Source: Alphaproteobacteria bacterium
GTDB lineage: Bacteria > Pseudomonadota > Alphaproteobacteria > GCA-2731375
Assembly (NCBI GenBank): GCA_021776235.1
Contig: JAJFGG010000009.1
Location: 1-64,000 of the forward strand
Reading direction: 5' to 3'
DNA: 64,000 nucleotides
Shown here: positions 1 to 64,000 of the stretch, in pieces
Position numbering within the stretch: the stretch's first letter is position 1
Layout: the number at the start of each line of letters is the position of its first letter
The notes under the pieces: generated by a model
Database searches by the model: none
The model's input: the letters and a program-made list of their open reading frames with translations, nothing else
Told to the model about the DNA's origin: nothing
Program-made: the position numbers and the translations under genes

Positions 1-390
1 GGGACGGAGGTATCCGTTGCGGGACTGCGGGCCGGCTTTGCAGAAATCTACCAGGGCATTTACGGCCACCACCCACCCGATGTGCCCCTGGAAGTGGTGG
101 GGTTGCGGGCGCGGGTCCTGAATCCGCGGGCCCAACTTGAAATCACGGCGCCGGCCGGGGCCGGCCCCGAAAGCAGTGAAACGGCGCTGAAGGGCCGGCG
201 CGCGGTCTATTTCGAGGCCGCCGGCGGCTATGTCGACACGGCGGTCTATGACCGCTACCGATTGCCGCCGGGCACCATGATCGCCGGGCCGGCCGTTATT
301 GAAGAGCGTGAAACCAGCATCGTTACCGGCCCTGATACCGAATTCCATCTGGATCCCGCCGCCAACATTATTATCGACTTCAAGGAATAA
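1..390 (+). CDS. HyuA-type hydantoinase/oxoprolinase subunit, C-terminal part only
   Basis: Reading frame 1 is open from the first base of the window to a TAA at 388-390, so the gene starts upstream of the window and only about 129 C-terminal residues are visible. The visible part resembles the C-terminal end of HyuA proteins, with a beta-rich tail (GPAVIEERETSIVTGPDTEF) matching the equivalent HyuA tail (GPLLVEELTTTVFAGPEDRL) of the complete gene at 36355-38442. Family members act with a HyuB partner in ATP-dependent opening of cyclic imides, hydantoins or 5-oxoproline, or as acetone carboxylase-like enzymes. The hyuB-like gene follows after 4 bp, so the two form an operon. The substrate cannot be inferred from this fragment. 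Confidence 0.85.
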   Translation, partial: GTEVSVAGLRAGFAEIYQGIYGHHPPDVPLEVVGLRARVLNPRAQLEITAPAGAGPESSETALKGRRAVYFEAAGGYVDTAVYDRYRLPPGTMIAGPAVIEERETSIVTGPDTEFHLDPAANIIIDFKE

Positions 391-394
391 GTCC

Positions 395-1993
395 GTGGAG
401 ACACTTGATCCCATTACCGTCGAAGTTCTATGGACCCGCCTGATTTCGGTCATTGATGAAGCCGCGTTGGCCCTGCACCGCACGTCGTTCTCGACTGTTG
501 TGCGCGAATCCCATGACTACACCTGCATGGTGCTGGCACCCGACGGTCAAGCGGTAGCCCAGGCGACCCGCTCCATCCCCTCGTTTATCGGCACGCTGCC
601 CATGTCAGTTCGCGCTTTTTTGCGCAAATTCCCGGCCGAAACCCTGCGCCCCGGCGATGTGATCATCTCAAATGATCCATGGATCGGCACCGGTCACTTG
701 CCGGATCTAACCCTTGCCGCGCCCATATTCCACGCTGATAGGCTGGTCGGTTTCGCGGGCTCCATTGCACATATGGCAGACATCGGCGGACGCCGGCGGG
801 CGCCCGACAACAAGGATATTTACGAAGAAGGCTTGCAGATCCCGATCCTGAAGCTGTACGAGGCCGGGCGCCGCAATGAGACCCTGTATGAAATCGTTCG
901 CCAGAATGTTCGGGTGCCTGACGAGGTCAGTGGTGATATCCATGCCATGGTTGGAGCCTGCCAGCGCATGAGCACCGGCGTCGCCGGTCTATTGGCTGAA
1001 TACGACATGGCGGATATGTGGGGCCTGGCCAACCGGATTATCGATTTGAGCCAGGCTGCGATGCAGCGGGCCATCGCCCAGATTCCGGACGGCACTTATA
1101 CTTCTCTGACGAAGATCGACTCCTTTGACAGCCTGTTGCCGCTCGAAATGCATTGCCGGATCGAAATCCAGGGCACTGAACTTACGGTCGATTTTGCCGG
1201 CAGTTCGCCGCAGAATCCATCGCCCCTGAACTCGGTCCTCGGCTACACCCAGGCTTATTCGACCTACGCCCTGAAGTGCGTGTTGTTGCCCGAGGTGCCG
1301 AATAACGAGGGCAATTCCCGGCCCATTACCATCAGTGCACCGGAGGGGTCTTTCCTCAACCCGAAGTATCCTGCAGCGGTGGAGGCCAGGGCGACGGTCG
1401 GGCATTATTGCACCTCGGCCGTCTTCAACACCCTGGCCAAGGCCTTGCCCGACCGGGTGCCAGCGGAGAGCGGCGTGCCCCTGCACGGTTTCGCCATGTC
1501 CGGCTGGAACGATGAACGGCCGTTCTCAACCATCTTCTTTTTCAACGGCGGCCTGGGCGCGCGCCCCGACCAGGACGGTATTTCGACCCTCAGTTTCCCC
1601 ACCAATGTATCGACGACGCCGGTGGAAGTGCTGGAACGCGGCGTGCCAGTGCGCCTTCTGGACAAGTCTTTTCTGCCGGGCTCGGGCGGAAGCGGCAGGT
1701 TTCGCGGCGGACTGGGCCAACGGGTCGCACTGGAAATAACAAGCCCCCGTCCCGTGACCTTGGTTGTGCTGTCGCAACGCCTGAATTTTCCGGCCCTGGG
1801 CCGTCTGGGCGGCGAGACGGGCAGCCTGGAACGTATCCTGCTCAATGGTCAGGAGGTCGAGGGCGGCACGCCGTTCCGGCTCAACAAGGGCGATGTCATA
1901 ATTCTCGAACTGCCGGGCGGCGGCGGCTTCGGGCCGGTCCGTGAGCGGACGCCGGCGTTGCGTGAATTGGACCGCAGGGACGGTCTGGTATAG
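395..1993 (+). CDS. HyuB-type hydantoinase/oxoprolinase subunit
   Basis: Predicted 532-residue partner subunit of the HyuA fragment just upstream. I chose the GTG at 395 because the protein then begins VETLDPITVEVLW, matching the usual HyuB start (DPITLEV), and because the longer in-frame extension back to 299 would overlap the upstream gene by about 90 bp. Conserved HyuB features are visible: SHDYTCMVLAPDG, NDPWIGTGHLPD, AHMADIGG and the C-terminal glycine-rich PGGGGFG. HyuB proteins are soluble cytoplasmic subunits. A near-perfect hairpin follows the stop and probably ends transcription. A second, distinct HyuA/HyuB pair lies at 36.4-40.2 kb, so this genome region carries two such systems. 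Substrate unknown. Confidence 0.88.
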   Translation: METLDPITVEVLWTRLISVIDEAALALHRTSFSTVVRESHDYTCMVLAPDGQAVAQATRSIPSFIGTLPMSVRAFLRKFPAETLRPGDVIISNDPWIGTGHLPDLTLAAPIFHADRLVGFAGSIAHMADIGGRRRAPDNKDIYEEGLQIPILKLYEAGRRNETLYEIVRQNVRVPDEVSGDIHAMVGACQRMSTGVAGLLAEYDMADMWGLANRIIDLSQAAMQRAIAQIPDGTYTSLTKIDSFDSLLPLEMHCRIEIQGTELTVDFAGSSPQNPSPLNSVLGYTQAYSTYALKCVLLPEVPNNEGNSRPITISAPEGSFLNPKYPAAVEARATVGHYCTSAVFNTLAKALPDRVPAESGVPLHGFAMSGWNDERPFSTIFFFNGGLGARPDQDGISTLSFPTNVSTTPVEVLERGVPVRLLDKSFLPGSGGSGRFRGGLGQRVALEITSPRPVTLVVLSQRLNFPALGRLGGETGSLERILLNGQEVEGGTPFRLNKGDVIILELPGGGGFGPVRERTPALRELDRRDGLV

Positions 1994-2022
1994 GAACTTC
2001 AATACGGCTGCAGGCGGCAAGA

Positions 2023-2048
2023 AAATGGGCGGCCGAAGCCGCCCATTT
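2023..2048. terminator. Bidirectional rho-independent-type hairpin
   Basis: Perfect 11-bp arms (AAATGGGCGGC and GCCGCCCATTT) close a CGAA tetraloop. The stem has a GC core with A-rich and T-rich ends on both strands. It lies in the 75-bp gap between the convergent hyuB-like gene (stop 1993) and the TAXI-binding-protein gene (stop 2069), so it can serve both. Confidence 0.85.
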
Positions 2049-2068
2049 CCAGGTCCATGGCCACGGCT

Positions 2069-3238
2069 TTAATCGAGACCGACTTTCTTGCGGTGGTCGG
2101 CCCAGTATTTCGGCCAGGCCTCGGCAACCTTGATTTTGTTTTTCTTCTTTTTTTCCTCGGCGCGCCAGGCGTTGAAAGCATCCGTGGCGTTGTCCCACTC
2201 TTCGATGACCTTGGCATGACGGGCCAGGCGTGTCTGGTTCCAGGCCTCGGCTTCCGCCGACCAGGCACCTTTCTCTTTCAGATATTTGACCGAGCCCGGG
2301 TGCCAGGCAACGTCAGCCGGGGTTTTACCCGCCAGCTTGATGGCCCAGTTCTTGGTCGTGGCGTTGACATCCTTGTAAAGATCGAAGGCCTCATCCATCG
2401 CCTTGGCGACTTCGTAGACTTCTGCCTCACTGCGGTCGGCGTAGGTCACCATCATGGGATAGCGGAACTCAATGACGTTAACCGGCTTGCCTTTTTCCAT
2501 GCCCGCGCCGTCGTCGATGGCCAGCGGCGCATACATCGGTGCGATCTTTTGCACCCGCTCCCAGCCCGCCTTGTCAGCTGGATCGAATTGCACCCAGTCG
2601 ATACCATCCGGCGAGGATTCTAGCTCACGGGTGATACCCGAATATGGCGACATCAAAAAACCATCGATCTTGCCGGTCAGGCGCGCGCCCTTCATTACGC
2701 CGTAGCCGCCGAACCAGACCGCGGTGATGTCGTCGCGGGATAAACCCGCATAGGCCAATAGCGCATCGGTCTTGACGTTAACGGATGGATTGCCCTTGAC
2801 GTAGCCAAGACGAATGCCTTTGAGATTATGGCCGTCGGCGAATTTCGAGCCTTTTGGCACGGTAATACCCGTGGCGGTGGGCGGCGCCAGGACAATACGA
2901 AGGTCCTGCGGACCCCATTGGGTTACAGCAAAATCGTAGGTCCCTTCCGAGGCGAAATAGGTCTCTGTCGCCAGAAAGCCGTAATGGGCCTTGCGCTGGG
3001 TGACCGGCAGCAGCCGGCCAATGCCCGTGCCCGATGGTACGATGCGAATGCGGGTACCATATTTTTTCTTGAACGCGTTGGCCACCGCCGATGCCTGGGC
3101 GAATCCGGCGCTGCCGAAATCGTACGAGGTCCAGATCATGGTTTTCGGCACGCTGCCCGCATAGGCACCGCTGGTGGCCAGCAGAGCCGCCATCGCGGCG
3201 CCGCCTGCAAACCGCCACATGTGTTTGGTTAGTTTCAT
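2069..3238 (-). CDS. TAXI-family TRAP transporter solute-binding protein
   Basis: A 389-residue periplasmic binding protein of the TAXI branch of TRAP transporters, which deliver organic acids or related solutes to the membrane subunit using an ion gradient. The start at 3238 (MKLTKHMWRF) is preceded by a good Shine-Dalgarno (GGGAGGA) and gives a typical signal peptide ending near AYAG (residues 20-29). The longer frame to 3301 lacks this. Mature features include WTSYDFGSAGFAQASAVANA and VPSGTGIGRLLPV near the N-terminus, typical of the TAXI substrate-binding fold. The fused permease gene lies upstream on the same strand (126-bp gap), so the pair forms one transporter. Its nearness to HyuA/HyuB hints at uptake of their substrate, which is inference. 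Confidence 0.9.
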   Translation of the reverse strand: MKLTKHMWRFAGGAAMAALLATSGAYAGSVPKTMIWTSYDFGSAGFAQASAVANAFKKKYGTRIRIVPSGTGIGRLLPVTQRKAHYGFLATETYFASEGTYDFAVTQWGPQDLRIVLAPPTATGITVPKGSKFADGHNLKGIRLGYVKGNPSVNVKTDALLAYAGLSRDDITAVWFGGYGVMKGARLTGKIDGFLMSPYSGITRELESSPDGIDWVQFDPADKAGWERVQKIAPMYAPLAIDDGAGMEKGKPVNVIEFRYPMMVTYADRSEAEVYEVAKAMDEAFDLYKDVNATTKNWAIKLAGKTPADVAWHPGSVKYLKEKGAWSAEAEAWNQTRLARHAKVIEEWDNATDAFNAWRAEEKKKKNKIKVAEAWPKYWADHRKKVGLD

Positions 3239-3364
3239 TGTAGTGTCCTCCCTTATTTTCTTTGCTAGGTATGCTTCTTGGATAAGTCTCATGGAAATCA
3301 TAGTATCGCCGCAAATCCCCCGGCGCCACTTCCTCTTTAATCCGTCACGCTACGTGCTCAATTC

Positions 3365-5320
3365 TCATGCCGCGACGCTTTTCCGTTGGAACAAGGCAAT
3401 GGCGTAACAAGCCACGACCAGCGCGACCCCGGCGCCTTTGGAAACGAGATCCGGATACAGCAGACACCCCGCCGCCACAAGCAAGGGGATGCGGACCGAC
3501 CAGCCAATTACGCCCACCTTGTTCAGATAGCCTTCGAAACAGGCCGCCATCAACCAGACCGCGACAAGCGCCGTGCTCACCATGATGATGATATCGTCCC
3601 ATTCGCCCCGAAGAATGAGCGCCGGGTTCAGCACGAAAATGAACGGCAGGATGAAATTGATCAGCCCAAGACGCATGGAGCGCATGCCAATGGCCATGGT
3701 GTCGGCTTTCGCGATGATCGACGCGGCTACCGCCGCCAGAGCCACGGGCGGCGTGATATACGACAACATGCCCCAATAAAGGATGAACAGGTGAGATGCG
3801 ATCGGATCGAGGCCGGCATCAATCAAGGCCGGACCCAGGACGATGGCCAGGAAGATATAGCAGGCGCTCACAGTCATGCCCATGCCAAGCAGGAACGAGG
3901 TCACCGCCCCCATGGCCAGCAACAGATAAAGATTGTTGCCCGCGATCTGCAGCAGTTCCCGGGAAAACGCGCCGCCCACGCCCGTGAACGCCAGCGATCC
4001 GACGATCATGCCGACGCCCGCCAGGATCGCGATGATGTTCGAGATGATCTTCGTCGAATCGACGACCAGTTCCCGGAAGGTGGTCAAGTTGAACCGCTTG
4101 TCACCCCTTCGGAATACGAACGAGCAAAAGATTAGAATTCCCGCTGCATAGTAAGGGGCATAAAGATCCAGCCGCAGCCAGACCAGCATGTAGACCAGGG
4201 CGACCAGGCTAAAGATGTAATACCAGCCGCTCTTGAAGGTCGCCCACAGGTTCGGGATATCCGCGTCATCCATGCCCTTCAGATTATTGACGGCGGCATA
4301 ACCATCTACCTGCAGCAGTAACGCAACATAAAAAATAACCGCCGGCACGACGGCGGCGATCATAACGGTGGAATAGGGAACGTTCAGGAATTCCGCCATG
4401 AGGAAGGCCACCGCGCCCATCACCGGCGGCATCAAGGCACCGCCGGTCGAGGCGCAGGATTCTACCGCGCCGGCGTAGACGGACGGATAGCCAACCCGCT
4501 TCATTGTCGGGATGGTCAGTTTTCCGGTGGTCACCACGTTCGAAATGACGCTGCCGCTTAACGACCCGAAGAAACCGCTGGACAGGATCGCCACTTTGGC
4601 CGGGCCGCCGCGGCTGCGCCCCATCAATGCGGAAGCGAAATTCATGAAAAAATCGCCGCCCCCCGTCACCACAAGAGCCGAGCCGAAAATCAGAAAGCCA
4701 ATGAGCAAATTACCAGCCACCCGCATGGGCACGCCGATAATGCTCTCAAATCCCATGGCGTGCGCCCGCACCAGTTCCAATGGCTCTTTCGAAAAACCCC
4801 AAAGGAAGCCCGGTGCGATATCGGTCCACAATGGAAACAGGAAGAACATGGTGGCAATGATGAACAGGGCGCCGCCACCGGCACGGCGAACCCCTTCCAA
4901 GGCCAGGAAACAGATCGCCGCCGCCGCAGCGGTGGGCAAGGCCGGGGCCACGATATCCCAACCCTGTTCGACCATTTCGCCGCCGTGATAGGACAAATAG
5001 ATCGCCGCGGTGAGGGTCAACAAACTCAATACCCAGTCATAGAAGGGCACATGGTGACGGTCGGCATTGCGGGCGGGGAAGATAAGGAACGCCAGGGGCA
5101 GGAAAATGGCGATCAGCAGGTAATAGTATGCGTTATCAACAAGAACGTAACCAAACGCATCCCAACTGAAGGTTTGGTTCATTGCGACGAGAATGCCAAA
5201 TGCGCCATAAAACAGCGCGATCCAATATACCACACCGGACAACCGGTCGGTTCTCACCTCGTCTGCCAGCGCCTCGAGTTTGGCGTCGTCGGCGTCGCTA
5301 AGTTCGCTGATTTTACTCAT
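3365..5320 (-). CDS. TRAP transporter fused permease (4TM/12TM type)
   Basis: A 651-residue integral membrane protein in which the small (DctQ-like, 4 TM) and large (DctM-like, 12 TM) TRAP subunits are fused, as is usual for TAXI systems. The start at 5320 (MSKISELSDADDAKLE) follows a GGGGGGA Shine-Dalgarno. The longer open frame to 5506 runs through sequence without coding character. Conserved features include SGSVISNVVTTGKLTIPTMKR, CASTGGALMPPVMGAVAFLM and the C-terminal YWGMLSYITPPVALAA. It is transcribed before the binding-protein gene on the minus strand and acts in the inner membrane. Confidence 0.92.
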   Translation of the reverse strand: MSKISELSDADDAKLEALADEVRTDRLSGVVYWIALFYGAFGILVAMNQTFSWDAFGYVLVDNAYYYLLIAIFLPLAFLIFPARNADRHHVPFYDWVLSLLTLTAAIYLSYHGGEMVEQGWDIVAPALPTAAAAAICFLALEGVRRAGGGALFIIATMFFLFPLWTDIAPGFLWGFSKEPLELVRAHAMGFESIIGVPMRVAGNLLIGFLIFGSALVVTGGGDFFMNFASALMGRSRGGPAKVAILSSGFFGSLSGSVISNVVTTGKLTIPTMKRVGYPSVYAGAVESCASTGGALMPPVMGAVAFLMAEFLNVPYSTVMIAAVVPAVIFYVALLLQVDGYAAVNNLKGMDDADIPNLWATFKSGWYYIFSLVALVYMLVWLRLDLYAPYYAAGILIFCSFVFRRGDKRFNLTTFRELVVDSTKIISNIIAILAGVGMIVGSLAFTGVGGAFSRELLQIAGNNLYLLLAMGAVTSFLLGMGMTVSACYIFLAIVLGPALIDAGLDPIASHLFILYWGMLSYITPPVALAAVAASIIAKADTMAIGMRSMRLGLINFILPFIFVLNPALILRGEWDDIIIMVSTALVAVWLMAACFEGYLNKVGVIGWSVRIPLLVAAGCLLYPDLVSKGAGVALVVACYAIALFQRKSVAA

Positions 5321-5969
5321 CTCACGCGTCCCCCCAAGAACGGCGGCTCCGTTTTGAAGGAGCCTTGTCCGTCGCACGTATCCTATCTTTTCATCGCTTT
5401 GTCCCGGAAGAATTCCGAGCAAGACGAGCGGATTATCTGGCGCGCGAAACTGGCCACCCCGCCATCCGTCCACGATATCCAAAACTACGGCACAATTCAC
5501 GGCCATTTTTCGCTGATCTGTGCCAGACGGTCAGGATACTCACGTACTCACGGCGATGGTAATCAAGTTTCGCTTCACTAGGAACGCTTTTCCAACCTGG
5601 GTCAATGGCGACGAATTGCCGTCAACGCCATCCACCTCTCGAACACCTGTCCCAATGAATCATCGTTCGAGCTCGCCGTCGCCCGCCTTAAACCAGAACG
5701 CAGCAGATCGCAAATTTGCTAAATACAGCGCCAAGCTATCGTCGGCGCGCCACCACCCCTGTACAAACTCCGATCATCAAGAAATGGTCACCGTCTTCAA
5801 GCGCAATGGCCGATCCAAAACGGTGGTCAAATCGTCGTGCCGGCAATCCAACCCACAAAATCTAAAGCCGAGACCGAAATCCCGCATCCATACCTGGTTC
5901 TGCGGGCGGGTCATGGTCGGTGCAATTTTCCTATTCTGAAGAGTCTAGGCACAGCTAGACCAAATGGGT
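5321..5969. other. Intergenic region, about 650 bp, no gene recognised
   Basis: This stretch separates the TRAP permease start from the end of the first TadE-like gene. Open frames exist on both strands (for example 5520-5939 plus) but their translations are rich in Ser, Pro and Arg and resemble no family. GTCTAG occurs at 5943-5948 and 5968-5973 with CTAGAC at 5955-5960. CTAGACC (5955-5961) can pair with GGTCTAG (5967-5973) over the TadE stop, or with the left copy instead. No T-run follows, so a terminator is uncertain. Confidence 0.5.
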
Positions 5970-6533
5970 CTAGGAGCCGGGTACCGTGGTGTGGGCCAGC
6001 CGGGTGGTGTCGAAATTGGGCAGGTCCAGTTCGTCGGGCACGCCGGGGATAAATTTGAGCGCGGAGAATTCGTATGCCAGCCCGGTCACTTCGACCGTAA
6101 CCAGTGGCGTTACGGATTCGCCCGTGCCGGTGATATCCAGGCCGCTGTCAGAATATGTCACGATCACATTGGCGCCGGTAATACGTGGTGAAATTGCCTG
6201 CATGGCGGTGACAATGGCATCAAAGGAGGCTGAATTGTCGACCGAGCCGTCGCTGCATGACACACTGCCAGACCCAGTGCAGGTAATTGGCGTATTTTCC
6301 AAGTCCGCCAGATCGATAATGGCGTCCTCGATCAAAGCCGTGCGCAAGCCGCGCCGCGTAGCTTCGCTGACCTTATGGTAGTCAAACATGATCAGGCCCA
6401 CTTCCAGGGCGCCCAGGGTAAGTAACAGCAACGTCGGCATGATCAAGGCGAACTCGGTCGCCGCAGTGCCCCGCCGGCAGCACCGCCAAAATCCGATGAT
6501 TTTGGCCAATTTGAATGTCTTGTCGGCGCTCAA
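5970..6533 (-). CDS. TadE-like pseudopilin
   Basis: A 187-residue TadE-like protein. These are minor pseudopilin-like proteins of Tad (tight adherence) or Flp pilus assembly, anchored by one N-terminal membrane helix. The signature is CRRGTAATEFALIMPTLLLLTLGALEVGLIMFDYHKV at residues 19-55 (quoted here as overlapping pieces RRGTAATEFALIMP and LLLTLGALEVGLIMF): a small basic patch, the ATEFAL motif and a hydrophobic helix. It is the last gene of a minus-strand set TadG-TadE-TadE and starts 3 bp after the preceding stop, implying co-transcription. No pilin, prepilin peptidase or TadA ATPase is in the window. Confidence 0.85.
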   Translation of the reverse strand: MSADKTFKLAKIIGFWRCCRRGTAATEFALIMPTLLLLTLGALEVGLIMFDYHKVSEATRRGLRTALIEDAIIDLADLENTPITCTGSGSVSCSDGSVDNSASFDAIVTAMQAISPRITGANVIVTYSDSGLDITGTGESVTPLVTVEVTGLAYEFSALKFIPGVPDELDLPNFDTTRLAHTTVPGS

Positions 6534-6536
6534 GGA

Positions 6537-7028
6537 TCAATCCCCCACAAAGGCCTGTTCGTGGGCCGCGTTCATGGTAATCGTGTTGAAGCCATAGGTT
6601 TGCAGGAAGCCACTGAAATATGCCTCGTAGGGCACGCTTGCCACCAATCTGATAACTTTGAAATCGGTGCCACCAGAGCTAAAGGTCGATGTAGCCACGG
6701 ACAAATCGGCATCAGCATGAGACCATCCGGGAATGATGAATTCACCGGAACCATCGGTGGTGCCAGTTTTCACAAGATTATTGATCGTTGTCTGCAGGCT
6801 GTTGGGTATCGGAAGGCTGGAACGGGCCGCCAGCATGGCGCCCACCCGCAGGCTTTTGGTTAGGTCGTTGGATTGGTTGAGGAAGTAGCCAAAATCGAAA
6901 ATTCCCACCATCACCAACGCCAGTAACGGTGCAAGCAAGGCGAACTCCACCGCCGCCACCGCGCGGCGGCAGTCGAAGGCGGCTTTGGCGCCGCCAAATG
7001 CGCTATTCAGAAAGTTGGACATTGACAT
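6537..7028 (-). CDS. TadE-like pseudopilin
   Basis: About 163 residues from ATG 7028 (MSMSNFLNSAF; a second ATG lies at 7022). The longer frame to 7166 would overlap deeply with the upstream TadG gene and is basic and unstructured, so I reject it. The sequence CRRAVAAVEFALLAP followed by a hydrophobic stretch (LALVMVGIFDFGYFL) is the TadE/TadG N-terminal anchor. The start overlaps the end of the upstream TadG-like gene by 26 bp, which suggests translational coupling. Cellular place: inner membrane with the bulk in the periplasm, part of a Tad-type secretion or pilus machine. Confidence 0.83.
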   Translation of the reverse strand: MSMSNFLNSAFGGAKAAFDCRRAVAAVEFALLAPLLALVMVGIFDFGYFLNQSNDLTKSLRVGAMLAARSSLPIPNSLQTTINNLVKTGTTDGSGEFIIPGWSHADADLSVATSTFSSGGTDFKVIRLVASVPYEAYFSGFLQTYGFNTITMNAAHEQAFVGD

Positions 7029-8391
7029 GCACGTCATCGGAATATTGCTGCAAAAGGGGGCCGATGATTTCCGTATAGGTCGCCGCCTGGGTGCTCGCGA
7101 CCTCCTCCGTGAGGAAGACTTCGACATAACGGCCAAAAGTGGGGTAAGTGCCGCTGCCTTGCACACCCAGAGCTGTACAGTTCAACACGGCAATTTTCAG
7201 GACGCGGCGCTTAAGGTCGCTCGACGGCGAGGACGAGGGTACGCCTGAGGCCGGGATGGAAGCAGCAGCCGGCGTCACGGTGCCATAACCCGACGGTAGG
7301 CTGATGTCAGTCGTGGGGTAGATGGTTTTGTTTTCATTGCGGTAAAAGGTCTCGCCCAACTCATAGAGATAGACCTGATAACGGGTGTAATCGGCCAGAT
7401 CCGAGGGTTGGCCCTCGCTGGGATGGTTGGTCGTCCAGTAGGAAACCGGATCCCAATCACCGTTGCCAATAATGGTGCTGCCTGACATATCGGAATCGCG
7501 ACCATAACTCACAATATTCTTGGCTGGATTTTTAGGGTTCTTGTTGCCTGCGTCCATGCGCGCGTTGATGCCGTTCCTGGACTGCTGGGTCTGAACGCCA
7601 GGCGAGGTGGTCACTTCGGAGGTGTAGCAGAGACCTGGATCATTGGCCAAAGCGTTGCCGACGTTGGAGGCACCGCAATTGCCAGATGAAGGACACAGCA
7701 AGCCGAAATTGCCCGGCGCCAATGAACCACCGCCAGGTCCGGCCCTTGTAAGCAATTGCCGGCCCGCGTTATCAGCGTCCAGCAGATCGTCGGCCGGATC
7801 GCCGCCTTCAGATGGATTGCAGGCCATATAGGGTGGTGCAGCGCAGGTGATAATTGAAATGGCAGCCCGCGCGGTCGCTTCAAGGGTGAACTGCTCAGCT
7901 ATACCGCCTGAAGAAATAGTTTTTAGAACAGGGGCCAAAAAAATTCCAATTGTGCGCGGAGCCAGGATAACTCTCACAGAGACCGCTTCGCTGCCCACGG
8001 CGGTGAGCACCGGCGTTGGATCGGTGCCATCATAAAATGTGATTGACTGCACCGTGAAGGCGCCGCTGATATCGGACAGATTGGTGCTGTTGGATATGGC
8101 ACTGGAGGCCGCTGCCGTACCCCGTGTAACAGCATCTGTTTGGCCGTCCAGTTGCGCCGCCGCGGAAAGAGCGGCGGCATCGGCGGCGTTCTGCATTTGC
8201 GACCGCAACACCACGACGCGACCGATATCCAGCGCCAACACGCCGCCCGACAGGGCCAAGGTTCCGGCGAAAGCCACGTAGATCGCCGTTGCGCCGCGCT
8301 GGTCCCGCGCGAAGCCCAGGATGGCGACGCGGATCCCCGCCCAAAAAAGCGAAGAGACCTTGTGCCAGGAATTATTGTGCCCGTTGGTCAT
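7003..8391 (-). CDS. TadG-like pilus assembly protein without a vWA domain
   Basis: About 462 residues from ATG 8391 (MTNGHNNSW), which has GAGAAAG a few bases upstream. A TTG at 8404-8406 is an alternative start. The N-terminus carries the TadG-type anchor: QRGATAIYVAFAGTLALSGG, then ALDIGRVVVLRSQMQNAADA AALSAAA, the usual helix of TadG. The C-terminal two thirds are Ser/Gly/Asn-rich with several cysteines and contain no MIDAS motif, unlike the TadG at 10555-11967. First gene of the minus-strand trio; its promoter must lie in the AT-rich stretch beyond 8400. Confidence 0.8.
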   Translation of the reverse strand: MTNGHNNSWHKVSSLFWAGIRVAILGFARDQRGATAIYVAFAGTLALSGGVLALDIGRVVVLRSQMQNAADAAALSAAAQLDGQTDAVTRGTAAASSAISNSTNLSDISGAFTVQSITFYDGTDPTPVLTAVGSEAVSVRVILAPRTIGIFLAPVLKTISSGGIAEQFTLEATARAAISIITCAAPPYMACNPSEGGDPADDLLDADNAGRQLLTRAGPGGGSLAPGNFGLLCPSSGNCGASNVGNALANDPGLCYTSEVTTSPGVQTQQSRNGINARMDAGNKNPKNPAKNIVSYGRDSDMSGSTIIGNGDWDPVSYWTTNHPSEGQPSDLADYTRYQVYLYELGETFYRNENKTIYPTTDISLPSGYGTVTPAAASIPASGVPSSSPSSDLKRRVLKIAVLNCTALGVQGSGTYPTFGRYVEVFLTEEVASTQAATYTEIIGPLLQQYSDDVHVNVQLSE

Positions 8392-8700
8392 TGCATGCTT
8401 TCTCAAGTATTAATAAACATAAAATAGAAAAAATGAAACAATTCACAAAATATAATATTGCATCTATTTCATTTTACTCTGTGACATGCATCATACTGAA
8501 TAAGTAAATATCAATTTTAATTTAATTCTTACATTCATTAACGCAAAATGGTTAATTTATTACGACTATTAACATTGAAATATGTATTGTAGCGCCACCT
8601 AATTTTTGAAAAGATAGTGTAATCTCGCTGGTCGCTCTCTGAAATCCATGGTGCGGGGTCACAGCAGCACGTCCCAATTGGCCGACCAAGGCGAATGACC
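8392..8700. other. AT-rich divergent region, probable IS110 left flank
   Basis: A strongly AT-rich stretch (8400-8620) upstream of the minus-strand TadG gene, then a GC-normal stretch (8620-8700) directly ahead of the transposase remnant. The first part probably holds the promoter of the minus Tad genes. The second part is where IS110-type elements keep their non-coding end, which in that family encodes a guide (bridge) RNA. I cannot delimit an RNA from sequence alone. Confidence 0.4.
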
Positions 8701-9015
8701 ATGATTGAGTATTTCGGACTTGATGTTTCAAAGGAAGAGACCAGTTTTTGCGTGATGGACGGGGGTGGCAGGATTTTGGCGCGAGGCAACGCTTTGAGCG
8801 ATCAGCAGTCATTGTTCAGGGCCCTGCGCAAGGACATGCCTTGCCCGGAGCGGATTGCGCTTGAGACGGGGACCATTTCGAACTGGCTGGCGGGAGGACT
8901 TCGTGCACATGACCTGCCCATGGATGTGATCGATGCGCGCCAGGCGCATGCGGTTATGAAACTTCAGCACAACAAGACGGACGCCGATGACGCCGACGTC
9001 CGTGAATTCGTCTAA
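8701..9015 (+). pseudogene. IS110-family (DEDD) transposase, N-terminal remnant
   Basis: The frame encodes about 104 residues starting MIEYFGLDVSKEETSFCVMD, the IS110 N-terminus with the first catalytic Asp in GLDVSK. It continues through LETGTISNWLAGGL, IDARQAHAVMKLQHNKTDADDAD, the second conserved acidic block. Intact family members have about 300-400 residues with a C-terminal transposase_20 domain. Here the frame stops at REFV-TAA and nothing of the C-terminal domain follows, so the gene is a truncated relic. It lies between two divergent Tad sets. Confidence 0.85.
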
Positions 9016-9419
9016 TACCAGGGCTCATTGATTATGACCCCTGGCATAAATGTTCGCAAATCCGGAACGATCCAAAATGTTTGCAATTAATGCAACAGAC
9101 GGTGTCTGGACGATGAATCTTACAAAAGCCAAGTGTCGCATTTGGTTTGGCAACCCAGTACTCATAATAAAAAAAATATTTCAATGTCGGATCGTCTAAT
9201 TTCTTAAATTTATTAGGGATAACGGCTCTGTGGAACTAAAGGTGACAGCGATCACTTGCAAATAATCTTGGCATTTGCATTTATCTATAGGTCGCCACCA
9301 GGCAATCACCTTCCGGCTATAAACCCTTTTGGTTGTTTCTGTATATTGGACCACCGGAACTGGAATGGAGAGCAGGACGCGATGGTTGGACCTTGGCTAA
9401 AATTTCAAGGGCAGGCACA
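9016..9419. other. AT-rich gap after the transposase remnant
   Basis: No gene recognised. A hairpin can form from CCAGGG (9018-9023) and CCCTGG (9039-9044) right after the remnant's stop. Composition is low-GC (for example the A-run near 9170-9180), unlike flanking genes. The promoter of the plus-strand Tad genes should lie in the right half. Confidence 0.4.
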
Positions 9420-10037
9420 GTGATTCGACCCCGCGGCAACGACGTTGGCAACGGCCTAGGTCAGGCTGCACAGGAGCTTGGCTCTCGAGTCAGAAAAAGT
9501 TCGGCGAACCTGGTCCGCCGTTGGCGGGCCGCGACCGCCGGACGCTGGAAAAGCGGTGTCACGGCAATCGAAACCGCGTTGGTCCTGCCACCGTTCCTAC
9601 TGCTCAGCTTCGGCATCATCGAAGTTTCGATCCTGTTCCTGGCGGCCAGCGCGATTGAGGGCCAGGTGGCCGTTGCGGCGCGCCAAATTCGCACGGGCAG
9701 CATTCAAACCGGCGGCGATCCGATCGGCGATTTCCAGCAATTGCTGTGTGGCGGCACGACTTTTATCAATTGCAGCAACCTGATCATCGACGTGCGCAAC
9801 TTTACGTCTTTTTCCAACGTCACCTATCCAAGTTACTTCAACGAAGATGGCGAACCGGAAAGCAATACTTTCGATCCCGGCGGGGCCGGCGATACGGTGC
9901 TGGTCAGGGTGGCCTATAAATGGAAAATTCTGACACCCTTTCTTACCCCGTACCTCGGCGATGGGGGTGGCGAGACGAAACTGTTGCACGCGGCGGCGGT
10001 GTTTCGCACCGAGCCCTATGACGGACCGATCAATTGA
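9420..10037 (+). CDS. TadE-like pseudopilin
   Basis: About 205 residues from a GTG at 9420 with AAGGGCAGG upstream. The open frame reaches back to 9333 and that start cannot be excluded. Around residues 40-70 the TadE anchor appears: KSGVTAIETALVLPPFLLLS followed by FGIIEVSILFL. A pair of cysteines (LLCGGTTFINC) follows. First gene of the plus-strand set; its TGA stop overlaps the TTG start of the next gene (10034-10037). Predicted location: inner membrane and periplasm as part of a Tad-type system. Confidence 0.82.
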   Translation: MIRPRGNDVGNGLGQAAQELGSRVRKSSANLVRRWRAATAGRWKSGVTAIETALVLPPFLLLSFGIIEVSILFLAASAIEGQVAVAARQIRTGSIQTGGDPIGDFQQLLCGGTTFINCSNLIIDVRNFTSFSNVTYPSYFNEDGEPESNTFDPGGAGDTVLVRVAYKWKILTPFLTPYLGDGGGETKLLHAAAVFRTEPYDGPIN

Positions 10038-10558
10038 TCGCCCTGCTGCAGTCATATATCCGCTGCCGCCGCGGTATCGCGGCGATGGAGTTCGCCCTGA
10101 TACTGCCGCTTGGGGTGTTGTTGTTGCTGGGGATCTCGGAACTGGGCACGGCCCTGCTGATCGATCGAAAGGTTACCCGCGCGACGCACATTGGCGCCGA
10201 TCTGGTGGCGCAAGAAACGGTGATGGACGCGGACAAAGTCGCCGACCTATTCACCGCCATGGAGGCGATCCTCGAGCCTTTTCCCGCCAACGCGCATTTG
10301 CGCATCACCTCTGTTTGGCTGAACCCGGCTACCAATGCAACTGAAGTCGATTGGAGCGAGGCCCGCAACGGCGCCGCTGATAGCGGTGACTATGCATTGC
10401 CGACAGGTTTAATCGTGCGGGACGGCGGCAGTGTGATCGTCGCTCATATCATCTACGGCTACACGCCCGTGTACGACGATTTTATCCTCGGGAATATTTC
10501 GCTTGAAGACAAGGCTTACCTGAAGCCGCGCCGTACCATCAAGGTGGTGGGGCCATGA
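10034..10558 (+). CDS. TadE-like pseudopilin
   Basis: About 174 residues if the TTG at 10034 is used, which overlaps the previous stop as TTGA. An internal ATG at 10085 is possible but would cut into the conserved anchor. The anchor reads RCRRGIAAMEFALILPLGVLL followed by LLGISELGTALLI (RRGIAAMEFALILP is the core motif), typical of TadE. The stop overlaps the start of the TadG gene (ATGA, 10555-10558), so all three plus-strand genes are translationally coupled. Confidence 0.84.
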   Translation: MIALLQSYIRCRRGIAAMEFALILPLGVLLLLGISELGTALLIDRKVTRATHIGADLVAQETVMDADKVADLFTAMEAILEPFPANAHLRITSVWLNPATNATEVDWSEARNGAADSGDYALPTGLIVRDGGSVIVAHIIYGYTPVYDDFILGNISLEDKAYLKPRRTIKVVGP

Positions 10559-11967
10559 ACGGGAAATTTCCAGGCGGGCGTGGCATGGCGGCGAACTTGT
10601 TGGGCCTTTGGCGGCTATTTTCGGCGCCGCTGGACCGCCTTGCCGGGGACCGGAAAGGCGTCATCGCGGTGTTTTTTGCGCTGGCCCTGATCCCGATGCT
10701 AATGGCCGGCGGCGCCGCCGTCGATATTTCCCGCGCCTACATCGTAAAGCAGCGTCTGGGCGCGGCGCTGGATGCCGCCGCCCTGGCCGTTGGGTCGGCC
10801 ACTGGCTTGTCCGACGCCGAACTGAACACCCTGATGCTCAACTATTTCAATGCCAACTACCCGGCGGCGGAAATCGGTGTCGCGGCGACGCCGGTTTTAA
10901 CCATCGTCGACAGCACGATTACAATTACCGCAACCGCCGACGTCGACACACTGCTGTTGCGCATAGCCCAGGTTGACAGCATCACGGTCGCGGCCACGAC
11001 AACAATCATCCGCGAGACCACGGGCCTGGAAGTGGTTCTGGTGCTCGATAATACGGGATCAATGTCCGGTTCCAAGTTAAGGTCGCTAAAAGACGCATCG
11101 GAAACCTTCATCGATATCCTGTTTGGCGACGAGACCGAACCGGAATTGCTGAAGGTCGGCATCGTACCGTTTACGGGCGCGGTCAACGTGGGCACCAATA
11201 CCCTCTTCCGCGATACCTTTACGACGGTAACGCCGGTCGATGCCGAATACGCACCCGATCGATGGCGCGGCTGCGTGACGGCGCGGACCCATCCTTACGA
11301 TACCACCGATGACAGCCAGCTTGATCCGCCTCTGGGCGGCGGCAAATGGAGACGCTATCTGTGGCCGGAGCACGTCTTCCGCAATCGCTGGAGCCGGTTG
11401 AGATCGAACCTATCGAATCATGCATTCTTCGGCCCCAACAAACAGTGCCCGGTACAGCTCTTGCCCCTGACGAATGTCAAACAGGACATCCTGGCCAAGA
11501 TCGGCGACATGATCGCCAACGGCGTTACCCACATCAACCTCGGCGCAGTCTGGGGCTGGCGGGTGCTATCGCCCGGCGAACCCTACACAAATGGCGTGGC
11601 TTTTGATAACGAGGAATACAACAAGGCAATCGTGATCATGACCGACGGCGCGAATTTCATATCATCGCGAAGTGGCGATTATTCCGGTTATGGGCCCCTG
11701 TCCGCCGGCAACCTTGGCACCACCAGCCGGTCAGCCGCGGAAAACGAACTTGACCGGCGCCTGGGAGTCGTCTGCACGAACATCAAGGCCACGGGCATCC
11801 TGGTCTACACCATCACCTTCCAGGTCAATTCTACATCCATACAGAATTTGATGCGCGGCTGTGCCAGCGACAGCAGCAAGTATTTCAACTCCCCATCCGG
11901 TTCGGAACTGGAAAGCGCGTTCCGGGCCATTGGCGCCGAACTGAGCAACCTCAGGATTGGAGGATAG
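10555..11967 (+). CDS. TadG-like protein with von Willebrand A domain
   Basis: A 470-residue TadG-type protein. An N-terminal anchor (DRKGVIAVFFALALIPMLMA, then DISRAYIVKQRLGAALDAAA) is followed from about residue 158 by a vWA domain with VLVLDNTGSMSGSKL, a MIDAS-like D-x-(S/T)-x-S metal site, and later IVIMTDGANF. vWA-containing TadG proteins are envelope parts of Tad pilus systems and may mediate adhesion or assembly. Starts in an ATGA overlap with the upstream TadE gene. The gene ends 17 bp from a convergent membrane-protein gene. Confidence 0.88.
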   Translation: MNGKFPGGRGMAANLLGLWRLFSAPLDRLAGDRKGVIAVFFALALIPMLMAGGAAVDISRAYIVKQRLGAALDAAALAVGSATGLSDAELNTLMLNYFNANYPAAEIGVAATPVLTIVDSTITITATADVDTLLLRIAQVDSITVAATTTIIRETTGLEVVLVLDNTGSMSGSKLRSLKDASETFIDILFGDETEPELLKVGIVPFTGAVNVGTNTLFRDTFTTVTPVDAEYAPDRWRGCVTARTHPYDTTDDSQLDPPLGGGKWRRYLWPEHVFRNRWSRLRSNLSNHAFFGPNKQCPVQLLPLTNVKQDILAKIGDMIANGVTHINLGAVWGWRVLSPGEPYTNGVAFDNEEYNKAIVIMTDGANFISSRSGDYSGYGPLSAGNLGTTSRSAAENELDRRLGVVCTNIKATGILVYTITFQVNSTSIQNLMRGCASDSSKYFNSPSGSELESAFRAIGAELSNLRIGG

Positions 11968-11983
11968 TCAGCGCTCGTTGCTA

Positions 11984-13102
11984 TCAGATTTGATTTCGCC
12001 GCGTCGACCAGATGAAGCCGTCATACCAAAAGTGCATGAGGGACACGACGAGGAAGGCGCTGAACAGCCAGTCATTGCGGCCGTTGTAGAGTCCAGCGAC
12101 CAGGCCATAGGCGAGGCCCGTACCGAGTAAAAGGGTCAGCGCCAGTGGCGCCGCCCGTGGGCGGCCCTCGCGACCGACCGCGCGGATCAGGTTGCCCTGC
12201 TCGGACCACCAGATAATGGCGAAATACTGCAAAGCATGGAAAAAATTCATGATGAAGAAAGCCATCCCGAAGGGATTGAAGCCCCAGGCATAGATCGAAC
12301 AAATGGCCGTGGAGAGCAACAGCGCGACTTTCTGGTAGGAGATCTTGTGCCCCGCCTGGGCCATCTTCCAATAAGCAAAAAAATAATAGAAGAGAAACGG
12401 GATACCCGTACCGATGACAACCCAACTCAAGTAGGCACTATTGGTTTCCACATGGGCGGGAATACTTGTGAAGAAGAGCGAACTCACTTCTTCGAACTCG
12501 TGGAAATCATCAACGTGATCCATCAAGGTCGCGCCGGCGGCAATCGGGCCCGCGTAGATGTACAGATTGAGAATGATGTCGAGGCGGCGGCCCACCCCAG
12601 GGTCATTGCCTGCGACCTTGTCATAGATGCGGCCCAGCCCGAACGTCTGCAGGCTGGAATGATAAACATCCCAGAATGTTGCGATTACCGAGCCGATCAC
12701 CATGGCCCAGGTGGAATATCCCATGGCCACCAGCAGCACTGCCGGCACGATGGCGAAACGAACCGGATAAAGCCGATAAATGGCCGGGTTAACGTGAGAT
12801 CGAAAGATGACGATGAACAAATGCGACATGACGAAGACGGCGAGAAATATGTCCACCCAGTTATCTCCGCCCATGACATCGCCCCGGTTCAACGGGGAAT
12901 GTGACAGCGCCAGCCCCAGGGCCAGAGCCAGCAGGGGCGAAGAAATAAAGAAAAAGATATCGTAGGCCGGAGAAACCAGATAGCGCGAGGCGAAGTGCGG
13001 TTGCACGACGCGGGCCCAATCGATCAATTGGCCATCCGTTGACGGCGGCGGGCGGGAAAGCCCTTTGTGGTTTGGCGGCACCGGGCGGTCTCGCTCAGTC
13101 AA
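11984..13102 (-). CDS. Polytopic membrane protein with intramembrane histidines, unknown function
   Basis: About 372 residues. The open frame begins at TTG 13108, but that codon abuts GGAGG (13109-13113). The next TTG at 13102 sits 6 bases after it and is the better start. I do not recognise the family. The protein has many hydrophobic segments and histidines in or next to them: VMSHLFIVIFRSHVNPAIY, WDVYHSSLQTFGLGRIYD, MNFFHALQYFAIIWWSEQ and SLMHFWYDGFIW. Such spaced histidines recall metal-dependent membrane oxygenases or desaturases in pattern only. No neighbour suggests a pathway: the Tad genes converge on it and a dienelactone hydrolase lies upstream on the same strand after 165 bp. Confidence 0.75.
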   Translation of the reverse strand: MTERDRPVPPNHKGLSRPPPSTDGQLIDWARVVQPHFASRYLVSPAYDIFFFISSPLLALALGLALSHSPLNRGDVMGGDNWVDIFLAVFVMSHLFIVIFRSHVNPAIYRLYPVRFAIVPAVLLVAMGYSTWAMVIGSVIATFWDVYHSSLQTFGLGRIYDKVAGNDPGVGRRLDIILNLYIYAGPIAAGATLMDHVDDFHEFEEVSSLFFTSIPAHVETNSAYLSWVVIGTGIPFLFYYFFAYWKMAQAGHKISYQKVALLLSTAICSIYAWGFNPFGMAFFIMNFFHALQYFAIIWWSEQGNLIRAVGREGRPRAAPLALTLLLGTGLAYGLVAGLYNGRNDWLFSAFLVVSLMHFWYDGFIWSTRRNQI

Positions 13103-13267
13103 CGGCAACCTCCAGGATTTTCGATATCGTGACTGCCATGAAACATAGCCTCAAGATTTGTTCCGTGTTGCGGACACCGGAACGGTTGGCGAATTCTCGA
13201 TTGGCGGTCCTTCGATTGTCAAGACGCCGATACCGCGCACCTGCATTGGTGCATTGGCCGGCCATTT

Positions 13268-13987
13268 TCAGGCAAGATTCTCCTGCAAAAAGGCAAGCGC
13301 CTTGTTCCACGCATCTTCGCTTGCCTGCGGATGGAAGCGTTCCTTGTTGCTGAAGGACTGGAAACCATGGCCGGCACCGTCATAGCGGTGGAATACATGG
13401 GGCACGTTGGCGGCCGTCAACGCGGCATCGTAATCGTCCACGTCAGCGGGTGAGGGATTTTCGTCTTCGTTGCCAAAGAAACCGGCAACGGGGCAATTCA
13501 GGTCAGCGGCGAGTTCAATAGCGGCCGGCGTATCGGGGCCCATCGGCAGTTTAATCCGGCCACCGTAAAAGATGGCGCAGGCCCGATAATCTCGATTATG
13601 GCAGGCGCCCAGCCAGGCGACGCGGCCGCCCCAGCAATGGCCGACGATGCCGATCCGCCCGCCGTCCACGTTCGTTCGGGAGACCAGAAAGTCATAGCTT
13701 GCCTTGAGATCCTGTACGGTCCAGTCGTCGCGGAATTCCTCGCGCTTGACTTCGATGCCGGCTTCCTTGGGCCACCAATGGAATATGAAGGGCACGGCTA
13801 CGGCATAGCCGTTCTCGGCATAGCGCTCAGCCGTCTTCATGGTGAATGCATCATTCTCGATCCCGGTATGTCCGACCGGAATGTGTTGCGCCAGGACGAT
13901 CCCGGGGTGCGGACCGTCGCCGGCCGGTTTGTACACGAAGATTTCCATCGGGCTGTCTTGAACGTTTACCGTATGAATGTCATGCAC
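13268..13987 (-). CDS. Dienelactone hydrolase family protein
   Basis: A 239-residue alpha/beta hydrolase of the dienelactone hydrolase family. These cytoplasmic enzymes use a Cys-Asp-His triad on lactone or related ester substrates. The nucleophile elbow GHCWGG gives Cys118. The Asp is likely in FFGNEDENPSP and the His in GAGHGF near the C-terminus. Length fits the family. It lies 93 bp downstream of the CobW-like gene on the same strand and could be co-transcribed with it. Substrate not evident. Confidence 0.9.
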   Translation of the reverse strand: MHDIHTVNVQDSPMEIFVYKPAGDGPHPGIVLAQHIPVGHTGIENDAFTMKTAERYAENGYAVAVPFIFHWWPKEAGIEVKREEFRDDWTVQDLKASYDFLVSRTNVDGGRIGIVGHCWGGRVAWLGACHNRDYRACAIFYGGRIKLPMGPDTPAAIELAADLNCPVAGFFGNEDENPSPADVDDYDAALTAANVPHVFHRYDGAGHGFQSFSNKERFHPQASEDAWNKALAFLQENLA

Positions 13988-14080
13988 GATCTGTTTTTCC
14001 TATTCACCATGATTTCCCGTCGCCAGGTTCCTGAGCACCAAAACCCGGCGCATCCACTTCCCGCACAATTTAGTCCACTG

Positions 14081-15166
14081 TTAGGCTGGGGTATCGCCGG
14101 ATAGTTCGCCCGTCTTTTTCTCGGTCAGGGCGGCCAGCATGTTTTCCACGACATCGCGGCCAAGTCCGCGGGTGATAAAGACGATGCGGGAACGGCGGTC
14201 ATCGTCGGGCCAGGCATCCAATTGCACCGGAGGATGGAACATGTGCTGGACACCGTGGACAACTACGGGCGTCTCGCTTTCGGCCACGTTCAACATACCC
14301 TTGACGCGCAGGATATCATCGCCGCGATAGGTGGTCAGCAACTCCAGCCAACTGGCGATCTGATCCCAGGGCAGGCGCTCTTCCAGATAAACGCAATAGG
14401 CCTGGATCTGATCGTCATGGCGGTTGACGTCGTGGCCATGATCATGCCCGTGGCCCTCGCCATGGCCGGTGTTTTCGTCATAGGCTTCCGTGCGCAGCCA
14501 ACGTTGCACATCCAGGGTTTTGCTTTCGGGGTCATACAGGCCGGCATTGAACAGTTGAGCGGGGTCAATATCGCCCTTCACGGCCCGGTGGAGACCGGCC
14601 GCCGGGTTCAGGCCGCGCAGGTGCCCTTCCAGGGCGGCGATGGCGTCGGCCTCCGCCAGGTCGGTCTTGGAGATCACGATACGATCGGCCACGGCGGCCT
14701 GTTTCACGGCCTCTATGTGCGCCGCCATGGTGTCCATGGCCAGCATCGCGTCCACGGTGGCAATGACCCCGTCCAGGCGGTAGCGGCCCATCAGGAACGG
14801 ATCGGCCATCAGGGTGTGCAGAATGGGCGCGGGATCGGCCAGCCCGGTGGTCTCGATCACCAGACGGTCGAAATCGGGAATTTCCTGCTTGGCGCGGCGG
14901 GTATAGAGGCTTTTCAGTGTGTCGACCAGTTCACCCTTGATGGTGCAGCACAAACAGCCGCTGGACATCAACACCACATCGTCGTCGACGCTTTCCACCA
15001 GCATATTGTCGATGCCGATTTCGCCAAATTCATTGATCACCACAGCGGTTCTATCCATACTGGGATGCTGTATCAGGCGGTTCAACAGCGTCGTCTTGCC
15101 GCTGCCCAGAAAGCCGGTGATTACCGATACTGGCAGGCTATCCACTTCAACCTTGGTCATTTTCAT
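14081..15166 (-). CDS. CobW/COG0523-family GTPase, putative metallochaperone
   Basis: A 361-residue G3E GTPase. The Walker A motif GFLGSGKTT spans residues 18-26. The metal-binding CxCC motif (SGCLCCTIKGEL) has Cys71, Cys73 and Cys74. A histidine-rich linker (HGEGHGHDHGHDVNRHDD) precedes the C-terminal CobW domain with VKGMLNV and HGVQHMFHPP. Family members deliver Zn, Co or other metals to client enzymes at the expense of GTP. The start overlaps the end of the sterol desaturase-like gene by 20 bp, so the two are translationally linked. This makes the di-iron enzyme upstream a candidate client, which is inference. No Zur-like operator was recognised. Confidence 0.92.
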   Translation of the reverse strand: MKMTKVEVDSLPVSVITGFLGSGKTTLLNRLIQHPSMDRTAVVINEFGEIGIDNMLVESVDDDVVLMSSGCLCCTIKGELVDTLKSLYTRRAKQEIPDFDRLVIETTGLADPAPILHTLMADPFLMGRYRLDGVIATVDAMLAMDTMAAHIEAVKQAAVADRIVISKTDLAEADAIAALEGHLRGLNPAAGLHRAVKGDIDPAQLFNAGLYDPESKTLDVQRWLRTEAYDENTGHGEGHGHDHGHDVNRHDDQIQAYCVYLEERLPWDQIASWLELLTTYRGDDILRVKGMLNVAESETPVVVHGVQHMFHPPVQLDAWPDDDRRSRIVFITRGLGRDVVENMLAALTEKKTGELSGDTPA

Positions 15167-15983
15167 TTCCCCGCGGCTCTGGACCGGGTCCCATTTGCAA
15201 TGATTTGAAAGGTAGCACGAGCATCCAGATCAGGTTGGCGCAAATTCTGCCGCTGTAGGCGCGCAAGCCGATCTGCATGCCGGCGTGGCCGGCCCCTGGC
15301 TGATCCTGATAAGAGCCGAACAGGCGGTCCCACCAGGGCAGATTGAAACCGAAGTTGCTGTTATATTCCCGCGCCTCGATGGAATGATGCACCCGGTGCA
15401 TATCGGGTGTCACCACCAGCAGACGCAGCCAACGGTCCAGATCTGGCGCCAGGCGCACGTTGCCATGATTGAACATGGCGGTGCCGTTCAACAACACCTC
15501 GAAAATCAATACGGCCATGGCGGCAGGGCCCAGAATCAACACCGCCAGCAGTTTTATCGCCATGGACAGGATAATCTCGAACGGGTGAAAACGCAGAGCC
15601 GTAGTAACGTCGAAATCCATATCCGCATGGTGCATCCGGTGCATGCGCCAAAACAGTGGGATCACATGGAACAGACGGTGCTGCCAATAGACCACCATGT
15701 CCAACAGGACGGCGGCGGCGGCGACTTCCAGCCAGCCGGGCAATTGCAGCAAATTGAACAGGCCCCAGCCCTTTTGCCCGGCCCAGACAGCGGCAGCCAC
15801 TGCCAGGACGGGGAACATCACGCGGACCACCAAGGTATCCAGAACCACGATAGCCAAATTACTGCCCCAACGGCGCCATTTGCTCTGGCTCAGGGCGCGG
15901 CGCGGGGCGGCGAGTTCCCAGCAGGCCATCGCCAGCAGAACGCCGAGGAAAATCGACAGGCGGATCGTGCCTTCGTTTTGCAT
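15147..15983 (-). CDS. Sterol desaturase / fatty-acid hydroxylase family membrane enzyme
   Basis: About 278 residues from ATG 15983 (MQNEGTIRLSIF), chosen because GAGAG lies 5 bases upstream. An ATG at 15998 is the alternative. Four or so membrane helices carry the eight-histidine di-iron signature: YWQHRLFHVIPLFWRMHRMHH, then FNHGN, and HRVHHS near residue 205. Family members hydroxylate or desaturate sterol-like, carotenoid or lipid substrates in the membrane. The start lies back-to-back with the plus-strand hydrolase start at 15997, so its promoter must reside inside that opposing gene. It overlaps the CobW GTPase gene at its 3' end. Confidence 0.88.
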   Translation of the reverse strand: MQNEGTIRLSIFLGVLLAMACWELAAPRRALSQSKWRRWGSNLAIVVLDTLVVRVMFPVLAVAAAVWAGQKGWGLFNLLQLPGWLEVAAAAVLLDMVVYWQHRLFHVIPLFWRMHRMHHADMDFDVTTALRFHPFEIILSMAIKLLAVLILGPAAMAVLIFEVLLNGTAMFNHGNVRLAPDLDRWLRLLVVTPDMHRVHHSIEAREYNSNFGFNLPWWDRLFGSYQDQPGAGHAGMQIGLRAYSGRICANLIWMLVLPFKSLQMGPGPEPRGNENDQG

Positions 15984-15996
15984 TATGCTCTCTGAC

Positions 15997-16644
15997 ATGA
16001 TCGATATCCTATTCGACGGCCCGACAGAGGCCGACCTGACGCTTATTCTGGCCCATGGCGCCGGCGCCGCCATGGATAGTCCGTTCATGACCGCCTTTGC
16101 CCAGGGCCTGGGCGCACGGGGCATCGCCGTCGCGCGCTTTGAATTCCCTTACATGGCGCTTCGCCGCGCCACGGGCAAGAAGCGGCCGCCGGACCGCCAA
16201 CCGATCCTATTGCAAACCTGGCGCGAGATCATCGCCCAGTTGGTTGCCGAGCGGGCGTCACGAGCAGACCCAGGGCGCCTGGCCATCGGCGGCAAATCCA
16301 TGGGCGGGCGCATGGCCTCGCTCCTGGCGGCGGAAAACAACAGCCTGGATTTTCACGCCCTGGTCTGCCTGAGCTATCCTTTTCATCCCGCCGGCAAGCC
16401 GGACCGCCTGCGCACCGGGCATTTAGCGGCACTGTCCCTGCCCAGCCTGATCGTTCAGGGTGAGCGCGACCCCATGGGCAACAGGGCGGAAGTGGCAACC
16501 TACCCACTGTCCCGGTCCATCCAGCTGCATTGGTGCCCGGACGGTAACCACGATTTGGCGCCCCGCAAACGCTCGGGCTACAGCCAAGAGGACAATTGGG
16601 CCGCCGCCATGGACGCGGTCGCCGGATTTTTGGAGCCGCTTTAG
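15997..16644 (+). CDS. Alpha/beta hydrolase (Tex30/KANL3-like fold)
   Basis: About 215 residues. ATG 15997 places the typical family start FDGPTEADLTLILAHGAGAA at the N-terminus, as in related bacterial alpha/beta hydrolases. The longer frame to 15697 is antisense to the desaturase gene. The nucleophile elbow is GGKSMGGR and the likely catalytic His is in CPDGNHDLAPRKR. No Shine-Dalgarno is visible before the ATG. It starts 13 bp from the divergent desaturase start. Function beyond hydrolase fold is unknown. Confidence 0.82.
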   Translation: MIDILFDGPTEADLTLILAHGAGAAMDSPFMTAFAQGLGARGIAVARFEFPYMALRRATGKKRPPDRQPILLQTWREIIAQLVAERASRADPGRLAIGGKSMGGRMASLLAAENNSLDFHALVCLSYPFHPAGKPDRLRTGHLAALSLPSLIVQGERDPMGNRAEVATYPLSRSIQLHWCPDGNHDLAPRKRSGYSQEDNWAAAMDAVAGFLEPL

Positions 16645-16661
16645 GCAGGCGCGGTTCCGGG

Positions 16662-17078
16662 TTAGAGGCTGGTATGCCGGGCGCGGACGCCGCGCTCAAT
16701 GGCGGCTGCGATCAGACGGTCCAGTTGCAGACTGTCGCGCAGTTGTTGCAACAGGCGCAGTTCTTCCTGTTCCAGATGCAGATCGGCGGCGGCGACTTCA
16801 CAGGCCAGGGCGTAGGCGGTTTCGCTCAATTTGGCCGGTAGCGAGGCGACGATCAGGTTCATGACCTGATCCAGGCCACCCGGTTGATTCAGCTTGGCGG
16901 CACATTCCTGGGCCAGGGGGACGAGGTCCTCCGCATCAAAGTCCGCAAAGACGGGCAAGTTTTGCACCTGATCGCCAATCCGCTTCAGCTCCCGGTCGGT
17001 CATGTTGTTGTCCGCGGCGGAGATCAGCACCATGATATAGATCAGGGCACTATGGGGGTTCAGAATATCGTCGTTCAT
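16662..17078 (-). CDS. TerB-like (tellurite resistance TerB family) protein
   Basis: A 138-residue all-helical protein with two related repeats: LISAADNNMTDRELKRIGDQ near the N-terminus and CEVAAADLHLEQEELRLLQQL near residue 90. This duplicated (S/A)xADxxxxxxE pattern is typical of TerB-like domains, which carry acidic metal-binding residues. The family occurs in many stress and envelope contexts and its role is mostly unknown. No other ter genes are near. The gene lies 91 bp downstream of the MocR regulator and converges with the alpha/beta hydrolase gene. Confidence 0.78.
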   Translation of the reverse strand: MNDDILNPHSALIYIMVLISAADNNMTDRELKRIGDQVQNLPVFADFDAEDLVPLAQECAAKLNQPGGLDQVMNLIVASLPAKLSETAYALACEVAAADLHLEQEELRLLQQLRDSLQLDRLIAAAIERGVRARHTSL

Positions 17079-17103
17079 GGTGTTTTCCTCAACTAAAAGC
17101 GGA

Positions 17104-17121
17104 CCCGCCCTAAGGCGCGGG
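17104..17121 (-). terminator. Weak hairpin between mocR-like and terB-like genes
   Basis: CCCGC (17104-17108) and GCGGG (17117-17121) pair, with further CC/GG pairing inside after a bulge. It follows the MocR stop on the minus strand. No T-run follows, so it may be only a weak terminator. Confidence 0.3.
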
Positions 17122-17169
17122 AAGATAGGCGAGGCACAGGGTCATCGCAAGGCCCCATTTCCCGTCGGT

Positions 17170-18672
17170 CTATGCCGCTGTGCGGACAATCTCCCCCAGG
17201 CGGCGGCCCGCGGCCTCGATGGCGTCCTCATTATGGGCGGCATAGCCCAGCATCAGGCCCTGGCGCGCCGGCTTGCCGGCATAGGCGGTGCTTAACGCCG
17301 GGGCGGTAACCCCGGCCTTGGCGGCCGCCTCGGTGATCCGTTGGTCGTCCATGCGGCCCGCCAGGTCGGCACCAGGCCAGGCGATCAAATGCATGCCGGC
17401 TTCATCGGCGCCAACCTCCAGCAGACCGGCCAGATGCCGTTTCGCCGTGTCCAGCAAGGCCTCCTGCCGGGCCGCGTACAGGCGCCGCATGCGGCGCACA
17501 TGGGCGGCAAAATGGCCATCATCGATAAACCGCGCCAGAACCGGCTGGGCCAGCATGGCGGCATGGTCGTCCAGCACCCGACGGGCCCGGATGAAATGTT
17601 CCACCAGATCCGGCGGCACTACCAGATAGCCCAGGCGCAGGGTCGGAAACAACACCTTGGAAAAACTGCCCACGTAAATCACCCGGCCTGTGGGATCCAG
17701 GCCCTGCAATGCCGCCAAAGGCCGGCCGGCGTAGCGGTATTCGCTGTCGTAATCATCTTCCAGAATCCAGGCCTGGCGGCGCCGGGCCCATTCGATCAAC
17801 GCCAGCCGGCGGCGCAGGCTCATCACCACGCCCAGGGGGTGTTGGTGCGACGGCGCGACACAGGCCAGCCGGGCCAAGGGCGCCCGAGCCTCGCCGGCCG
17901 CGATATCCAGGCCCTCGGCATCCACGGGAACCAGCGCCATGCGCACGCCGGCCGCGGTCAGGGCACCGCGGATACCGCCATAGCCGGGTTCTTCCACCAA
18001 GGCCTGATCGTCATGATCCAGCAACACCTGGGCCGCCAGATTGATCGCCTGTTGCGCGCCGCTGACCACGATGATCTGGCCCGGGTCGCAGCGCACCCCG
18101 CGCATTGCCCCCAGATAAGCGGCAATAGCCGCCCTTAGAGGCGGATAGCCGCCGGCATCGCGGCTGTGCGTCAGATCCGCGCCAGGCCGCCGCCAAATCC
18201 GGGTCAACAGGCGGGCCCAGATATCGAAGGGAAAGGTCGCAAGCTCGGGGCCAGGCGCAAAGGCCGCCGTGTCGGCGACATTGATACGACTGATCGCGGC
18301 CAAGGTGCGGCCACGGCGGGACAGACCATAGTGGCGGGCAACATCGCCCAGGGGCTGCGCGCCGTCGGGGCCAAAGTGCTCGGGCCGCCTGCGGTCCGGG
18401 CCGGCATCGGGCAATTCCGAGGCCACATAGGTGCCATCCCCCTGCCGGGTTTCCACATAGCCCTCGGCCAAAAGCTGTTGCAGCGCCGTGGCGACCGTAT
18501 TGCGTGAAAGAGACAAGTCCTGGGCCAGAATTCGGTTGGCCGGCAAGCGGCTACCGGACGTAAGGCGGCCATCCAGGATCATTTCCCGCAATCCGGCGTA
18601 TAACTGCCGATAAAGGGGGCCGTCACCGTCTCGATCCAGGTCAAGAACGATCAAATTTTTCGCGCCCGGCAC
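17170..18672 (-). CDS. MocR/PdxR-like regulator (GntR HTH fused to aminotransferase domain)
   Basis: A 500-residue two-domain regulator. An N-terminal winged helix (residues about 15-85: LPANRILAQDLSLSRNTVAT) is followed by a fold-type I PLP aminotransferase-like domain with VVSGAQQAINLAAQVLLDHD, EDDYDSEYRY and the PLP-lysine region VGSFSKVLFPTLRLGYLVVP. MocR proteins sense PLP or amino-type ligands and often control a divergent gene. The start is GTG 18672 with GGAG eight bases upstream. It is divergent from the VOC gene, and an imperfect inverted repeat lies in the intergenic region. The VOC gene is therefore the likely target. Confidence 0.9.
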   Translation of the reverse strand: MPGAKNLIVLDLDRDGDGPLYRQLYAGLREMILDGRLTSGSRLPANRILAQDLSLSRNTVATALQQLLAEGYVETRQGDGTYVASELPDAGPDRRRPEHFGPDGAQPLGDVARHYGLSRRGRTLAAISRINVADTAAFAPGPELATFPFDIWARLLTRIWRRPGADLTHSRDAGGYPPLRAAIAAYLGAMRGVRCDPGQIIVVSGAQQAINLAAQVLLDHDDQALVEEPGYGGIRGALTAAGVRMALVPVDAEGLDIAAGEARAPLARLACVAPSHQHPLGVVMSLRRRLALIEWARRRQAWILEDDYDSEYRYAGRPLAALQGLDPTGRVIYVGSFSKVLFPTLRLGYLVVPPDLVEHFIRARRVLDDHAAMLAQPVLARFIDDGHFAAHVRRMRRLYAARQEALLDTAKRHLAGLLEVGADEAGMHLIAWPGADLAGRMDDQRITEAAAKAGVTAPALSTAYAGKPARQGLMLGYAAHNEDAIEAAGRRLGEIVRTAA

Positions 18673-18689
18673 AGCCTGATCTCCAAAAT

Positions 18690-18743
18690 AAAAATTGGCC
18701 TCGGATATTAGTCATTATCGTCACTTTTATACAGGCCATTTTT
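18690..18743. promoter_or_regulatory. Possible MocR operator, imperfect inverted repeat
   Basis: AAAAATTGGCCT (18690-18701) and AGGCCATTTTT (18733-18743) are inverted copies with one extra base in the left arm, separated by 31 bp of AT-rich sequence. They lie between the divergent MocR and VOC genes. Confidence 0.4.
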
Positions 18744-18790
18744 GCAATAGATTGTCGGCAATCGAGCGAAACTGCCACGAGGTTAGAAAT

Positions 18791-19225
18791 ATGAAACGAG
18801 CAACCGAACCATCCTGGATGCCCGCACCTGAATACGGCCGCGGTTTACGCGGCCTGGGCCTCAACCTGGTGGTCCGCGATGTGCCGGCAGCGTTGGCCTT
18901 CCAGACCGAAATCCTGGCGGCGGAAGTTGTCCATGGTGACGTGGATTTTGCCGCCTTGCGCGGTTACGGGTCGGAATGGATATTGCACGCGGACCACACC
19001 TACAGCGACCATCCCCTGAAGGGCAGCCTGGGCGCCGATCTGGCCCGCGGCATCGGCGCCGAATTGCGCCTGTACGGCCGCGATCCCGACGTGGCCGAGG
19101 CCCGGGCCCGCGCCTTGGGCTACGAGGTTCTGGCCGGCGCCATGGACAAACCCCACGGCTTGCGCGAGGCCTATATCATCGACCAGGACGGCTATCTCTG
19201 GGTTCCCGGGGTGCCCCTGCCGTGA
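18791..19225 (+). CDS. VOC-superfamily (glyoxalase-like) protein
   Basis: A 144-residue protein from ATG 18791 (MKRATEPSWMP), with ACGAGG about 9 bases upstream. The frame open back to 18695 overlaps the regulatory region. Visible VOC features are LRGLGLNLVVRDVPAALAFQ at the N-terminus and the C-terminal AYIIDQDGYLWVPGVPLP. It is divergent from the MocR regulator. Its last 196 bp are repeated with about 95 percent identity at 20330-20525, 1300 bp downstream. Function unknown beyond the fold. Confidence 0.82.
   Translation: MKRATEPSWMPAPEYGRGLRGLGLNLVVRDVPAALAFQTEILAAEVVHGDVDFAALRGYGSEWILHADHTYSDHPLKGSLGADLARGIGAELRLYGRDPDVAEARARALGYEVLAGAMDKPHGLREAYIIDQDGYLWVPGVPLP
19030..19225 (+). repeat. 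Direct repeat copy 1 (3' end of VOC gene)
   Basis: These 196 bp align without gaps to 20330-20525. I count about ten mismatches by eye. The offset is exactly 1300 bp. The two copies flank the toxin-antitoxin pair. Confidence 0.9.
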
Positions 19226-19406
19226 GCCGAACTTATACCAAGGTGCCAAAGCGTACGGCTCGCCGGAAACTTCGAAGGGATTGCGGCAGGGACGTAAATT
19301 TCCCTGGCCCTTCTCGGCAACGGATCCAGATTAGGGTGACATAGGTGGGTGGCCTCCGTCGAGCAACACTGAAAGGCAATGGAAAGACGTTCGAAGCGAT
19401 TGCCGC

Positions 19407-19712
19407 CTAACCCGCCAGTGCCCGCTCCACGGCTTCAGGCTCGCGGTCGATGACGGTCAGAAGGACCCGCGCCGCGCGGTCCGGGATACGGCGTCCCTGT
19501 TCCCAGTCCTGCAGGGCGCGCGCATCGAGACCAAAACGATCGGCAAATTTCTGCCGGCTCAGTTTCAAGCGTTTGCGAAGGGCCCGAATCCGTTCCGCCG
19601 TGGGGTCATCGACAATGCGGCAAGGAAGATCGATGTCCCCACGGACATGGCCAAGGACTTCACCCAGGGCCTGCTCTACCTCGTGACCCAGAGGGCTGCG
19701 TTTCGCGGTCAT
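19407..19712 (-). CDS. HigA/XRE-type antitoxin
   Basis: A 101-residue helix-turn-helix protein from ATG 19712 (MTAKRSPLGHEVEQ). The HTH spans roughly residues 45-100: RIRALRKRLKLSRQKFADRF then ALQDWEQGRRIPDRAARVLL, the layout of HigA/MqsA-like antitoxins with the DNA-binding domain at the C-terminus. The start overlaps the toxin stop as ATGA (19709-19712), with the toxin gene first, as is normal for higBA. It should neutralise the toxin and repress the shared promoter through the palindromes at 20050-20070 and 20088-20102. Confidence 0.9.
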   Translation of the reverse strand: MTAKRSPLGHEVEQALGEVLGHVRGDIDLPCRIVDDPTAERIRALRKRLKLSRQKFADRFGLDARALQDWEQGRRIPDRAARVLLTVIDREPEAVERALAG

Positions 19713-20041
19713 GATCGCGTCTCCTCTTTCTTGATGGCGGCAACCAGCTTGCGCCAAACCTTTTTATCCCCCGGCGTCAAGTCGTCCTGGTCGGCCTTGG
19801 CGTAGGCGGTCAGAAGATAAATCGCCTCTGGGCCGACATGGAAGTAATATATGGTCCTGATGCCGCCCCGTTTTCCCCGGCCCGAGCCGGCCCAACGCAG
19901 CTTTCGGATGCCGCCCGTGCCTGGAATGACCGGCACCGCGCCTGGATCGGCGGCAATCGCAGATTCCATGGCCTTGCGAACATCCGCCGTCGCCAGTTTG
20001 CGAATAGCCCGTTCATAGACCTTGGTGGCGAATATTCGCAT
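19709..20041 (-). CDS. HigB/RelE-superfamily toxin
   Basis: A 110-residue RelE-fold toxin, predicted to act as a ribosome-dependent mRNA endonuclease. Features are the N-terminal FATKVYERAIRKLATAD, the central GGIRKLRWAGSGRGKRGGIR and IYYFHVGPEAIYLLTAYAK, then the basic C-terminus KVWRKLVAAIKKEE. First gene of a two-gene operon. A -10 (CATAAT) lies 7 bp before the ATG and no Shine-Dalgarno is present, so the transcript may be leaderless. The pair lies in a segment bounded by duplicated VOC sequence, consistent with recent acquisition. Confidence 0.9.
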   Translation of the reverse strand: MRIFATKVYERAIRKLATADVRKAMESAIAADPGAVPVIPGTGGIRKLRWAGSGRGKRGGIRTIYYFHVGPEAIYLLTAYAKADQDDLTPGDKKVWRKLVAAIKKEETRS

Positions 20042-20048
20042 TCAGTAA

Positions 20049-20077
20049 ATTATGCGGCAATGCCGCATAAGTCGCAA
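20049..20077 (-). promoter_or_regulatory. higBA promoter: -35 TTGCGA, 17-bp spacer, -10 CATAAT
   Basis: Read on the minus strand, TTGCGA (20077-20072) and CATAAT (20054-20049) are separated by exactly 17 bp. The usual +1 distance puts transcription start at or next to the toxin ATG (20041). Confidence 0.65.
20050..20070. promoter_or_regulatory. Palindromic operator O1 of the toxin-antitoxin operon
   Basis: TTATGCGGCA and TGCCGCATAA are perfect 10-bp inverted arms around a single A at 20060. The palindrome covers the promoter spacer and most of the -10, the expected place for antitoxin autorepression. Confidence 0.85.
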
Positions 20078-20087
20078 GGAAATTATT

Positions 20088-20102
20088 TGCGGCAGTGCCG
20101 CA
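20088..20102. promoter_or_regulatory. Palindromic operator O2 of the toxin-antitoxin operon
   Basis: TGCGGCA and TGCCGCA form perfect 7-bp arms around G 20095. It shares its core with O1, and the centres are 35 bp apart. Confidence 0.75.
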
Positions 20103-20329
20103 CTCTTATTTTCGCCCATGCGGCCGAACAAAGACGGCGCCGAGCACATGCGAATTAGGGTCCACCATCAAAAATAAAAGAAGAAAGACCTGAACATGCC
20201 GCTTCAATTTTCAAAGCATTTATTGGTCTGCCATCGAATTTAGTGCATCCGTCCCCTTCTTCGGTCACCCCCGAGGCCGGTACTGAACGTAAAAAGAAGC
20301 GTCGCCTTTGTTGCAGCGCATAGTAGTCA

Positions 20330-20525
20330 GGGCGCGGATCTAGCCCGCGGCATCGGCGCCGAACTGCGCCTGTACGGCCGCGATCCCGATGTGGCCGAGG
20401 CCCGGGCCCGCGCCTTGGGCTACGAGGTACTGGCCGGCACCATGGATAAACCCCACGGCTTGCGCGAGGCCTATATCATGGACCAGGACGGCTATCTCTG
20501 GGTTCCCGGGGTGCCCCTGCCCTAA
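20330..20525 (+). pseudogene. VOC gene 3' fragment (direct repeat copy 2)
   Basis: The 196 bp encode the last ~64 residues of the VOC protein, in frame to TAA 20523-20525, with no start region. Of nine coding differences from copy 1, seven are synonymous (including TGA versus TAA), so the copy diverged while still under selection and lost its 5' part later. Its stop overlaps the convergent TauD-like gene by 3 bp, which looks like the ancestral arrangement. Confidence 0.88.
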
Positions 20526-21604
20526 TTATTCGCCGCGGATAAGGGCTGAACGATACCGCCGCGCCGGGCGCCGGCCGCGACCGCTCCCCACAGCACGCCG
20601 TGGTCCTCGGGCAGAGCCCGGCTGTTGGGCATGGCTAGCCACAAACGGTGCAAACAGCGCCGCTGATCCAAAGGGGCGCCCGGATGATCCTCATAGGCGC
20701 TGCGGGCGTGATAGATCACATGATTGTTGATGAACTGCATATCACCCGGCTGCATGGTCATTTCCATGCACAGCTCTTCGGCCAGGTCCTGCAGCATATC
20801 CAGGGCCTGCCACTGCTGATCGTCCATGCGTGGGACATCCAGCATTTCCTGGGCCGCTTCCACATAGGTGCGGGAATAGTGCGAGGTGAAACGGCCTTTG
20901 CGCTGGCCGAAAACGGACAGGGCATAGCTTAAAAGCTCGCCGCCCCGTTCCTCGCCCAGGCGGGCCCGGTAAACGGGCTCATACAGCAGGGCCGCCAGGT
21001 CCGGCCGGCGTTCCAGCATCATGTTGTGAACCGCCACGGACGAGGCGATGCGGCTGATGCCGCCAACCGGGGCCTGGCGTAGGCACAACAGGCCTACCAC
21101 ATCTGCGCGGTCCGTGTGAAAGCGCAACAAGGCATTGGACAATGTGCGCGCCTTGGACGACTTGAAGGTGCTGCCATCCCGCGCCGTCAGCCGGTGGCCC
21201 AGCACGGCATCGGTGTCCTCGCTTTCATCCTGGATATCCCGCATCAGCAGGCCATTGCAATCCTGATAGACCGGCAGCCCCAAATGCAGACCAATGCCGT
21301 ACCAGACGTGCCGCAGGCCATCGCCAAAGGCCTCGACCGGCAAACCGGACAGATTGGCCAGGCCGCTGCCGTCCTCCAACTCCACCGCCATCTCATCCAA
21401 CTTGCCGGCAAGGCCGGCAAGGGGAAAATCGGCCTTGCGTATTTGATCCCACGGCAGCCCCTGTTGGCGAACGCTGGCCAGGGCGGCCTGCAGTTCGGTG
21501 ATATCCTCGCCAGATAGTGCGAAACGCCAGCGCGGATTTTCAACCATATTCTCGCCGTGCCAGGCACAGGCGCCGGTGACCATCTCGTGTTCTGCTGTTG
21601 CCAT
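20522..21604 (-). CDS. TauD/TfdA-like 2-oxoglutarate-dependent oxygenase
   Basis: A 360-residue Fe(II)/2-oxoglutarate dioxygenase-like protein from ATG 21604 (MATAEHEM). The extension to 21700 runs into the upstream gene and is not used. The iron facial triad is visible as FHTDRADVVGLLCL (H-x-D) and distal VIYHARSAYEDH, followed by the 2OG-binding Arg in QRRCLHRLWLAMP. Family members hydroxylate or demethylate small organic acids and amines. It is the third gene of a tight minus-strand operon after Rieske alpha and beta subunits (4-bp gap), so it probably works in the same pathway. Substrate unknown. Confidence 0.87.
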   Translation of the reverse strand: MATAEHEMVTGACAWHGENMVENPRWRFALSGEDITELQAALASVRQQGLPWDQIRKADFPLAGLAGKLDEMAVELEDGSGLANLSGLPVEAFGDGLRHVWYGIGLHLGLPVYQDCNGLLMRDIQDESEDTDAVLGHRLTARDGSTFKSSKARTLSNALLRFHTDRADVVGLLCLRQAPVGGISRIASSVAVHNMMLERRPDLAALLYEPVYRARLGEERGGELLSYALSVFGQRKGRFTSHYSRTYVEAAQEMLDVPRMDDQQWQALDMLQDLAEELCMEMTMQPGDMQFINNHVIYHARSAYEDHPGAPLDQRRCLHRLWLAMPNSRALPEDHGVLWGAVAAGARRGGIVQPLSAANN

Positions 21605-21608
21605 GAAT

Positions 21609-22148
21609 TTAGATCCAATATTGCAGGACGTAATCGAAGGGTCCTTCCACGTTGACGATATCGACCCGCTGTAACTGGATGCGGTAGCCGTCCGGGCCAC
21701 TCGTCAGATGGTGACGATACTTGCCCGCAAAGAAGCGTTGCTCATCGTTGCGGTATTCCGCGACATAGAACTTTGAACGGACTACCAGATCACCCGACGA
21801 CGGGTCCTCTGCTTCCACCACGACGTTGGAGACCACGTGCCCGGTTCTGTTGGGCGGATATTGCGACCAGGCGTTGGGGTGGTTGATACGGCCAATACGC
21901 ACCCGCATCAGGTAGTGATCTTCATAGAAGATATTCGGCTGCCCTTCGCCCACCATCTGCTCCGGCGCGGCGGGCATCCAATAATGGCCCTCGGGGGTAA
22001 AAAGCGCCAACCAGTCGTCCCATAACCGATCGTCCAGAATTTCCGCCTGCCGGTAGAGAAATTGTTCCACTGCATGCTGGGTTTCCAGACTGGCATTGGC
22101 GACGGGCAAGGACACCGCGCCGGGCAGCACATCCTGGGCGCTGCTCAT
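21609..22148 (-). CDS. Aromatic-ring-hydroxylating dioxygenase beta subunit
   Basis: A 179-residue NTF2-fold small subunit. The start at 22148 (MSSAQDVLPG) overlaps the alpha-subunit stop as ATGA (22145-22148), which decides it over the longer frame to 22319. Typical features are EQFLYRQAEILDDRLWDDWL, LFTPEGHYWMP and the C-terminal VNVEGPFDYVLQYWI. Beta subunits are structural partners of Rieske alpha subunits in alpha3beta3 oxygenases. Confidence 0.92.
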   Translation of the reverse strand: MSSAQDVLPGAVSLPVANASLETQHAVEQFLYRQAEILDDRLWDDWLALFTPEGHYWMPAAPEQMVGEGQPNIFYEDHYLMRVRIGRINHPNAWSQYPPNRTGHVVSNVVVEAEDPSSGDLVVRSKFYVAEYRNDEQRFFAGKYRHHLTSGPDGYRIQLQRVDIVNVEGPFDYVLQYWI

Positions 22149-23467
22149 GATGCTGTCTCCGCCGTCATGTAGTCGCGCCAGGCCTCGAACTGGTTGCGCA
22201 TGGGCGCCTCGGAAAAGCCGATATTGGTCGTGGTAATGCCGCCCTCCACCCGATCCTGGCCGGCGTTGCGGTGGAAGCTGACCCAATCGCCGCCTTCGCT
22301 TTGCAGGCCTTCCTGGCATTTGCGGAAGTTGTAGAGATCATCGGCGTTGATCATGGTCGATGGCGAATTGACCAGATAGAAATAATCCAGGGCCCGGCGG
22401 TAAATTGGCTCCGGGGCCCCTTTCAGGCGGAAATGCCAGATCTCTGTCAAGGTCCGATCCGCCGCAATGGGCCGCACGGCGCGCAACTGCTGCAATGGCG
22501 ACTGGATCGACAGGCAGGGATAGACCAGAAGGTGATGGATGTTTACGTCCAGGATTTCCTCTGTCCGTTCCGGGCCGTAATGTTTTCGCATGACCGCTTC
22601 ATATTCCAGGGTATCGGGATCCGTCGGACGCAAACCCATATATCCCTGCAGCACACAATGGCCGTTGGGATGACCGACCACGTCCAGGGCACCCCATTTG
22701 TCCAGCTCCATGGCAAAGGCTGAAATGTAGTGATAGGACAGGGGCGGCGGCTGGCCGGTTTCCGCCAGCATCTCCTGTTCCACCTTTTGCGCCGCCAGGC
22801 CGGTAGAGGTATGGGTGATGGAGGGATGCACGGCATCCAACTGGTTTTCCAGGAAGATTTTCCAGTTCGATTTCTGCACCATGCGGAAACAGGTTGGCAC
22901 CACCTCCACCTCGCCCTCGGGCGCGCGGTCGCACATATCATCGATGCCGGCGATAGCGGTGCCCAGCCAGTCCTTCAGATCCGGGCCTTCCGCCGACAGG
23001 GAGGCAAAGACGAAGCCGCGATAGACCTCCATTCGGGCCACCGCTTTCATGTGGGCATCGGGACTGTCGAGAGAGAAACGGGTATTGTCATAGCCATTCT
23101 GAATGGGTATATGGCGCACCTTGCCGTCCAACTTGAACTGCCAGGAATGGTAACTGCAGGTAAAGGCGCTGCCCACATTGCCCGCCCGCTGGCTGCACAG
23201 CATGGCGCCACGGTGCGGACAGCGGTTGTAAAGCACGTGGATGGAACGGTCCGGATGGCGCACCATGATCACCGGCTGCCGGCCGATCACCGTGGTGGCG
23301 TAATCGCCCGCTTTCGGGACCTGTGATTCATGGCCCACATAGATCCACGCCTTGTGAAAGATATGCCGGATCTCGCGTTCGAAGATCTCTTCGTCCACAT
23401 AACAGGCCCGGTGCACCCGATCCGGTTCCACCAGGTCATCGACGTTGAAACCATTGCCACCTGCCAT
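22145..23467 (-). CDS. Rieske non-heme iron dioxygenase alpha subunit
   Basis: A 440-residue oxygenase large subunit. The Rieske [2Fe-2S] ligands are Cys83 and His85 (CPHRG) and Cys104 and His107 (CSYHSW). The catalytic domain has the D...HxxxxH mononuclear iron site in QLDAVHPSITHTSTG. GGGAGAGG precedes the ATG. Such enzymes dihydroxylate aromatic rings or demethylate amines or methoxy groups with electrons from a separate reductase. No reductase or ferredoxin gene is in this operon, so it must borrow one from elsewhere. First gene of the operon alpha-beta-TauD. Confidence 0.93.
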   Translation of the reverse strand: MAGGNGFNVDDLVEPDRVHRACYVDEEIFEREIRHIFHKAWIYVGHESQVPKAGDYATTVIGRQPVIMVRHPDRSIHVLYNRCPHRGAMLCSQRAGNVGSAFTCSYHSWQFKLDGKVRHIPIQNGYDNTRFSLDSPDAHMKAVARMEVYRGFVFASLSAEGPDLKDWLGTAIAGIDDMCDRAPEGEVEVVPTCFRMVQKSNWKIFLENQLDAVHPSITHTSTGLAAQKVEQEMLAETGQPPPLSYHYISAFAMELDKWGALDVVGHPNGHCVLQGYMGLRPTDPDTLEYEAVMRKHYGPERTEEILDVNIHHLLVYPCLSIQSPLQQLRAVRPIAADRTLTEIWHFRLKGAPEPIYRRALDYFYLVNSPSTMINADDLYNFRKCQEGLQSEGGDWVSFHRNAGQDRVEGGITTTNIGFSEAPMRNQFEAWRDYMTAETAS

Positions 23468-23762
23468 CCTCTGACCTCTCCCATTCCCGAGCGTTCCGGC
23501 GCCGCTGGCCAGGACCTTAGCGCCTGATGCAGCTTATACCAATGGTTCCAGAATATGAATGAGGCGGCTCGCTTGCCGCCGACGCCTTGCTCAAAGACAT
23601 CAGGACGTTCCTGGGACTGCTGACCCAGCACACTAGCCCCGTTATCAATTCGTTATATTTGCGTTATCGGCGCGTGATCTCGGCCCTGTTTAGTGGTTGT
23701 CGATACAGCCTCTCCCTGTGGGGAGGTCTGGCAACCCAACTATTCAGATCAGGAGATCTCCA
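23468..23762. other. Divergent intergenic region with regulatory repeats
   Basis: Between the Rieske operon and the Met-rich peptide gene. It holds site A (23641-23678), a possible -10 TTTAGT (23689-23694), and a leader hairpin (CCTCTCCC 23709-23716 with GGGGAGG 23720-23726) before the AGGAG at 23751. No gene seen. Confidence 0.6.
23641..23678 (+). promoter_or_regulatory. Four 11-bp direct repeats (site A), OmpR/PhoB-type box
   Basis: GTTAT, GTTAT, GTTAT and GTGAT begin at 23641, 23652, 23663 and 23674, exactly 11 bp apart. The whole 38 bp matches site B (26346-26383) at 30 positions without gaps. Ten bp after the last repeat is TTTAGT, a 4/6 match to a -10. The spacing is what dimeric OmpR-family regulators bind. 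Confidence 0.8.
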
Positions 23763-24020
23763 ATGTTCAAGACCGCTTCTATTCTCGCCATCGCCGCTGC
23801 CGTCGCCACGACGTTGAGCCTTTCCGCCGCCCAGGCCGGAGATATGAAAAAGGACACGATGATGAAGAAAGAAACCATGGCCGGCGACATGAAAAAGGAC
23901 ACGATGATGAAGAAGGAAAGCATGGCCGGCGACATGAAAAAAGAACACGGCATGGACGACAAAATGAAAAAGGGTGAAAAGATGGCAAAAAAGGACAAAA
24001 TGATGGGAGAAAAAAAGTAG
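23763..24020 (+). CDS. Secreted methionine-rich MKKD/MXKDX-repeat peptide
   Basis: An 85-residue protein from ATG 23763 with AGGAG upstream. Residues 1-26 are a signal peptide (ILAIAAAVATTLSLSAAQAG). The mature ~60 residues are almost only Met, Lys, Asp, Glu and Gly, built from a 15-residue repeat beginning GDMKKDTMMKKE that occurs twice fully and a third time in part. I count 14 Met. It resembles the small pentapeptide MXKDX-repeat proteins of unknown role. A Met-rich, exported, structureless peptide could act as a sink for hypochlorite or similar oxidants, as MrpX does in Azospira suillum. The next two genes are a two-component system and then msrAB, which shares its upstream repeats. Confidence 0.85.
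   Translation: MFKTASILAIAAAVATTLSLSAAQAGDMKKDTMMKKETMAGDMKKDTMMKKESMAGDMKKEHGMDDKMKKGEKMAKKDKMMGEKK
23841..23930 (+). repeat. 45-bp tandem repeat inside the Met-rich peptide gene
   Basis: Units 23841-23885 and 23886-23930 differ at only a few bases, and a degenerate third copy starts at 23931. Each encodes the 15-residue unit ending MAGD-type junctions. Confidence 0.9.
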
Positions 24021-24057
24021 CGTTCTAATTGGCAACGCCAAGGGAAAGGAGCTGCGC

Positions 24058-24789
24058 ATGGCCGCTAAGCCGAATTCGGTTCCTTCTCCGGCGTCGCCGC
24101 GCCATGTTCTGGTTATTGAGGACAACGCTGATATCGCCTCGCTTATCTCCATGCACCTCCACGACAATGGCTTCGAGGTCCAGGTGGAAACCCGGGGCGA
24201 TACGGGGTTGGCGGCCTTCAAAGGCGGCGCCTTTGACCTGGTCGTCCTGGATCTGATGCTGCCGGGCATTGATGGCTTGACACTCTGCCGCGAAATGCGG
24301 GCTGGAAACAGCTACATCCCAATTTTGATGCTGACGGCCAAGTCCACCGAGTTGGACCGGGTGCTCGGCCTGGAAATGGGTGCGGATGATTATCTGACGA
24401 AGCCCTTCAGCCTGCCGGAACTGGTCGCCCGCGTGAAGGCGCTGTTGCGGCGGGTGGATGCCCTTTCGGCGCGGCAGGCAATGCCCGCGCCCCTTATTGA
24501 AAAGAACGGCCTAACCATCAACGCAGAGAAACATCTGGTTTTGGTGGATGGAAAGGAAGTCGACCTGACCGCGCGGGAGTTCGATCTGCTGCACCATCTG
24601 GCCAGCCATCCGGGTCGGGTCTATAGCCGGATTCAGCTTCTCGATGAGGTCTGGGGATACAGCTATGAGGGTTACGAACATACGGTCAACACTCACATCA
24701 ACCGGTTGCGCGCCAAGATCGAAAAGGACCCGGCGAACCCGGTCTATGTGCAGACGGTGTGGGGCGTCGGCTACAAGTTCGCGGCATAG
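24058..24789 (+). CDS. OmpR-family response regulator
   Basis: A 243-residue DNA-binding response regulator. The receiver domain has the acidic pair EDN (21-23), phospho-acceptor Asp65 (LVVLDLMLPG) and the Lys of YLTKPF. The C-terminal winged helix has TAREFDLLHHLASHPGRVYS and the ending VQTVWGVGYKFAA. GGAAAGGAG precedes the ATG. It sits 37 bp after the Met-rich peptide and 31 bp before its kinase. It is the natural candidate to bind the 11-bp direct repeats before the peptide gene and before msrAB. Confidence 0.95.
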   Translation: MAAKPNSVPSPASPRHVLVIEDNADIASLISMHLHDNGFEVQVETRGDTGLAAFKGGAFDLVVLDLMLPGIDGLTLCREMRAGNSYIPILMLTAKSTELDRVLGLEMGADDYLTKPFSLPELVARVKALLRRVDALSARQAMPAPLIEKNGLTINAEKHLVLVDGKEVDLTAREFDLLHHLASHPGRVYSRIQLLDEVWGYSYEGYEHTVNTHINRLRAKIEKDPANPVYVQTVWGVGYKFAA

Positions 24790-24820
24790 CGCCAAGGATC
24801 AATAAAAGGTTAGATGGGCC

Positions 24821-26326
24821 ATGTTGCGAACGCTCTATGCAAAACTTGCCCTTGGCCTGCTGGTGCTGCTGATCGCTGTTGGCGCCATCTATACGGCGAT
24901 CAACCTGACCATAACCGACAACTACATACGACAGCTCAACCAGGAAATTAATCGTCATCTGGCCCGTAACCTGGTTGCCGACCGCAATTTGGTCGAGGAG
25001 GGCCGCCTCAATGAGGAGGCGCTGAAAGAGACCTTCAGCCTCTATATGTCCATCAACCCAAGCATTGAGATCTATTTGCTGGATAAGGCAGGGCGCATAC
25101 TTTCCTATTCGGCCGATCCAGCAAAAATCAAACGGAAATCCGTCTCCTTGGCGCCGATCAGGGCCTTCCTGCGCATGGAAGATCCATATCCCCTGCTTGG
25201 CGACGACCCGCGCAGCCACGATCGCCAGAAAGCCTTTTCAGTTACCGAAATTCCCGGCAAGGCAACGCCCGAAGGTTACCTTTATGTGGTCCTTCGCGGC
25301 GAACAGTACGATGCCGCGGAAAGCGTCGCACGCACCAGCTACCTGTTGCGCATGAGCGGTTGGGCAATGGCGGCCAGCCTTGGCTTTGGCCTGCTCGCCG
25401 GTTTGGTTGTTTTTCATCTGCTGACCGGGCGCCTACGGGGTTTGACCCAGCGCATGGAGGGGTTCGCCAAACAGACCATCAAACAGGAAGCCAACGAGGT
25501 CGGCGATTTTCCGAGCGGCGACGAAGTCCAGGCCTTGGCTTTCACATTTGACCGCATGGCCGACCGGATCCGGCAGCAAATCGATCTGCTGCAGGAGCAG
25601 GACGCCCTGCGGCGGCGCCTTGTGGCCCAGGTTTCACATGATCTGCGTACGCCGTTGGCCTCCATGCAAGGTTACTTGGAATCCCTGCAGATGAAAAAGG
25701 ACAGCCTCAGCGAGGAAGAGCGGGAAGAGTTTTTGCGCATCGCCCTGCGGCAGGGCCAGCGCCTGGGGCAAATGCTGGCGGAGCTGTTTGAGCTTGCGAG
25801 CCTGGAAGCGCGCGAAAGCCAGCCACAACCGGAACCTTTCGCATTGCCGGAACTTATCCACGACGCCGTCGAAAAACATCGCCTGAAAGCGGAAAGCGAA
25901 GGCGTGTCCCTTTGCCTTACAGTATCGCCTGACACGCCCTTTGCTTTCGGTGATATCGGCATGACCGAACGGGTGCTGGACAATTTATTGGACAACGCCA
26001 TTCAGCATACCCCAAGCAAGGGAACGATTACGGTCAACGCATCGACCGAAGACGGTTGGGCCACCGTTTCCATATGCGATAGCGGCCCCGGTATGACAGC
26101 CGAGCATCTGAGCCAAATATTCGATCCCTTTTATCGCGGCGACAGTGCCAATAAGGCGGGTCAGCACGCGGGTCTTGGGCTTGCCATCGCCAAACGCATC
26201 ATGGATATGCAAAACGGCTCCATCACGGCCGCCAACGCGGGTACCGGATCGGGCGCGATATTCAGCTTCCGGCTGCCTCTGGTACCAACGAACGCTGATA
26301 GAGACCCATTGAGATCACCGGTATAA
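24821..26326 (+). CDS. Membrane sensor histidine kinase (EnvZ/OmpR-type partner)
   Basis: A 501-residue sensor kinase. TM1 is near residues 8-28 (LALGLLVLLIAVGAIYTAI), followed by a ~150-residue periplasmic sensor, TM2 near 178-200 (LLRMSGWAMAASLGFGLLAG), HAMP, then HisKA with His273 in QVSHDLRTPLASMQGYLES. The ATPase N-box is RVLDNLLDNAIQHTPSKG and the G-boxes DSGPGM and GLGLAIAK. It pairs with the response regulator immediately upstream. The periplasmic domain has no motif I can assign, so the signal (plausibly envelope oxidation) is inferred from the neighbours only. Confidence 0.94.
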   Translation: MLRTLYAKLALGLLVLLIAVGAIYTAINLTITDNYIRQLNQEINRHLARNLVADRNLVEEGRLNEEALKETFSLYMSINPSIEIYLLDKAGRILSYSADPAKIKRKSVSLAPIRAFLRMEDPYPLLGDDPRSHDRQKAFSVTEIPGKATPEGYLYVVLRGEQYDAAESVARTSYLLRMSGWAMAASLGFGLLAGLVVFHLLTGRLRGLTQRMEGFAKQTIKQEANEVGDFPSGDEVQALAFTFDRMADRIRQQIDLLQEQDALRRRLVAQVSHDLRTPLASMQGYLESLQMKKDSLSEEEREEFLRIALRQGQRLGQMLAELFELASLEARESQPQPEPFALPELIHDAVEKHRLKAESEGVSLCLTVSPDTPFAFGDIGMTERVLDNLLDNAIQHTPSKGTITVNASTEDGWATVSICDSGPGMTAEHLSQIFDPFYRGDSANKAGQHAGLGLAIAKRIMDMQNGSITAANAGTGSGAIFSFRLPLVPTNADRDPLRSPV

Positions 26327-26345
26327 ATCATAGCTTAAGGCAAAA

Positions 26346-26383
26346 GTTATCAATTTGTGATGTTTGCGTGATTCCCGCGTAAT
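26346..26383 (+). promoter_or_regulatory. Four 11-bp direct repeats (site B) upstream of msrAB
   Basis: GTTAT, GTGAT, GTGAT and GTAAT begin at 26346, 26357, 26368 and 26379, exactly 11 bp apart. A possible -10 TATCTT (26394-26399) starts 10 bp after the last repeat, the same distance as at site A. A leader hairpin GGAGCC-TATT-GGCTCC lies at 26421-26436. Confidence 0.8.
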
Positions 26384-26523
26384 AACGTTGAACTATCTTG
26401 TATGCAGCGTAACGAGAGCAGGAGCCTATTGGCTCCAAATGTGCTCGGATCTATGAAAGAAGAGCGATTGCGACACTTCATTGACAATTGCTCCGAGACA
26501 CCAAGCCAAGTGAGGACATCGCA

Positions 26524-27693
26524 ATGAAGAACATGATTTTAGTAGGCGCCGCCATTCTTGCCGCAGGAATTGGCTTCATTACTCTGGGCTCCGCCGAAAC
26601 CATGGAAACCAGGAAGATTGATGGTTCGGCCGGGTTGTCCGTCGCCACCTTTGCCGGTGGCTGTTTCTGGTGTGTCGAGTCCGGGTTCGAGAAAGTTCCC
26701 GGCGTCACGGAAGTCATCTCCGGCTACACCGGCGGCGACGAGCCCAATCCCACCTACAAGCAGGTTGCCCGGGGCCGGACCGGCCATACCGAGGCGGTGC
26801 AGGTCTACTATGATCCCGGAAAAATCAGCTATGAAGGTCTGCTTGAGTCATTTTGGCGTATTTTTGACCCCACCGATGGGACGGGATCGTTTTATGACCG
26901 CGGCCCCCAGTATCGGCCCGGTATTTTCGTCAGCAACGAAACCGAACGGCAACTGGCGGAAAAATCCCGCGCGGCACTTGCCGCTTCGGGCCGTTTCCAT
27001 AAGCCCATCGCCGTTGAAATCACCGCGTTCAAGTCATTCCATAAAGCCGAGGACTATCATCAGGACTATTACAAAAAGAACCCCATTCGCTACAAGCTCT
27101 ACACCAACGGATCGGGCCGCACGCAATTCGTGGAACAGGCCTGGGGCAAGGACCTGAAGCTGGATTATTCCAAGTATCGCGGAACCATGGACCAATCCGA
27201 AGCGACGACGGCAAAAACCATTACGACTGCGCGCTACAGCAAACCTTCGGACGCGGAAATCCGCAAAAGCCTTACCAAGCTGCAATATGAGGTGACCCAG
27301 AAGGATGGCACCGAACGGCCCTTCAACAATGAATATTGGGACAACAAGCGGCCTGGCCTCTATGTGGACATCGTCACTGGCGAGCCTCTATTCTCATCCG
27401 CCGACAAGTTCAAGTCCGGCACCGGTTGGCCCAGCTTCACCCGGCCAATCAGCGAAAGTTCCATTACCACGCACACCGACCGGAAGTTTTTTATCAGCCG
27501 CACCGAGGTCCGCAGCAAAGTTGGCGACTCTCACTTGGGCCATATCTTCAAGGACGGCCCCGCGCCAACCGGCCTGCGGTACTGTATCAATTCTGCATCC
27601 TTGAGGTTTATCCCGGCAGAGCAATTGGCCGAAAAGGGTTATCGTGAACTGGCTAGCCTCTTTGACCCCGGTATGCAGAAAGCCGCGCAATAA
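26524..27693 (+). CDS. msrAB: Exported methionine sulfoxide reductase MsrA-MsrB fusion
   Basis: A 389-residue fusion from ATG 26524 ([10 protein letters not shown]). Residues 1-24 are a signal peptide, so the enzyme works outside the cytoplasm. The MsrA domain carries nucleophile Cys47 in [11 protein letters not shown] and reduces Met-S-sulfoxide. The MsrB domain (about 245-385) carries GTGWPSF and catalytic Cys354 in RYCINSAS and reduces Met-R-sulfoxide. The usual zinc CxxC pairs of MsrB are not apparent. It lacks the N-terminal thioredoxin domain of Neisseria PilB, so an external reductant is needed. It shares its promoter repeats with the secreted Met-rich peptide and follows the two-component genes. 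Confidence 0.95.
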
Positions 27694-27711
27694 TACCAAT
27701 GGTCCTTGGGG

Positions 27712-28677
27712 TCAGCCGCCGGCCAGCATCGCCTCGACCAGTTCCTGTACCGCCAAGGCGTCCCGGGCCGACGGCAGGATGTTGGCCCGCCCTTCGAACC
27801 AGGCGGCCACATTGTCCAATTGCAGGCCAAATGCCTCGTCGCGGGGATCTTCGACCTCGGGGAATTCCTGCTGCCATTCACCGCCGTCACTGGATTGCAG
27901 GAAAAACCAATCATGCAGGCGGTGACTGCGTTGGCTGCCCCATAGGGTTATTTCCACCCGGTCCGGACCTGCCCCGCCGCTGGAGCCGAACACCGAGACC
28001 GGCACCCCGTTGCCGTCCAGGGCGGCCAGGATATGGGTTTCGCAAAGGACCGGATCGGCAGGATAAACCGGCTGGGCCGATAGCAGTTTGATCGGTCCCA
28101 ACAGGCGTTGGGTCACATACAGGAAATGGGACAGCACCTCGCGACTGTAACCACCTTGGTCGCGAAAGCGCAACCAATCCGCCTCGGCCTGCCAATCCCG
28201 CGGCCAGCGGGCGAAATGCACGATGATATCGGCGCCCACAATATCGCCCAAAGCGCCGCCGGCGATCCGTTCCTCGGTCAGGGTCACCGCGCGGGAGGCC
28301 GCCTGGATGAAGTTGACCACGTTGGGGGTGCCGCTGTCCTCCAGTGCGGTGACCAGGCGGCGGCTTTCCACCACGTCAACGCCCAGGGGTTTCTCGGAAT
28401 AGACCGGCTTGCCCGCCGCCATGGCGCGTTCGGCATAATCCCTGTGCCACAGGGGCGGCGTGGCGATATAGACCAGATCCGCGGCCGCGATGACTACATC
28501 GGCATCTTCCATGATGGCAAGGCCAGGATTTTCGGCAAGCGCGTTGGCGCAGGCCTGGGGATCGGGATCCCAGGCGCAGGGATCGGTGAAACCTGAATGC
28601 TTGATCAGGTTGGTGATCATCCGCCGTCCCATGATGCCCAGGCCGATGACCCCGACCTTATGTCCTGTCTGTGTCAT
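27712..28677 (-). CDS. Gfo/Idh/MocA-family NAD(P)-dependent oxidoreductase
   Basis: A 321-residue oxidoreductase. The N-terminal Rossmann motif is KVGVIGLGIMGRRM (residues 7-20) and the family motif EKPLGVDVVESRRLV appears near residue 95. Members oxidise or reduce sugars, inositols or related compounds with NAD(P). Its start overlaps the stop of the alkylsulfatase gene as ATGA (28674-28677), so the two are co-translated. Substrate unknown. It converges with msrAB after an 18-bp gap. Confidence 0.9.
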   Translation of the reverse strand: MTQTGHKVGVIGLGIMGRRMITNLIKHSGFTDPCAWDPDPQACANALAENPGLAIMEDADVVIAAADLVYIATPPLWHRDYAERAMAAGKPVYSEKPLGVDVVESRRLVTALEDSGTPNVVNFIQAASRAVTLTEERIAGGALGDIVGADIIVHFARWPRDWQAEADWLRFRDQGGYSREVLSHFLYVTQRLLGPIKLLSAQPVYPADPVLCETHILAALDGNGVPVSVFGSSGGAGPDRVEITLWGSQRSHRLHDWFFLQSSDGGEWQQEFPEVEDPRDEAFGLQLDNVAAWFEGRANILPSARDALAVQELVEAMLAGG

Positions 28678-30623
28678 TCTTTTGCTCCCTTGTCCGACTG
28701 CTTCATGCTGGGCGCAACGACATCGAACATCATCTCGAAATCATCAAGCATGGCGAAAAGCTGTTCAACGACCGCAACTTCCCCATCGATTTTCAGCCCG
28801 CCGCTCGCCACCGCCTCGGCAACGGTGGTCTGGCGCGTGTTCAAGGCGACGATCAAGTCCCGGCTGGCCCGCACCGAGGCCACGGCATCCGGGGCGGCCT
28901 GATCCGAAACATGGCTGAGGGTGCAATTCTGCAGGCTTAGCACCATTCGTTCACCGCTGTCGGTCAAATGCCAGTTGATCTGCCAGCGCAGGCCGCCGGC
29001 CTTGGCCATGTCCAGGCGCACGGCCATGAAATCAAACAACGCCTCGGTCGTCAGGGCGGTCAGCATTTCCGGGCTGAGAATGCGCCGTGCCGGCAGCCTG
29101 GCCAGGCCATGGCGCAGTTCCTGGGCGCCATACAGATAGGCATTGCGCCAGGTCGCACTTTCGGCCTGATAGCCAAGTTGTTCGAAGCTGTCGGCCAACA
29201 AGGACCGGCCGGCCAGATTGTCCGGTTCGGCGAACACCAGGTGGCTTAAGACCTGGGCCACCCAGCGATATTCGCCGGCCTCGAAATCCTGCTGTGCCCG
29301 TTCCAGCAAGGCTGCCGCCCCGCCCATGTATTCGACGGTCTTGCGGCCGGTCTCGCGCCGCGGCAAAGGGTTCAGGTTGGCTGGATTGGCGTCATACCAG
29401 CTCAGATAGCGTTGATAGACCGCCTTGGCGTTGTGGCTGATGCTGCCGTAATAGCCGCGGACGGACCATTCCCGATCCAGGCCGGGCGGCAATACCAGGG
29501 TCTCGGCAATTTCCGCCGCCGTCAGGCCATGGTTCATCAGCCTGACCGACTGGTCATGAACATATTTGTACAGATCCCGTTGTTTTTCCAGATAGGCCCG
29601 GATCTCCTCCCAGCCCCAGGTCGGCCAATGATGCTGGCCGATCAGGATTTCCGTTTGTTCGCCAAATAGTGTCATGGCGTCGGATATATGCCGGGACCAG
29701 ATGCGCGGATCGCGCACCACGGCGCCGCGCAGGGGAATAAAATTATGCAGATGGCGGGTCGTATTCTCGGCCATGTTCAAGACACCGAACTGGGGCAGGA
29801 ACATGTGCATTTCAGCCGGCGCTTCGGAGTCCGGCGCCAGTTGAAAGACCATTTCGACACCATCGATGGTGTGGCTTTCGGTGGCCTCGACAATCACCTG
29901 GGTCGGCGCGATCAGGGTGACCCGGCCCCGCGCGGTGACCTTGCCCAGACCCGCATCGACCTGGCCCCGCGCGCCCTTGGCCAGCAGGCCGCCGAATTGA
30001 AACTGCGCCCGCCGCATCATGGCATTGCCGGCCAGAACGTTTTCGCCGCTCAATTCCTCCATGAACCGGTCCGGTGCGATCACCGCAACCTTGCCCCCCG
30101 CCACCGCGTCATTGCTGGTCACCCCCATGACGCCGCCGTAGTGATCCACATGGCTATGACTGTAGATCACACAAACTACCGGCTTCTCCGGCCGATGGGC
30201 ATGGAAAAGCTCCAGCCCGGCGCGGGCGACCTCGGCCGTGGTCATGGGATCGATGACGATCAGGCCTTGATCGCCCTCGATGATAGTCATGTTGGCCAGG
30301 TCGAGCCCGCGTAGCTGATAGACCCGGTCACAGACCTTGAACAGACCGTTGTTCATATTCAGGCGCGCCATGCGCCACAGGCTGGGATTGACCGTCTCGG
30401 GGGCCTCCGCGGCCTCCAGAAAATCATAGGCCTGCAAATCCCACAGCGCCGCGCCGCGTTCATTCCGCACGATGCCATCGGGAACCGGTGCGATAAAACC
30501 CCGCTGGGCCTGGGCGAAATCCGTTTGATCGGAAAATGGCAGTTCATCCAGAACCGATTTTTGGGCCGCCTGGGTGGCGGCGGACGCCGGTTTCGGCCCG
30601 GCGGCGCTGGTTGGCTCGGTCAT
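28674..30623 (-). CDS. Alkyl/aryl sulfatase of the metallo-beta-lactamase superfamily (SdsA1/BDS1-like)
   Basis: A 649-residue enzyme from ATG 30623 (MTEPTSAAGPKP). The MBL-fold zinc motif is SHSHVDHYGGVMG, followed by NAMMRRAQFQFGGLLAKGARG, the alkylsulfatase dimerisation region (VRGYYGSISHNAKAVYQRYL, then WYDANPANLNPLP) and a C-terminal SCP2-like domain. Family members cleave sulfate from long-chain alkyl sulfates. There is no clear N-terminal signal peptide, unlike exported SdsA1, so it may act in the cytoplasm. It is the first gene of a two-gene operon with the Gfo/Idh/MocA oxidoreductase. Confidence 0.93.
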   Translation of the reverse strand: MTEPTSAAGPKPASAATQAAQKSVLDELPFSDQTDFAQAQRGFIAPVPDGIVRNERGAALWDLQAYDFLEAAEAPETVNPSLWRMARLNMNNGLFKVCDRVYQLRGLDLANMTIIEGDQGLIVIDPMTTAEVARAGLELFHAHRPEKPVVCVIYSHSHVDHYGGVMGVTSNDAVAGGKVAVIAPDRFMEELSGENVLAGNAMMRRAQFQFGGLLAKGARGQVDAGLGKVTARGRVTLIAPTQVIVEATESHTIDGVEMVFQLAPDSEAPAEMHMFLPQFGVLNMAENTTRHLHNFIPLRGAVVRDPRIWSRHISDAMTLFGEQTEILIGQHHWPTWGWEEIRAYLEKQRDLYKYVHDQSVRLMNHGLTAAEIAETLVLPPGLDREWSVRGYYGSISHNAKAVYQRYLSWYDANPANLNPLPRRETGRKTVEYMGGAAALLERAQQDFEAGEYRWVAQVLSHLVFAEPDNLAGRSLLADSFEQLGYQAESATWRNAYLYGAQELRHGLARLPARRILSPEMLTALTTEALFDFMAVRLDMAKAGGLRWQINWHLTDSGERMVLSLQNCTLSHVSDQAAPDAVASVRASRDLIVALNTRQTTVAEAVASGGLKIDGEVAVVEQLFAMLDDFEMMFDVVAPSMKQSDKGAKE

Positions 30624-30967
30624 GAAAAATAAATACCTTTCGGAATAGGACAAGTCTGATCATATTGGACCAGCCGAACAGGCGGGCATAGAGTAATAGG
30701 GCTCGAGCCGTGGGCAGTTCGCTCATGATCGCTGAAAGCCAGTTTTCATTGTCCGCACCTTGAACGGCGCAGCAAGGCCCTTGGCGCGCCAGTAATTTTA
30801 GGGAAGGACTGGAAAGGGTTTGTGGGGGCACGGCGGCGTGTCGCGGCAAACTCTTGCTCTGATAGCCAATGCGAGGCCATTGCTGGCAATTTGGAAAAGA
30901 CATCCAGGGTTTTCCGGTTTACCAATTGCAACCAGTCTCGTCTTGGCAAAGCCGGGTAAAAAAACAA
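30624..30967. other. Divergent intergenic region
   Basis: About 340 bp between the alkylsulfatase and the hybrid kinase genes. It should hold promoters of both. I recognise no gene, operator or RNA in it. In-frame upstream extensions of the kinase start here but lack coding character. Confidence 0.4.
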
Positions 30968-33487
30968 ATGAATCACACGCCCTCGACAATGCAAAAACTC
31001 ACTCGACCGGCCTGGTCCAGCAAGCCCGATTTGCTCGCGTGGAAGCCGCTCATCCCCTTCGTAATAGTGAACCTGCTCAGCGCTGGCGTGATAGGCATGT
31101 TGGTTGTGATCACGACTGTCAGCCAGGACAGGATTGCCAGCAACGAATCCATCCACCTCATGGGTTCCGTCCTCACCCAGATGGAGCAGCAGTTGGCGCA
31201 GGCAACACAAGATTTTGCCTATTGGGACGAAGCCGTGGACAATCTCGTGCTCAAGGTCGATGTGGATTGGGCGGATACCAACATCGGACGCTATCTTTAT
31301 GATGCCTACGGGGTCCATTCCTCCCAGGTCTTCGACCAGCAGAATCTCTTGGTGTACGGCGCGCTGGCAGGCAAGCGCCGGCTAGACGACCAGACGGTGC
31401 AATTTTCCGAAGGATTCCAGGTGTTGCTGAACAAGGCCCGTGCCGGCGGCGCGCCGGGTAAAAAACCGATACTTATGACCGGATACTTCCGCGATGCCGA
31501 TAAAGTTCTGTTCGTCGCCGCGGCTGCCCTGACGACATATCTGCCAAGCGGCGACGACTCAACCGCCAAACCCACGGAGTCGGTTCTGATCCTCACGAAG
31601 AACATTGATGCAGCCCTATTGCAGAAAATGGCTGATGACTATGGCGTGCTGGATCTGCGCCTTGAGGTGGAACCCGCCAATAACGCGACCAGCCGAACCA
31701 GTCTTGCATTGGGATTCTCCAATGGCCCAAGCGCCGGCCGTTTGACATGGCAGGCCAAGTCGCCAGGAAAAACGATGCTGCGCTGGCTGCTTCCTCTGGT
31801 TGGGGGCGTGTTTCTTCTGTTAGCGGCAATTGCCGCCATCTTCCTGCACCAAACCCGGAAAGTAGTGGCCGTCCTGAATACCGAAGCTACGAAACGTGAT
31901 CAGATAACGAAGGAACTTGCCGAAGCCCATTCGAGTCTCGAACTCCGAATCGAAGAGCGAACAGAAGAATTGCGCAATAGCCGGCAGCAATTTCAAGGTT
32001 TTGCCGAAGCCGCTTCCGACTGGCTTTGGGAACTCGACGCCGATCTGCGGTTCACATACGTATCTCCGACTATTGAATCTCGATTTGGGGTGACGGCCGC
32101 GTCGCTGATAGGGCGTTCAATCACCGAACTCAGTAACAAACAATTTTCGGGCGGTGGCTGGCGGAAGTTTATCAATTTTGCCCGCAAGCAATTGCCTATT
32201 CACAATCTGGAGGATCGATATGTCAGCCCCAATGGCGAAGAAATCCTGTTGATGTCCAATTGTGTTCCGATCTTCGACGAGGCCGGTCAGTTCAAGGGAT
32301 ATCGCGGCGCAACCAGCGACAATACCGAACAAAAGCGGCTGGAAGAGGCGCTCCACCAGGCACAAAAGATGGAAGCCATGGGCCAGCTAACGGGCGGCAT
32401 CGCGCACGAATTCAACAATCTGTTGCAGGTCGTCGCTGGCAACGTTGGACTGTTGGCGGAAAATTCTGCGGACGACCCGGAGACTGCACAGTGTTTCCAG
32501 GCAATACACCGGAACGTGACCCGGGGAGCCGAACTGACCGATCGTCTACTCTCGTTTTCACGCCAGCAGCCGTTGGCGCCCAGAGCGGTGGAAATCGGCG
32601 CAGTGTTGAGCGAACTGCAGGGCATGTTGTCGCGAACCCTGGGTGAGACGATCGACATTGCCATCGAAGCGGCAGATGATCTCTGGGCGGCGAAAGCCGA
32701 CCCGGGGCAATTGGAAAATGCCCTGCTGAATCTGGTTTTGAATGCCCGTGATGCCATGCCGGGCGGTGGTGCTATTACCCTGTCTGCCACCAATGCCAAG
32801 CTCGACGAGCAGGCGGCGGCGAGGCGTGAAGAGGCAACGTCCGGCGACTACGTATTGCTGAGTGTGACCGATAACGGCAGTGGCATGACGGACGAGGCTC
32901 TTAGCCATGCCTTCGAGCCATTCTTCACCACCAAGGATATTGGCGAGGGCACCGGACTTGGCTTGAGTATGGTTTATGGCTTCGCCCAGCAGTCGGGCGG
33001 CTTCGCCGAGATCGAGAGCAAGGCAGACGTAGGCACGACCGTGGACCTGTACTTGCCCCGGCTGATCGGAACCGGGGCCGAGGCGGCCGTCCGGGTTGCG
33101 CCGCTCAAGACCGCGGCGCCGGGCAGCGGCACCATTCTTCTGGTCGAGGACGACGCGGATGTCAGGAGGTCACTGGCAGCGCAAATGACCGGGCTGGGCT
33201 ACCGGGTGATTGAGGCCGAAGATGGGGCCAGCGCCTTGGCCGTTCTGGATGACGAGACCCAGATCGATCTGCTTTTCACGGACATCATGATCCCCGGTGG
33301 GGTGAGCGGCCTCGAACTGGCGCGGCAGCTTCTGCTGCTTAGGCCGGAGCTCAGGGTCCTCTATACCACCGGCTACAGCGAGGACCATGTCGCCAAAGCC
33401 GGGCAGTTGGAAGAGGACGCCACCGTGTTGCGCAAGCCCTACGATACAGCCAAACTTGCCGCGGCTATTTCACAAATTTTGCATTGA
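30968..33487 (+). CDS. Hybrid sensor histidine kinase (CHASE4-PAS-HisKA-HATPase-REC)
   Basis: About 839 residues from ATG 30968 (MNHTPSTMQ); ATG 30989 is also possible. Domains in order: TM1 ([20 protein letters not shown]); a periplasmic CHASE4 domain with [15 protein letters not shown]2 ([19 protein letters not shown]); a coiled coil; a PAS domain ([19 protein letters not shown]); HisKA with His480 in [16 protein letters not shown]; HATPase with [18 protein letters not shown]; and a C-terminal receiver with Asp772 in [11 protein letters not shown]. No DNA-binding partner is adjacent. The signal and output are unknown. It is followed by 226 bp without a recognised gene. Confidence 0.93.
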
Positions 33488-33713
33488 GGATTTTGGGCCG
33501 CCGCATCAGGATCGCGAATTTTCCGGACTGTTGCCAGTGTCTGCAGCTATGATCGGGTCGACGACGCCATCGTCTTGTCCATTACCCAGCCCGTGGCATT
33601 TCAGGCGTCTGTCATCAGGCGAGATATCAAGCGATTATCACATGGGCCCGTTTCGATCAGATTGGACCGCCCTGACCGGGCGGGATAGGATGCTGCCTGG
33701 AGGGAGCGGAACA

Positions 33714-34742
33714 ATGGCTGATTTTAAGGTCTTCGAACTGGGTGATCTGCGTTTGCAGTGCGGCATGATCCTGCCCAAGGCCCAGTTGGCCTATCAAACC
33801 TATGGCACCCTGGCGCCGGACAAATCCAATGTCGTGCTGTATCCGACCTCCTATGGCGCCCAGCATATGGACATCGAATGGCTGATCGGGCCGGGCCGGA
33901 TCCTGGATTCCGAAGAATACTTCATTGTCATCCCCAACATGTTCGGCAACGGGCTGTCCTCGTCGCCGAGCAACATGGCCGAACCCTACGGCATGGGCCG
34001 CTTTCCCGCCTTCAGCCATTGGGACAATGTGCAGGCCCAGCGCCGCCTGTTGGCCGAGGTCTTCGCGGTGGAGCGCCTGGCCCTGGTATATGGCTGGTCC
34101 ATGGGGGCCCAGCAGGCTCTGCATTGGGGGGCTATTTTTCCCGACCTGGTGGAGAACATCTGCGCCGTCTGCGGCTCGGCCCGCACCACGCCCCACAACA
34201 AGGTCTTCCTGGAAGGAGTCCGCGCCACCCTGACCGCCGATCCGGCCTGGCAGGAGGGAGGCTTTGCCGCGCGGCCCGTACGCGGCCTGCGCGCCATGGG
34301 CCGGCTTTATGCCGGCTGGGCCATGTCCCAGGCCTTTTACCGGGAAGGCAAGCATCTGGAGCTGGGCTTTGCCTCGTTGGAGGATTATCTGGTGCGCGCC
34401 TGGGAGGCGAACTTCCTGCGCCGCGATGGGGATGATCTGCTGTCCATGCTGGCCACCTGGTATCGATCCGATATCAGCGACAATGAAATCTACCAGGGCG
34501 ATCTGGCCGCCGCTTTGGGCGCCATCCGGGCCCGCGCCATGATCATGCCCTCCCGCACCGATCTTTATTTCACGCCGGAGGACAGCGAGCGGGAATGCGG
34601 CCAGATGGCCAACGCCGAATTCCGTCCCATCGAGTCTATTTGGGGCCACCGCGCCGGTAACCCAATTGATAATACCGATGACGAGGCCTTTCTGCGCAAC
34701 GCGGTGCAGGCGCTGCTGACGGGGAACGGCAATGCTTCGTGA
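33714..34742 (+). CDS. Alpha/beta hydrolase of the MetX/homoserine acetyltransferase-like family
   Basis: A 342-residue protein from ATG 33714 (MADFKVFELGDLRLQCG), preceded by GGAGGGAG. The longer frame to 33387 overlaps the kinase gene. It shows the MetX fold: AQLAYQTYGTLAPDKSN near the N-terminus, nucleophile elbow GWSMGAQQAL and a distal His in WGHRAGNP. Despite the MetX resemblance, the context (amidase, AtzH-like, HyuA, HyuB, ThDP enzyme) suggests a catabolic acyltransferase or hydrolase rather than methionine biosynthesis. It overlaps the amidase start by 11 bp. Confidence 0.85.
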   Translation: MADFKVFELGDLRLQCGMILPKAQLAYQTYGTLAPDKSNVVLYPTSYGAQHMDIEWLIGPGRILDSEEYFIVIPNMFGNGLSSSPSNMAEPYGMGRFPAFSHWDNVQAQRRLLAEVFAVERLALVYGWSMGAQQALHWGAIFPDLVENICAVCGSARTTPHNKVFLEGVRATLTADPAWQEGGFAARPVRGLRAMGRLYAGWAMSQAFYREGKHLELGFASLEDYLVRAWEANFLRRDGDDLLSMLATWYRSDISDNEIYQGDLAAALGAIRARAMIMPSRTDLYFTPEDSERECGQMANAEFRPIESIWGHRAGNPIDNTDDEAFLRNAVQALLTGNGNAS

Positions 34743-35910
34743 TATTGCAGGCGCCCTGGTACCAGGCACCTCCGTCCATATCGAGGGCGCGCCGGACGGG
34801 CCGCTATCGGGCCTGACCTTCGCCGCCAAGGATTTATTCGATGTTGCCGGCTATCCCACGGGGGGCGGCAATCCGGACTGGCCCGGCAACAATGCGCCCG
34901 CCGAACGCCATGCCTGGGCGGTCCAAGCCCTGCTGGACGGCGGCGCCACCCTGGTGGGCAAGACCATAACCGATGAAGTCTCGCTTGGTATCCTGGGCGA
35001 GAATGTCTTTCACGGTACACCGCTGAACAGCGCCGCGCCGGACCGGGTACCGGGTGGATCTTCCGCCGGCTCCGCGGCGGCGGTCGCTGCCGGGATGTGC
35101 GATATTGCCCTGGGTACGGACACGGGCGGCTCGGTCCGGGTGCCGGCCAGTTTTTGCGGCCTGTACGGCATTCGCCCGACCCATGGCCGCCTGGACCTGC
35201 GCGGCATGATGACCCAGGCCCCCAGTTCGGATACCACCGGCTGGTTTGCCCGCGACGGCGCCACCTTCGCCAAGGCCTCGGCCGCGCTGTTGACGGAGGC
35301 GGAGACCGATGCCCTGCCGGACCACCTGATCATCGCCGTGGACGCCTTCGGCTTTGCCGGACCGGAAATCGGCGCCGCCCTGGCGCCGATGATTGAGCGC
35401 CTGAGCGGACTGGTCGGCACCGTTGAAGATGACGTCATGGCGCCGCCAGGGCTGAGCACCTGGGCCAAGGCGCAACGCGCCTTGCAGCCCTACGAAGGCT
35501 GGCTGACCTTCAAGGATTGGCTGGACCAAGACAACCCGGCCATGGCCTACAGCGTCGCCCGTGGTTTGGCCGCCGCCGCAAACATTCCCCAGACGGAGCG
35601 GGACTGGGCCCGGATGATGCGCCAGGAGGCCCGCGCCCGGTTGGACCACCTGCTGGCGCCGAACACCATTCTCTGTCTACCGACCACACCCTTTGCCGCC
35701 CCGCCGAAGGGTCTGCCCATCAGTCAGACCGACCCCTTGCGCCTGCAGATCGCCTGTCTATGCAGCCATGGTGGCCTGACCGGGGTGCCCCAGGTTTCCA
35801 TCCCCGGCGCCACACTGGACGGGCTGCCCCTGGGCCTGTCGATCATCGGACGCTGGGGCATGGATGGCCAGCTGGTGGCGCTGGCAAAAGCAATGGAGGC
35901 AACCTTATGA
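34732..35910 (+). CDS. Amidase (amidase-signature family, AtzE/HpxY-like)
   Basis: A 392-residue amidase-signature hydrolase with the Ser-cisSer-Lys triad: Lys33 in FAAKDLFD, the cis-Ser in GGSSAGSAAAVAAG and the nucleophile region GTDTGGSVRVPAS. It is shorter than typical 450-residue members and resembles the AtzE/HpxY group. The stop overlaps the AtzH/HpxZ-like gene as ATGA. In atz and hpx systems this pair acts on carboxybiuret or oxalurate-derived ureides. The small AtzG/HpxX subunit that normally accompanies such amidases is not visible here. Confidence 0.9.
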   Translation: MLRDIAGALVPGTSVHIEGAPDGPLSGLTFAAKDLFDVAGYPTGGGNPDWPGNNAPAERHAWAVQALLDGGATLVGKTITDEVSLGILGENVFHGTPLNSAAPDRVPGGSSAGSAAAVAAGMCDIALGTDTGGSVRVPASFCGLYGIRPTHGRLDLRGMMTQAPSSDTTGWFARDGATFAKASAALLTEAETDALPDHLIIAVDAFGFAGPEIGAALAPMIERLSGLVGTVEDDVMAPPGLSTWAKAQRALQPYEGWLTFKDWLDQDNPAMAYSVARGLAAAANIPQTERDWARMMRQEARARLDHLLAPNTILCLPTTPFAAPPKGLPISQTDPLRLQIACLCSHGGLTGVPQVSIPGATLDGLPLGLSIIGRWGMDGQLVALAKAMEATL

Positions 35911-36323
35911 ATACCCCGGCGAGCACCCTGGCCGTAAATGACCCACAGGTCGTGGCGCAGGTCACGGCGCTGTTCGAGGCCTATGAGCAGGCCCTGATTG
36001 ACAAGGATGTGGACGTCCTGGACAACACCTTCTGGAACAGCCCCCACACCATCCGCTATGCCATGCACGAAAACGGCTATGGCTTTGACGAAATCCACCG
36101 CCATCGCGTCAGCCGCGCGCCGGGGCCCGGCATCAAGGAGGTCAGGCGGCGCCTGGAAATTCTGACCCTGGGCGATGCCTTCGCCACGGTGAACCTGGAA
36201 TTCAAGGTGCGCGGCCAGGACGAGGTGGGCCGGCAATCCCAGACCTGGGTAAAATTTCCGGATCTGGGCTGGAAGGTTGTCGCAGCCCATGTCTCCATCC
36301 AGGACAAGGCCCCCAGATGGTAG
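35907..36323 (+). CDS. AtzH/HpxZ-like NTF2-fold protein (DUF3225)
   Basis: A 138-residue NTF2-like protein with VTALFEAYEQALIDKDVDVL, FWNSPHTIRYAMHENGYGFD, RHRVSRAPGPG and a C-terminal VVAAHVSIQ. These features match the oxalurate-catabolism HpxZ / carboxybiuret AtzH group. AtzH has been described as an amidohydrolase acting next to AtzE, while HpxZ belongs to oxalurate degradation. Its start is in an ATGA overlap with the amidase. Its stop TAG starts the Shine-Dalgarno-like TAGGAGGAA that leads to a 7-codon minicistron before hyuA. Confidence 0.87.
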   Translation: MNTPASTLAVNDPQVVAQVTALFEAYEQALIDKDVDVLDNTFWNSPHTIRYAMHENGYGFDEIHRHRVSRAPGPGIKEVRRRLEILTLGDAFATVNLEFKVRGQDEVGRQSQTWVKFPDLGWKVVAAHVSIQDKAPRW

Positions 36324-36334
36324 GAGGAACGCCA

Positions 36335-36358
36335 GTGAGAAAAGGCGAAAATTTATGA
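36335..36358 (+). CDS. Possible 7-codon minicistron coupled to hyuA
   Basis: GTG at 36335 is preceded by TAGGAGGAACGCCA, the strongest ribosome site nearby, and reads VRKGENL then TGA at 36356-36358. The TGA overlaps the hyuA ATG (36355-36357) as ATGA. The hyuA ATG itself has only weak AAGGCG upstream. Translation of the minicistron could therefore feed ribosomes into hyuA. It may also be chance. Confidence 0.35.
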   Translation: MRKGENL

Positions 36359-38442
36359 ACGAGGCGGCAGCACGGCCGGCGCCGCCCTGGCGCATCGGCG
36401 TCGACGTCGGCGGCACCTTCACCGACATGGTGCTGCGCGATCAAGGCGGCAGCCTATGGGTCTTCAAGGCGCCGTCCGTGCCGGCGGATCCCAGCCAGGG
36501 CGTCCTGGCGGTATTGCAGCGCGCCGTCGATGCCTTCGGGATGCCTCTGTCCGAGCTGCTAGCCGACTGCGCCTTGTTTTTCCATGGCTCCACCGTCGCC
36601 ACCAACACCATCCTGGAAAAAAAGGGCGCCAAGGTCGGCCTGCTGACCACCACCGGCTTTCGCGACAGCCTGGAAGTTCGCCGGGGTATTCGCGAAAACC
36701 AGTGGGATCACCGGGCGCCGTTTCCCGATGTTCTGGCCCCGCGATACCTGCGCCAACCGGTTGGCGGCCGTCTGGACAAGGATGGCGTCGAGATACAGGC
36801 GGTGGCGTTGGGCGATGTCGATGCGGCCAGCGAAATTTTTGCCGATGAAGGCGTGGAAGCGATCGCCGTCGCGCTGCTCAACAGCTATGGCAATCCAGCC
36901 CACGAGGAAGCCGTGGCCAGCCATCTAAGGCAATCGGATAAGCATGCCTGGATATCGCTTTCCAGCGCCATCGCCCCGATCATGGGCGAGTACGAGCGCA
37001 CCTCCACCGCCGTGGTCAATGCCTATATCGCCCCGAAGGTGGTGGGCTATCTGCGAGACCTGGACAGCCATTTGCAGAGCCATGGCCTGAGCCGCCCGAT
37101 CCTGTTGTTGCAGAGCAACGGCGGCGCGGTGTCCGTGGATCAGGTCTCTGAACGGCCCGTCAATCTAGTGCTATCGGGGCCGGCCGCCGGTGTCGGCGCC
37201 CTGGGCCTGTACAGCCGGGCGGCCGGCTCCGGCAACCTGATCGCCATGGAAATCGGCGGCACCAGTTGCGATGTCACGCTGATGGGCGAGGGCCAGGTCG
37301 CGGTCACCGATGAATTGATCATCGACGGCTATCATCTGGCAACGCCTTCGGTGGACATTCATACGGTTGGGGCGGGCGGCGGCACCATTGCCCGAGTGGA
37401 CCAGGCCGGCCTATTGCATGTGGGCCCCCGGGGCGCCGGTGCGGTACCCGGCCCGGCCTGCTATGGCCTGGGCGGCGAGGCGCCGACCGTGACCGACGCC
37501 TATATGGTGCTGGGCCGCCTGCGTCCCGGCCCCTACGCGGGCGGCAGTGTCACATTGGACGACAATCTGGCCCACCAGGCCATCATGAACGAGATCGCAG
37601 CACCCCTGGGGATCGGGGTGGAAGACGCGGCGGCGGGGATCATCCGCCTGTTGGAGCAGAACCTGTTGCATGCGGTAGAGCATATTTCGATCCAGCGCGG
37701 CCACAATCCGCAACGCTTTACCCTGGTGGCGGCGGGCGGCGCCGGGCCCATGCACGCCGCCGCGGTGGCCCGCAGCCTGGGCTGCCGGCAAGCCTACGTG
37801 CCACGTCAGGCCGGTGCCTTTTGCGCCCTGGGCATGCTGCATACGGACGTGCGTCAGGATTATCTTGCCGTACAATTCGAGAACCTGGATACGGTCAGCG
37901 CGGCAACCCTGGAGCTGGGTTTCGGCCCTCTGGCCGCACGCGCAGGAGAAACCCTGGCGGCGGAGGGTTTCCAGGGCAGAAACGCGGTCCTGCATCGGGA
38001 ACTGGATTTACGCTATCGCGGCCAGCTTTGGTCGATCCGGGTGGAATTGCCCAGTGGCGCCTTTGATCCAGCCGCCGTGCGGACTGCCTTTGATGCGGAC
38101 CATCAACGGCAATACGGTCATACCCAGCCCGGCGGCACTATCGAGATTACCGCCTTGCGGGTGACGGCGCGCGGCTTGATCGAGAACACGGAGGCAGCAG
38201 TGGCGGCGGCGGCGGCGGAGGTGCCGACGCCGACCGCGGTCCGTCAGGTTTATAGCGACCGCATTCACGGCTGGCAGGAAACCCCGGTCTATGCCGGGGC
38301 GGATTTGCGCCCGGGCTTTGTCCATGACGGCCCCCTATTAGTGGAAGAATTGACCACCACGGTCTTTGCCGGGCCAGAGGACCGCTTGCGGGTGGACGAG
38401 GCTGACAACTTCATGATCGAAATCGATGGGGGACGGAATTGA
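36355..38442 (+). CDS. HyuA-type hydantoinase/oxoprolinase subunit (ATP-dependent)
   Basis: A 695-residue HyuA from ATG 36355 (MNEAAARPAPPW). The actin-like ATP-binding core shows IGVDVGGTFTDMVLRD (residues 14-29), HGSTVATNTILEKKGAKVGL, GPAAGVGALG and GGTSCDVTLMGEG. The C-terminal half carries HISIQRGHNPQRFTLVAAGG. With HyuB it should open a cyclic amide or imide, or carboxylate a small ketone, at ATP cost. The downstream hyuB starts after 1 bp. The upstream amidase and AtzH-like genes favour a nitrogen heterocycle substrate, as inference. Confidence 0.93.
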   Translation: MNEAAARPAPPWRIGVDVGGTFTDMVLRDQGGSLWVFKAPSVPADPSQGVLAVLQRAVDAFGMPLSELLADCALFFHGSTVATNTILEKKGAKVGLLTTTGFRDSLEVRRGIRENQWDHRAPFPDVLAPRYLRQPVGGRLDKDGVEIQAVALGDVDAASEIFADEGVEAIAVALLNSYGNPAHEEAVASHLRQSDKHAWISLSSAIAPIMGEYERTSTAVVNAYIAPKVVGYLRDLDSHLQSHGLSRPILLLQSNGGAVSVDQVSERPVNLVLSGPAAGVGALGLYSRAAGSGNLIAMEIGGTSCDVTLMGEGQVAVTDELIIDGYHLATPSVDIHTVGAGGGTIARVDQAGLLHVGPRGAGAVPGPACYGLGGEAPTVTDAYMVLGRLRPGPYAGGSVTLDDNLAHQAIMNEIAAPLGIGVEDAAAGIIRLLEQNLLHAVEHISIQRGHNPQRFTLVAAGGAGPMHAAAVARSLGCRQAYVPRQAGAFCALGMLHTDVRQDYLAVQFENLDTVSAATLELGFGPLAARAGETLAAEGFQGRNAVLHRELDLRYRGQLWSIRVELPSGAFDPAAVRTAFDADHQRQYGHTQPGGTIEITALRVTARGLIENTEAAVAAAAAEVPTPTAVRQVYSDRIHGWQETPVYAGADLRPGFVHDGPLLVEELTTTVFAGPEDRLRVDEADNFMIEIDGGRN

Positions 38443-38443
38443 A

Positions 38444-40192
38444 ATGAGCAGCCAGGAAAACCCGGCGCCCGCCGTTCTCGATCCCATCGTCCTCGCCCTG
38501 GTGCAGAACCGCCTGGATCATATTTCCCATCAGATGGGCTGGGTTATGACCCGCACGGCGCGCAGTCCGATCTTTTCCCAGAGTCATGATTTCTCCTGCT
38601 TCGTCGCCGATCCTGACGGTACCCTGGTCAGCCAGGCCGACGGTATTCCCATCCATACGGGCGGCGGCGGTTTCGCGGTTCGCGCCCTGTTGCGGGATTT
38701 CCAGGGCCAGATTGGCGATGGCGACGTCTTTGTCCTGAACGATCCCTATACCGCCGGCGGCAACCATCTGCCGGACTGGGTGATCGCCCGGCCGGTCTTC
38801 GTCGGTGGAATTCTGGTTGCCTTCGCCTGCAACCGGGCGCATCAGTCGGATATCGGCGGCGGTGCCGCCGGTACCTATAATTCCGCAGCCAGGGAGATCT
38901 TCCACGAAGGCATTCGACTGCCGGTCATGAAGCTGATCGAAAACGGCGAGACCCGGCAGGACATTTGGCGCCTGTTGATGATCAACACGCGCACGGCGGA
39001 GGCCTTGGACGGCGACCTGCGCGCCATGATCGGTTCCACCCGCATTGGCGCGGACCGCATCGCGGCCCTGGTCGAGGAACTGGGCATGGCGCAATACCGC
39101 GACTATTTCGAGGGCATCCTGGAACATGCAGACCGCAGTTTCCGCCGCTGTGTCAGCACCATCCCGGACGGCGACTACCGGGCCGAGGAAGCCATCGACA
39201 ATGATTGCTTCGAGCCCCTGGACGATGCCATCCGCGTGCGCCTGGGCGTCAAGGGTGACACCCTGGAAGTCGATTTCACCGGTACTGCCCCCCAGGTCCA
39301 GGGCTTCAAGAACTCGTCCGTCGCCAACACCTGGTCGGCGGTCTACATGGCCCTGGCTTCGTACTTCGACCCGGACCTGCCGCGCAACGAAGGCACCTTC
39401 CGGACGGTTACGATTACCGCGCCCGAAGGCAGCATCGTCAACGCCAGACCGCCCGCGGCGATGACCATGAACACGGTCTTCGTGGCGCACGAGATCGTGC
39501 ATGCCATTTGGAAGACCCTGAACCAGGCCCTGCCGGAACGCAGCTGCGCCGGCTGGGCCAAGGCGGTGCATGGCACCAGCTCTGGGCGCACGGACGGGGA
39601 AAGCCCCTTTGTCATGTATCACTGGAATTCGGCCCCTGGCGGCGGCGGTGTCGAGGGCCGCGACGGTTTCAACCAGATCGGCCATTTGATCGCCCTGGGC
39701 GGGCTGGTGCTGCCGAACGTGGAAACCTACGAGCGGCTTTATCCCGTGCTCTTCAAACGCCAGGAATTCCGTACCGATGCCGCCGGCCCCGGCGCCTATC
39801 GCGGCGGCACGGGCTGCAATTTCGAAGTGCAAGTCAACGTCGACGCCGAATACGCCTTTCGTGGCGAAGGCTTGCACACCCCTTCATGCTTTGGCGCCGC
39901 CGGGGGCCGGGCCGGCGAGGTCGGCCAGATGGAGCTGATCTTCGCGGACGGCGACACGGTAGAGCCGCCGAAATACGCGGTGCGCCGTTACGGGCCCCTG
40001 ACGTTGCGGACGGCCTCGCCCGGCGGCGGCGGCTGGGGCGAGCCACGACAGCGGGCGCCCGACCGGGTGCTGCGCGATGTCCGCGACGGCGTGGTGAGCC
40101 GCGCGGCCGCCGAAAAGGTCTATGGTGTGGCCGTCAGCGCCGACGGCAAATCAGTTGACGAGGCCGCCACCGCCGCCTTGCGGGCCGGCTGA
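38444..40192 (+). CDS. HyuB-type hydantoinase/oxoprolinase subunit
   Basis: A 582-residue HyuB from ATG 38444 (MSSQENPAPAVLDPIVL). Features are SHDFSCFVADPDGTLVSQ, NDPYTAGGNHLPDW, SDIGGGAAGTY, and the C-terminal glycine-rich TASPGGGGWG. It follows hyuA directly. It is about 50 residues longer than the HyuB at 395-1993, the extra length lying at the C-terminus (after GGGGWGEPRQR), and the two sequences differ strongly, so the pairs are not recent duplicates. Confidence 0.93.
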   Translation: MSSQENPAPAVLDPIVLALVQNRLDHISHQMGWVMTRTARSPIFSQSHDFSCFVADPDGTLVSQADGIPIHTGGGGFAVRALLRDFQGQIGDGDVFVLNDPYTAGGNHLPDWVIARPVFVGGILVAFACNRAHQSDIGGGAAGTYNSAAREIFHEGIRLPVMKLIENGETRQDIWRLLMINTRTAEALDGDLRAMIGSTRIGADRIAALVEELGMAQYRDYFEGILEHADRSFRRCVSTIPDGDYRAEEAIDNDCFEPLDDAIRVRLGVKGDTLEVDFTGTAPQVQGFKNSSVANTWSAVYMALASYFDPDLPRNEGTFRTVTITAPEGSIVNARPPAAMTMNTVFVAHEIVHAIWKTLNQALPERSCAGWAKAVHGTSSGRTDGESPFVMYHWNSAPGGGGVEGRDGFNQIGHLIALGGLVLPNVETYERLYPVLFKRQEFRTDAAGPGAYRGGTGCNFEVQVNVDAEYAFRGEGLHTPSCFGAAGGRAGEVGQMELIFADGDTVEPPKYAVRRYGPLTLRTASPGGGGWGEPRQRAPDRVLRDVRDGVVSRAAAEKVYGVAVSADGKSVDEAATAALRAG

Positions 40193-40280
40193 CAATTGAC
40201 GCCGATCGCCAAGCCAGCGCAAATTCTTTGCAGGATTCGAACAGTTTCACCGATGAAAGAAATAGGGGAGTTGACGTCAA

Positions 40281-41840
40281 ATGAGTAGCGAGATGAATGG
40301 GGCCGAAAGCCTGGTGCGGACGCTGATTGCCGGCGGTGTCGATGTCTGTTTTACCAATCCGGGCACCTCCGAGATGCATTTTGTCGCCGCGCTGGACAAA
40401 GTGCCCGGCATGCGTTGTGTACTGGGCCTGTTCGAGGGTGTGGTGACCGGCGCCGCCGATGGCTACTACCGTATGCTGGGCAAACCGGCCTCTACATTGC
40501 TGCATCTGGCGCCCGGCCTGGGCAACGGTCTGGCGAATTTGCACAACGCCAAAAAAGCCGATTCCGGCATCGTCAATATCGTCGGCGAACATGCCACCTA
40601 TCACATCCAGTATGACGCTCCCCTGACCGCCGATATCGAAGGGACCGCCGCGCCGATGTCCCATTGGGTCAAGACCTCGCCCACATCGCAGACCATCGCG
40701 TCTGACGGCGCCCTGGCCATCGCGGCGGCGCGGCAGACCCCGGGACAGATCGCGACCTTGATACTGCCGGCTGACACGGCCTGGGGCCCGGCGGATGCCG
40801 TCGCCGAAACCGTGCCGCCGGCAGCACCCACGCAGGTTTCCGACGATGCCGTCAAAGCGGCCGCGGAACTGCTGCGTAGCGGCCAGCAGGCGACCTTGCT
40901 GATGGGTGGCGCCGCCTTGCGCCAACCCTGCCTGGAACTGGCCGGGCGGATCGCCGCCAAGACCGGCTGCGGCATCCTGACCGAGGGCGCCAATACCCGG
41001 TTGGAGCGGGGCGCGGGCCGGGTTCAGGTCAACCGCATTCCTTATGTGGTGGAACAGGCCCTTGGCGTGATGAAAAAAGCCGGTAATCTGGTGCTGGTGG
41101 GGGCCAGGGAACCGGTCGCCTTCTTTGCCTACCCGGACAAGCCCAGCCTGTTGATGGACCCGGACGCCGCATCCACCAAGCTGGCCGGCGTCGAAGACGA
41201 TATGGAAGCGGCCTTGGCGGCGCTGGCACAGGAACTGGACTGTCTGGACACGGCGCCCGCCGGGCTGGCCGCGCCGCACCGGCCCGTGCTGCCGAACGGA
41301 GAGATCACGCCGGCCGCCATCGCCGCCGCTCTGGGCGCAATGCTGCCCGAAGGCGCCATCGTGGTGGACGAAAGCGTTACCACCGGCCGGGAGTTTTTCC
41401 CGCAAACCGCCGGCGCGCCGCCGCATGACTGGATCAACAATCGCGGCGGCTCAATCGGCTATGGCATGCCCGTGGCCATCGGCGCCGCCATTGCCTGCCC
41501 CGACCGCAAGGTCATCGCGTTGGAGGGTGATGGCAGCGCCATGTACACAGTCCAATCGCTGTGGACCATGGCCCGCGAAAATCTCGACATCACAGTGCTG
41601 ATATTTGCCAACGGCACCTATAACATTCTACGCGGCGAGTTGACCAACGTGGGTGTACAGAACCCCGGCCCCCGGGCCGTTGATATGCTGTCCATCGACC
41701 GTCCCAACCTGGACTGGGTGGCCATGGCCAGGGGCATGGGCGTCGAGGCCTCGCGCGCCAATAACGCCGAGGCACTGAACAAGGCCCTGGATGCCGGCCT
41801 GCATTCCGAAGGACCCTATCTGATCGAAGTCGCGCTGTAG
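40281..41840 (+). CDS. ThDP-dependent enzyme, acetolactate synthase large-subunit-like
   Basis: A 519-residue ThDP enzyme with the three usual domains. The N-terminal PYR domain has FTNPGTSEMHFVAALD and the activating Glu in GLFEGVVTGAADGYYRM. The C-terminal PP domain has the Mg/ThDP motif EGDGSAMYTVQSLW ending in IFANGTYNILRGEL. The family includes acetolactate synthase, benzoylformate decarboxylase and related 2-oxoacid decarboxylases. It lies 88 bp after hyuB and ends the catabolic operon, so a 2-oxoacid product of the pathway is a plausible substrate. No regulatory small subunit (IlvH) is nearby, which argues against branched-chain synthesis. Confidence 0.9.
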   Translation: MSSEMNGAESLVRTLIAGGVDVCFTNPGTSEMHFVAALDKVPGMRCVLGLFEGVVTGAADGYYRMLGKPASTLLHLAPGLGNGLANLHNAKKADSGIVNIVGEHATYHIQYDAPLTADIEGTAAPMSHWVKTSPTSQTIASDGALAIAAARQTPGQIATLILPADTAWGPADAVAETVPPAAPTQVSDDAVKAAAELLRSGQQATLLMGGAALRQPCLELAGRIAAKTGCGILTEGANTRLERGAGRVQVNRIPYVVEQALGVMKKAGNLVLVGAREPVAFFAYPDKPSLLMDPDAASTKLAGVEDDMEAALAALAQELDCLDTAPAGLAAPHRPVLPNGEITPAAIAAALGAMLPEGAIVVDESVTTGREFFPQTAGAPPHDWINNRGGSIGYGMPVAIGAAIACPDRKVIALEGDGSAMYTVQSLWTMARENLDITVLIFANGTYNILRGELTNVGVQNPGPRAVDMLSIDRPNLDWVAMARGMGVEASRANNAEALNKALDAGLHSEGPYLIEVAL

Positions 41841-41923
41841 AGCGATTTGACCGCTGCCCCGCAGGCAATCCCGTGGCGCCAGTGAATATCGGTATAGATT
41901 TCGGCAGAAAGGCGGAGACTTTG

Positions 41924-42895
41924 ATGGCCAAGGTTTTCATTAGCAAATGCCTGGGGCTACTGCTCGGTTTTCTGATCACGGCCGGAAGCCAACCAGCCCT
42001 CGGGAGCGAGGACATTCCGGACCAGTATCCGCAATCGCTGCTCTATTCCAAGCCAGTGGAAGTCATACCGCATGTATGGTCGGCGATTGGCGCCAGCGCC
42101 CCGCCCACTTACGAAAATTCCGGCCACAACAATAACCTGTCGTTCATTGTGACCGGCGACGGGGTGGTGGTGATCAATGGCGGCGCGGCCTATCTGCTGG
42201 CCAAGGCTTTACACGACGAAATCAAGATAATCACGAAAGAACCCGTGAAGCTGGTAATCAACGAAAACGGTCAGGGCCATGCCATGCTGGGCAATGGCTA
42301 TTGGGCGGAACGTGGCGTGCCCATCCTGGCCCATGTGGACGCGGCGGCGGCGTTCGAAGAAGACAGCGGCGACATTTTGCGTCGCATGCAACGCTACAAT
42401 AAGGACAAGGCCAACGGCACCAAAGAAACCGGGCCAAGCGATACGCTGGAAACCGAACGTATCATCAAGATGGGACGGTTTCGTATCGAAGTCAGGTTGC
42501 TGGGTCCGGCCCATTCGCCCGGAGATATTTCCGTCTGGCTGCCGGAGCAGGAACTGGTGATCGCCGGCGACATGGCATTTCATGAGCGCCTTCTGCCCAT
42601 CTTCGACGACACGGATACGGCGGCCTGGCTGGAAAGCTGGAAAACCTTCGAAGCCTTGAAGGCGCGGTATGTCATTCCGGGGCACGGGCATCCCACCAAT
42701 ATGGCCCAGGTACGCCGTTACACGCGCGATTACCTGGTCCACCTCAGAGGCCAGATCGCAAAACACCTTGCAGCAGGTGGCGATCTAAAAGGCGCCTACG
42801 AAGTAGACCAGGCCGCCTACGCCCATCTTGATACGTTCGAACAATTGGCCAAGCGCAACGCGGGACGGGTTTTCGTTCAAATGGAGTTTGAATAG
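41924..42895 (+). CDS. SoxH-like MBL-fold protein with altered metal motif
   Basis: A 323-residue exported MBL-fold protein from ATG 41924 (MAKVFISKC), with GGCGGAG upstream and a signal peptide ending near PALGSED. The typical HxHxDH motif is replaced by INENGQGHAMLGN, which removes most zinc-1 and part of zinc-2 ligands. The later MBL elements are present: AHSPGD, IAGDMAF and IPGHGHPTN. Similar proteins accompany sox clusters (SoxH) or quinoprotein systems. It is convergent with the DsrE-like last gene of the sox operon. Confidence 0.78.
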   Translation: MAKVFISKCLGLLLGFLITAGSQPALGSEDIPDQYPQSLLYSKPVEVIPHVWSAIGASAPPTYENSGHNNNLSFIVTGDGVVVINGGAAYLLAKALHDEIKIITKEPVKLVINENGQGHAMLGNGYWAERGVPILAHVDAAAAFEEDSGDILRRMQRYNKDKANGTKETGPSDTLETERIIKMGRFRIEVRLLGPAHSPGDISVWLPEQELVIAGDMAFHERLLPIFDDTDTAAWLESWKTFEALKARYVIPGHGHPTNMAQVRRYTRDYLVHLRGQIAKHLAAGGDLKGAYEVDQAAYAHLDTFEQLAKRNAGRVFVQMEFE

Positions 42896-42901
42896 ATTAA
42901 C

Positions 42902-42948
42902 CAGGCCCGGGCCGCAATTGCCCGCAACGTGTTGCCTGTTAGGGCCTG
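42902..42948. terminator. Possible bidirectional hairpin between convergent genes
   Basis: CAGGCCC (42902-42908) can pair with GGGCCTG (42942-42948) around inner GCAAC-GT-GTTGC. It lies between the stops of the MBL and DsrE-like genes and overlaps the DsrE stop. No T-run. Confidence 0.35.
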
Positions 42949-43394
42949 ACGACCGTCCAGCCTTTTTCATCCAATTCTATGATCCGCACCACGCCGGCGG
43001 GAACCATTTCGGTAAAGGTGAACAGTTCTGGCGCCTTGCCTTCCTTTTTCGTCATCGCCGAATGGGTATTGCCGCAGGCCATGAATTTAACATTTGTCAT
43101 ACTCTTGGAAAAAGACTGCATCCGCTTGGCGACAGGGGATGTATCCACTCGCAGCATATGCAGGCCGCGGTTGAAGGCGACGATTTCAATCTCGACTTCT
43201 TCACCCTTGTCGGAATAGTACCGGGATACGTTGGCCGCAACGTTCAGCACCGTGTTCATCTTTTGCGGATCTTTGTCACTGATCTGCAGCACCAGTTTGT
43301 GAACATCTTCCTCAGCCGCATGTGCAGACGGAAAGGCCATAACGGCGACCGAAAGAATCAATGCGAAACTCAATATCAAATTTCTGATAGGCAT
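42939..43394 (-). CDS. Exported DsrE-like family protein
   Basis: A 151-residue protein with a signal peptide (FALILSVAVMAFPSAHAAEE) and a DsrE/F-like fold: KLVLQISDKDPQKMNTVLNV, VEIEIVAFNRGLHMLRVDTS and VKFMACGNTHSAM with the conserved Cys position. DsrE-type proteins carry sulfur as persulfides. Last gene of the sox operon on the minus strand, 34 bp after soxD. A role in periplasmic sulfur handling next to Sox enzymes is likely but unproven. Confidence 0.85.
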   Translation of the reverse strand: MPIRNLILSFALILSVAVMAFPSAHAAEEDVHKLVLQISDKDPQKMNTVLNVAANVSRYYSDKGEEVEIEIVAFNRGLHMLRVDTSPVAKRMQSFSKSMTNVKFMACGNTHSAMTKKEGKAPELFTFTEMVPAGVVRIIELDEKGWTVVRP

Positions 43395-43428
43395 CTTGGT
43401 ATCTCCCTGGTTTCAGTTTGCTAAGAAA

Positions 43429-44091
43429 TCACTCACTCTTCTTCCCGCTTTCGGGCGTGACATCCAGAACCCGCGCCCTGCTCAAAATCCTGACAGCGGA
43501 TTTGCAATTCGCCATGCAGGGTTCGCGCTGCTGGCGAAGTTCTGTGAGGGGCCGTGGATCGGGAATGAAATTCGTTTCGTTCGGCAACTTGACGGACAGG
43601 AAGTTCTGCCGCGACAATTCAAACTCTTCGTCCTGCACCAGATCATTCAAATAAAGGATATAGGCCGTAATGGCGTAGATTTCGTCCGGCGTCAGCGATT
43701 GCGCATCGCCAAATGGCATGGCACGGCGAATATAGTCGAACACCGTCGACAGGTAGGGCCAGTAAGAGCCGACCGTCTTGACCGGATTATCCCCCGCAAG
43801 AGACTCGAAGCCACCAGCGAGAGGTGGCCAACGATCCAGACCTTCGCCAAACTCACCGTGGCAGGCGGCACAACGTTCCTGAAAAATCTCTTCGCCTTGC
43901 CTTGCGTCGCCCTTGCCAGGCGGTAAACCCTGGCCGTCCGGGCGGACGTCAATATCCCAGCCCGCGACCTCTTTCGGTGTGGCCTCTCGCCCCAGGGCCA
44001 ACGGCCCGGCCAGACCTGTGCTTTCAACCAGAAATAACCAAATAAGGGCTGCAAGCAGGAATTGCGAAACCCTAGCCACTGACTTCAACAT
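43429..44091 (-). CDS. soxD: SoxD cytochrome c subunit of sulfane dehydrogenase (single-haem form)
   Basis: A 220-residue exported c-type cytochrome with one haem motif CAACH (Cys74-His78). Conserved SoxD elements follow: WPPLAGGFESL, VGSYWPYLSTVFDYIRRAMP and EPCMANC. It is much shorter than the ~380-residue dihaem SoxD of Paracoccus, so this is the monohaem form. It transfers electrons from SoxC-bound sulfane oxidation to a downstream cytochrome. Its start overlaps soxC by 20 bp. Confidence 0.92.
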   Translation of the reverse strand: MLKSVARVSQFLLAALIWLFLVESTGLAGPLALGREATPKEVAGWDIDVRPDGQGLPPGKGDARQGEEIFQERCAACHGEFGEGLDRWPPLAGGFESLAGDNPVKTVGSYWPYLSTVFDYIRRAMPFGDAQSLTPDEIYAITAYILYLNDLVQDEEFELSRQNFLSVKLPNETNFIPDPRPLTELRQQREPCMANCKSAVRILSRARVLDVTPESGKKSE

Positions 44092-45349
44092 TCTCGACCT
44101 CCCCCGACTTCATGACATGCCAGGTTTGAATGCCGTTGTTGTGGTAGATGGAGTTTTCGCCCCGTACCCTGCGCAACTCGTGCTTGCTTGGCTGCACGTA
44201 GCCGGTTTCATCGATACAGCGGGATTGCAGCAGCATGGGCGAGCCGTCCCAGGCAAAATCGTAGTAGAAGCGTGTCAGGCATTTTGAAAATACCGGCCCG
44301 TCGATACGCGCGGTCCGCCAATTTTTGCCGCCATCAAAAGAGACATCGACGCGTTGTATCTTGCCCCGGCCGGACCAGGCCAGACCACTCAAGACCTGCC
44401 GGCCCTTGTTCTCTAGCGGCGCCTGCGGGCTTGGGCTGGTGATCACAGATTTGGCGTCCATGATCCAGGTAAAGCGGCGCGAACTGCCATCCGCCATCAG
44501 GTCGGTATATTTCGAGGTTTCCTCGCGGGTATGCCAGGGTTGATCGCCGACCTCGATGCGGCGGATCCACTTCACCCACATGTTGCCTTCCCATCCTGGT
44601 ACGACCAGGCGGGCCGGATAACCTTGTCCCGGCCGCAAGGCCTCGCCATTCATCTTGAAGGCGATGAAGCAGTCTTCGAGTGCCTTGTCCAACGGCAGGG
44701 AACGGTTCATTCCCGCGGCATCGCCGCCTTCGGGCATCAGCCATTTGGCATTGCTCTTCAGACCAGCTTCATCAAGAATATGCTTCAGCGGCACACCGGT
44801 ATATTGCACGCAGCTGACCATGCCATGGGTAAACTGACAGCCATTCAATTGCGCGCCGCGCCATTCCATGCCGGAATTTGCCGCGCATTCGAGGAAGTAG
44901 AATTTGCTGACCCTTGGAAATCGCTTCAGGTCATCCAGGGTAAAGATCATCGGCTTGTCGACCAGGCCATTGATCATCAAGCGATAGTCGGCTGGATCAA
45001 TTTCCGCAACGCCACTGTGATGACGCTCGAAACAAAGGCCGTTGGGCGTTACGATACCGTCCAGTTCATGCAGCGGAGTGAAGTTTACGGAACTTTCCGT
45101 CGTCGCCGTCAACCAGGCGACATTGCGCCGCACGACATGCTTTTCAAACTCGGACGGGCTGCCATAGGCACGCGCGTCCACGCCGTCGCCCAATGCCTTG
45201 CTGGCATCGGGAATATTTGGCGGCAGGTTTGCAGCACTTCCGGCCGCCGCCCGGCGGCCCGGCAATCCGGCAAGTCCGGTGCCGATGACACCCGCCGTAC
45301 CGGCCAGGAAGCCTCGTCGCGTGGCTTTGTTTACTTTGTTATTGGACAC
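44072..45349 (-). CDS. soxC: SoxC molybdenum sulfane (sulfite) dehydrogenase subunit
   Basis: A 425-residue sulfite-oxidase-fold protein with a Tat signal (TRRGFLAGTAGVIGTGLAG). The molybdenum-ligating Cys is Cys155 in YFLECAANSGMEWRG. The C-terminal dimerisation domain shows VDVSFDGGKNWR. With SoxD it oxidises the sulfane sulfur bound to SoxY in the periplasm. Its presence implies complete thiosulfate oxidation to sulfate without sulfur globules. Overlaps soxD at its 3' end and follows soxB after 32 bp. Confidence 0.95.
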   Translation of the reverse strand: MSNNKVNKATRRGFLAGTAGVIGTGLAGLPGRRAAAGSAANLPPNIPDASKALGDGVDARAYGSPSEFEKHVVRRNVAWLTATTESSVNFTPLHELDGIVTPNGLCFERHHSGVAEIDPADYRLMINGLVDKPMIFTLDDLKRFPRVSKFYFLECAANSGMEWRGAQLNGCQFTHGMVSCVQYTGVPLKHILDEAGLKSNAKWLMPEGGDAAGMNRSLPLDKALEDCFIAFKMNGEALRPGQGYPARLVVPGWEGNMWVKWIRRIEVGDQPWHTREETSKYTDLMADGSSRRFTWIMDAKSVITSPSPQAPLENKGRQVLSGLAWSGRGKIQRVDVSFDGGKNWRTARIDGPVFSKCLTRFYYDFAWDGSPMLLQSRCIDETGYVQPSKHELRRVRGENSIYHNNGIQTWHVMKSGEVENVEVSG

Positions 45350-45381
45350 GGCGCTGTTCCATATTTTCCACCCGATCCCGC

Positions 45382-47070
45382 TTATGTGCCCGTAATCCGG
45401 ACGGCTTCGTTCGGTGGGATGTTAATGCTCTTTTCGGTCTCAATATATTTGGTTACCAGATCGTAAATCGGTGGCCCCTGTGTGCCTTCATTAACGCTGG
45501 CCCAACCGGCCACAACATACTCACGCGCCGGATCAATCGGCTGGCCGTCTTTCAACAGGGTCATTTCCGAAATGCGGCTGCCGATCTTGGCGCCAACGTC
45601 GATGCGGTAACCCATGCCGCCCACGCGGACCATGTCGCCACCCTGCTGATAATAGGGATCCGGGTTGAACAGATTATCCGCAACGTCCTCCAATATTTCC
45701 TTGATGAAAGCGCCCGTAAACTTGCTGCGATAGACGTTTGGGTAGGTGATTGCCGTCACGCTATAGACATCGTCGACGGTGATTGGCTGGCCGGGCAGTA
45801 TGCTGGCGCCCCAACGAAATCCCGGGGACAGGGCGATCTCGGCATCACGCTCCTGCAGCAAGGCCTGGCAGATCAAATCATCAAAGGTGCCGTTAAAATT
45901 GCCCCGGCGGTACAACAGGCTTTCGCTATGGCCCAGAACCCGGCTGGTAGCCGCCGCATAGGGTGCGCGTACTTTCTCGATCATGGCAGACATTTCAGGA
46001 TCAGGTGTAATGGCATCCGAAAAGACCGGCATCAGTTTGAATTTGAAATCCCTGACCTCTCCGCCTTGCACATCAAGATCAAGCCTCGAGAGAAACTTGC
46101 CGTGGCTGCCCGAGGCGATCAGCAGCGTCTTGCCCTGCTTGACCGCGACCGGCAGGGCATCGTGGGTATGGCCGGTCAGGATCACGTCGATGCCTTCAAC
46201 CCGGGAGGCCAGCTTTCGGTCCACGTCGAAACCGTTATGGGATAACAGGATCACCAGATCCGCGCCGCCGGCCCTGACTTCGGCAACATGCCTGCGCATG
46301 TCATCTTCGCGAATTCCAAAGGCCCATTCGGGCATCATGTAACGGGGATTGGCGATGGGCGTGTAGGGGAAGGCCTGGCCGATGACACCTATTCTCACGC
46401 CACCCCGTTCAAAATACTTGATGGCATCGAATACGGGTTCGTCCCATTCCGTGTCGCGGATATTGCCGCAGAGAAAGGGAAAATCCATGGCTTCACTTAA
46501 TTCTTTGACCCTGTCGGTGCCATAGGTGAACTCCCAATGGCCGGTCATGGCATCGGGAGCCAGAAGGTTCATGGTTTCGACCATGTCGGCGCCCCGCGTC
46601 TGCAGCGCCGTATAGCTGCCCTGCCAGGTATCGCCACCGTCGAACAAAAGCGTCTGGGATGGCCGCTCTGCCCGGATCGCCTTTACCAGGGTCGCGATCC
46701 GGTCCACGCCGCCGACCCGGCCATAGGCACGGGCCAGGGCCGTAAAATCCTCGGACGAAAGAGCATGGGCCGCGGCGCTATCAGTCTCAAGGCCGAATTT
46801 TTTTAGGAATGCCGCACCGGTAATGTGCGGCGGCAAACCGCTGTTCTCGCCAACCCCAATATTGACCGATGGCTCCCGGAAATAGATCGGCAGCAATTGG
46901 GCATGCAGATCCGTGAAATGCAGCAATGTGACATTGCCCACGGCTTCGAACGATAATAGCCGTTCCTGATCAAGTTGCTGGCGCGCCGCCGCCCGGGCTA
47001 TCCCGGCAGGGAAGTTTCCCGCCAGCGTAGCAGCCAGCGACAGTTGCCAGAATTCACGTCGCGACAGCAT
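45382..47070 (-). CDS. soxB: SoxB sulfate thiohydrolase
   Basis: A 562-residue binuclear-metal hydrolase with a Tat-like N-terminus (SRREFWQLSLAATLAGN). Metallophosphoesterase-type motifs are present: LLHFTDLHAQL, FDGGDTWQG, LLSHNGFDVD and ILTGHTHDALPV. The SoxB-specific GHWEFTYG is also present. It hydrolyses the terminal sulfonate from SoxY-bound thiosulfate. The gene is separated from soxA by 117 bp. Confidence 0.96.
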   Translation of the reverse strand: MLSRREFWQLSLAATLAGNFPAGIARAAARQQLDQERLLSFEAVGNVTLLHFTDLHAQLLPIYFREPSVNIGVGENSGLPPHITGAAFLKKFGLETDSAAAHALSSEDFTALARAYGRVGGVDRIATLVKAIRAERPSQTLLFDGGDTWQGSYTALQTRGADMVETMNLLAPDAMTGHWEFTYGTDRVKELSEAMDFPFLCGNIRDTEWDEPVFDAIKYFERGGVRIGVIGQAFPYTPIANPRYMMPEWAFGIREDDMRRHVAEVRAGGADLVILLSHNGFDVDRKLASRVEGIDVILTGHTHDALPVAVKQGKTLLIASGSHGKFLSRLDLDVQGGEVRDFKFKLMPVFSDAITPDPEMSAMIEKVRAPYAAATSRVLGHSESLLYRRGNFNGTFDDLICQALLQERDAEIALSPGFRWGASILPGQPITVDDVYSVTAITYPNVYRSKFTGAFIKEILEDVADNLFNPDPYYQQGGDMVRVGGMGYRIDVGAKIGSRISEMTLLKDGQPIDPAREYVVAGWASVNEGTQGPPIYDLVTKYIETEKSINIPPNEAVRITGT

Positions 47071-47187
47071 CTATATTCACATCCAATACAATTTGTCGTG
47101 CCAGGTTAGGTATTGCGCGGGAAGCCCGAGGACTTTTACCTTCAAGATAAATCCACCGGCTCCCCGCGCCGAAATCGGCTACCCCAA

Positions 47188-48003
47188 TCAGTTCCGCACA
47201 GCCGGAGTCTCGACCGGCAGGCCGACGCCGCGGGTTGCCAGGTACAACTCCAGGGCAACAAATTCATCGGAGCCCACTTTGTATGGCGTTGCCCGGATAT
47301 TCTTCATGCAGCCCTTGAAACGGCGATGAATGGAGCCGATCTTCTGCCACTTGAAGCGATAGGTGGGGAAGCCGTTGGATTGGCCCTGGCTCAACATATC
47401 GGCACGAATACGGTTGCCGTAGTTGTCCTCGTGGCAGCTGGAACACGCCATGTCCAACTGGCCGACACGCTGGTAGTAGAGTTTCTTGCCTCTTTCCGCC
47501 CAACTTGCCGCAGGCCCTTCCGCGCTTACATTGACCGGCTTACCCCTCGATTGATGCCGGACATACGTCGTCATGGACAGCAACGGACCGGATTCCCATT
47601 TCCAGGGCTTGGCCCCCATGTTGTCTTTCCGGCAGGTGTTGATGCGTTGTTCCAAACTGACCGGTTTACCGACCTTGTCATCCCACTTCGGATAGACGGT
47701 ACCAACGGTGGCCATGGATTCTGTGGCGTCGTCATGGCAGCTGGCGCAGGATTTGCCCGCGCTGCCGTCGGTTTGCGACCATAACTCTTCGCCCTGCTCG
47801 ACCCAGATGAAGCCGGGATTCTGGATATCGTCATCCTGTAGCACCTTGGTTTCCTTGCTCCTGTATTCGTAGCCCGAGATGATCTCGGACAGCGCATGGC
47901 CATTGGGCGGCTTAATGGCCACTCGTTTCATCTCGGCTTTGGCGCTGGCCGCGATCGCCAGCCCAATGGCTGTCGCGACCGCTAACATCAATATCTTTTT
48001 CAT
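47188..48003 (-). CDS. soxA: SoxA dihaem cytochrome c subunit
   Basis: A 271-residue exported protein with two haem motifs, CASCHDD and CSSCHEDN. The catalytic Cys ligand lies in RFKGCMKNIRA. With SoxX it couples thiosulfate to the Cys of SoxY. The dihaem form corresponds to the Paracoccus-type SoxA. Confidence 0.95.
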   Translation of the reverse strand: MKKILMLAVATAIGLAIAASAKAEMKRVAIKPPNGHALSEIISGYEYRSKETKVLQDDDIQNPGFIWVEQGEELWSQTDGSAGKSCASCHDDATESMATVGTVYPKWDDKVGKPVSLEQRINTCRKDNMGAKPWKWESGPLLSMTTYVRHQSRGKPVNVSAEGPAASWAERGKKLYYQRVGQLDMACSSCHEDNYGNRIRADMLSQGQSNGFPTYRFKWQKIGSIHRRFKGCMKNIRATPYKVGSDEFVALELYLATRGVGLPVETPAVRN

Positions 48004-48052
48004 ATGATCCCCCTGCTTTTAAGGATGTCGTGGCGGCACTATGTTGCCAGTC

Positions 48053-48379
48053 TCAGGCGACGGTGATTTTTTGCGATTTCTTGAAGACATCGCCATTGTC
48101 GGCGGTCCAGGTGAATTGAAACTCGCCTGACTCCTCTATTTTGGCGGTGAACTGCAGATACGGGTTGGCGGAAACCGCCGGCTCGATATCGCAGGAGAAA
48201 ACCGTCGCGCCGTTGAATTCACACGTGAATTTGTTGATGATCTGGCGCGGAATTTTCTCGCCCTTCTTATCCTTGCGCTGGCCCGACTCCATCTTGTGGG
48301 AAATCAGGGTCTTCAAGGTAATCACGTCGCCTTTCGCTGCCTTCTTCGGCACTTTGATACGCGGCTTGGATTTAGCCAT
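48053..48379 (-). CDS. soxZ: SoxZ sulfur-carrier partner
   Basis: A 108-residue protein without signal peptide, as usual; it is exported in complex with SoxY. It shows KAAKGDVITLKTLISHKMES, FTCEFNGATVFSCDIEP and VSANPYLQFTAKIEESG, typical of SoxZ. It forms the SoxYZ carrier on which intermediates are processed. 31 bp after soxY. Confidence 0.95.
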   Translation of the reverse strand: MAKSKPRIKVPKKAAKGDVITLKTLISHKMESGQRKDKKGEKIPRQIINKFTCEFNGATVFSCDIEPAVSANPYLQFTAKIEESGEFQFTWTADNGDVFKKSQKITVA

Positions 48380-48410
48380 TGAACTGTCTCCTATCGAAAT
48401 TCGTTGGTTG

Positions 48411-48863
48411 TCAGCCGCCGCAGCCGCCGATTGTGACTTTGACGACGCTCTTGACCATGCGTACCGAGCCGTCGCTCATTCTGGCTACGGCAACGACGTT
48501 CTGTGTCTTGGCCAATCGCATGCGCGTCGATGCCTCGGCGCTGCCGCTCATGTGTGAAAAATTGAATGTGATCACGCCAGGCAGTGGATTGCCCTCGGCG
48601 AGAACCATAACCTGTTGAACATGATCGGCCTTGGTCATGGGGCTGCCGACCGACACCGACATGGGTACGGTGTTGCCGTTCTCCGCAATTTCCGGCAGAT
48701 CGAGTTCGATACCGCCTTCCCTAATCATGGCGGTGCCGGCGAATTTCTTCACCCGCATTTCGAATTCCGAGCCAGCAGCCAGGATTGGCGCCACGGGCAG
48801 CATAGTGATCACCGCCGCACCCGAACCAAGGGCCAGCATCTGGCGACGTGTCAGTTGTTGCAT
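48411..48863 (-). CDS. soxY: SoxY sulfur carrier protein
   Basis: A 150-residue carrier with a Tat signal (TRRQMLALGSGAAVITML) and the swinging arm VKVTIGGCGG at the very C-terminus. The Cys is where thiosulfate and intermediates are bound. Located between soxX and soxZ. Confidence 0.96.
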   Translation of the reverse strand: MQQLTRRQMLALGSGAAVITMLPVAPILAAGSEFEMRVKKFAGTAMIREGGIELDLPEIAENGNTVPMSVSVGSPMTKADHVQQVMVLAEGNPLPGVITFNFSHMSGSAEASTRMRLAKTQNVVAVARMSDGSVRMVKSVVKVTIGGCGG

Positions 48864-48888
48864 TTGTTCCTCCTCAATAATACGTCGT

Positions 48889-49344
48889 TCATTTGAGTTG
48901 ATTCAAATAGGCCAGAATATCCTCGACCTGCTGTGCGGTGAGGATCGTCTTGCCCATAAATTTCTTGGCGATGCGTGTGTAACCGTCGGCGATGTAAAAG
49001 GACGGCATGATCGTGTCTTCGAAGACAACCTTCGAATCGACCAGGATCATACGTAATTCGGCCTCTTTCCAACGCCCGGAGACGCCATCAAGAGATGGGC
49101 CAACTTCGCCATGGAACGGTTGATCTTTCAGCGCGGAGGACGAATGACAGGCCAGACAATTGCCCTGTTTGCGATTCAGCAATGCCTTTTTTCCGCGCCC
49201 CGGATCACCGGCTTCCATTGTCAGTGATTTGGGTATCGTCTTGTCGATAACCTCGAATGCCACCGGTGCGGCGCAGACCGGCAAAGCGAAGCCAACGGCA
49301 ACGGCCAACGCCGTAACAAGCCTTGTTGCGTTGAGTTTCATCAT
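48889..49344 (-). CDS. soxX: SoxX monohaem cytochrome c subunit
   Basis: A 151-residue exported cytochrome from ATG 49344 (MMKLNATRL), with GGAGAG upstream. The frame extends to 49410 but the extension crosses the operator. The haem motif is CLACH (Cys63-His67), and the distal Met is likely in DTIMPSFY. Pairs with SoxA. First gene after the soxW-soxX operator. Confidence 0.94.
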   Translation of the reverse strand: MMKLNATRLVTALAVAVGFALPVCAAPVAFEVIDKTIPKSLTMEAGDPGRGKKALLNRKQGNCLACHSSSALKDQPFHGEVGPSLDGVSGRWKEAELRMILVDSKVVFEDTIMPSFYIADGYTRIAKKFMGKTILTAQQVEDILAYLNQLK

Positions 49345-49406
49345 ACTATTCTCCTCTCCCTGGGATCCTTTTTTGCATGGTCTGAACCGAAATCCGGACC
49401 GCGAAT

Positions 49407-49426
49407 ACATATGAAAACTTGCATGT
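49407..49426. promoter_or_regulatory. SoxR-type operator 1 (soxW-soxX)
   Basis: ACATATGAAAACTTGCATGT, an imperfect inverted repeat. It matches operator 2 at 17 of 20 bases. It lies 62 bp upstream of soxX, in the region where Paracoccus pantotrophus SoxR binds. Confidence 0.8.
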
Positions 49427-49468
49427 TTTCTCGCACATCTCCCCCATTGCAGTCGGATAGTTTCATCT

Positions 49469-50050
49469 TCAGGTGGCCTGTTTCAGATAGTTGCGAAAGC
49501 TCAAGCGCTCGTAGGCGCGCTGCTCCACGTACATGAACATCTTCAAAAAATGATTCGGCTTCATGTATCCCGCAAGACGGCTGACTTCCCGCTGCCTCGG
49601 CTTGGTATCCGCGCCAAAATCAGCAACGGAAGGGAAAAACTGTATCGTTGGGGTGAAGCTGACACTGTACTTCCGAGCCAGTTTACGCTCCGAAAGCTCT
49701 TCGCCGTCAAAGTCCACGACCTTTCGTGAGCCAATCAGGTTGAGCTGCAATATTTCGAAATTCGTTCTGATGAAGGCAAGAATATCCGGCCGCGCAAAAT
49801 TAACGAGATGAGTTTCCCTGCAATAGGGACAACCCTTCAGCTCCCAGATGACGGCAAACCGTTTGCCGTTTGCGGCACTTTCGCTAAGGTCATCGGCCAG
49901 TTCCAGAAAACTTTCGAGAAACCAAGGTTGATGATAAAGCCCATCATCACCCAACACCGGACCGCTGTCAGAGGCCCCGGCGAGCGGCGGCAAAACCATG
50001 CTGCCCGTCAAGCTCCCCAAGGCCAAAACTGCGGTCCTGCGTGTCATCAT
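49469..50050 (-). CDS. soxW: SoxW-like periplasmic thioredoxin
   Basis: About 193 residues from ATG 50050 (MMTRRTAVLALGS). A Tat-like signal is followed by a thioredoxin-like fold with CxxC Cys74-Cys77 (KGCPYCRETH) and cis-Pro in SFTPTIQFF. SoxW proteins keep Sox components reduced using electrons from SoxV. The extension to 50236 crosses operator 2 and the divergent gene, so it is rejected. Confidence 0.85.
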   Translation of the reverse strand: MMTRRTAVLALGSLTGSMVLPPLAGASDSGPVLGDDGLYHQPWFLESFLELADDLSESAANGKRFAVIWELKGCPYCRETHLVNFARPDILAFIRTNFEILQLNLIGSRKVVDFDGEELSERKLARKYSVSFTPTIQFFPSVADFGADTKPRQREVSRLAGYMKPNHFLKMFMYVEQRAYERLSFRNYLKQAT

Positions 50051-50081
50051 TTCGATGATCTCCCCACGCTCTTTACGCTTC

Positions 50082-50101
50082 ACATATAATAATTTGCATG
50101 T
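50082..50101. promoter_or_regulatory. SoxR-type operator 2 (soxW-divergent gene)
   Basis: ACATATAATAATTTGCATGT, extended by C and G to CACAT...ATGTG. A TATAAT is embedded at 50085-50090 on the plus strand, so binding would cover a -10. It lies 46 bp ahead of the gene at 50148. Confidence 0.8.
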
Positions 50102-50147
50102 GAAGGTAGGTGAGAACATATCGCTTGGCAAGTAAATTAGTGGGATT

Positions 50148-50885
50148 ATGACAATGGCGAACTTCACCAGGGCCTTTTTCTGCCTGCTGGCAACATGCCT
50201 TTTCGCGGCGCCGGCCGCCGCCGAAGTAAGCCGCACCAGTGAATTCCACCGCGCCTTGGGTCAGGCAATGTCCCATCTTCGAACAGCGAACGGATATCTA
50301 AGAACCCGGAATGGGGACCTAGCGGCAATTGAGCTGGAAGGCCTGATCGAAAGCTGGAAAATGGTTGCCACGGCGTCTTCGCCCGCGCCCGATGCCTATG
50401 CCGAGGATCTCGGGTTCGGCGCGGCCATCCGTTCGGCGGCCGATGCTATGACGATGGCTCTGCGGCAGGCAGACCAGGGCGAGCTTATGGCGGCGCGTAA
50501 TATACTGCTCAGAATCCGCCGTGACTTGTCGCTGATGCGGCGGCGCAACGGTCAGGTCATGCTGGCGGATTGCATTTTGGACCTGAATGACGCCGGCCAG
50601 CCGTTTTGGCTATACTATCGGATACAGCCGGATTGGAATGTTTTCAAAGTCCAATATGACATGATCACCCGGGCCGGAAATTATCTCTATCTGCTGCGTC
50701 GATGCGATGCATCGGCGCCGAAGGCCGTTCGAGAAGATCCCGAATTCCGCCGCCTGATCGACGGGGCAACTGATAGTTTATCCAGGATGCCGCAGGTCGT
50801 CCAAGACCGGAATAGTAATCTGCTGGATCGGATTTTGGGCCAGCTGCGGTCTATTGACAGGTTGCTGCACTTTCGCTTTGGCTGA
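50148..50885 (+). CDS. Secreted protein of unknown function in the sox locus
   Basis: A 245-residue protein (or 243 from ATG 50154) with a signal peptide ending near FAAPAAAEVSR. I do not recognise a family. The mature part is predicted mostly helical, with LRTANGYLRTRNGDLAAIEL, ALRQADQGELMAARNILLRI and a Cys pair far apart (ADCILDLN and LRRCDAS). No CxxCH, CxxC or TM. A SoxR-type operator lies just upstream, and it is flanked by soxW and soxV/ccdA. It is therefore probably induced with the sox genes and acts in the periplasm. Confidence 0.8.
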   Translation: MTMANFTRAFFCLLATCLFAAPAAAEVSRTSEFHRALGQAMSHLRTANGYLRTRNGDLAAIELEGLIESWKMVATASSPAPDAYAEDLGFGAAIRSAADAMTMALRQADQGELMAARNILLRIRRDLSLMRRRNGQVMLADCILDLNDAGQPFWLYYRIQPDWNVFKVQYDMITRAGNYLYLLRRCDASAPKAVREDPEFRRLIDGATDSLSRMPQVVQDRNSNLLDRILGQLRSIDRLLHFRFG

Positions 50886-50897
50886 TGGCATCAGGCC

Positions 50898-51635
50898 CTA
50901 GCCAATGCGGCCCAAACCGGGAAACGTCTCCAAAATCCAAAAAGAAATTTCCGGCACCGCGCCAAATATGAACAACAATCCCGTGGCCACCAGCAGGGCC
51001 CCGGTGATTTTTTCGATCAAAGCCATCCGGCGTTTTACCTTGGCAGCCCAGCGCAAAAAGCGTGGTGCGAACGCTGCCGCGCCAATAAATGGCAGCCCAA
51101 TCCCCAGGGCGTAGGACGCCAACAGATAGCCGCCCTCCAACATGCTCTCCTCCGCCCCGGCAACCATAAGGATGACAGCGAGTACCGGGCCGACACATGG
51201 CGTCCAGCCAAAGGCAAAAGCCAGTCCCATTAAATAGGCCCCGGCAAGGCCCGCGGCTTGCCCATCGACATTAATGCGCAATTCCCGGTAAAGGGCATTG
51301 ATCCGCAAGACGCCAGCGAAATGCAGCCCGGCAAGAATGATGACGCCCCCGGCGACGCGCGCCAAAACATCAAAATATTCGCTGACAATCTGCCCCAGGT
51401 AGGACGCCGCCAAGCCCAGCAGCACGAAAACCGTCGAGAACCCGGCCACGAAACTGACGGCTGAAATGATGGTTCTGCGGGTGACATCATGGCCTGTCGC
51501 TTCGCCGCTGAATTGCTGAAAGCTGATACCGGCGATGAAACATAGATAGGGCGGGACAATTGGCAACACGCATGGCGACAGGAATGACAGCAGGCCCGCC
51601 AGAAAGGCACCCAATATGCCAATATCCATGCCCAT
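50898..51635 (-). CDS. soxV: SoxV/CcdA-type thiol-disulfide membrane transporter
   Basis: A 245-residue, six-TM CcdA-like protein. The redox cysteines are in FLSPCVLPIVPPYLCFIAG and FGWTPCVGPVLAVIL. It moves reductant from cytoplasmic thioredoxin to periplasmic SoxW/SoxS. GAAGGAA precedes the ATG. It is divergent from soxS and convergent with the unknown gene. Its -10-like TATAAT lies in operator 3. A general CcdA role in cytochrome c maturation is an alternative. Confidence 0.9.
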   Translation of the reverse strand: MGMDIGILGAFLAGLLSFLSPCVLPIVPPYLCFIAGISFQQFSGEATGHDVTRRTIISAVSFVAGFSTVFVLLGLAASYLGQIVSEYFDVLARVAGGVIILAGLHFAGVLRINALYRELRINVDGQAAGLAGAYLMGLAFAFGWTPCVGPVLAVILMVAGAEESMLEGGYLLASYALGIGLPFIGAAAFAPRFLRWAAKVKRRMALIEKITGALLVATGLLFIFGAVPEISFWILETFPGLGRIG

Positions 51636-51650
51636 GAAAATTCCTTCAAT

Positions 51651-51670
51651 ACATGCATAAAATTATATGT
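51651..51670. promoter_or_regulatory. SoxR-type operator 3 (soxV-soxS)
   Basis: ACATGCATAAAATTATATGT; its reverse complement matches operator 2 at 17 of 20 positions. It abuts a perfect TATAAT (51670-51675) for soxS, and contains TATAAT on the minus strand (51667-51662) for soxV. Confidence 0.82.
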
Positions 51671-51694
51671 ATAATGACTTAGAGCGTTTATTGG

Positions 51695-52096
51695 ATGCAG
51701 GCAAGTGCTATGCGGCTACACCTCGCCTTGATCGTTATGCTGCTGACGACGTCACCAACCTATGGTGCGCAACTGGTGATGTTTAAGAGCGACACCTGTG
51801 AATGGTGCGAAACGTGGGATGACGTTATCGCGCCGATCTATCCAAAAACCGCCGAAGGACGTCAGGCGCCGTTGCGCCGCGTTGATATTCACGATACCCG
51901 CCCCCCCGATCTGGAACATTTGCGCGGCATTCATTTCACGCCAACCTTTGTCTTGATCGCCGAGGGACGTGAGATTGGCCGCATTACGGGCTATCCAGGC
52001 GAGGACTTCTTCTGGGGCCTTTTGGAACAACTGATCAGAAAGTTGCCGGCAACGGTGGCTGCATCATGCAAGAAAGAGGGTCTAACGAAATGCTGA
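51695..52096 (+). CDS. soxS: SoxS-like periplasmic thioredoxin
   Basis: A 133-residue exported thioredoxin-fold protein (alternative start 51710). The signal peptide ends near PTYGA. The redox motif is CEWC (Cys35-Cys38) and the cis-Pro is in HFTPTFVLIAEG. SoxS reactivates SoxY in the Paracoccus system. Its 3' end overlaps the start region of the next gene. Confidence 0.88.
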   Translation: MQASAMRLHLALIVMLLTTSPTYGAQLVMFKSDTCEWCETWDDVIAPIYPKTAEGRQAPLRRVDIHDTRPPDLEHLRGIHFTPTFVLIAEGREIGRITGYPGEDFFWGLLEQLIRKLPATVAASCKKEGLTKC

Positions 52097-52599
52097 AGAA
52101 ACTGAGTCTTTCAATTGCCATAATAATCCTTTGCGTTTCAGGTACGTCAGCGATCGCCGATGAGGGCGGTGCCTTTGTCACCTTCAAGGTTCTGAAACCG
52201 GAAGTCGCCCTGGACCTGGCAAAAGCCGCGCTGGCGAGCTGCCGGAAAAATGGGTTTCAAGTCGCGGTCACCGTGGTCGACCGCTTCGGCATTACCCAGG
52301 TTACGCTGCGTGACCGGTATGCCGGCGCTCATACACCGGAAACCTCCAGGCGAAAGGCCTGGACGTCGGCCAGCTTTCGCGGTGCGACACTCGAGCTGGC
52401 CGGTGCGACGAAAGCGGGCAGCCAACTTTCCGGCGTGCGATTTGTTACAAACGCATTAATGGCAGGCGGTGGCGTACCTATTGATGCGGGCGGGACAATG
52501 GTGGGTGCGGTTGGCGTTTCCGGTGCGCCCACCGGTGATGCGGATGAAGCATGCGCACAGGCCGGAATAGACGCGGTCGAAGACCAGATCGCGTTTTAG
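52090..52599 (+). CDS. Exported HbpS/GlcG-like protein
   Basis: A 169-residue protein from ATG 52090 (MLKKLSLSIAI) with signal peptide ending near TSAIADE. The GlcG/HbpS fold is seen in LDLAKAALASCRKNGFQVAV, VTVVDRFGITQ, SRRKAWTSASF and GVPIDAGGTMVGAVGVSGAP. Family members bind haem or cofactors. Its stable place between soxS and soxR suggests a haem- or sulfur-related helper role, though this is unproven. The next gene follows closely. Confidence 0.87.
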   Translation: MLKKLSLSIAIIILCVSGTSAIADEGGAFVTFKVLKPEVALDLAKAALASCRKNGFQVAVTVVDRFGITQVTLRDRYAGAHTPETSRRKAWTSASFRGATLELAGATKAGSQLSGVRFVTNALMAGGGVPIDAGGTMVGAVGVSGAPTGDADEACAQAGIDAVEDQIAF

Positions 52600-52697
52600 C
52601 GGCATTCCACGGCAAAACGCTGCCGTTGTTGTATTGCCATGCCTGCCATGGCGATGATACATCTGCCACAGACACAGAAAACCTGATCGTTCTGGAC

Positions 52698-53045
52698 ATG
52701 CCCGCGAAACCACAGACTATGCCCGAAGACCTCAACGATCGCACCATGAGCGAAATGTTGAAGAATGCCCAATCCGCCACGGATCTGGTCAAGGCCGTGG
52801 CCCATGAAGGCCGCTTGATTATTCTGTGCATGCTGGCGGAAAAGGAGCGTTCCGTCACTGATCTGGAGCAAATTCTTTCGCTGAACCAGCCGTCCGTTTC
52901 ACAGCAGTTGGCGCGTCTGCGGTCCGATGGCTTGGTTGACACCCGGCGCGACGGCAAAACGATTTATTATTCATTGGCAAGCGAGAATGCCCGCAAGGTT
53001 GTCGAACTATTGTACGATCTGTACTGCAAGCCGCGCGTTCCTTAG
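52698..53045 (+). CDS. soxR: SoxR-type ArsR-family repressor
   Basis: A 115-residue winged-helix repressor if ATG 52698 is used; ATG 52719 and 52746 are alternatives, and the frame is open back to 52551. The ArsR core runs AHEGRLIILCMLAEKERSVT, QILSLNQPSVSQQLARLRS then DGKTIYYSL. A Cys in ILCMLAEKE and another near the C-terminus (LYCKPRVP) match the two-Cys layout of sulfane-sensing SoxR/SqrR proteins. It is the likely binder of the three 20-bp operators. Confidence 0.9.
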   Translation: MPAKPQTMPEDLNDRTMSEMLKNAQSATDLVKAVAHEGRLIILCMLAEKERSVTDLEQILSLNQPSVSQQLARLRSDGLVDTRRDGKTIYYSLASENARKVVELLYDLYCKPRVP

Positions 53046-53077
53046 GGCATCGAAACGGCGATATATTTGGCATCCTG

Positions 53078-54184
53078 ATGCAGGGGTCCGAGATAAATCT
53101 TCTCATGGGGCTTTGCGGCCTCATATCCGGCGGTCTGCTTGGCGCGGCCGCGCGGTACGGTGGGTTTTGCACCTTCGGCGCCATTGAAGATGGTTTTCTG
53201 GCACGGGACTTTCGGCGCCTGCGGGCCTGGGCATTGGCGGTCAGTATCGCCATCCTGCTTGTCGGCGTGATGCAGTTCGTCGGGGTTGGCCGGATCGAGG
53301 AATCATTTTATCTCGCCCCCCGCATAGCCTGGTTGTCAATCGTCGTCGGCGGCCTATTGTTTGGCTACGGCATGGCCATGGTGGGGACCTGCGGGCTTGG
53401 CTCTTTGGTCCGCCTTGGCGGTGGCGATCTTCGTTCCCTGGTCATCATGATCGTCATGGGTCTGTTTGCCTACATGACGGCACGGGGCCTACTCGGGTTG
53501 ATCCGGATTAACTGGCTCGACCCAGTCGGCACATCCCTTGAAAGCATATCCGGACAGGGGTTGGCCCATATTGCGGCCAAGATGTTTGGCGTTGACCTGC
53601 GGCTAAGTTGGCTCGTTACCGCATTATCGCTCGTAACCGCCATCTGGATCTGGTGCTTCAACAGCCGGAAATTCCGGGTCACTAAGCGTTTGCTGATCAG
53701 CGCATTTGCAGGCGGGTTCGCCATTGCCTTTGGATTTTTTGCCACGGGCTATCTTGGTGACGATCCCTTTAATCCCCAGCGCGTCGTATCCAGTACATTC
53801 GCGCTGCCGCCGGGCGAAGCATTGGTGTATCTCATGACATTTACCGGCGCGCATCTGGATTTTGGCATCGGCAGCGTCGCCGGTGTCGTGCTTGGCGCCT
53901 TTGCTGTCGCTGCCGGCAGAAAACAAATTCGTTTTGAGGCCTTTGATGATCACCGCGAAATGCGCCGCCACCTGTTTGGCGCCGCACTCATGGGGTTCGG
54001 CGGCGTAACCGCGATGGGTTGCACCATCGGGCAAGGCATGAGTGCCATGGCCGTGATGTCGGTTTCCGCGCCGCTCGTCCTGGCCAGCATTTTCCTCGGC
54101 GCCTGGATCGGCCTGCATAGTCTGATGGAGGGCTCGTTGATAGCCGGCTTGCGCATCGCCATGATCGATCACTGGCGCGGCTGA
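53078..54184 (+). CDS. YeeE/YedE-family (TsuA-like) thiosulfate transporter
   Basis: A 368-residue polytopic membrane protein with the three conserved Cys regions of the YeeE family: YGGFCTFGAIEDG, GTCGLGSLVRLGGG and AMGCTIGQGMSAM. In characterised members these cysteines pass thiosulfate through the membrane. Located 32 bp after soxR. It probably imports thiosulfate or another sulfur compound for the regulon. Confidence 0.9.
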   Translation: MQGSEINLLMGLCGLISGGLLGAAARYGGFCTFGAIEDGFLARDFRRLRAWALAVSIAILLVGVMQFVGVGRIEESFYLAPRIAWLSIVVGGLLFGYGMAMVGTCGLGSLVRLGGGDLRSLVIMIVMGLFAYMTARGLLGLIRINWLDPVGTSLESISGQGLAHIAAKMFGVDLRLSWLVTALSLVTAIWIWCFNSRKFRVTKRLLISAFAGGFAIAFGFFATGYLGDDPFNPQRVVSSTFALPPGEALVYLMTFTGAHLDFGIGSVAGVVLGAFAVAAGRKQIRFEAFDDHREMRRHLFGAALMGFGGVTAMGCTIGQGMSAMAVMSVSAPLVLASIFLGAWIGLHSLMEGSLIAGLRIAMIDHWRG

Positions 54185-54358
54185 ACAGACGGCGTCTGAT
54201 TTATTTCGCTGATTCCATCACCAAAAATAACCCCGATTGTTCGTAGGCCCGGGAAAGACCGTTATGTTGGTCGCTGCCGCAAGGCAACCGATGTCGTGTG
54301 CCGGCACAGCCGACCAACGGACCGATTCTTGATCGCTTCATCGGCCAATGGAATATCG

Positions 54359-55165
54359 TCAGTTTCTGACGGCGACGGCTTTGAAAAACGTGTAACAAAA
54401 TACGCCATCGACTTCCGTCGTCCTGTACAGATCTTCGATGCCTGCATCAAAAGTGCTTGCAGTGACCAGTTCGGCATCAAGCGCAGCCTCACGTACACCT
54501 TCGATCATGGCGGTAAAGGTATCCCTGGTGAAGCCGTTGACGAGGCCGGGTTTGCTGGCGTCAACATAGACCATACGCGGACTGACGTTAATCGCGTCGA
54601 ATCCCGCCTGGCGTAAGAGCGGGTAGAGCTCTCTTCCGATCAGCGCATTGCCGCCCGCTCGCCTTTGCAGTTCGACCTGACATTGTATGGCCTGCCTGGC
54701 TGCCTTGCTGTCCGGATAGAAATATGCCGAGTCATGATCACCTTCAATAACGGTGATGGTACCGCCGACCTTGAGAAGTCTTTTCAGCGCTTTCAGGGCC
54801 TGCCCCGGCCGCGAAAGATGCTCTAAGACGTGGCAGACGAACACATGATCAAAGGACTCTGGCTGAAAGTGCAAATCGAAAATATCTGCCCTTTCAAAAC
54901 GAACGTTGTTCACACCTGTGGACGTTACAGCCTTCGCCGCTTGGGCAATTGAAGCAGCAGAAATGTCGATGGATGTGAACAACGCATCCGGGCTGTTACG
55001 GGCCAGGGTAACCGTTTGCGCGCCAACACCGCAGCCGGCTTCCAGAATGCGGCTGCCCTTTCGATAGTGGGTATCCCTATGCAAGAGCCCGACCAGCGCG
55101 TCGGCCTGATCCTGAAGCCGCCGGTTTTCTCTGGGGTCGTACCCGTGAACATAAGCTTGGTCCAT
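54359..55165 (-). CDS. Class I SAM-dependent methyltransferase
   Basis: About 268 residues from ATG 55165 (MDQAYVHGYDPRE). The SAM-binding motif I is ILEAGCGVGAQT near residue 40, with SIDIS as the acidic loop and DHVFVCHVLEHL later. Start chosen by family fit; the frame extends to 55228. Substrate unknown. Gap of 174 bp to the thiosulfate transporter is convergent and holds no gene. Confidence 0.9.
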   Translation of the reverse strand: MDQAYVHGYDPRENRRLQDQADALVGLLHRDTHYRKGSRILEAGCGVGAQTVTLARNSPDALFTSIDISAASIAQAAKAVTSTGVNNVRFERADIFDLHFQPESFDHVFVCHVLEHLSRPGQALKALKRLLKVGGTITVIEGDHDSAYFYPDSKAARQAIQCQVELQRRAGGNALIGRELYPLLRQAGFDAINVSPRMVYVDASKPGLVNGFTRDTFTAMIEGVREAALDAELVTASTFDAGIEDLYRTTEVDGVFCYTFFKAVAVRN

Positions 55166-55337
55166 GGCAACATACTTTCCTACGGCGCGCACGCCATGCC
55201 ACCGATGCACGTTGCACTGAACAGGCAACTATGGCGGGCTTGCGTTCCTTTCTTCCTGTCCAGCATGGCATCCCGCGCATAGAACGGCCGGTCAAGCAAG
55301 ATAAGCCGGCGTTACGGCTACACACGGTCTTGACCTG

Positions 55338-56417
55338 CTAGGCAACCTTGGGCAGCACCTCGTTCTTGAGCAGTGACATGGATTGGTGCCAGGCTTCGTA
55401 GGGTTCCCATTCGTGGCCCATTGCGAGAAGGGTACCGAACGCGCCGACCTCGCCCGTCAGGTCGTTGAGTTTTTGCGCCACCTCATCGACGCTGCCGACG
55501 ATAAACACATTATCGACAAGGTAATCCATGGTCACGTCACTGTCCGCCATGTCCGGGTCGTTCTTCAGAAGTTGCAGCATGCCGACCTTTGGCAGCAGGC
55601 GCAAAAAATACTGTTCGAAATCGCGGGCCATGACGCCGCTTAGCGCCTGTTTTCGCGCTTCGGCGCCGGTCTCGGCGACGAATATTTCCCGCGCCACCCG
55701 CCAGGCACCACGATCGGCGGTTCGCCCGGCCTCGCTGGCGCCTTCCTCGATGGCGTCCCAATGGGTCTTCAGCAGGACCGGAGGGATCAGGTTAATGGAC
55801 ATGGGAATCCAGCCCCGGCTGCCGGCCATCTTGAGGGTCGGCGAGCGCGGCGACACGCCGGCCACGGCGATCGGCGGGTGTGGCGTCTGGTAGGGACGGA
55901 TATGGGCGCGCAGGCCGATGTCTTCCTCGGTCTCGGGTATGGTAAACTTCCACCAATCGCTCTCGTAGACTCCCGGCTTTGGATCGGCCCACATTTGCAG
56001 GATGGTGTCCAGCGACGCGCGGGTATAGGCGGCGTTGTCCACCGTCGCATCGTCGCCCCAATAGCCGAATACCTGCATGTCGCCGGGAAAGCTGCCGGTG
56101 CCAATGCCCCAGTTGAACCGGCCCTCGGCCATATGGTCCAACTGCGCAATCCGGTTGGCCAGAGCGAAGGGGTTGTGGTTCGGCATACAGCTGACACCCG
56201 TACCCAGGCGGATCTGCTTGGTCAGGGCAATGGCCTGCGCGATGAACAATTCCGGCGATGGGATGTTCTCCCACTCGGACGTGAAATGCTCGCCGATCCA
56301 GGCTTCGGCATAACCAAGCGCGTCGAGCGCGACAATCTGCGCCATGTCCGATTTAAGGGTCTCGGTGAAATTGGACCCCGGCGGGTGCAGAGGCATGGTG
56401 AACAGGCCAAGTTGCAT
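55338..56417 (-). CDS. LLM-class flavin-dependent monooxygenase
   Basis: A 359-residue luciferase-like flavoprotein from ATG 56417 (MQLGLFTMPLHPP), with GGAGAG upstream. It shows GYAEAWIGEHFTSEWENIP, IRLGTGVSCMPNHNPF and RFNWGIGTGSFPGDM, typical of the alkanal monooxygenase group. It needs FMNH2 from a separate reductase, not seen here. Follows the amidase gene on the minus strand by about 50 bp, so an operon is likely. Confidence 0.92.
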   Translation of the reverse strand: MQLGLFTMPLHPPGSNFTETLKSDMAQIVALDALGYAEAWIGEHFTSEWENIPSPELFIAQAIALTKQIRLGTGVSCMPNHNPFALANRIAQLDHMAEGRFNWGIGTGSFPGDMQVFGYWGDDATVDNAAYTRASLDTILQMWADPKPGVYESDWWKFTIPETEEDIGLRAHIRPYQTPHPPIAVAGVSPRSPTLKMAGSRGWIPMSINLIPPVLLKTHWDAIEEGASEAGRTADRGAWRVAREIFVAETGAEARKQALSGVMARDFEQYFLRLLPKVGMLQLLKNDPDMADSDVTMDYLVDNVFIVGSVDEVAQKLNDLTGEVGAFGTLLAMGHEWEPYEAWHQSMSLLKNEVLPKVA

Positions 56418-56467
56418 GGAACGCTCTCCTAGATGCGCGGGCGGCCCGGCCAGACCGCCCACAACTG

Positions 56468-57886
56468 TCAAACGGCCGGATGCCGATGATGCCAGTCGGT
56501 CTCGCGCTGATAGGCGTGGCCGGCCCGGACCAGGACGTCTTCTTCCATATGCCGACCGACAAACTGGATCGCGACCGGCATGCCGGATTTGGTAAAGCCT
56601 GACGGCATGGTCAGGGCCGGGCTGCCTGTCAAATCGAACGGCGCGGTAAATCGCAGCAGGGATGACAACAGTTCCGGGTCTTCACCCAACGCTTCCAGCT
56701 GTTTCCACGTCGGCGACGCCGCAGCCTGGGCCGGAATGACAAGGACATCAATGTCGTCGAACATGGCCCGCACCTGGCCGCAGAAATCATGCCGGTGCAG
56801 CAGAATTTCCTGGTAGTCCGTCGCCGATAGCGAATGTCCAAGATCGATCAGTCCCGCCAGGGCAGAGCCATAACGGTCTTTCCGTTTCGGATAGGTATCG
56901 CGATGGGCATGGGCCGTCTCGATACCGCAATGGGCGGACCACTCGTCCACCACCACGTCGGTGTCCGGGAACGTCACTTCCCGTAGATCAGCGCCCTGCG
57001 CTTTGAGCACGGCCAATGCGTCCCTGACCGTGGCAACCATATCGCCGTCCGCGCCGCGGCGGTTGTATTTCGGATCGAAGCCAATGCGAAGGCCATTGAG
57101 GCCGCGTTCCAGCCCCGCCAGATAGTTCGGCACCGGCACGGTGGCGGCCGTCGGATCTTTCCCATCAGCGCCAGCGATCACACCCAGAACAGCGCCTGTG
57201 TCCGCCGCGCTACGGCACATCGGTCCGACATGATCAAGCGTGGGCGCCAGATCAAAGACGCCGTGGCGCGAGACCCGGCCCCAGGTCGGTTTCAACCCCG
57301 TCACGCCGTTCGCCGCCGAGGGAAAGCGGATCGACCCGCCGGTATCGGAGCCAAGGGAAGCAAAACACAGGCCGGCCGCAGTCGCGACGCCGGAGCCCGA
57401 GGACGAGGCCCCCGGCCAATGATCGCGGTGCCAGGGATTCACCGGCGGCGTAATATCCGGATGATGGTCGGCAAAGGCGCCCTCTGTCATCTGCAACTTG
57501 CCCAGCAGGACGGCGCCCGCGTCCGCGAACCGTTTCACCACCGTGGCGTCGAACTTTGGCTTGAAATTCTTGTGAATGGCCATGCCCGCCGCCGTGGCGA
57601 CACCCTTGGTGAAACAAAGATCCTTTACCGCGATCGGGACGCCATGCAGCGGCCCTTTGATCCGGCCGCGCGAAATTTCCGCTTCGGCCTTTTTCGCCTG
57701 TTTCAGGGCCAGCTCCGCCGTCACCGTTGCGTAGGACTTTAGCCGCTTGTCCTTGGCCGAGATGCGTTTCAGCATGTGTTCGGTCAGCTCGACCGGCGAG
57801 ATTTCCTTGCGGTGAAGCCGTTGCGCGACATCCAACAAGCCGCCGTAGTGTGCATTTCTGGTTCCCATACCGTCCTCCATAGCCAT
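56468..57886 (-). CDS. Amidase (amidase-signature family)
   Basis: A 472-residue amidase; starts at 57886, 57880 or 57868 are possible. Catalytic residues are Lys in IAVKDLCFTKG, cis-Ser in GASSSGSGVATAAG and the nucleophile in GSDTGGSIRFPSA. Full length for the family. Divergent from the VOC gene at 57958. Confidence 0.93.
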   Translation of the reverse strand: MAMEDGMGTRNAHYGGLLDVAQRLHRKEISPVELTEHMLKRISAKDKRLKSYATVTAELALKQAKKAEAEISRGRIKGPLHGVPIAVKDLCFTKGVATAAGMAIHKNFKPKFDATVVKRFADAGAVLLGKLQMTEGAFADHHPDITPPVNPWHRDHWPGASSSGSGVATAAGLCFASLGSDTGGSIRFPSAANGVTGLKPTWGRVSRHGVFDLAPTLDHVGPMCRSAADTGAVLGVIAGADGKDPTAATVPVPNYLAGLERGLNGLRIGFDPKYNRRGADGDMVATVRDALAVLKAQGADLREVTFPDTDVVVDEWSAHCGIETAHAHRDTYPKRKDRYGSALAGLIDLGHSLSATDYQEILLHRHDFCGQVRAMFDDIDVLVIPAQAAASPTWKQLEALGEDPELLSSLLRFTAPFDLTGSPALTMPSGFTKSGMPVAIQFVGRHMEEDVLVRAGHAYQRETDWHHRHPAV

Positions 57887-57957
57887 GCCCCGTCGAGGCA
57901 GTGTAGCATGGCCGGTACTTTCTTAGGAACAACCGGCATTGAGAGGAAACGCGCGGC

Positions 57958-58341
57958 ATGGCGGTCATCGGTATTGAAGAGATATTCCTCAAGGTCAAGG
58001 ACATGGAGAAGGCAATCGAATTCTATCACGGCATGCTCGGCATTCCGTTGGACAAGCAGGACGAGGAACGAACCTATTTACAGGCCGAGCGTGGCCACAT
58101 CGTTCTGCAAATGGAAAACAACACCGGTCGCCATCAGGGTGGCGGACCGCTGCACTATGCCATGACCGTGACGGAAGAGAACTTCGACGAGATCCTGGAA
58201 AAATTTGTGGGCAGCCGTTATTTCACACGTGGCCCTTACGGCGAGAGGGGCAAGGGCAGGGCACTCTTCATGATGGATCCCGATGGCAACGAGACCGAGG
58301 TGAACACCCGGTATCTTTATGGTGTGCCCCAGCGCGAATGA
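57958..58341 (+). CDS. VOC-superfamily (glyoxalase-like) protein
   Basis: A 127-residue VOC protein with EIFLKVKDMEKAIEFYHGML at the N-terminus, a metal-ligand-like His in GGPLHYAMTV and Glu in DPDGNETEVNTRY. GAGAGG lies upstream. Divergent from the amidase. Function unknown. Confidence 0.88.
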   Translation: MAVIGIEEIFLKVKDMEKAIEFYHGMLGIPLDKQDEERTYLQAERGHIVLQMENNTGRHQGGGPLHYAMTVTEENFDEILEKFVGSRYFTRGPYGERGKGRALFMMDPDGNETEVNTRYLYGVPQRE

Positions 58342-58448
58342 CGGGAAAAGACCACCGCATTACAGGGTTATCCCGATAAACCTCTTATCTGAGTGGTTAA
58401 ACAGTTTCGCCTCCTGCAGAAACCTGCAGGGACGGATGGGCCGCAAAG

Positions 58449-58937
58449 TTACGGCGTCTTGCGAAAGAATTCCGGGCGGTCTCGGACCGGATCCAGCAGC
58501 GACCAGTCACCTTGGTTCAGAGTATAGCCAAGAGGATGCGGCGGCCGGGCTTCCATATCCAGGGCGCGCATGACCCGGTCGTCCCGATAGTAACATTGTG
58601 CCGTAATGGCGGCCAAAAGGCCGGCCTCTGCCGGATGCCGCTGGCGAAAGGTTTCAGCGACACCTGCCAGTACGTCCTGGTCCAGGGGAAGCGCCCCGAA
58701 ATCCCCATCCTGGCAGTCCTGCGATACCTCGTCGAGGGCCGACAAGGCCGTGCTTACTTCAACCTGCTGCGATCTGGCAGTGGCCAGGATATCGGTGAAA
58801 ATCGCCGTATCACCCGCGCTTGGCAGGCCATATTCCTGGCTGGCGGGAATAATCATTTCTACCAGGGTTTTCAGGGCCTGGGTCTCCTCGGCCGTGAACG
58901 ATTCCCCGGCCGCATCGGTGCTGTGTTGATCACCCAT
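58449..58937 (-). CDS. Gluconate 2-dehydrogenase subunit 3-like protein
   Basis: A 162-residue protein resembling the small subunit of membrane gluconate 2-dehydrogenases: FTAEETQALKTLVEMIIPAS and a short C-terminal HPLGYTLNQGDWSLLDPV. Such subunits usually carry a Tat signal to export the GMC flavoprotein partner. No twin-Arg is visible here, so the complex may stay in the cytoplasm. Located 9 bp after the GMC gene. Confidence 0.85.
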   Translation of the reverse strand: MGDQHSTDAAGESFTAEETQALKTLVEMIIPASQEYGLPSAGDTAIFTDILATARSQQVEVSTALSALDEVSQDCQDGDFGALPLDQDVLAGVAETFRQRHPAEAGLLAAITAQCYYRDDRVMRALDMEARPPHPLGYTLNQGDWSLLDPVRDRPEFFRKTP

Positions 58938-58946
58938 AATCTGTCC

Positions 58947-60551
58947 CTAATCGAAAAGGTTGGCCAGCCGCTGTTTCATTTGCTCGGCAATGTAAAGCGC
59001 CAGGGCCTGAATGGTGCGGGTGGGATTGACCCCGGCGGAGGTCACGAAGATGCTGCCATCAACCACGAACAGGTTTTTCACATCATGACTGCGACCCCAA
59101 TCGTTGACCACGGATCGTGCGGGATCCAGGCCCATGCGGGCCGTGCCCATCAGATGCCAGCCGCCATAACTGATCGGAGCCTGGGTCATGATGTCACGGG
59201 CACCGGCCGCGCGCAGCACTTCGCTGCCGCGCTCTATGGCGTGGTCCATCATCTTTCTGCTGTTCTGGCTCAGGGTATAACTGATCTTCGGCGCCGGGAT
59301 ACCGTCGCTGTCCGTCAGTTCCGGATCCAGCGTAACCCGGTTGTGTTCTTCCGGCAGGTCCTCGCAGATCGCCACCATGCCGGCGATGCGGTTGAACAGA
59401 CCCCGAAAAGCCTGGTGATGCCCTACCCCCCAGGGAATCCTGCCGCGCTGCAGTCCCATCAAAGCGGTCGAAACCGGGCCGAAGCCACGGTGAATTTCAA
59501 ACGTGTAGCCGCGCACGAAATCCCGCGCCGCATCGGTTTCGTAAAATTCCTGACTGCGGATGCACTTGCCGGGGCCTTTATAGCCATCAAGCGCTTCATC
59601 GAAGACGCCCATGATCGAGGCATAGGGGTGAAACATCAGGTTCCTGCCGACCAATCCGCTGCTGTTGGCCAGGCCATCGGGAAACGCCGTGGATTTTGAA
59701 TTAAGCAAAATGCGCGGCGTGCCCACACCGTTGCAGGCGAGCACCACCACATGGGCCTGCAAGGCCTGTTCGACCCCATCGCCATCATAATAGATGACGC
59801 CCGTGGCCATGCCGTCAGCATCCACGGTGATCTCCCGCACCCGGCAGCGCGTGCGCAGTTCGACGCCGGCGCGGATGGCATGGGGCCAATAGGTGATATC
59901 CGTACTGGCCTTGGCGCCCTGGGCGCAACCGCTGACGCAGGCGCCCAGATTTATGCATTTGTCACGGCCGTCATAAGGCTCGGTGGCGATGGCGGTGTCG
60001 GACGGCCACCAATGCCAGTTCAGCTTGTTGAAGCCCCTGGCGATGGCTTCCCCCGATTTGCCCAGGGGCAGGGGCGGCATCCGCTTGACGTTATCCCCCG
60101 GATAGGCGGGGTCGCCGGGCAAACCGGCAACACCCATCATGCGGTCGTTCTCGGCGTAGTGGGGCGCCAGCGTGGCGCAATCGATGGGCCAGTCGTCGGC
60201 CACGCCGTCAAGACTGTTGACCCGAAAGTCGGAAGGATGAAAGCGGGGGAAATGTCCGGCATAAAGAACCGTACCGCCGCCAACGCCATTATAATTGGCC
60301 ACTTTGATGGGCGAGTCTTCTTCCGCGATGGGATAGTCGGCGGCAAGCCGGCGCTGATTGGGACTGATGGCGAAGTCACTCTGCCCGCGGGCCTCCCAGT
60401 CGCGCCCGGTGCTGGGATAATCCGCCGGTTTCATCATATCACCTTGTTCAAGGCAGACGATCCGCATGCGGGTTTCGGCCAGGCTCCACGCTACTGCCGC
60501 GCCGGACGCGCCGGCGCCGATAATCAGTACATCAATGGGTTGCTCGGTCAT
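58947..60551 (-). CDS. GMC-family FAD oxidoreductase
   Basis: A 534-residue GMC enzyme. The FAD-binding motif is VLIIGAGASGAAVAWSLAE (residues 8-26), with GVGGGTVLYAGHFPRF and the C-terminal catalytic region YGGWHLMGTARMG. It contains CINLGACVSGC, a Cys-rich segment seen in related dehydrogenases. With the subunit 3-like protein it probably forms an alcohol or sugar dehydrogenase; the c-type cytochrome subunit is absent. Confidence 0.92.
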   Translation of the reverse strand: MTEQPIDVLIIGAGASGAAVAWSLAETRMRIVCLEQGDMMKPADYPSTGRDWEARGQSDFAISPNQRRLAADYPIAEEDSPIKVANYNGVGGGTVLYAGHFPRFHPSDFRVNSLDGVADDWPIDCATLAPHYAENDRMMGVAGLPGDPAYPGDNVKRMPPLPLGKSGEAIARGFNKLNWHWWPSDTAIATEPYDGRDKCINLGACVSGCAQGAKASTDITYWPHAIRAGVELRTRCRVREITVDADGMATGVIYYDGDGVEQALQAHVVVLACNGVGTPRILLNSKSTAFPDGLANSSGLVGRNLMFHPYASIMGVFDEALDGYKGPGKCIRSQEFYETDAARDFVRGYTFEIHRGFGPVSTALMGLQRGRIPWGVGHHQAFRGLFNRIAGMVAICEDLPEEHNRVTLDPELTDSDGIPAPKISYTLSQNSRKMMDHAIERGSEVLRAAGARDIMTQAPISYGGWHLMGTARMGLDPARSVVNDWGRSHDVKNLFVVDGSIFVTSAGVNPTRTIQALALYIAEQMKQRLANLFD

Positions 60552-60604
60552 TCAGACTCCCGATGCCAGGGGCGGAATTGCGATCAAGGATGCCGCTAAA
60601 AATC

Positions 60605-61579
60605 CTACGGCGCCAGCATGATCTTGCCAATGGTGTCACGGCGCAGCAACGTCTCCATCGCCGCGGCGCCATCGGCCATGGGAAAGGTACGGGCGATTGG
60701 CGCCCGTAGACCGCTATCGCCCAGCAGTTTCACGATGGCCTCGTTCATTTCGATGAAGGCCGCCGGATCGCGTTTCATCCAGCCGCCCAGGAACGAGCCG
60801 ATCACCGCGCAGTTTTTCAACAAAGGCAGATTGGTTGGCGCATCCGCAATACGGCCGCTGGCGAAACCAAGCACCAGGATACGGCCGAACATGTTGATGC
60901 AACGCAGGCTCTGATCGAAAATATCGCCGCCGATCACTTCAAAAATCACATCGGCACCGTCGCCGCCGGTCAACTCGTTGACCCGGTCCTTGAAGCTCTC
61001 GCGAGAGTAGTCGATGGTTTCCGTAAAACCATTATCGTGCAGGAAGGCGGCCTTCTCCGGACTGCCGACGGCGCCAATAACCCGGGCGCCGAGGTGGCGG
61101 CCCAACTGCATGGCGGAAAAACCGATGCCACCGGTAGCACCGGTGACCACAAGTGTTTCACCTGCTGCCAGGTGGGCCCGTTTGACCAGGGCCAGATAGG
61201 ACGGACTGAAGGTAAGCCGGAAGGCTGCCGCCTGCTCGTCATCGACGTTGTCCGGTGTCGCGACGACCGCCTCCTCGCCGACCACTCTCTCCTCGACGAA
61301 GGCGCCGAAATAATCCAGTGCCGAGATGCGCTGACCGACCCGGACACGGGTGACTTCCGACCCGACCTCGGTGACAACGCCGGCAGATACCGCGCCGGGC
61401 ACAAAGGGTAAAGGCGGCTTGAGCTGATACATGCCACGCACCATGAGGGTGTCCATGAATCCCAGCGTGCCAACCGCGGTACGGTAGCGGACCTGCATCG
61501 GCCCGCAGATTTGGCCCGGAACATCGGTCCAGGCGAGTTCGCTGATGGGCCCGAATCTTTCGCAAAGAAGCGCTTTCAT
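60605..61579 (-). CDS. NADPH:quinone oxidoreductase-like MDR-family protein
   Basis: A 324-residue medium-chain reductase from ATG 61579 (MKALLCERFGPIS). It shows VVTGATGGIGFSAMQLGRHL (NADP binding) and lacks structural zinc cysteines, fitting the zeta-crystallin/QOR branch. Located 53 bp before the GMC gene, on the same strand. Confidence 0.92.
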   Translation of the reverse strand: MKALLCERFGPISELAWTDVPGQICGPMQVRYRTAVGTLGFMDTLMVRGMYQLKPPLPFVPGAVSAGVVTEVGSEVTRVRVGQRISALDYFGAFVEERVVGEEAVVATPDNVDDEQAAAFRLTFSPSYLALVKRAHLAAGETLVVTGATGGIGFSAMQLGRHLGARVIGAVGSPEKAAFLHDNGFTETIDYSRESFKDRVNELTGGDGADVIFEVIGGDIFDQSLRCINMFGRILVLGFASGRIADAPTNLPLLKNCAVIGSFLGGWMKRDPAAFIEMNEAIVKLLGDSGLRAPIARTFPMADGAAAMETLLRRDTIGKIMLAP

Positions 61580-61751
61580 AAATCCTCCAAGTGATCTAGC
61601 GGCGGCCAATCTAGCCGATATTCAGTATCCATTGAGTCCCGGCCCGTAATGAATGGCAAAAATGATCGCGGGAACCTGTTAACCATTTTTTTGCCGAAGC
61701 ATGGGAGTCTCGCCGGTCTACGGGTAACGATCATGGCAATTCGTAGCGTCA

Positions 61752-62627
61752 ATGGCAGAAAAGACAGAAAAACTTTCTCATCCTGTTGAGAACAAAGCGC
61801 ACGCTCCACACAGTGCCGACGATTGGGAAATTCTCTTCGAAGATCCCGAGAACGGTTTATTGGCGATGATCGAGCAAACGCCAAGCATGGATGCTCTGGA
61901 ACGATGCGCCAATTTCGCGTTGACCAAGCTGTTGGTGCATGCGGATGAAAGCGCCCGGCTGTCGGATTATGAGCAGCAGTTGGCGGTGATCGTAGGATCC
62001 GACGCCGGCGACCGCGACATAAAGCGGGCTCGTGTGGAAGTTACCGCGCTTCTGCGGCAGTTGAAGGAAGACAGCATACGGGCCACGGAGCAGCAGCGCG
62101 ATACACCTCAAACGCCAAAGCGCAGGAAACCCGCCGGCAAGAAGGCTACCACCGGCCGGGCCCGGCGTAACGCCTCTGGGCAGAAAAGGCGCACCCGGCC
62201 GACCCGGGGATGGCAAATTGCCCGCTTCAACAAATTCGGCATCATTATTACTTCAGCCCTGGCCTTGGCGGCGGTGGCCATACTGGCGTTCAGTTTGCAA
62301 AGCCCGGAACTGCCGGCGCGTGAGCGCAAGGCGGTTATCGCCTTACTGCGAGCCTATGGCGAAACTATAAGGCCTGACCAAAGCTGGAAGATCGAGGGAA
62401 GCCGGCTCACGGCAGATGACAAATTCGAGCTCGTCTTTGGGCTGACCAGCGAACGGCACCTTTTTTTGCTGCATTCGCTGAGTCCAATGAAACTGGCGAA
62501 ATTTGCCACCAGGTTCTGCCCGACGGAGGGCGAACTTCTGGAAAAGATCAGCCGCTATGAAAGACCGATCAGGATCAAGATAAAGGAAGGCCGCAAAGTC
62601 CTGACCAGCGCCTCATGTCCAATCTAA
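61752..62627 (+). CDS. Single-pass membrane protein of unknown function
   Basis: A 291-residue protein I do not recognise. Residues 1-110 are acidic and helical (ALERCANFALTKLLVHADES). A strongly basic stretch follows (TPKRRKPAGKKATTGRARRN), then one TM near 162-183 (IIITSALALAAVAILAFSL) and a ~105-residue C-terminal domain. By the positive-inside rule the N-terminal half should be cytoplasmic and the C-terminal domain periplasmic. Two Cys (TRFCPTE and ASCPI) lie near the end. Divergent from the QOR gene. Confidence 0.75.
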   Translation: MAEKTEKLSHPVENKAHAPHSADDWEILFEDPENGLLAMIEQTPSMDALERCANFALTKLLVHADESARLSDYEQQLAVIVGSDAGDRDIKRARVEVTALLRQLKEDSIRATEQQRDTPQTPKRRKPAGKKATTGRARRNASGQKRRTRPTRGWQIARFNKFGIIITSALALAAVAILAFSLQSPELPARERKAVIALLRAYGETIRPDQSWKIEGSRLTADDKFELVFGLTSERHLFLLHSLSPMKLAKFATRFCPTEGELLEKISRYERPIRIKIKEGRKVLTSASCPI

Positions 62628-62662
62628 TTGGGGCGCAAGCGGCGATATTTGACCCCTCCCGC

Positions 62663-62685
62663 TGAACGGGAAATCTCCCCGTTCA
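62663..62685. terminator. Hairpin between convergent genes
   Basis: TGAACGGG (62663-62670) and CCCGTTCA (62678-62685) are perfect 8-bp arms around AAATCTC. It lies between the unknown membrane-protein gene (stop 62627) and the carboxyltransferase gene (stop 62709). No long T-run, so strength is uncertain. Confidence 0.55.
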
Positions 62686-62708
62686 TCGTACAAATTGGCA
62701 ATCAAGCC

Positions 62709-64000
62709 TCACCAGGCATCAATCCAGGGGCGTTTCTTGCCTTCGCGCATCGGGGTCGGTGGCGTGGCACGCAGCCCGGCCATGATCCAGTCGCGGGTAT
62801 CCGCGGGGTCGATGACGTTGTCCAGTTCGAACAGCGAGGCGGTATTGATCGCCTTGCCCTGGGCGTACATGGCCGCGACCATTTCTTCATAACGGGCCAT
62901 GCGTTCCTCCGGATCCTCGATTGCGGCCAGTTCGTCCCGGCGGCCCAGCTTGACCGCGCCCTCCAGGCCCATGCCGCCGAATTCCCCCGTGGGCCAGGAA
63001 ATGGTGAAGAACGGGGCGTGAAAGCCACCCCCCGCCATACCCTGGGCGCCCAGGCCATAACCCTTGCGCAACACGATGGTAAAGGTCGGCACGGTGACGT
63101 TGGCGCCGATCACATATAGACGGCAGCAATGGCGGACCAGGGCCGTCTGCTCCGCGACTGGCCCGACCATGTTGCCCGGCGTATCACACAGGAACACCAG
63201 GGGAATGTCATAGGCATCGCAAAGCTGCATAAAACGGGCCGCCTTGTCCGCGCCGTCGCTGTCGATGGCGCCCGCCAGATGGTTCGGGTTGTTGGCGACA
63301 ATACCCACGGGTCGGCCTTCGATCCGGGCCAGGGCGGTGACCATGCCAAGGCCAAAACCGGCGCGCAATTCCAGGACCGAACCCGTGTCGGCCATATTTT
63401 CCACCACCTTGCGAACGTCATAGATGCGCAAGCGGTCCTCGGGTATGGCCTGCCGCAAAATTCTCTGATCGGCGCATTCCCAGTCCTCCACCGCACCCTG
63501 GAAGTAGCTGAGATATTGCCGCGCCGCCTGAACCGCTTCCGCTTCATCCTCGACAGCGATATCGACCACGCCATTGGGCACCTGCACCGACATTGGTCCC
63601 ACTTCCTCGGGGCGGAAAACACCCAGGCCACCGCCTTCGATCATGGCCGGGCCGCCCATGCCGATGGTAGAGTTCTGCGTTGCGATAACCACGTCGCAGC
63701 AACCCAGCAACACGGCGTTGCCGGCAAAACAACGTCCCGAAGTGATCCCCACCAGGGGCACCAGGCCGCTCAACCGGCCAAACAGGTGGAAGGCGGGAAC
63801 GTGCAGGTTGGCGGAGAAAATCATGTCCGTGTCGCCAGGCCGGCCGCCGCCGCCCTCGGTGAAGAACACCACCGGCAGGCGCCATTTTTCGGCCATCTCG
63901 AACATACGGTCCTTCTTTTTGTGGTTGTTCTTGCCCTGGGTACCGGCCAGCACCGTATAGTCATAGGACATCACCACACAGCGCGCTGTTTCGTCCGGGA
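62709..64000 (-). CDS. Acyl-CoA carboxylase carboxyltransferase, partial
   Basis: The frame is open to the right edge, so the N-terminus is outside the window; about 430 residues are visible. It belongs to the carboxyltransferase (beta/AccD-PccB) family, with FFTEGGGGRPGDTD, QNSTIGMGGPAMIEGGGLG, VGIVANNPNHLAGAID, and IPLVFLCDTPGNMVG, plus the C-terminal GAQGMAGGGFHAPFFTISWP. Such subunits move CO2 from biotin to acetyl-, propionyl- or related acyl-CoA. The absence of a nearby start means it may be part of a larger fused carboxylase. Confidence 0.92.
   Translation of the reverse strand, partial: PDETARCVVMSYDYTVLAGTQGKNNHKKKDRMFEMAEKWRLPVVFFTEGGGGRPGDTDMIFSANLHVPAFHLFGRLSGLVPLVGITSGRCFAGNAVLLGCCDVVIATQNSTIGMGGPAMIEGGGLGVFRPEEVGPMSVQVPNGVVDIAVEDEAEAVQAARQYLSYFQGAVEDWECADQRILRQAIPEDRLRIYDVRKVVENMADTGSVLELRAGFGLGMVTALARIEGRPVGIVANNPNHLAGAIDSDGADKAARFMQLCDAYDIPLVFLCDTPGNMVGPVAEQTALVRHCCRLYVIGANVTVPTFTIVLRKGYGLGAQGMAGGGFHAPFFTISWPTGEFGGMGLEGAVKLGRRDELAAIEDPEERMARYEEMVAAMYAQGKAINTASLFELDNVIDPADTRDWIMAGLRATPPTPMREGKKRPWIDAW

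Follow-up and report, generated by a model that had tools for sequence, protein, structure and literature searches.

Three related palindromes in a sox gene cluster

Are the sox genes of this bacterium switched by one repressor acting at three places, and is the site in the middle of the cluster a regular part of that arrangement? The window, by which we mean the whole 64-kb stretch that was analysed, carries soxX (48889–49344, minus strand; TIGR04485, 84.9 bits, over the cut-off) as the first gene of the soxXYZABCD operon. Next come soxW (49469–50051, minus strand) for a periplasmic thioredoxin (PF13098, 1.2e-14) and a gene at 50148–50885 (plus strand), here called the unnamed gene, which was annotated from a 22-sequence alignment and a structure model as coding for a conserved sox-linked periplasmic protein. 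They are followed by soxV (50898–51635, minus strand) for a CcdA/DsbD-like membrane thiol transporter (PF02683 and gene order) and, all on the plus strand, by soxS (52096 being the end of 51695–52096; periplasmic thioredoxin-like, with weak thioredoxin matches and a gene order as in relatives), an HbpS/GlcG-like gene (hbpS, 52066–52599; PF03928, 6e-30), soxR (52698–53045) and soxT (53078–54184) for a YeeE/YedE-type sulfur transporter (PF04143, 2.8e-58). The hbpS insertion between soxS and soxR is found at the same position in six relatives (L040, L041, L054, L056, L059 and L081) and after soxS in G181. SoxB has one copy in the genome, inside this cluster. Beside soxCD we named two further genes by eye, both with relatives in other sox loci: a probable metallo-beta-lactamase-fold protein (42895 being the end of 41873–42895) and a small DsrE-like periplasmic protein (42939–43394).

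Three 20-bp sequences, none assigned to a strand, lie in the gaps between these genes. Operator 1 (49407–49426, ACATAT-GAAAACTT-GCATGT) is found in the soxX–soxW gap ∼63 bp ahead of where soxX starts, operator 2 (50082–50101, ACATAT-AATAATTT-GCATGT) between the divergent soxW (start ∼31 bp off) and unnamed gene (46 bp off), and operator 3 (51651–51670, ACATGC-ATAAAATT-ATATGT) in the gap between the divergent soxV and soxS. A sequence-only reading of the window had reported near-identical sequences at 49407, 50082 and 51651 in just these gaps, and its identity counts proved exact: 17 of 20 bases are shared by sites 1 and 2, and again by site 2 and the reverse complement of site 3. It was also right that two of the sites, 2 and 3, overlap or abut TATAAT. 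Site 2 includes this hexamer at 50085–50090 on the plus strand, i.e. the strand of the unnamed gene; site 3 includes it on the minus strand (51667–51662) and is abutted by a plus-strand copy (51670–51675), and site 1 contains none. The description as inverted repeats holds for imperfect palindromes, of which only ACAT-N12-ATGT is exact; the symmetry reaches 2 bp further outward in site 2 (TCACAT..ATGTGA) and site 3 (ATACAT..ATGTAT). Every site is composed of one ACATAT and one ACATGC half with 8 bp between them (6-N8-6), in register with the relatives-only matrix described below. A strong promoter complete with −35 box is not evident at any of the three, which counts against reading them as SoxR operators. 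Duplication of an operator as the source of the likeness was rejected because the similarity ends ∼2 bp beyond the 20-bp sites.

On its own, a 17/20 match of two imperfect palindromes is unremarkable: the 64-kb window holds 37 such pairs, some of which come from direct repeats. When the window was searched with a pattern derived from the three sites themselves, allowing ≤3 mismatches, 3 matches were found against 0.07 expected, and none of 100 shuffles reached 3. The presence of three sites in three regulatory gaps inside 2.3 kb is above chance. In the 6.36-Mb assembly nothing beyond the three sites matched site 2 with ≤3 mismatches. The genome scan that the sequence-only reading had asked for was thus run as a pattern search, the matrix scan covering the 64-kb window; it brought up no further convincing site, and by this search the SoxR regulon appears restricted to the three sites in the genome. 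The pattern ACATRY-N8-RYATGT gave two additional genome matches, and both were rejected as regulon members: C2:7703 lies close to a PspA-like gene and reads as another kind of palindrome (TGTAA..TTACA), C15:12665 has a GC-rich spacer, and neither obtains a family-matrix score. The former (G000:C2:7703–7722, ACATGTAATATGTTACATGT) is probably the operator of another regulator. Within the window, a cluster of sites at 8407–8590 that score with the family matrix was put down to composition because this gap, before Tad-pilus-type genes, is very AT-rich; the several weak matches of the gap (8407–8600) are followed by the apparent start of an IS110-type transposase near 8703. Elsewhere, two near-identical segments 1300 bp apart (19053–19190 and 20353–20490) perhaps represent a duplication.

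The repressor and the sites of its relatives

The gene order soxS–hbpS–soxR–soxT places an ArsR/SmtB winged-helix repressor gene on the soxS and soxT side of the cluster. SoxR is of the BigR/SqrR type (HTH_5, 2e-13; BigR model match), and is distinct from the MerR-family SoxR of E. coli. Its nearest solved chain is an ArsR-family regulator, matched over residues 17–111. Against the NCBIfam equivalog model sulf_sens_BigR it reaches 104.1 bits, below the curated cut-off of 155; by its sequence, SoxR is a member of the BigR subfamily but not the BigR equivalog itself. Both sensor cysteines of the SqrR/BigR/SoxR subfamily are kept in an alignment to 80 relatives and solved ArsR chains. The genome encodes two more BigR-type ArsR proteins, ∼48% identical to SoxR, at C108:6231–6509 and C170:24042–24314 (L120, L121). 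One paralog gene adjoins an RND-type efflux operon. Its counterpart, which has an ATATTC-type site of its own, adjoins ccdA/tusA/tauE-like genes.

For comparison we used 80 loci from other genomes that encode a SoxR relative. With the window excluded, ATTC-N8-GAAT, which is the site deduced for SqrR (PMC9774250), was strongly enriched with an 8-bp spacing, giving 73 sites spread over 54 of the 80 loci against 2–25 at any other spacing, and the family consensus is the SoxR/SqrR-type sequence ATATTC-N8-GAATAT. A symmetric 24-bp matrix was trained solely on the sox gaps of the relatives. Scored at every position along the 64-kb window, it ranked operator 2 first, operator 3 second and operator 1 third; with the soxW–unnamed gene gaps left out of training, the ranks were 1, 2 and 4, respectively. 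In the relatives a site was found in 39/39 soxX–soxW gaps and 53/53 soxV–soxS gaps, both of which belonged to the training set, with shuffled gaps passing the threshold in 13–16%. The soxW–unnamed gene gaps, held out of training, had a site in 18/23 cases compared to 1% in shuffles, and the control gaps in 0/25 (soxW–soxV), 4% (soxS–soxR) and 2% (soxR–soxT). These proportions count loci and are not all independent, because several Bradyrhizobium loci are close relatives. The attribution of the sites to SoxR, as put forward in the sequence-only reading, is supported by the SoxR/SqrR-type sites in the same gaps of relatives and by the ranks 1–3 of the relatives-only matrix: the three sequences are very probably operators of the SoxR encoded at 52698–53045.

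The middle operator and the unnamed gene

All 12 relatives that share the gene order of the window have all three sites, so that the middle operator is no local oddity; sox clusters of this form regularly include it. L040 and G181 resemble the window down to the hbpS insertion, and G181 likewise has all three sites. Where soxW is split from soxV by the extra divergent gene it has an operator of its own, and where it directly follows soxV it has none. The SoxR proteins of Paracoccus pantotrophus and Pseudaminobacter salicylatoxidans reportedly act from operators in the soxS–soxV and soxW–soxX regions. Sites in both of these regions are present in the window, which shares with the two systems the repressor family, the gene neighbourhood and these two operator positions, in a comparison by region; it differs by the third operator between soxW and the extra divergent gene. 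The middle operator had been called new, and it is so in relation to this two-region model, but not beyond it, given its conservation in relatives with the gene pair. The result is a three-operator map of a thiosulfate-oxidation switch in which the third operator is regular in one branch of sox clusters.

The sox locus of Bradyrhizobium shows the same order, soxX–soxW–unnamed gene–soxV–soxS–soxR–soxT, and the same three operators; it differs by ATATTC/GAATGT half-sites, the lack of the hbpS insertion and a SoxR with Arg63. In B. diazoefficiens thiosulfate induces soxW ∼90-fold, a response that a soxR mutant no longer shows (PMC5748708). Going by the Bradyrhizobium loci in our comparison, we infer that the strain of that study carries the same soxW site.

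Which of the two divergent genes does operator 2 serve? Its counterpart in relatives also lies upstream of soxW, so that the conservation could stem from soxW alone, with the unnamed gene as a bystander of the shared gap. We give this a small though appreciable chance: relatives keep the two genes divergent in 23 gaps, the TATAAT in operator 2 is on the strand of the unnamed gene, and in clusters that lack this gene and have soxW behind soxV, a site precedes soxW in 0/25 gaps. If operator 2 acts on both genes, a conserved periplasmic protein would come under the predicted control of SoxR. Relatives of the gene mostly adjoin sox genes (24 of the 80 soxR loci), and among the genomes of the class 9/385 contain a match, again mostly next to sox genes. 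One genome of the same genus (L122, G010:C1:300000–319000) has a sox cluster with the unnamed gene and no SoxR in the stretch examined; its soxW–unnamed gene gap contains no site >10 bits.

The protein itself has no Pfam or NCBIfam match, and a search against PDB sequences yielded nothing convincing, the top profile matches being designed helical proteins. In the structure model (mean pLDDT 91.6) a signal peptide-like helix precedes two predicted tandem four-helix bundles. Each half aligns with cytochrome b562/c′-type bundles at Z ∼12.5, a value reachable by helical arrangement alone, and Foldseek gave E > 0.1. CXXCH, the covalent haem site of cytochrome c′, is absent from the protein and from the conserved columns of the 22-sequence alignment. 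Cys142 and Cys186 are kept in nearly all members of this alignment and could form a disulfide. A link of these cysteines to the thiol chemistry of the neighbouring SoxV and SoxW is plausible as a hypothesis.

Half-sites that depart from the family consensus

The window shares the 6-N8-6 spacing, the AT-rich spacer and a persulfide-sensor ArsR protein with the systems of SqrR (Rhodobacter capsulatus), BigR and YgaV. Their sites read ATTC-N8-GAAT, whereas the halves in the window are ACATGC and ACATAT. Literal ATTC or GAAT halves are missing here, a departure that speaks against the SoxR reading, and T is found at position 5 in 0/6 half-sites. In the relatives 112/122 sites have T at this position in ≥1 half, and in each locus examined it occurs in at least half of the half-sites, the two tallies coming from matrices and cut-offs that differ a little. 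A shift that recurs at all three sites suggests that the sequence preference of SoxR has changed. At position 63, where the recognition helix starts, SoxR has Asn; the alignment shows Arg there in 80/80 close relatives. However, Asn63 as the sole cause of the shift was rejected because a second SoxR with this residue (L130/L152), 52–58% identical, belongs to a sox cluster with ATTC- and GAAT-containing sites, which in L152 adjoin its gene.

With two BigR-type paralogs of SoxR encoded elsewhere in the genome, insulation from them is a possible reason for the shift, which would be a small natural case of a persulfide-sensing repressor and its operators changing together beside paralogs. We consider it rather unlikely that the full combination applies, namely that SoxR and the three operators jointly shifted their specificity (ACATGC as the strong half instead of ATATTC; Asn63), thereby insulating the sox regulon from both paralogs, and that the unnamed gene in addition encodes a so far undescribed periplasmic protein that SoxR controls and that takes part in thiosulfate oxidation.

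The paralogs also raise the question whether the three sites are operators of one of them, or shared among them. Their similarity to SoxR would allow for this, and ATACATACAAAACTACAAATATTT, the best site ahead of the C108 paralog, has an ACAT arm as well. Against it, the gene of the C170 paralog comes with a conventional ATATTC-type site, operator 3 stands before the very operon that contains soxR (soxS–hbpS–soxR), and the sites of relatives accompany a linked soxR; we regard ownership by a paralog as very improbable.

A model for sox control

That the three sequences are mere promoter elements, alike as −10 regions with AT-rich flanks, has next to no probability despite the TATAAT at two of them: the shared ACAT and GCATGT letters are not promoter consensus, site 1 is without TATAAT, and relatives keep a palindrome of fixed spacing in the same gaps. 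In the preferred reading as SoxR operators, a SoxR dimer on each site would block RNA polymerase at the promoters of the soxX operon, of the divergent soxW and unnamed gene, and of soxV and the divergent soxS–hbpS–soxR–soxT genes. Bound SoxR would overlap or adjoin the −10 elements at sites 2 and 3 and would sit upstream of soxX at site 1, from where operator 1 is expected to govern the soxXYZABCD operon. With operator 3 heading soxS–hbpS–soxR–soxT, SoxR would limit its own synthesis. When thiosulfate is oxidised, sulfane sulfur, the presumed signal that SoxT perhaps imports, would bridge the two SoxR cysteines and take the repressor off the DNA, so that all sox promoters would open together. 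In B. diazoefficiens a soxR mutant loses the thiosulfate induction of soxS, soxV, soxW and soxY1 (50- to 4500-fold; PMC5748708, Table 2), and polysulfide treatment, reported to bridge the two cysteines of SoxR from Hyphomicrobium denitrificans, stops DNA binding by this protein (PMC10451225).

The switch is a well-conserved case of a known kind, and its points of interest are the conserved third operator and the shifted site sequence. SoxR and sHdrR of H. denitrificans are ArsR-type sulfane-sulfur repressors that bind several intergenic regions of sulfur-oxidation genes; that system differs by a truncated Sox set together with sHdr genes and by its two related repressors.

Follow-up and report, generated by a model that had tools for sequence, protein, structure and literature searches.

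The window (the whole stretch of 64,000 nucleotides of alphaproteobacterial DNA analyzed here) encodes, between soxW and soxV, a 245-residue protein. In our reading, to which we assign a probability of roughly 40%, this protein is a helper dedicated to sulfur oxidation (Sox): a heme-less, duplicated b562/c′-type bundle that is expressed with SoxW and acts without redox chemistry. No Pfam or NCBIfam model names the protein, and its predicted fold is of a known kind. The features of the locus are:

49407–49426, no strand: sister operator upstream of soxX, found by pattern search
49469–50050, minus strand: soxW, exported thioredoxin-like protein with CPYC, divergent from the gene for the 245-aa protein (Thioredoxin_2, 2.6e-14)
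50082–50101, no strand: SoxR-type operator ACATATAATAATTTGCATGT, 20 bp, between soxW and the gene for the 245-aa protein, within perfect arms CTTCACAT/ATGTGAAG
50148–50885, plus strand: 245-aa protein, predicted to be exported; signal peptide ~1–25, bundle 1 ~22–137 (b562-like), bundle 2 ~137–245 (cytochrome c′-like), Cys142 and Cys186, no heme motif
50898–51635, minus strand: soxV, DsbD/CcdA-type membrane thiol transporter, convergent with the gene for the 245-aa protein (DsbD_TM, 5.6e-18)
51651–51670, no strand: sister operator between soxV and soxS, found by pattern search
52551–53045, plus strand: ArsR-family repressor (soxR; BigR-like), presumed reader of the three operators (HTH_5; BigR model 102.8 bits, below its cut-off of 155)

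The 245-aa reading frame starts with ATG and carries a Sec-type signal peptide, MTMANFTRAFFCLLATCLFAAPAAA, at its N terminus (judged by eye); export of the product is strongly suggested. The initial annotation had described an exported, mostly helical protein of 245 residues between soxW and soxV that matches no Sox family. This description holds: the reading frame, the signal peptide and the position agree with it, the AlphaFold2 model is all-helical, and no Pfam or NCBIfam family, the Sox models of either collection included, was matched at E ≤ 1. A sequence search of the PDB returned a single row (E 2.1), which is not convincing. No description of the protein was found in the literature searched, a body of text that excludes most subscription journals. 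The gene is real, because relatives at 25–38% identity to the window protein are open over their full length in other genomes, mostly in the same setting. It has diverged faster than its neighbors: between the window and a same-genus relative (G002), identity is 33% for this protein vs. 48% for SoxW, 54% for SoxV and 69% for SoxB.

The names soxW, soxV, soxS, soxR and soxT were given from domains and gene order, and in other loci from BLAST to the window proteins. The listed start of the soxW ORF (50236) is too long, and the likely ATG, picked by eye, is at 50050; the true start of soxR is probably further in than that of the ORF given above. The stops of soxV and of the gene for the 245-aa protein are 12 nt apart. 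Other Sox-cluster neighbors in the window are SoxX (TIGR04485), a second thioredoxin-like protein (soxS), an HbpS-like protein and a sulfur transporter (soxT). The HbpS-like ORF (PF03928; 52066–52599, plus strand) overlaps the end of soxS as listed, and several relatives (L012, L017, L056, L057 and L061, also L132, L137 and L148) have the gene next to soxS as well. A 151-aa protein encoded at 42939–43394 on the minus strand, adjoining the Sox genes, has a signal peptide and is DsrE-like, both by eye, and gave no Pfam match at 1e-3. It is recurrent in sox loci (48–66% identity in L012, L015, L017, L028 and L057; 35% in L016). In L128, L131 and L133 the gene for a relative of this 151-aa protein lies between soxV and soxW, on the strand of soxW, in the spot held elsewhere by the gene for the 245-aa protein.

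In the 6.36-Mb assembly, the operator pattern, which was derived from the sites themselves, was found at ≤1 mismatch only at the three sox-cluster sites; a fourth site, elsewhere, had 2 mismatches, and the backward control pattern gave no sites in the whole assembly. The operator is convincing because of this genome-wide count and not because of the 3-mismatch search within the window, which counts for little (3 matches were also reached in 5 of 100 shuffles). The site lies 31 nt from the start of soxW and 46 nt from the start of the gene for the 245-aa protein, and it is therefore common to both. The operator of the initial annotation is thus present at the 46 bp given there, and it is not, as was claimed, the gene's own. 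From the sequence, the gene appears to belong to a presumed SoxR regulon, in which it would be repressed. In other Sox bacteria, SoxR represses the sox genes when thiosulfate is absent (PMC5748708) and responds to sulfane sulfur (PMC10451225).

Among the upstream regions of six relatives, a clear operator was observed in L028 only, with AT-rich partial repeats in L061 and L017 and none in L060, L062 and L063. In L028, the gap between soxW and the relative carries an exact ATTC-N8-GAAT, the sole copy in 19.9 kb. This is the recognition sequence of SqrR, a related regulator, as quoted in PMC9774250. A promoter region common with soxW is not general, because in 7 of the 13 soxW loci described below another gene lies in between.

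Relatives of the protein are rare and divergent. Its own genome yielded one match, and the 15 genomes of the order contained one other carrier, at 33% identity. Among 385 genomes of the class, 10 matches were obtained at E ≤ 1e-3, and 9 were credible after a partial one (G055) was dropped. SoxB exceeded its cut-off in 39 of the 385 genomes and in all 9 credible carriers (Fisher p 4.5e-10, or 4.2e-9 if G055 is taken as a member; the p-value ignores kinship). With an 11-row profile, 30 of the 39 SoxB genomes of this draw gave no credible match (the best of these was partial, at E 0.002), so that Sox does not generally require the protein.

A further draw from the class (357 genomes, overlapping the first) returned six known carriers and three marginal partial matches, and a draw from the phylum (398 genomes) added G698 and G742, plus the weak partial match G477. 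Two SoxB genes of the G698 genome (L028) exceed the cut-off. Scanning named genomes yielded 9 loci, each of them a sox locus with soxW: four repeats (G002, G042, G198 and G368) and five new ones, from three MAGs of Rhodospirillaceae (the name of one refers to a Spongia bin), MarineAlpha3_Bin3 and Rhizobiales 64-17. When genome contigs were scanned with a single protein no match was obtained, because the family is too divergent, and a scan with an alignment as query succeeded; tblastn of plasmids with L013 found none. The partial matches G055 (a 685-aa ORF), G477 (L029), G299, G097 and G056 were rejected as members before counting; G299 and G097 are ParB-like by eye.

For 13 of the 16 distinct members, soxW is the sox gene closest upstream, in divergent orientation; six of these placements belong to close kin and hence are not independent. 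Direct adjacency to soxW was observed in 6 of the 13 loci (the window, L012, L017, L028, L061 and L063). An alpha/beta-hydrolase gene lies between soxW and the relative in the six close kin (L013, L014, L015, L055, L056 and L057), and a 522-aa ORF occupies this place in L016/L062. The G378 copy lies at the edge of one contig, and the contig with the sox genes of this genome stops within the 5′ part of soxW; adjacency is unproven there because the two contig ends have no sequence in common. The copies in G201 and G742 lie outside sox loci and form a clade of their own (support 100/100); G201 has Sox elsewhere in its genome, and G742 has no SoxB over the cut-off. Orthologues mostly outside sox loci, the outcome against which the initial annotation had set its proposal, were not observed. 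A periplasmic accessory of sulfur oxidation, as proposed there, is well supported by these 13 of 16 placements and by SoxB in 9 of 9 credible carriers.

The tie to soxW is stronger than that to soxV, because the stretches retrieved for L016/L062 and L063 show no soxV, and in L014/L058 soxV is separated from soxW by 7.6 kb with several genes. Where the gene directly adjoins both soxW and soxV, it splits a soxVW unit seen elsewhere. In 9 of the 30 SoxB genomes without the gene (L132, L134, L137, L140, L141, L142, L144, L145 and L148), soxV and soxW lie collinear and at most 51 bp apart, which leaves no room for a gene of this size.

In a Rhodospirillaceae-type MAG clade, the alpha/beta-hydrolase gene (PF12697) is directly upstream of the relative and on the same strand (L055, 9030–10004; L059, 9078–9968), and in both loci its end overlaps the start of the relative by 4 nt. 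At this position L013, L014, L056 and L057 have a homologue, beyond which lie two tandem soxW-like genes, and a 40% identical hydrolase is encoded in the sox cluster of G698 (L028, 17535–18410). The sister subfamily outside sox loci comprises L019 (9282–9998), which adjoins TRAP-type transporter genes (by eye), and L027 (9260–9970).

The AlphaFold2 model, made from ten sequences (pLDDT 90.4, pTM 0.76), contains a signal helix and then helices in two groups, predicted to form two four-helix bundles like cytochromes b562 and c′. Residues 31–136 were superimposed on cytochrome cb562 (3nmi_A; Z 12.9, rmsd 2.2, 99 of 106 residues aligned), and residues 137–245 on the Kuenenia Kusta0087/0088 complex (6r6m_A; Z 12.5, rmsd 2.2, 103 of 110), which we take to be a cytochrome c′. 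For the whole model, VIA ranked a designed helical fusion first (1y4c_A, Z 14.3), and the best Foldseek E-value was poor (0.26). Since bundle 2 was little covered in the structure list of the whole model, it was modeled alone (pLDDT 91.3). Foldseek then gave cytochrome c′ in the first two rows, with PsbQ also at the top (best E 0.096, which is poor; TM 0.74–0.77 with Kusta0087/0088). VIA placed Kusta0087/0088 first (Z 12.3, rmsd 2.3, 103 of 110), with designed bundles, PsbQ and FAT domains within ~1 Z unit. Helical bundles reach Z ~13 by common arrangement, and the fold alone does not prove kinship because other bundles score close behind.

Profiles were compared with hhalign, using 18 b562 rows and 28 cytochrome c′ rows, all of the latter with the heme motif. 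Bundle 1 aligned with bundle 2 at a score of 30.7 (P 6.3e-5; maximum of 60 column shuffles 14.3, reversed control 15.5). The score against b562 was 30.6 for bundle 1 (P 6.8e-5; 60 shuffles, maximum 13.9; reversed 13.2) and 26.1 for bundle 2 (P 4.2e-4; 60 shuffles, maximum 12.0; reversed 12.7). Scores against cytochrome c′ were weak (P 0.004 and 0.0097), that of bundle 1 being 21.1 vs. 18.7 for the reversed control; the c′ and b562 profiles aligned with each other at P 9e-9. The best sequence match to the Pfam b562 family (PF07361) among the members scanned was that of L019 (E 4.2e-5, 24.5 bits, cut-off 30); none of these exceeded the curated cut-off, and the window protein gave no match. Cytochrome c′ (PF01322) was not matched at E ≤ 1 by the window protein or the relatives scanned. 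When the family profile was run against the PDB, designed helical proteins came first (best 1.4e-4) and then b562 (0.13). YfdX (PF10938) was matched below its cut-off in 5 of 10 members (best 0.0053), over ~33–52 residues at shifting places, and this is likely helical noise.

The predicted structure and the profile scores strongly suggest (i) a heme-less fold of two bundles, and (ii) an internal duplication of the bundle. The protein is not a member of the cytochrome c′ or b562 families, because their heme features are missing, and that fold is probably its origin. The CxxCH motif is found in 0 of 16 members. Opposite Met7 and His102 of b562, presumably its heme ligands, the window protein has L37 and R132 (register taken from the ends of the structural alignment), and among the 16 members the only Met and the only His at these sites are in L028 and L019, respectively. 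In the 14 sox-clade members (the 13 in soxW loci and the G378 copy), no His or Met column is filled in more than 11 sequences and no Cys column in more than 10. Residues A47, A59, P81, A104, R131, D141, A190, R202 and S235 are invariant in these 14; with R131 at the end of bundle 1 and D141 at the start of bundle 2, these two may fix the junction. Cys142 and Cys186 are both present in 10 of the 16 members and both absent in 6, with no mixed case, and the pair probably forms a structural disulfide that is absent from some lineages. Four of the 14 sox-clade members have neither cysteine: L016, L017 and L061, visibly in soxW loci, and L018, at a contig edge.

Without conserved thiols or heme ligands, redox or covalent sulfur chemistry is disfavored, and protein or ligand binding is left. 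A ligand could be a sulfur intermediate (thiosulfate, polysulfide, sulfur) bound or buffered in the bundle cavity, with the conserved arginines 131 and 202 holding an anion. The Sox context and the invariance of R131, R202, D141 and S235 in the sox clade are consistent with such binding, which we consider unlikely: the cysteine pattern among the 16 members argues against covalent sulfur carriage, their net charge ranges from −12 to +11, and for R131 and D141, which flank the bundle junction, a structural salt bridge fits equally well. The binding, storage or repair of intermediates put forward in the initial annotation was not borne out as stated, and storage or carriage of sulfur on cysteine is unlikely because 4 of the 14 sox-clade members are devoid of the cysteines. 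The same four members weigh against the protein being a redox client of SoxV/SoxW in which a Cys142–Cys186 disulfide is opened and closed. The joint presence or absence of the two cysteines in 16 of 16 members is as for a disulfide, and the neighbors soxW and soxV encode thiol-disulfide proteins, but such a client appears very unlikely to us.

We give the least credit to the reading in which the protein has kept the binding of heme b or a metal between its helices and either functions as a cytochrome or handles heme for the cytochromes of the Sox system. The b562/c′-like fold, the HbpS-like neighbor at 52066–52599, and M41 and H43, present in 10 and 11 of the 14 sox-clade members, respectively, speak for it, but neither CxxCH nor the sites equivalent to Met7 and His102 are retained in the family as set out above. 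We put both the disulfide-carrier and the heme-carrier readings aside because neither the cysteines nor the ligands are conserved. Finally, the gene might have no role in sulfur oxidation and use the soxW promoter region by accident. Its fast divergence relative to SoxW, SoxV and SoxB, and the 30 of 39 SoxB genomes that have no credible match, would be expected of such a neighbor. This appears quite improbable given 13 occurrences in soxW loci whose surroundings vary, even with six of them from close kin, and the SoxB found in 9 of 9 carriers.

In the preferred reading, that of a non-redox Sox helper, a b562/c′-type four-helix bundle would have been duplicated in tandem to give a periplasmic heme-less protein, as the profiles and the predicted fold suggest. 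In this genome it would be expressed with SoxW from one divergent, SoxR-controlled promoter region, and it would act as a scaffold of helices, to which SoxW or a client, SoxYZ for example, binds. SoxW is the candidate partner because of position and promoter region, in this genome and in L028. By holding or presenting its partner for reduction, the scaffold would help the SoxV–SoxW thiol-maintenance branch, carrying no electrons by heme and not depending on the cysteine pair. A bolder version, which we hold to be doubtful, is that the duplicated heme-less bundle was recruited to set the activity or the client choice of SoxW. This would add, in some alphaproteobacteria, a level of control over the repair of SoxYZ thiols that had not been seen before. 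A gene linked to soxW through its location and operator, and without thiol or heme chemistry of its own, provides a handle on the targeting of the SoxV–SoxW branch, and its product would exemplify a cytochrome fold kept after heme loss and reused as a binding scaffold.

The 245-aa protein shares with the Sox thiol-maintenance branch (SoxV, SoxW and SoxS) its gene position and, in this genome, a common operator. It differs from that branch in having neither a thioredoxin fold nor conserved cysteines, and in not being found in 30 of the 39 Sox genomes searched. With b562 (PF07361) it has in common the antiparallel four-helix bundle, as predicted, to which bundle 1 aligns both in structure (99 of 106 residues) and by profile, but it has two bundles per chain, no matching heme ligands and about 12% identity. 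Bundle 2 as modeled resembles the fold of cytochrome c′ (PF01322), as in Kusta0087/0088 (Z 12.3–12.5, 103 of 110 residues), whereas the protein differs from that family in its lack of CxxCH and of a Pfam match, in its weak profile score and in its duplication.
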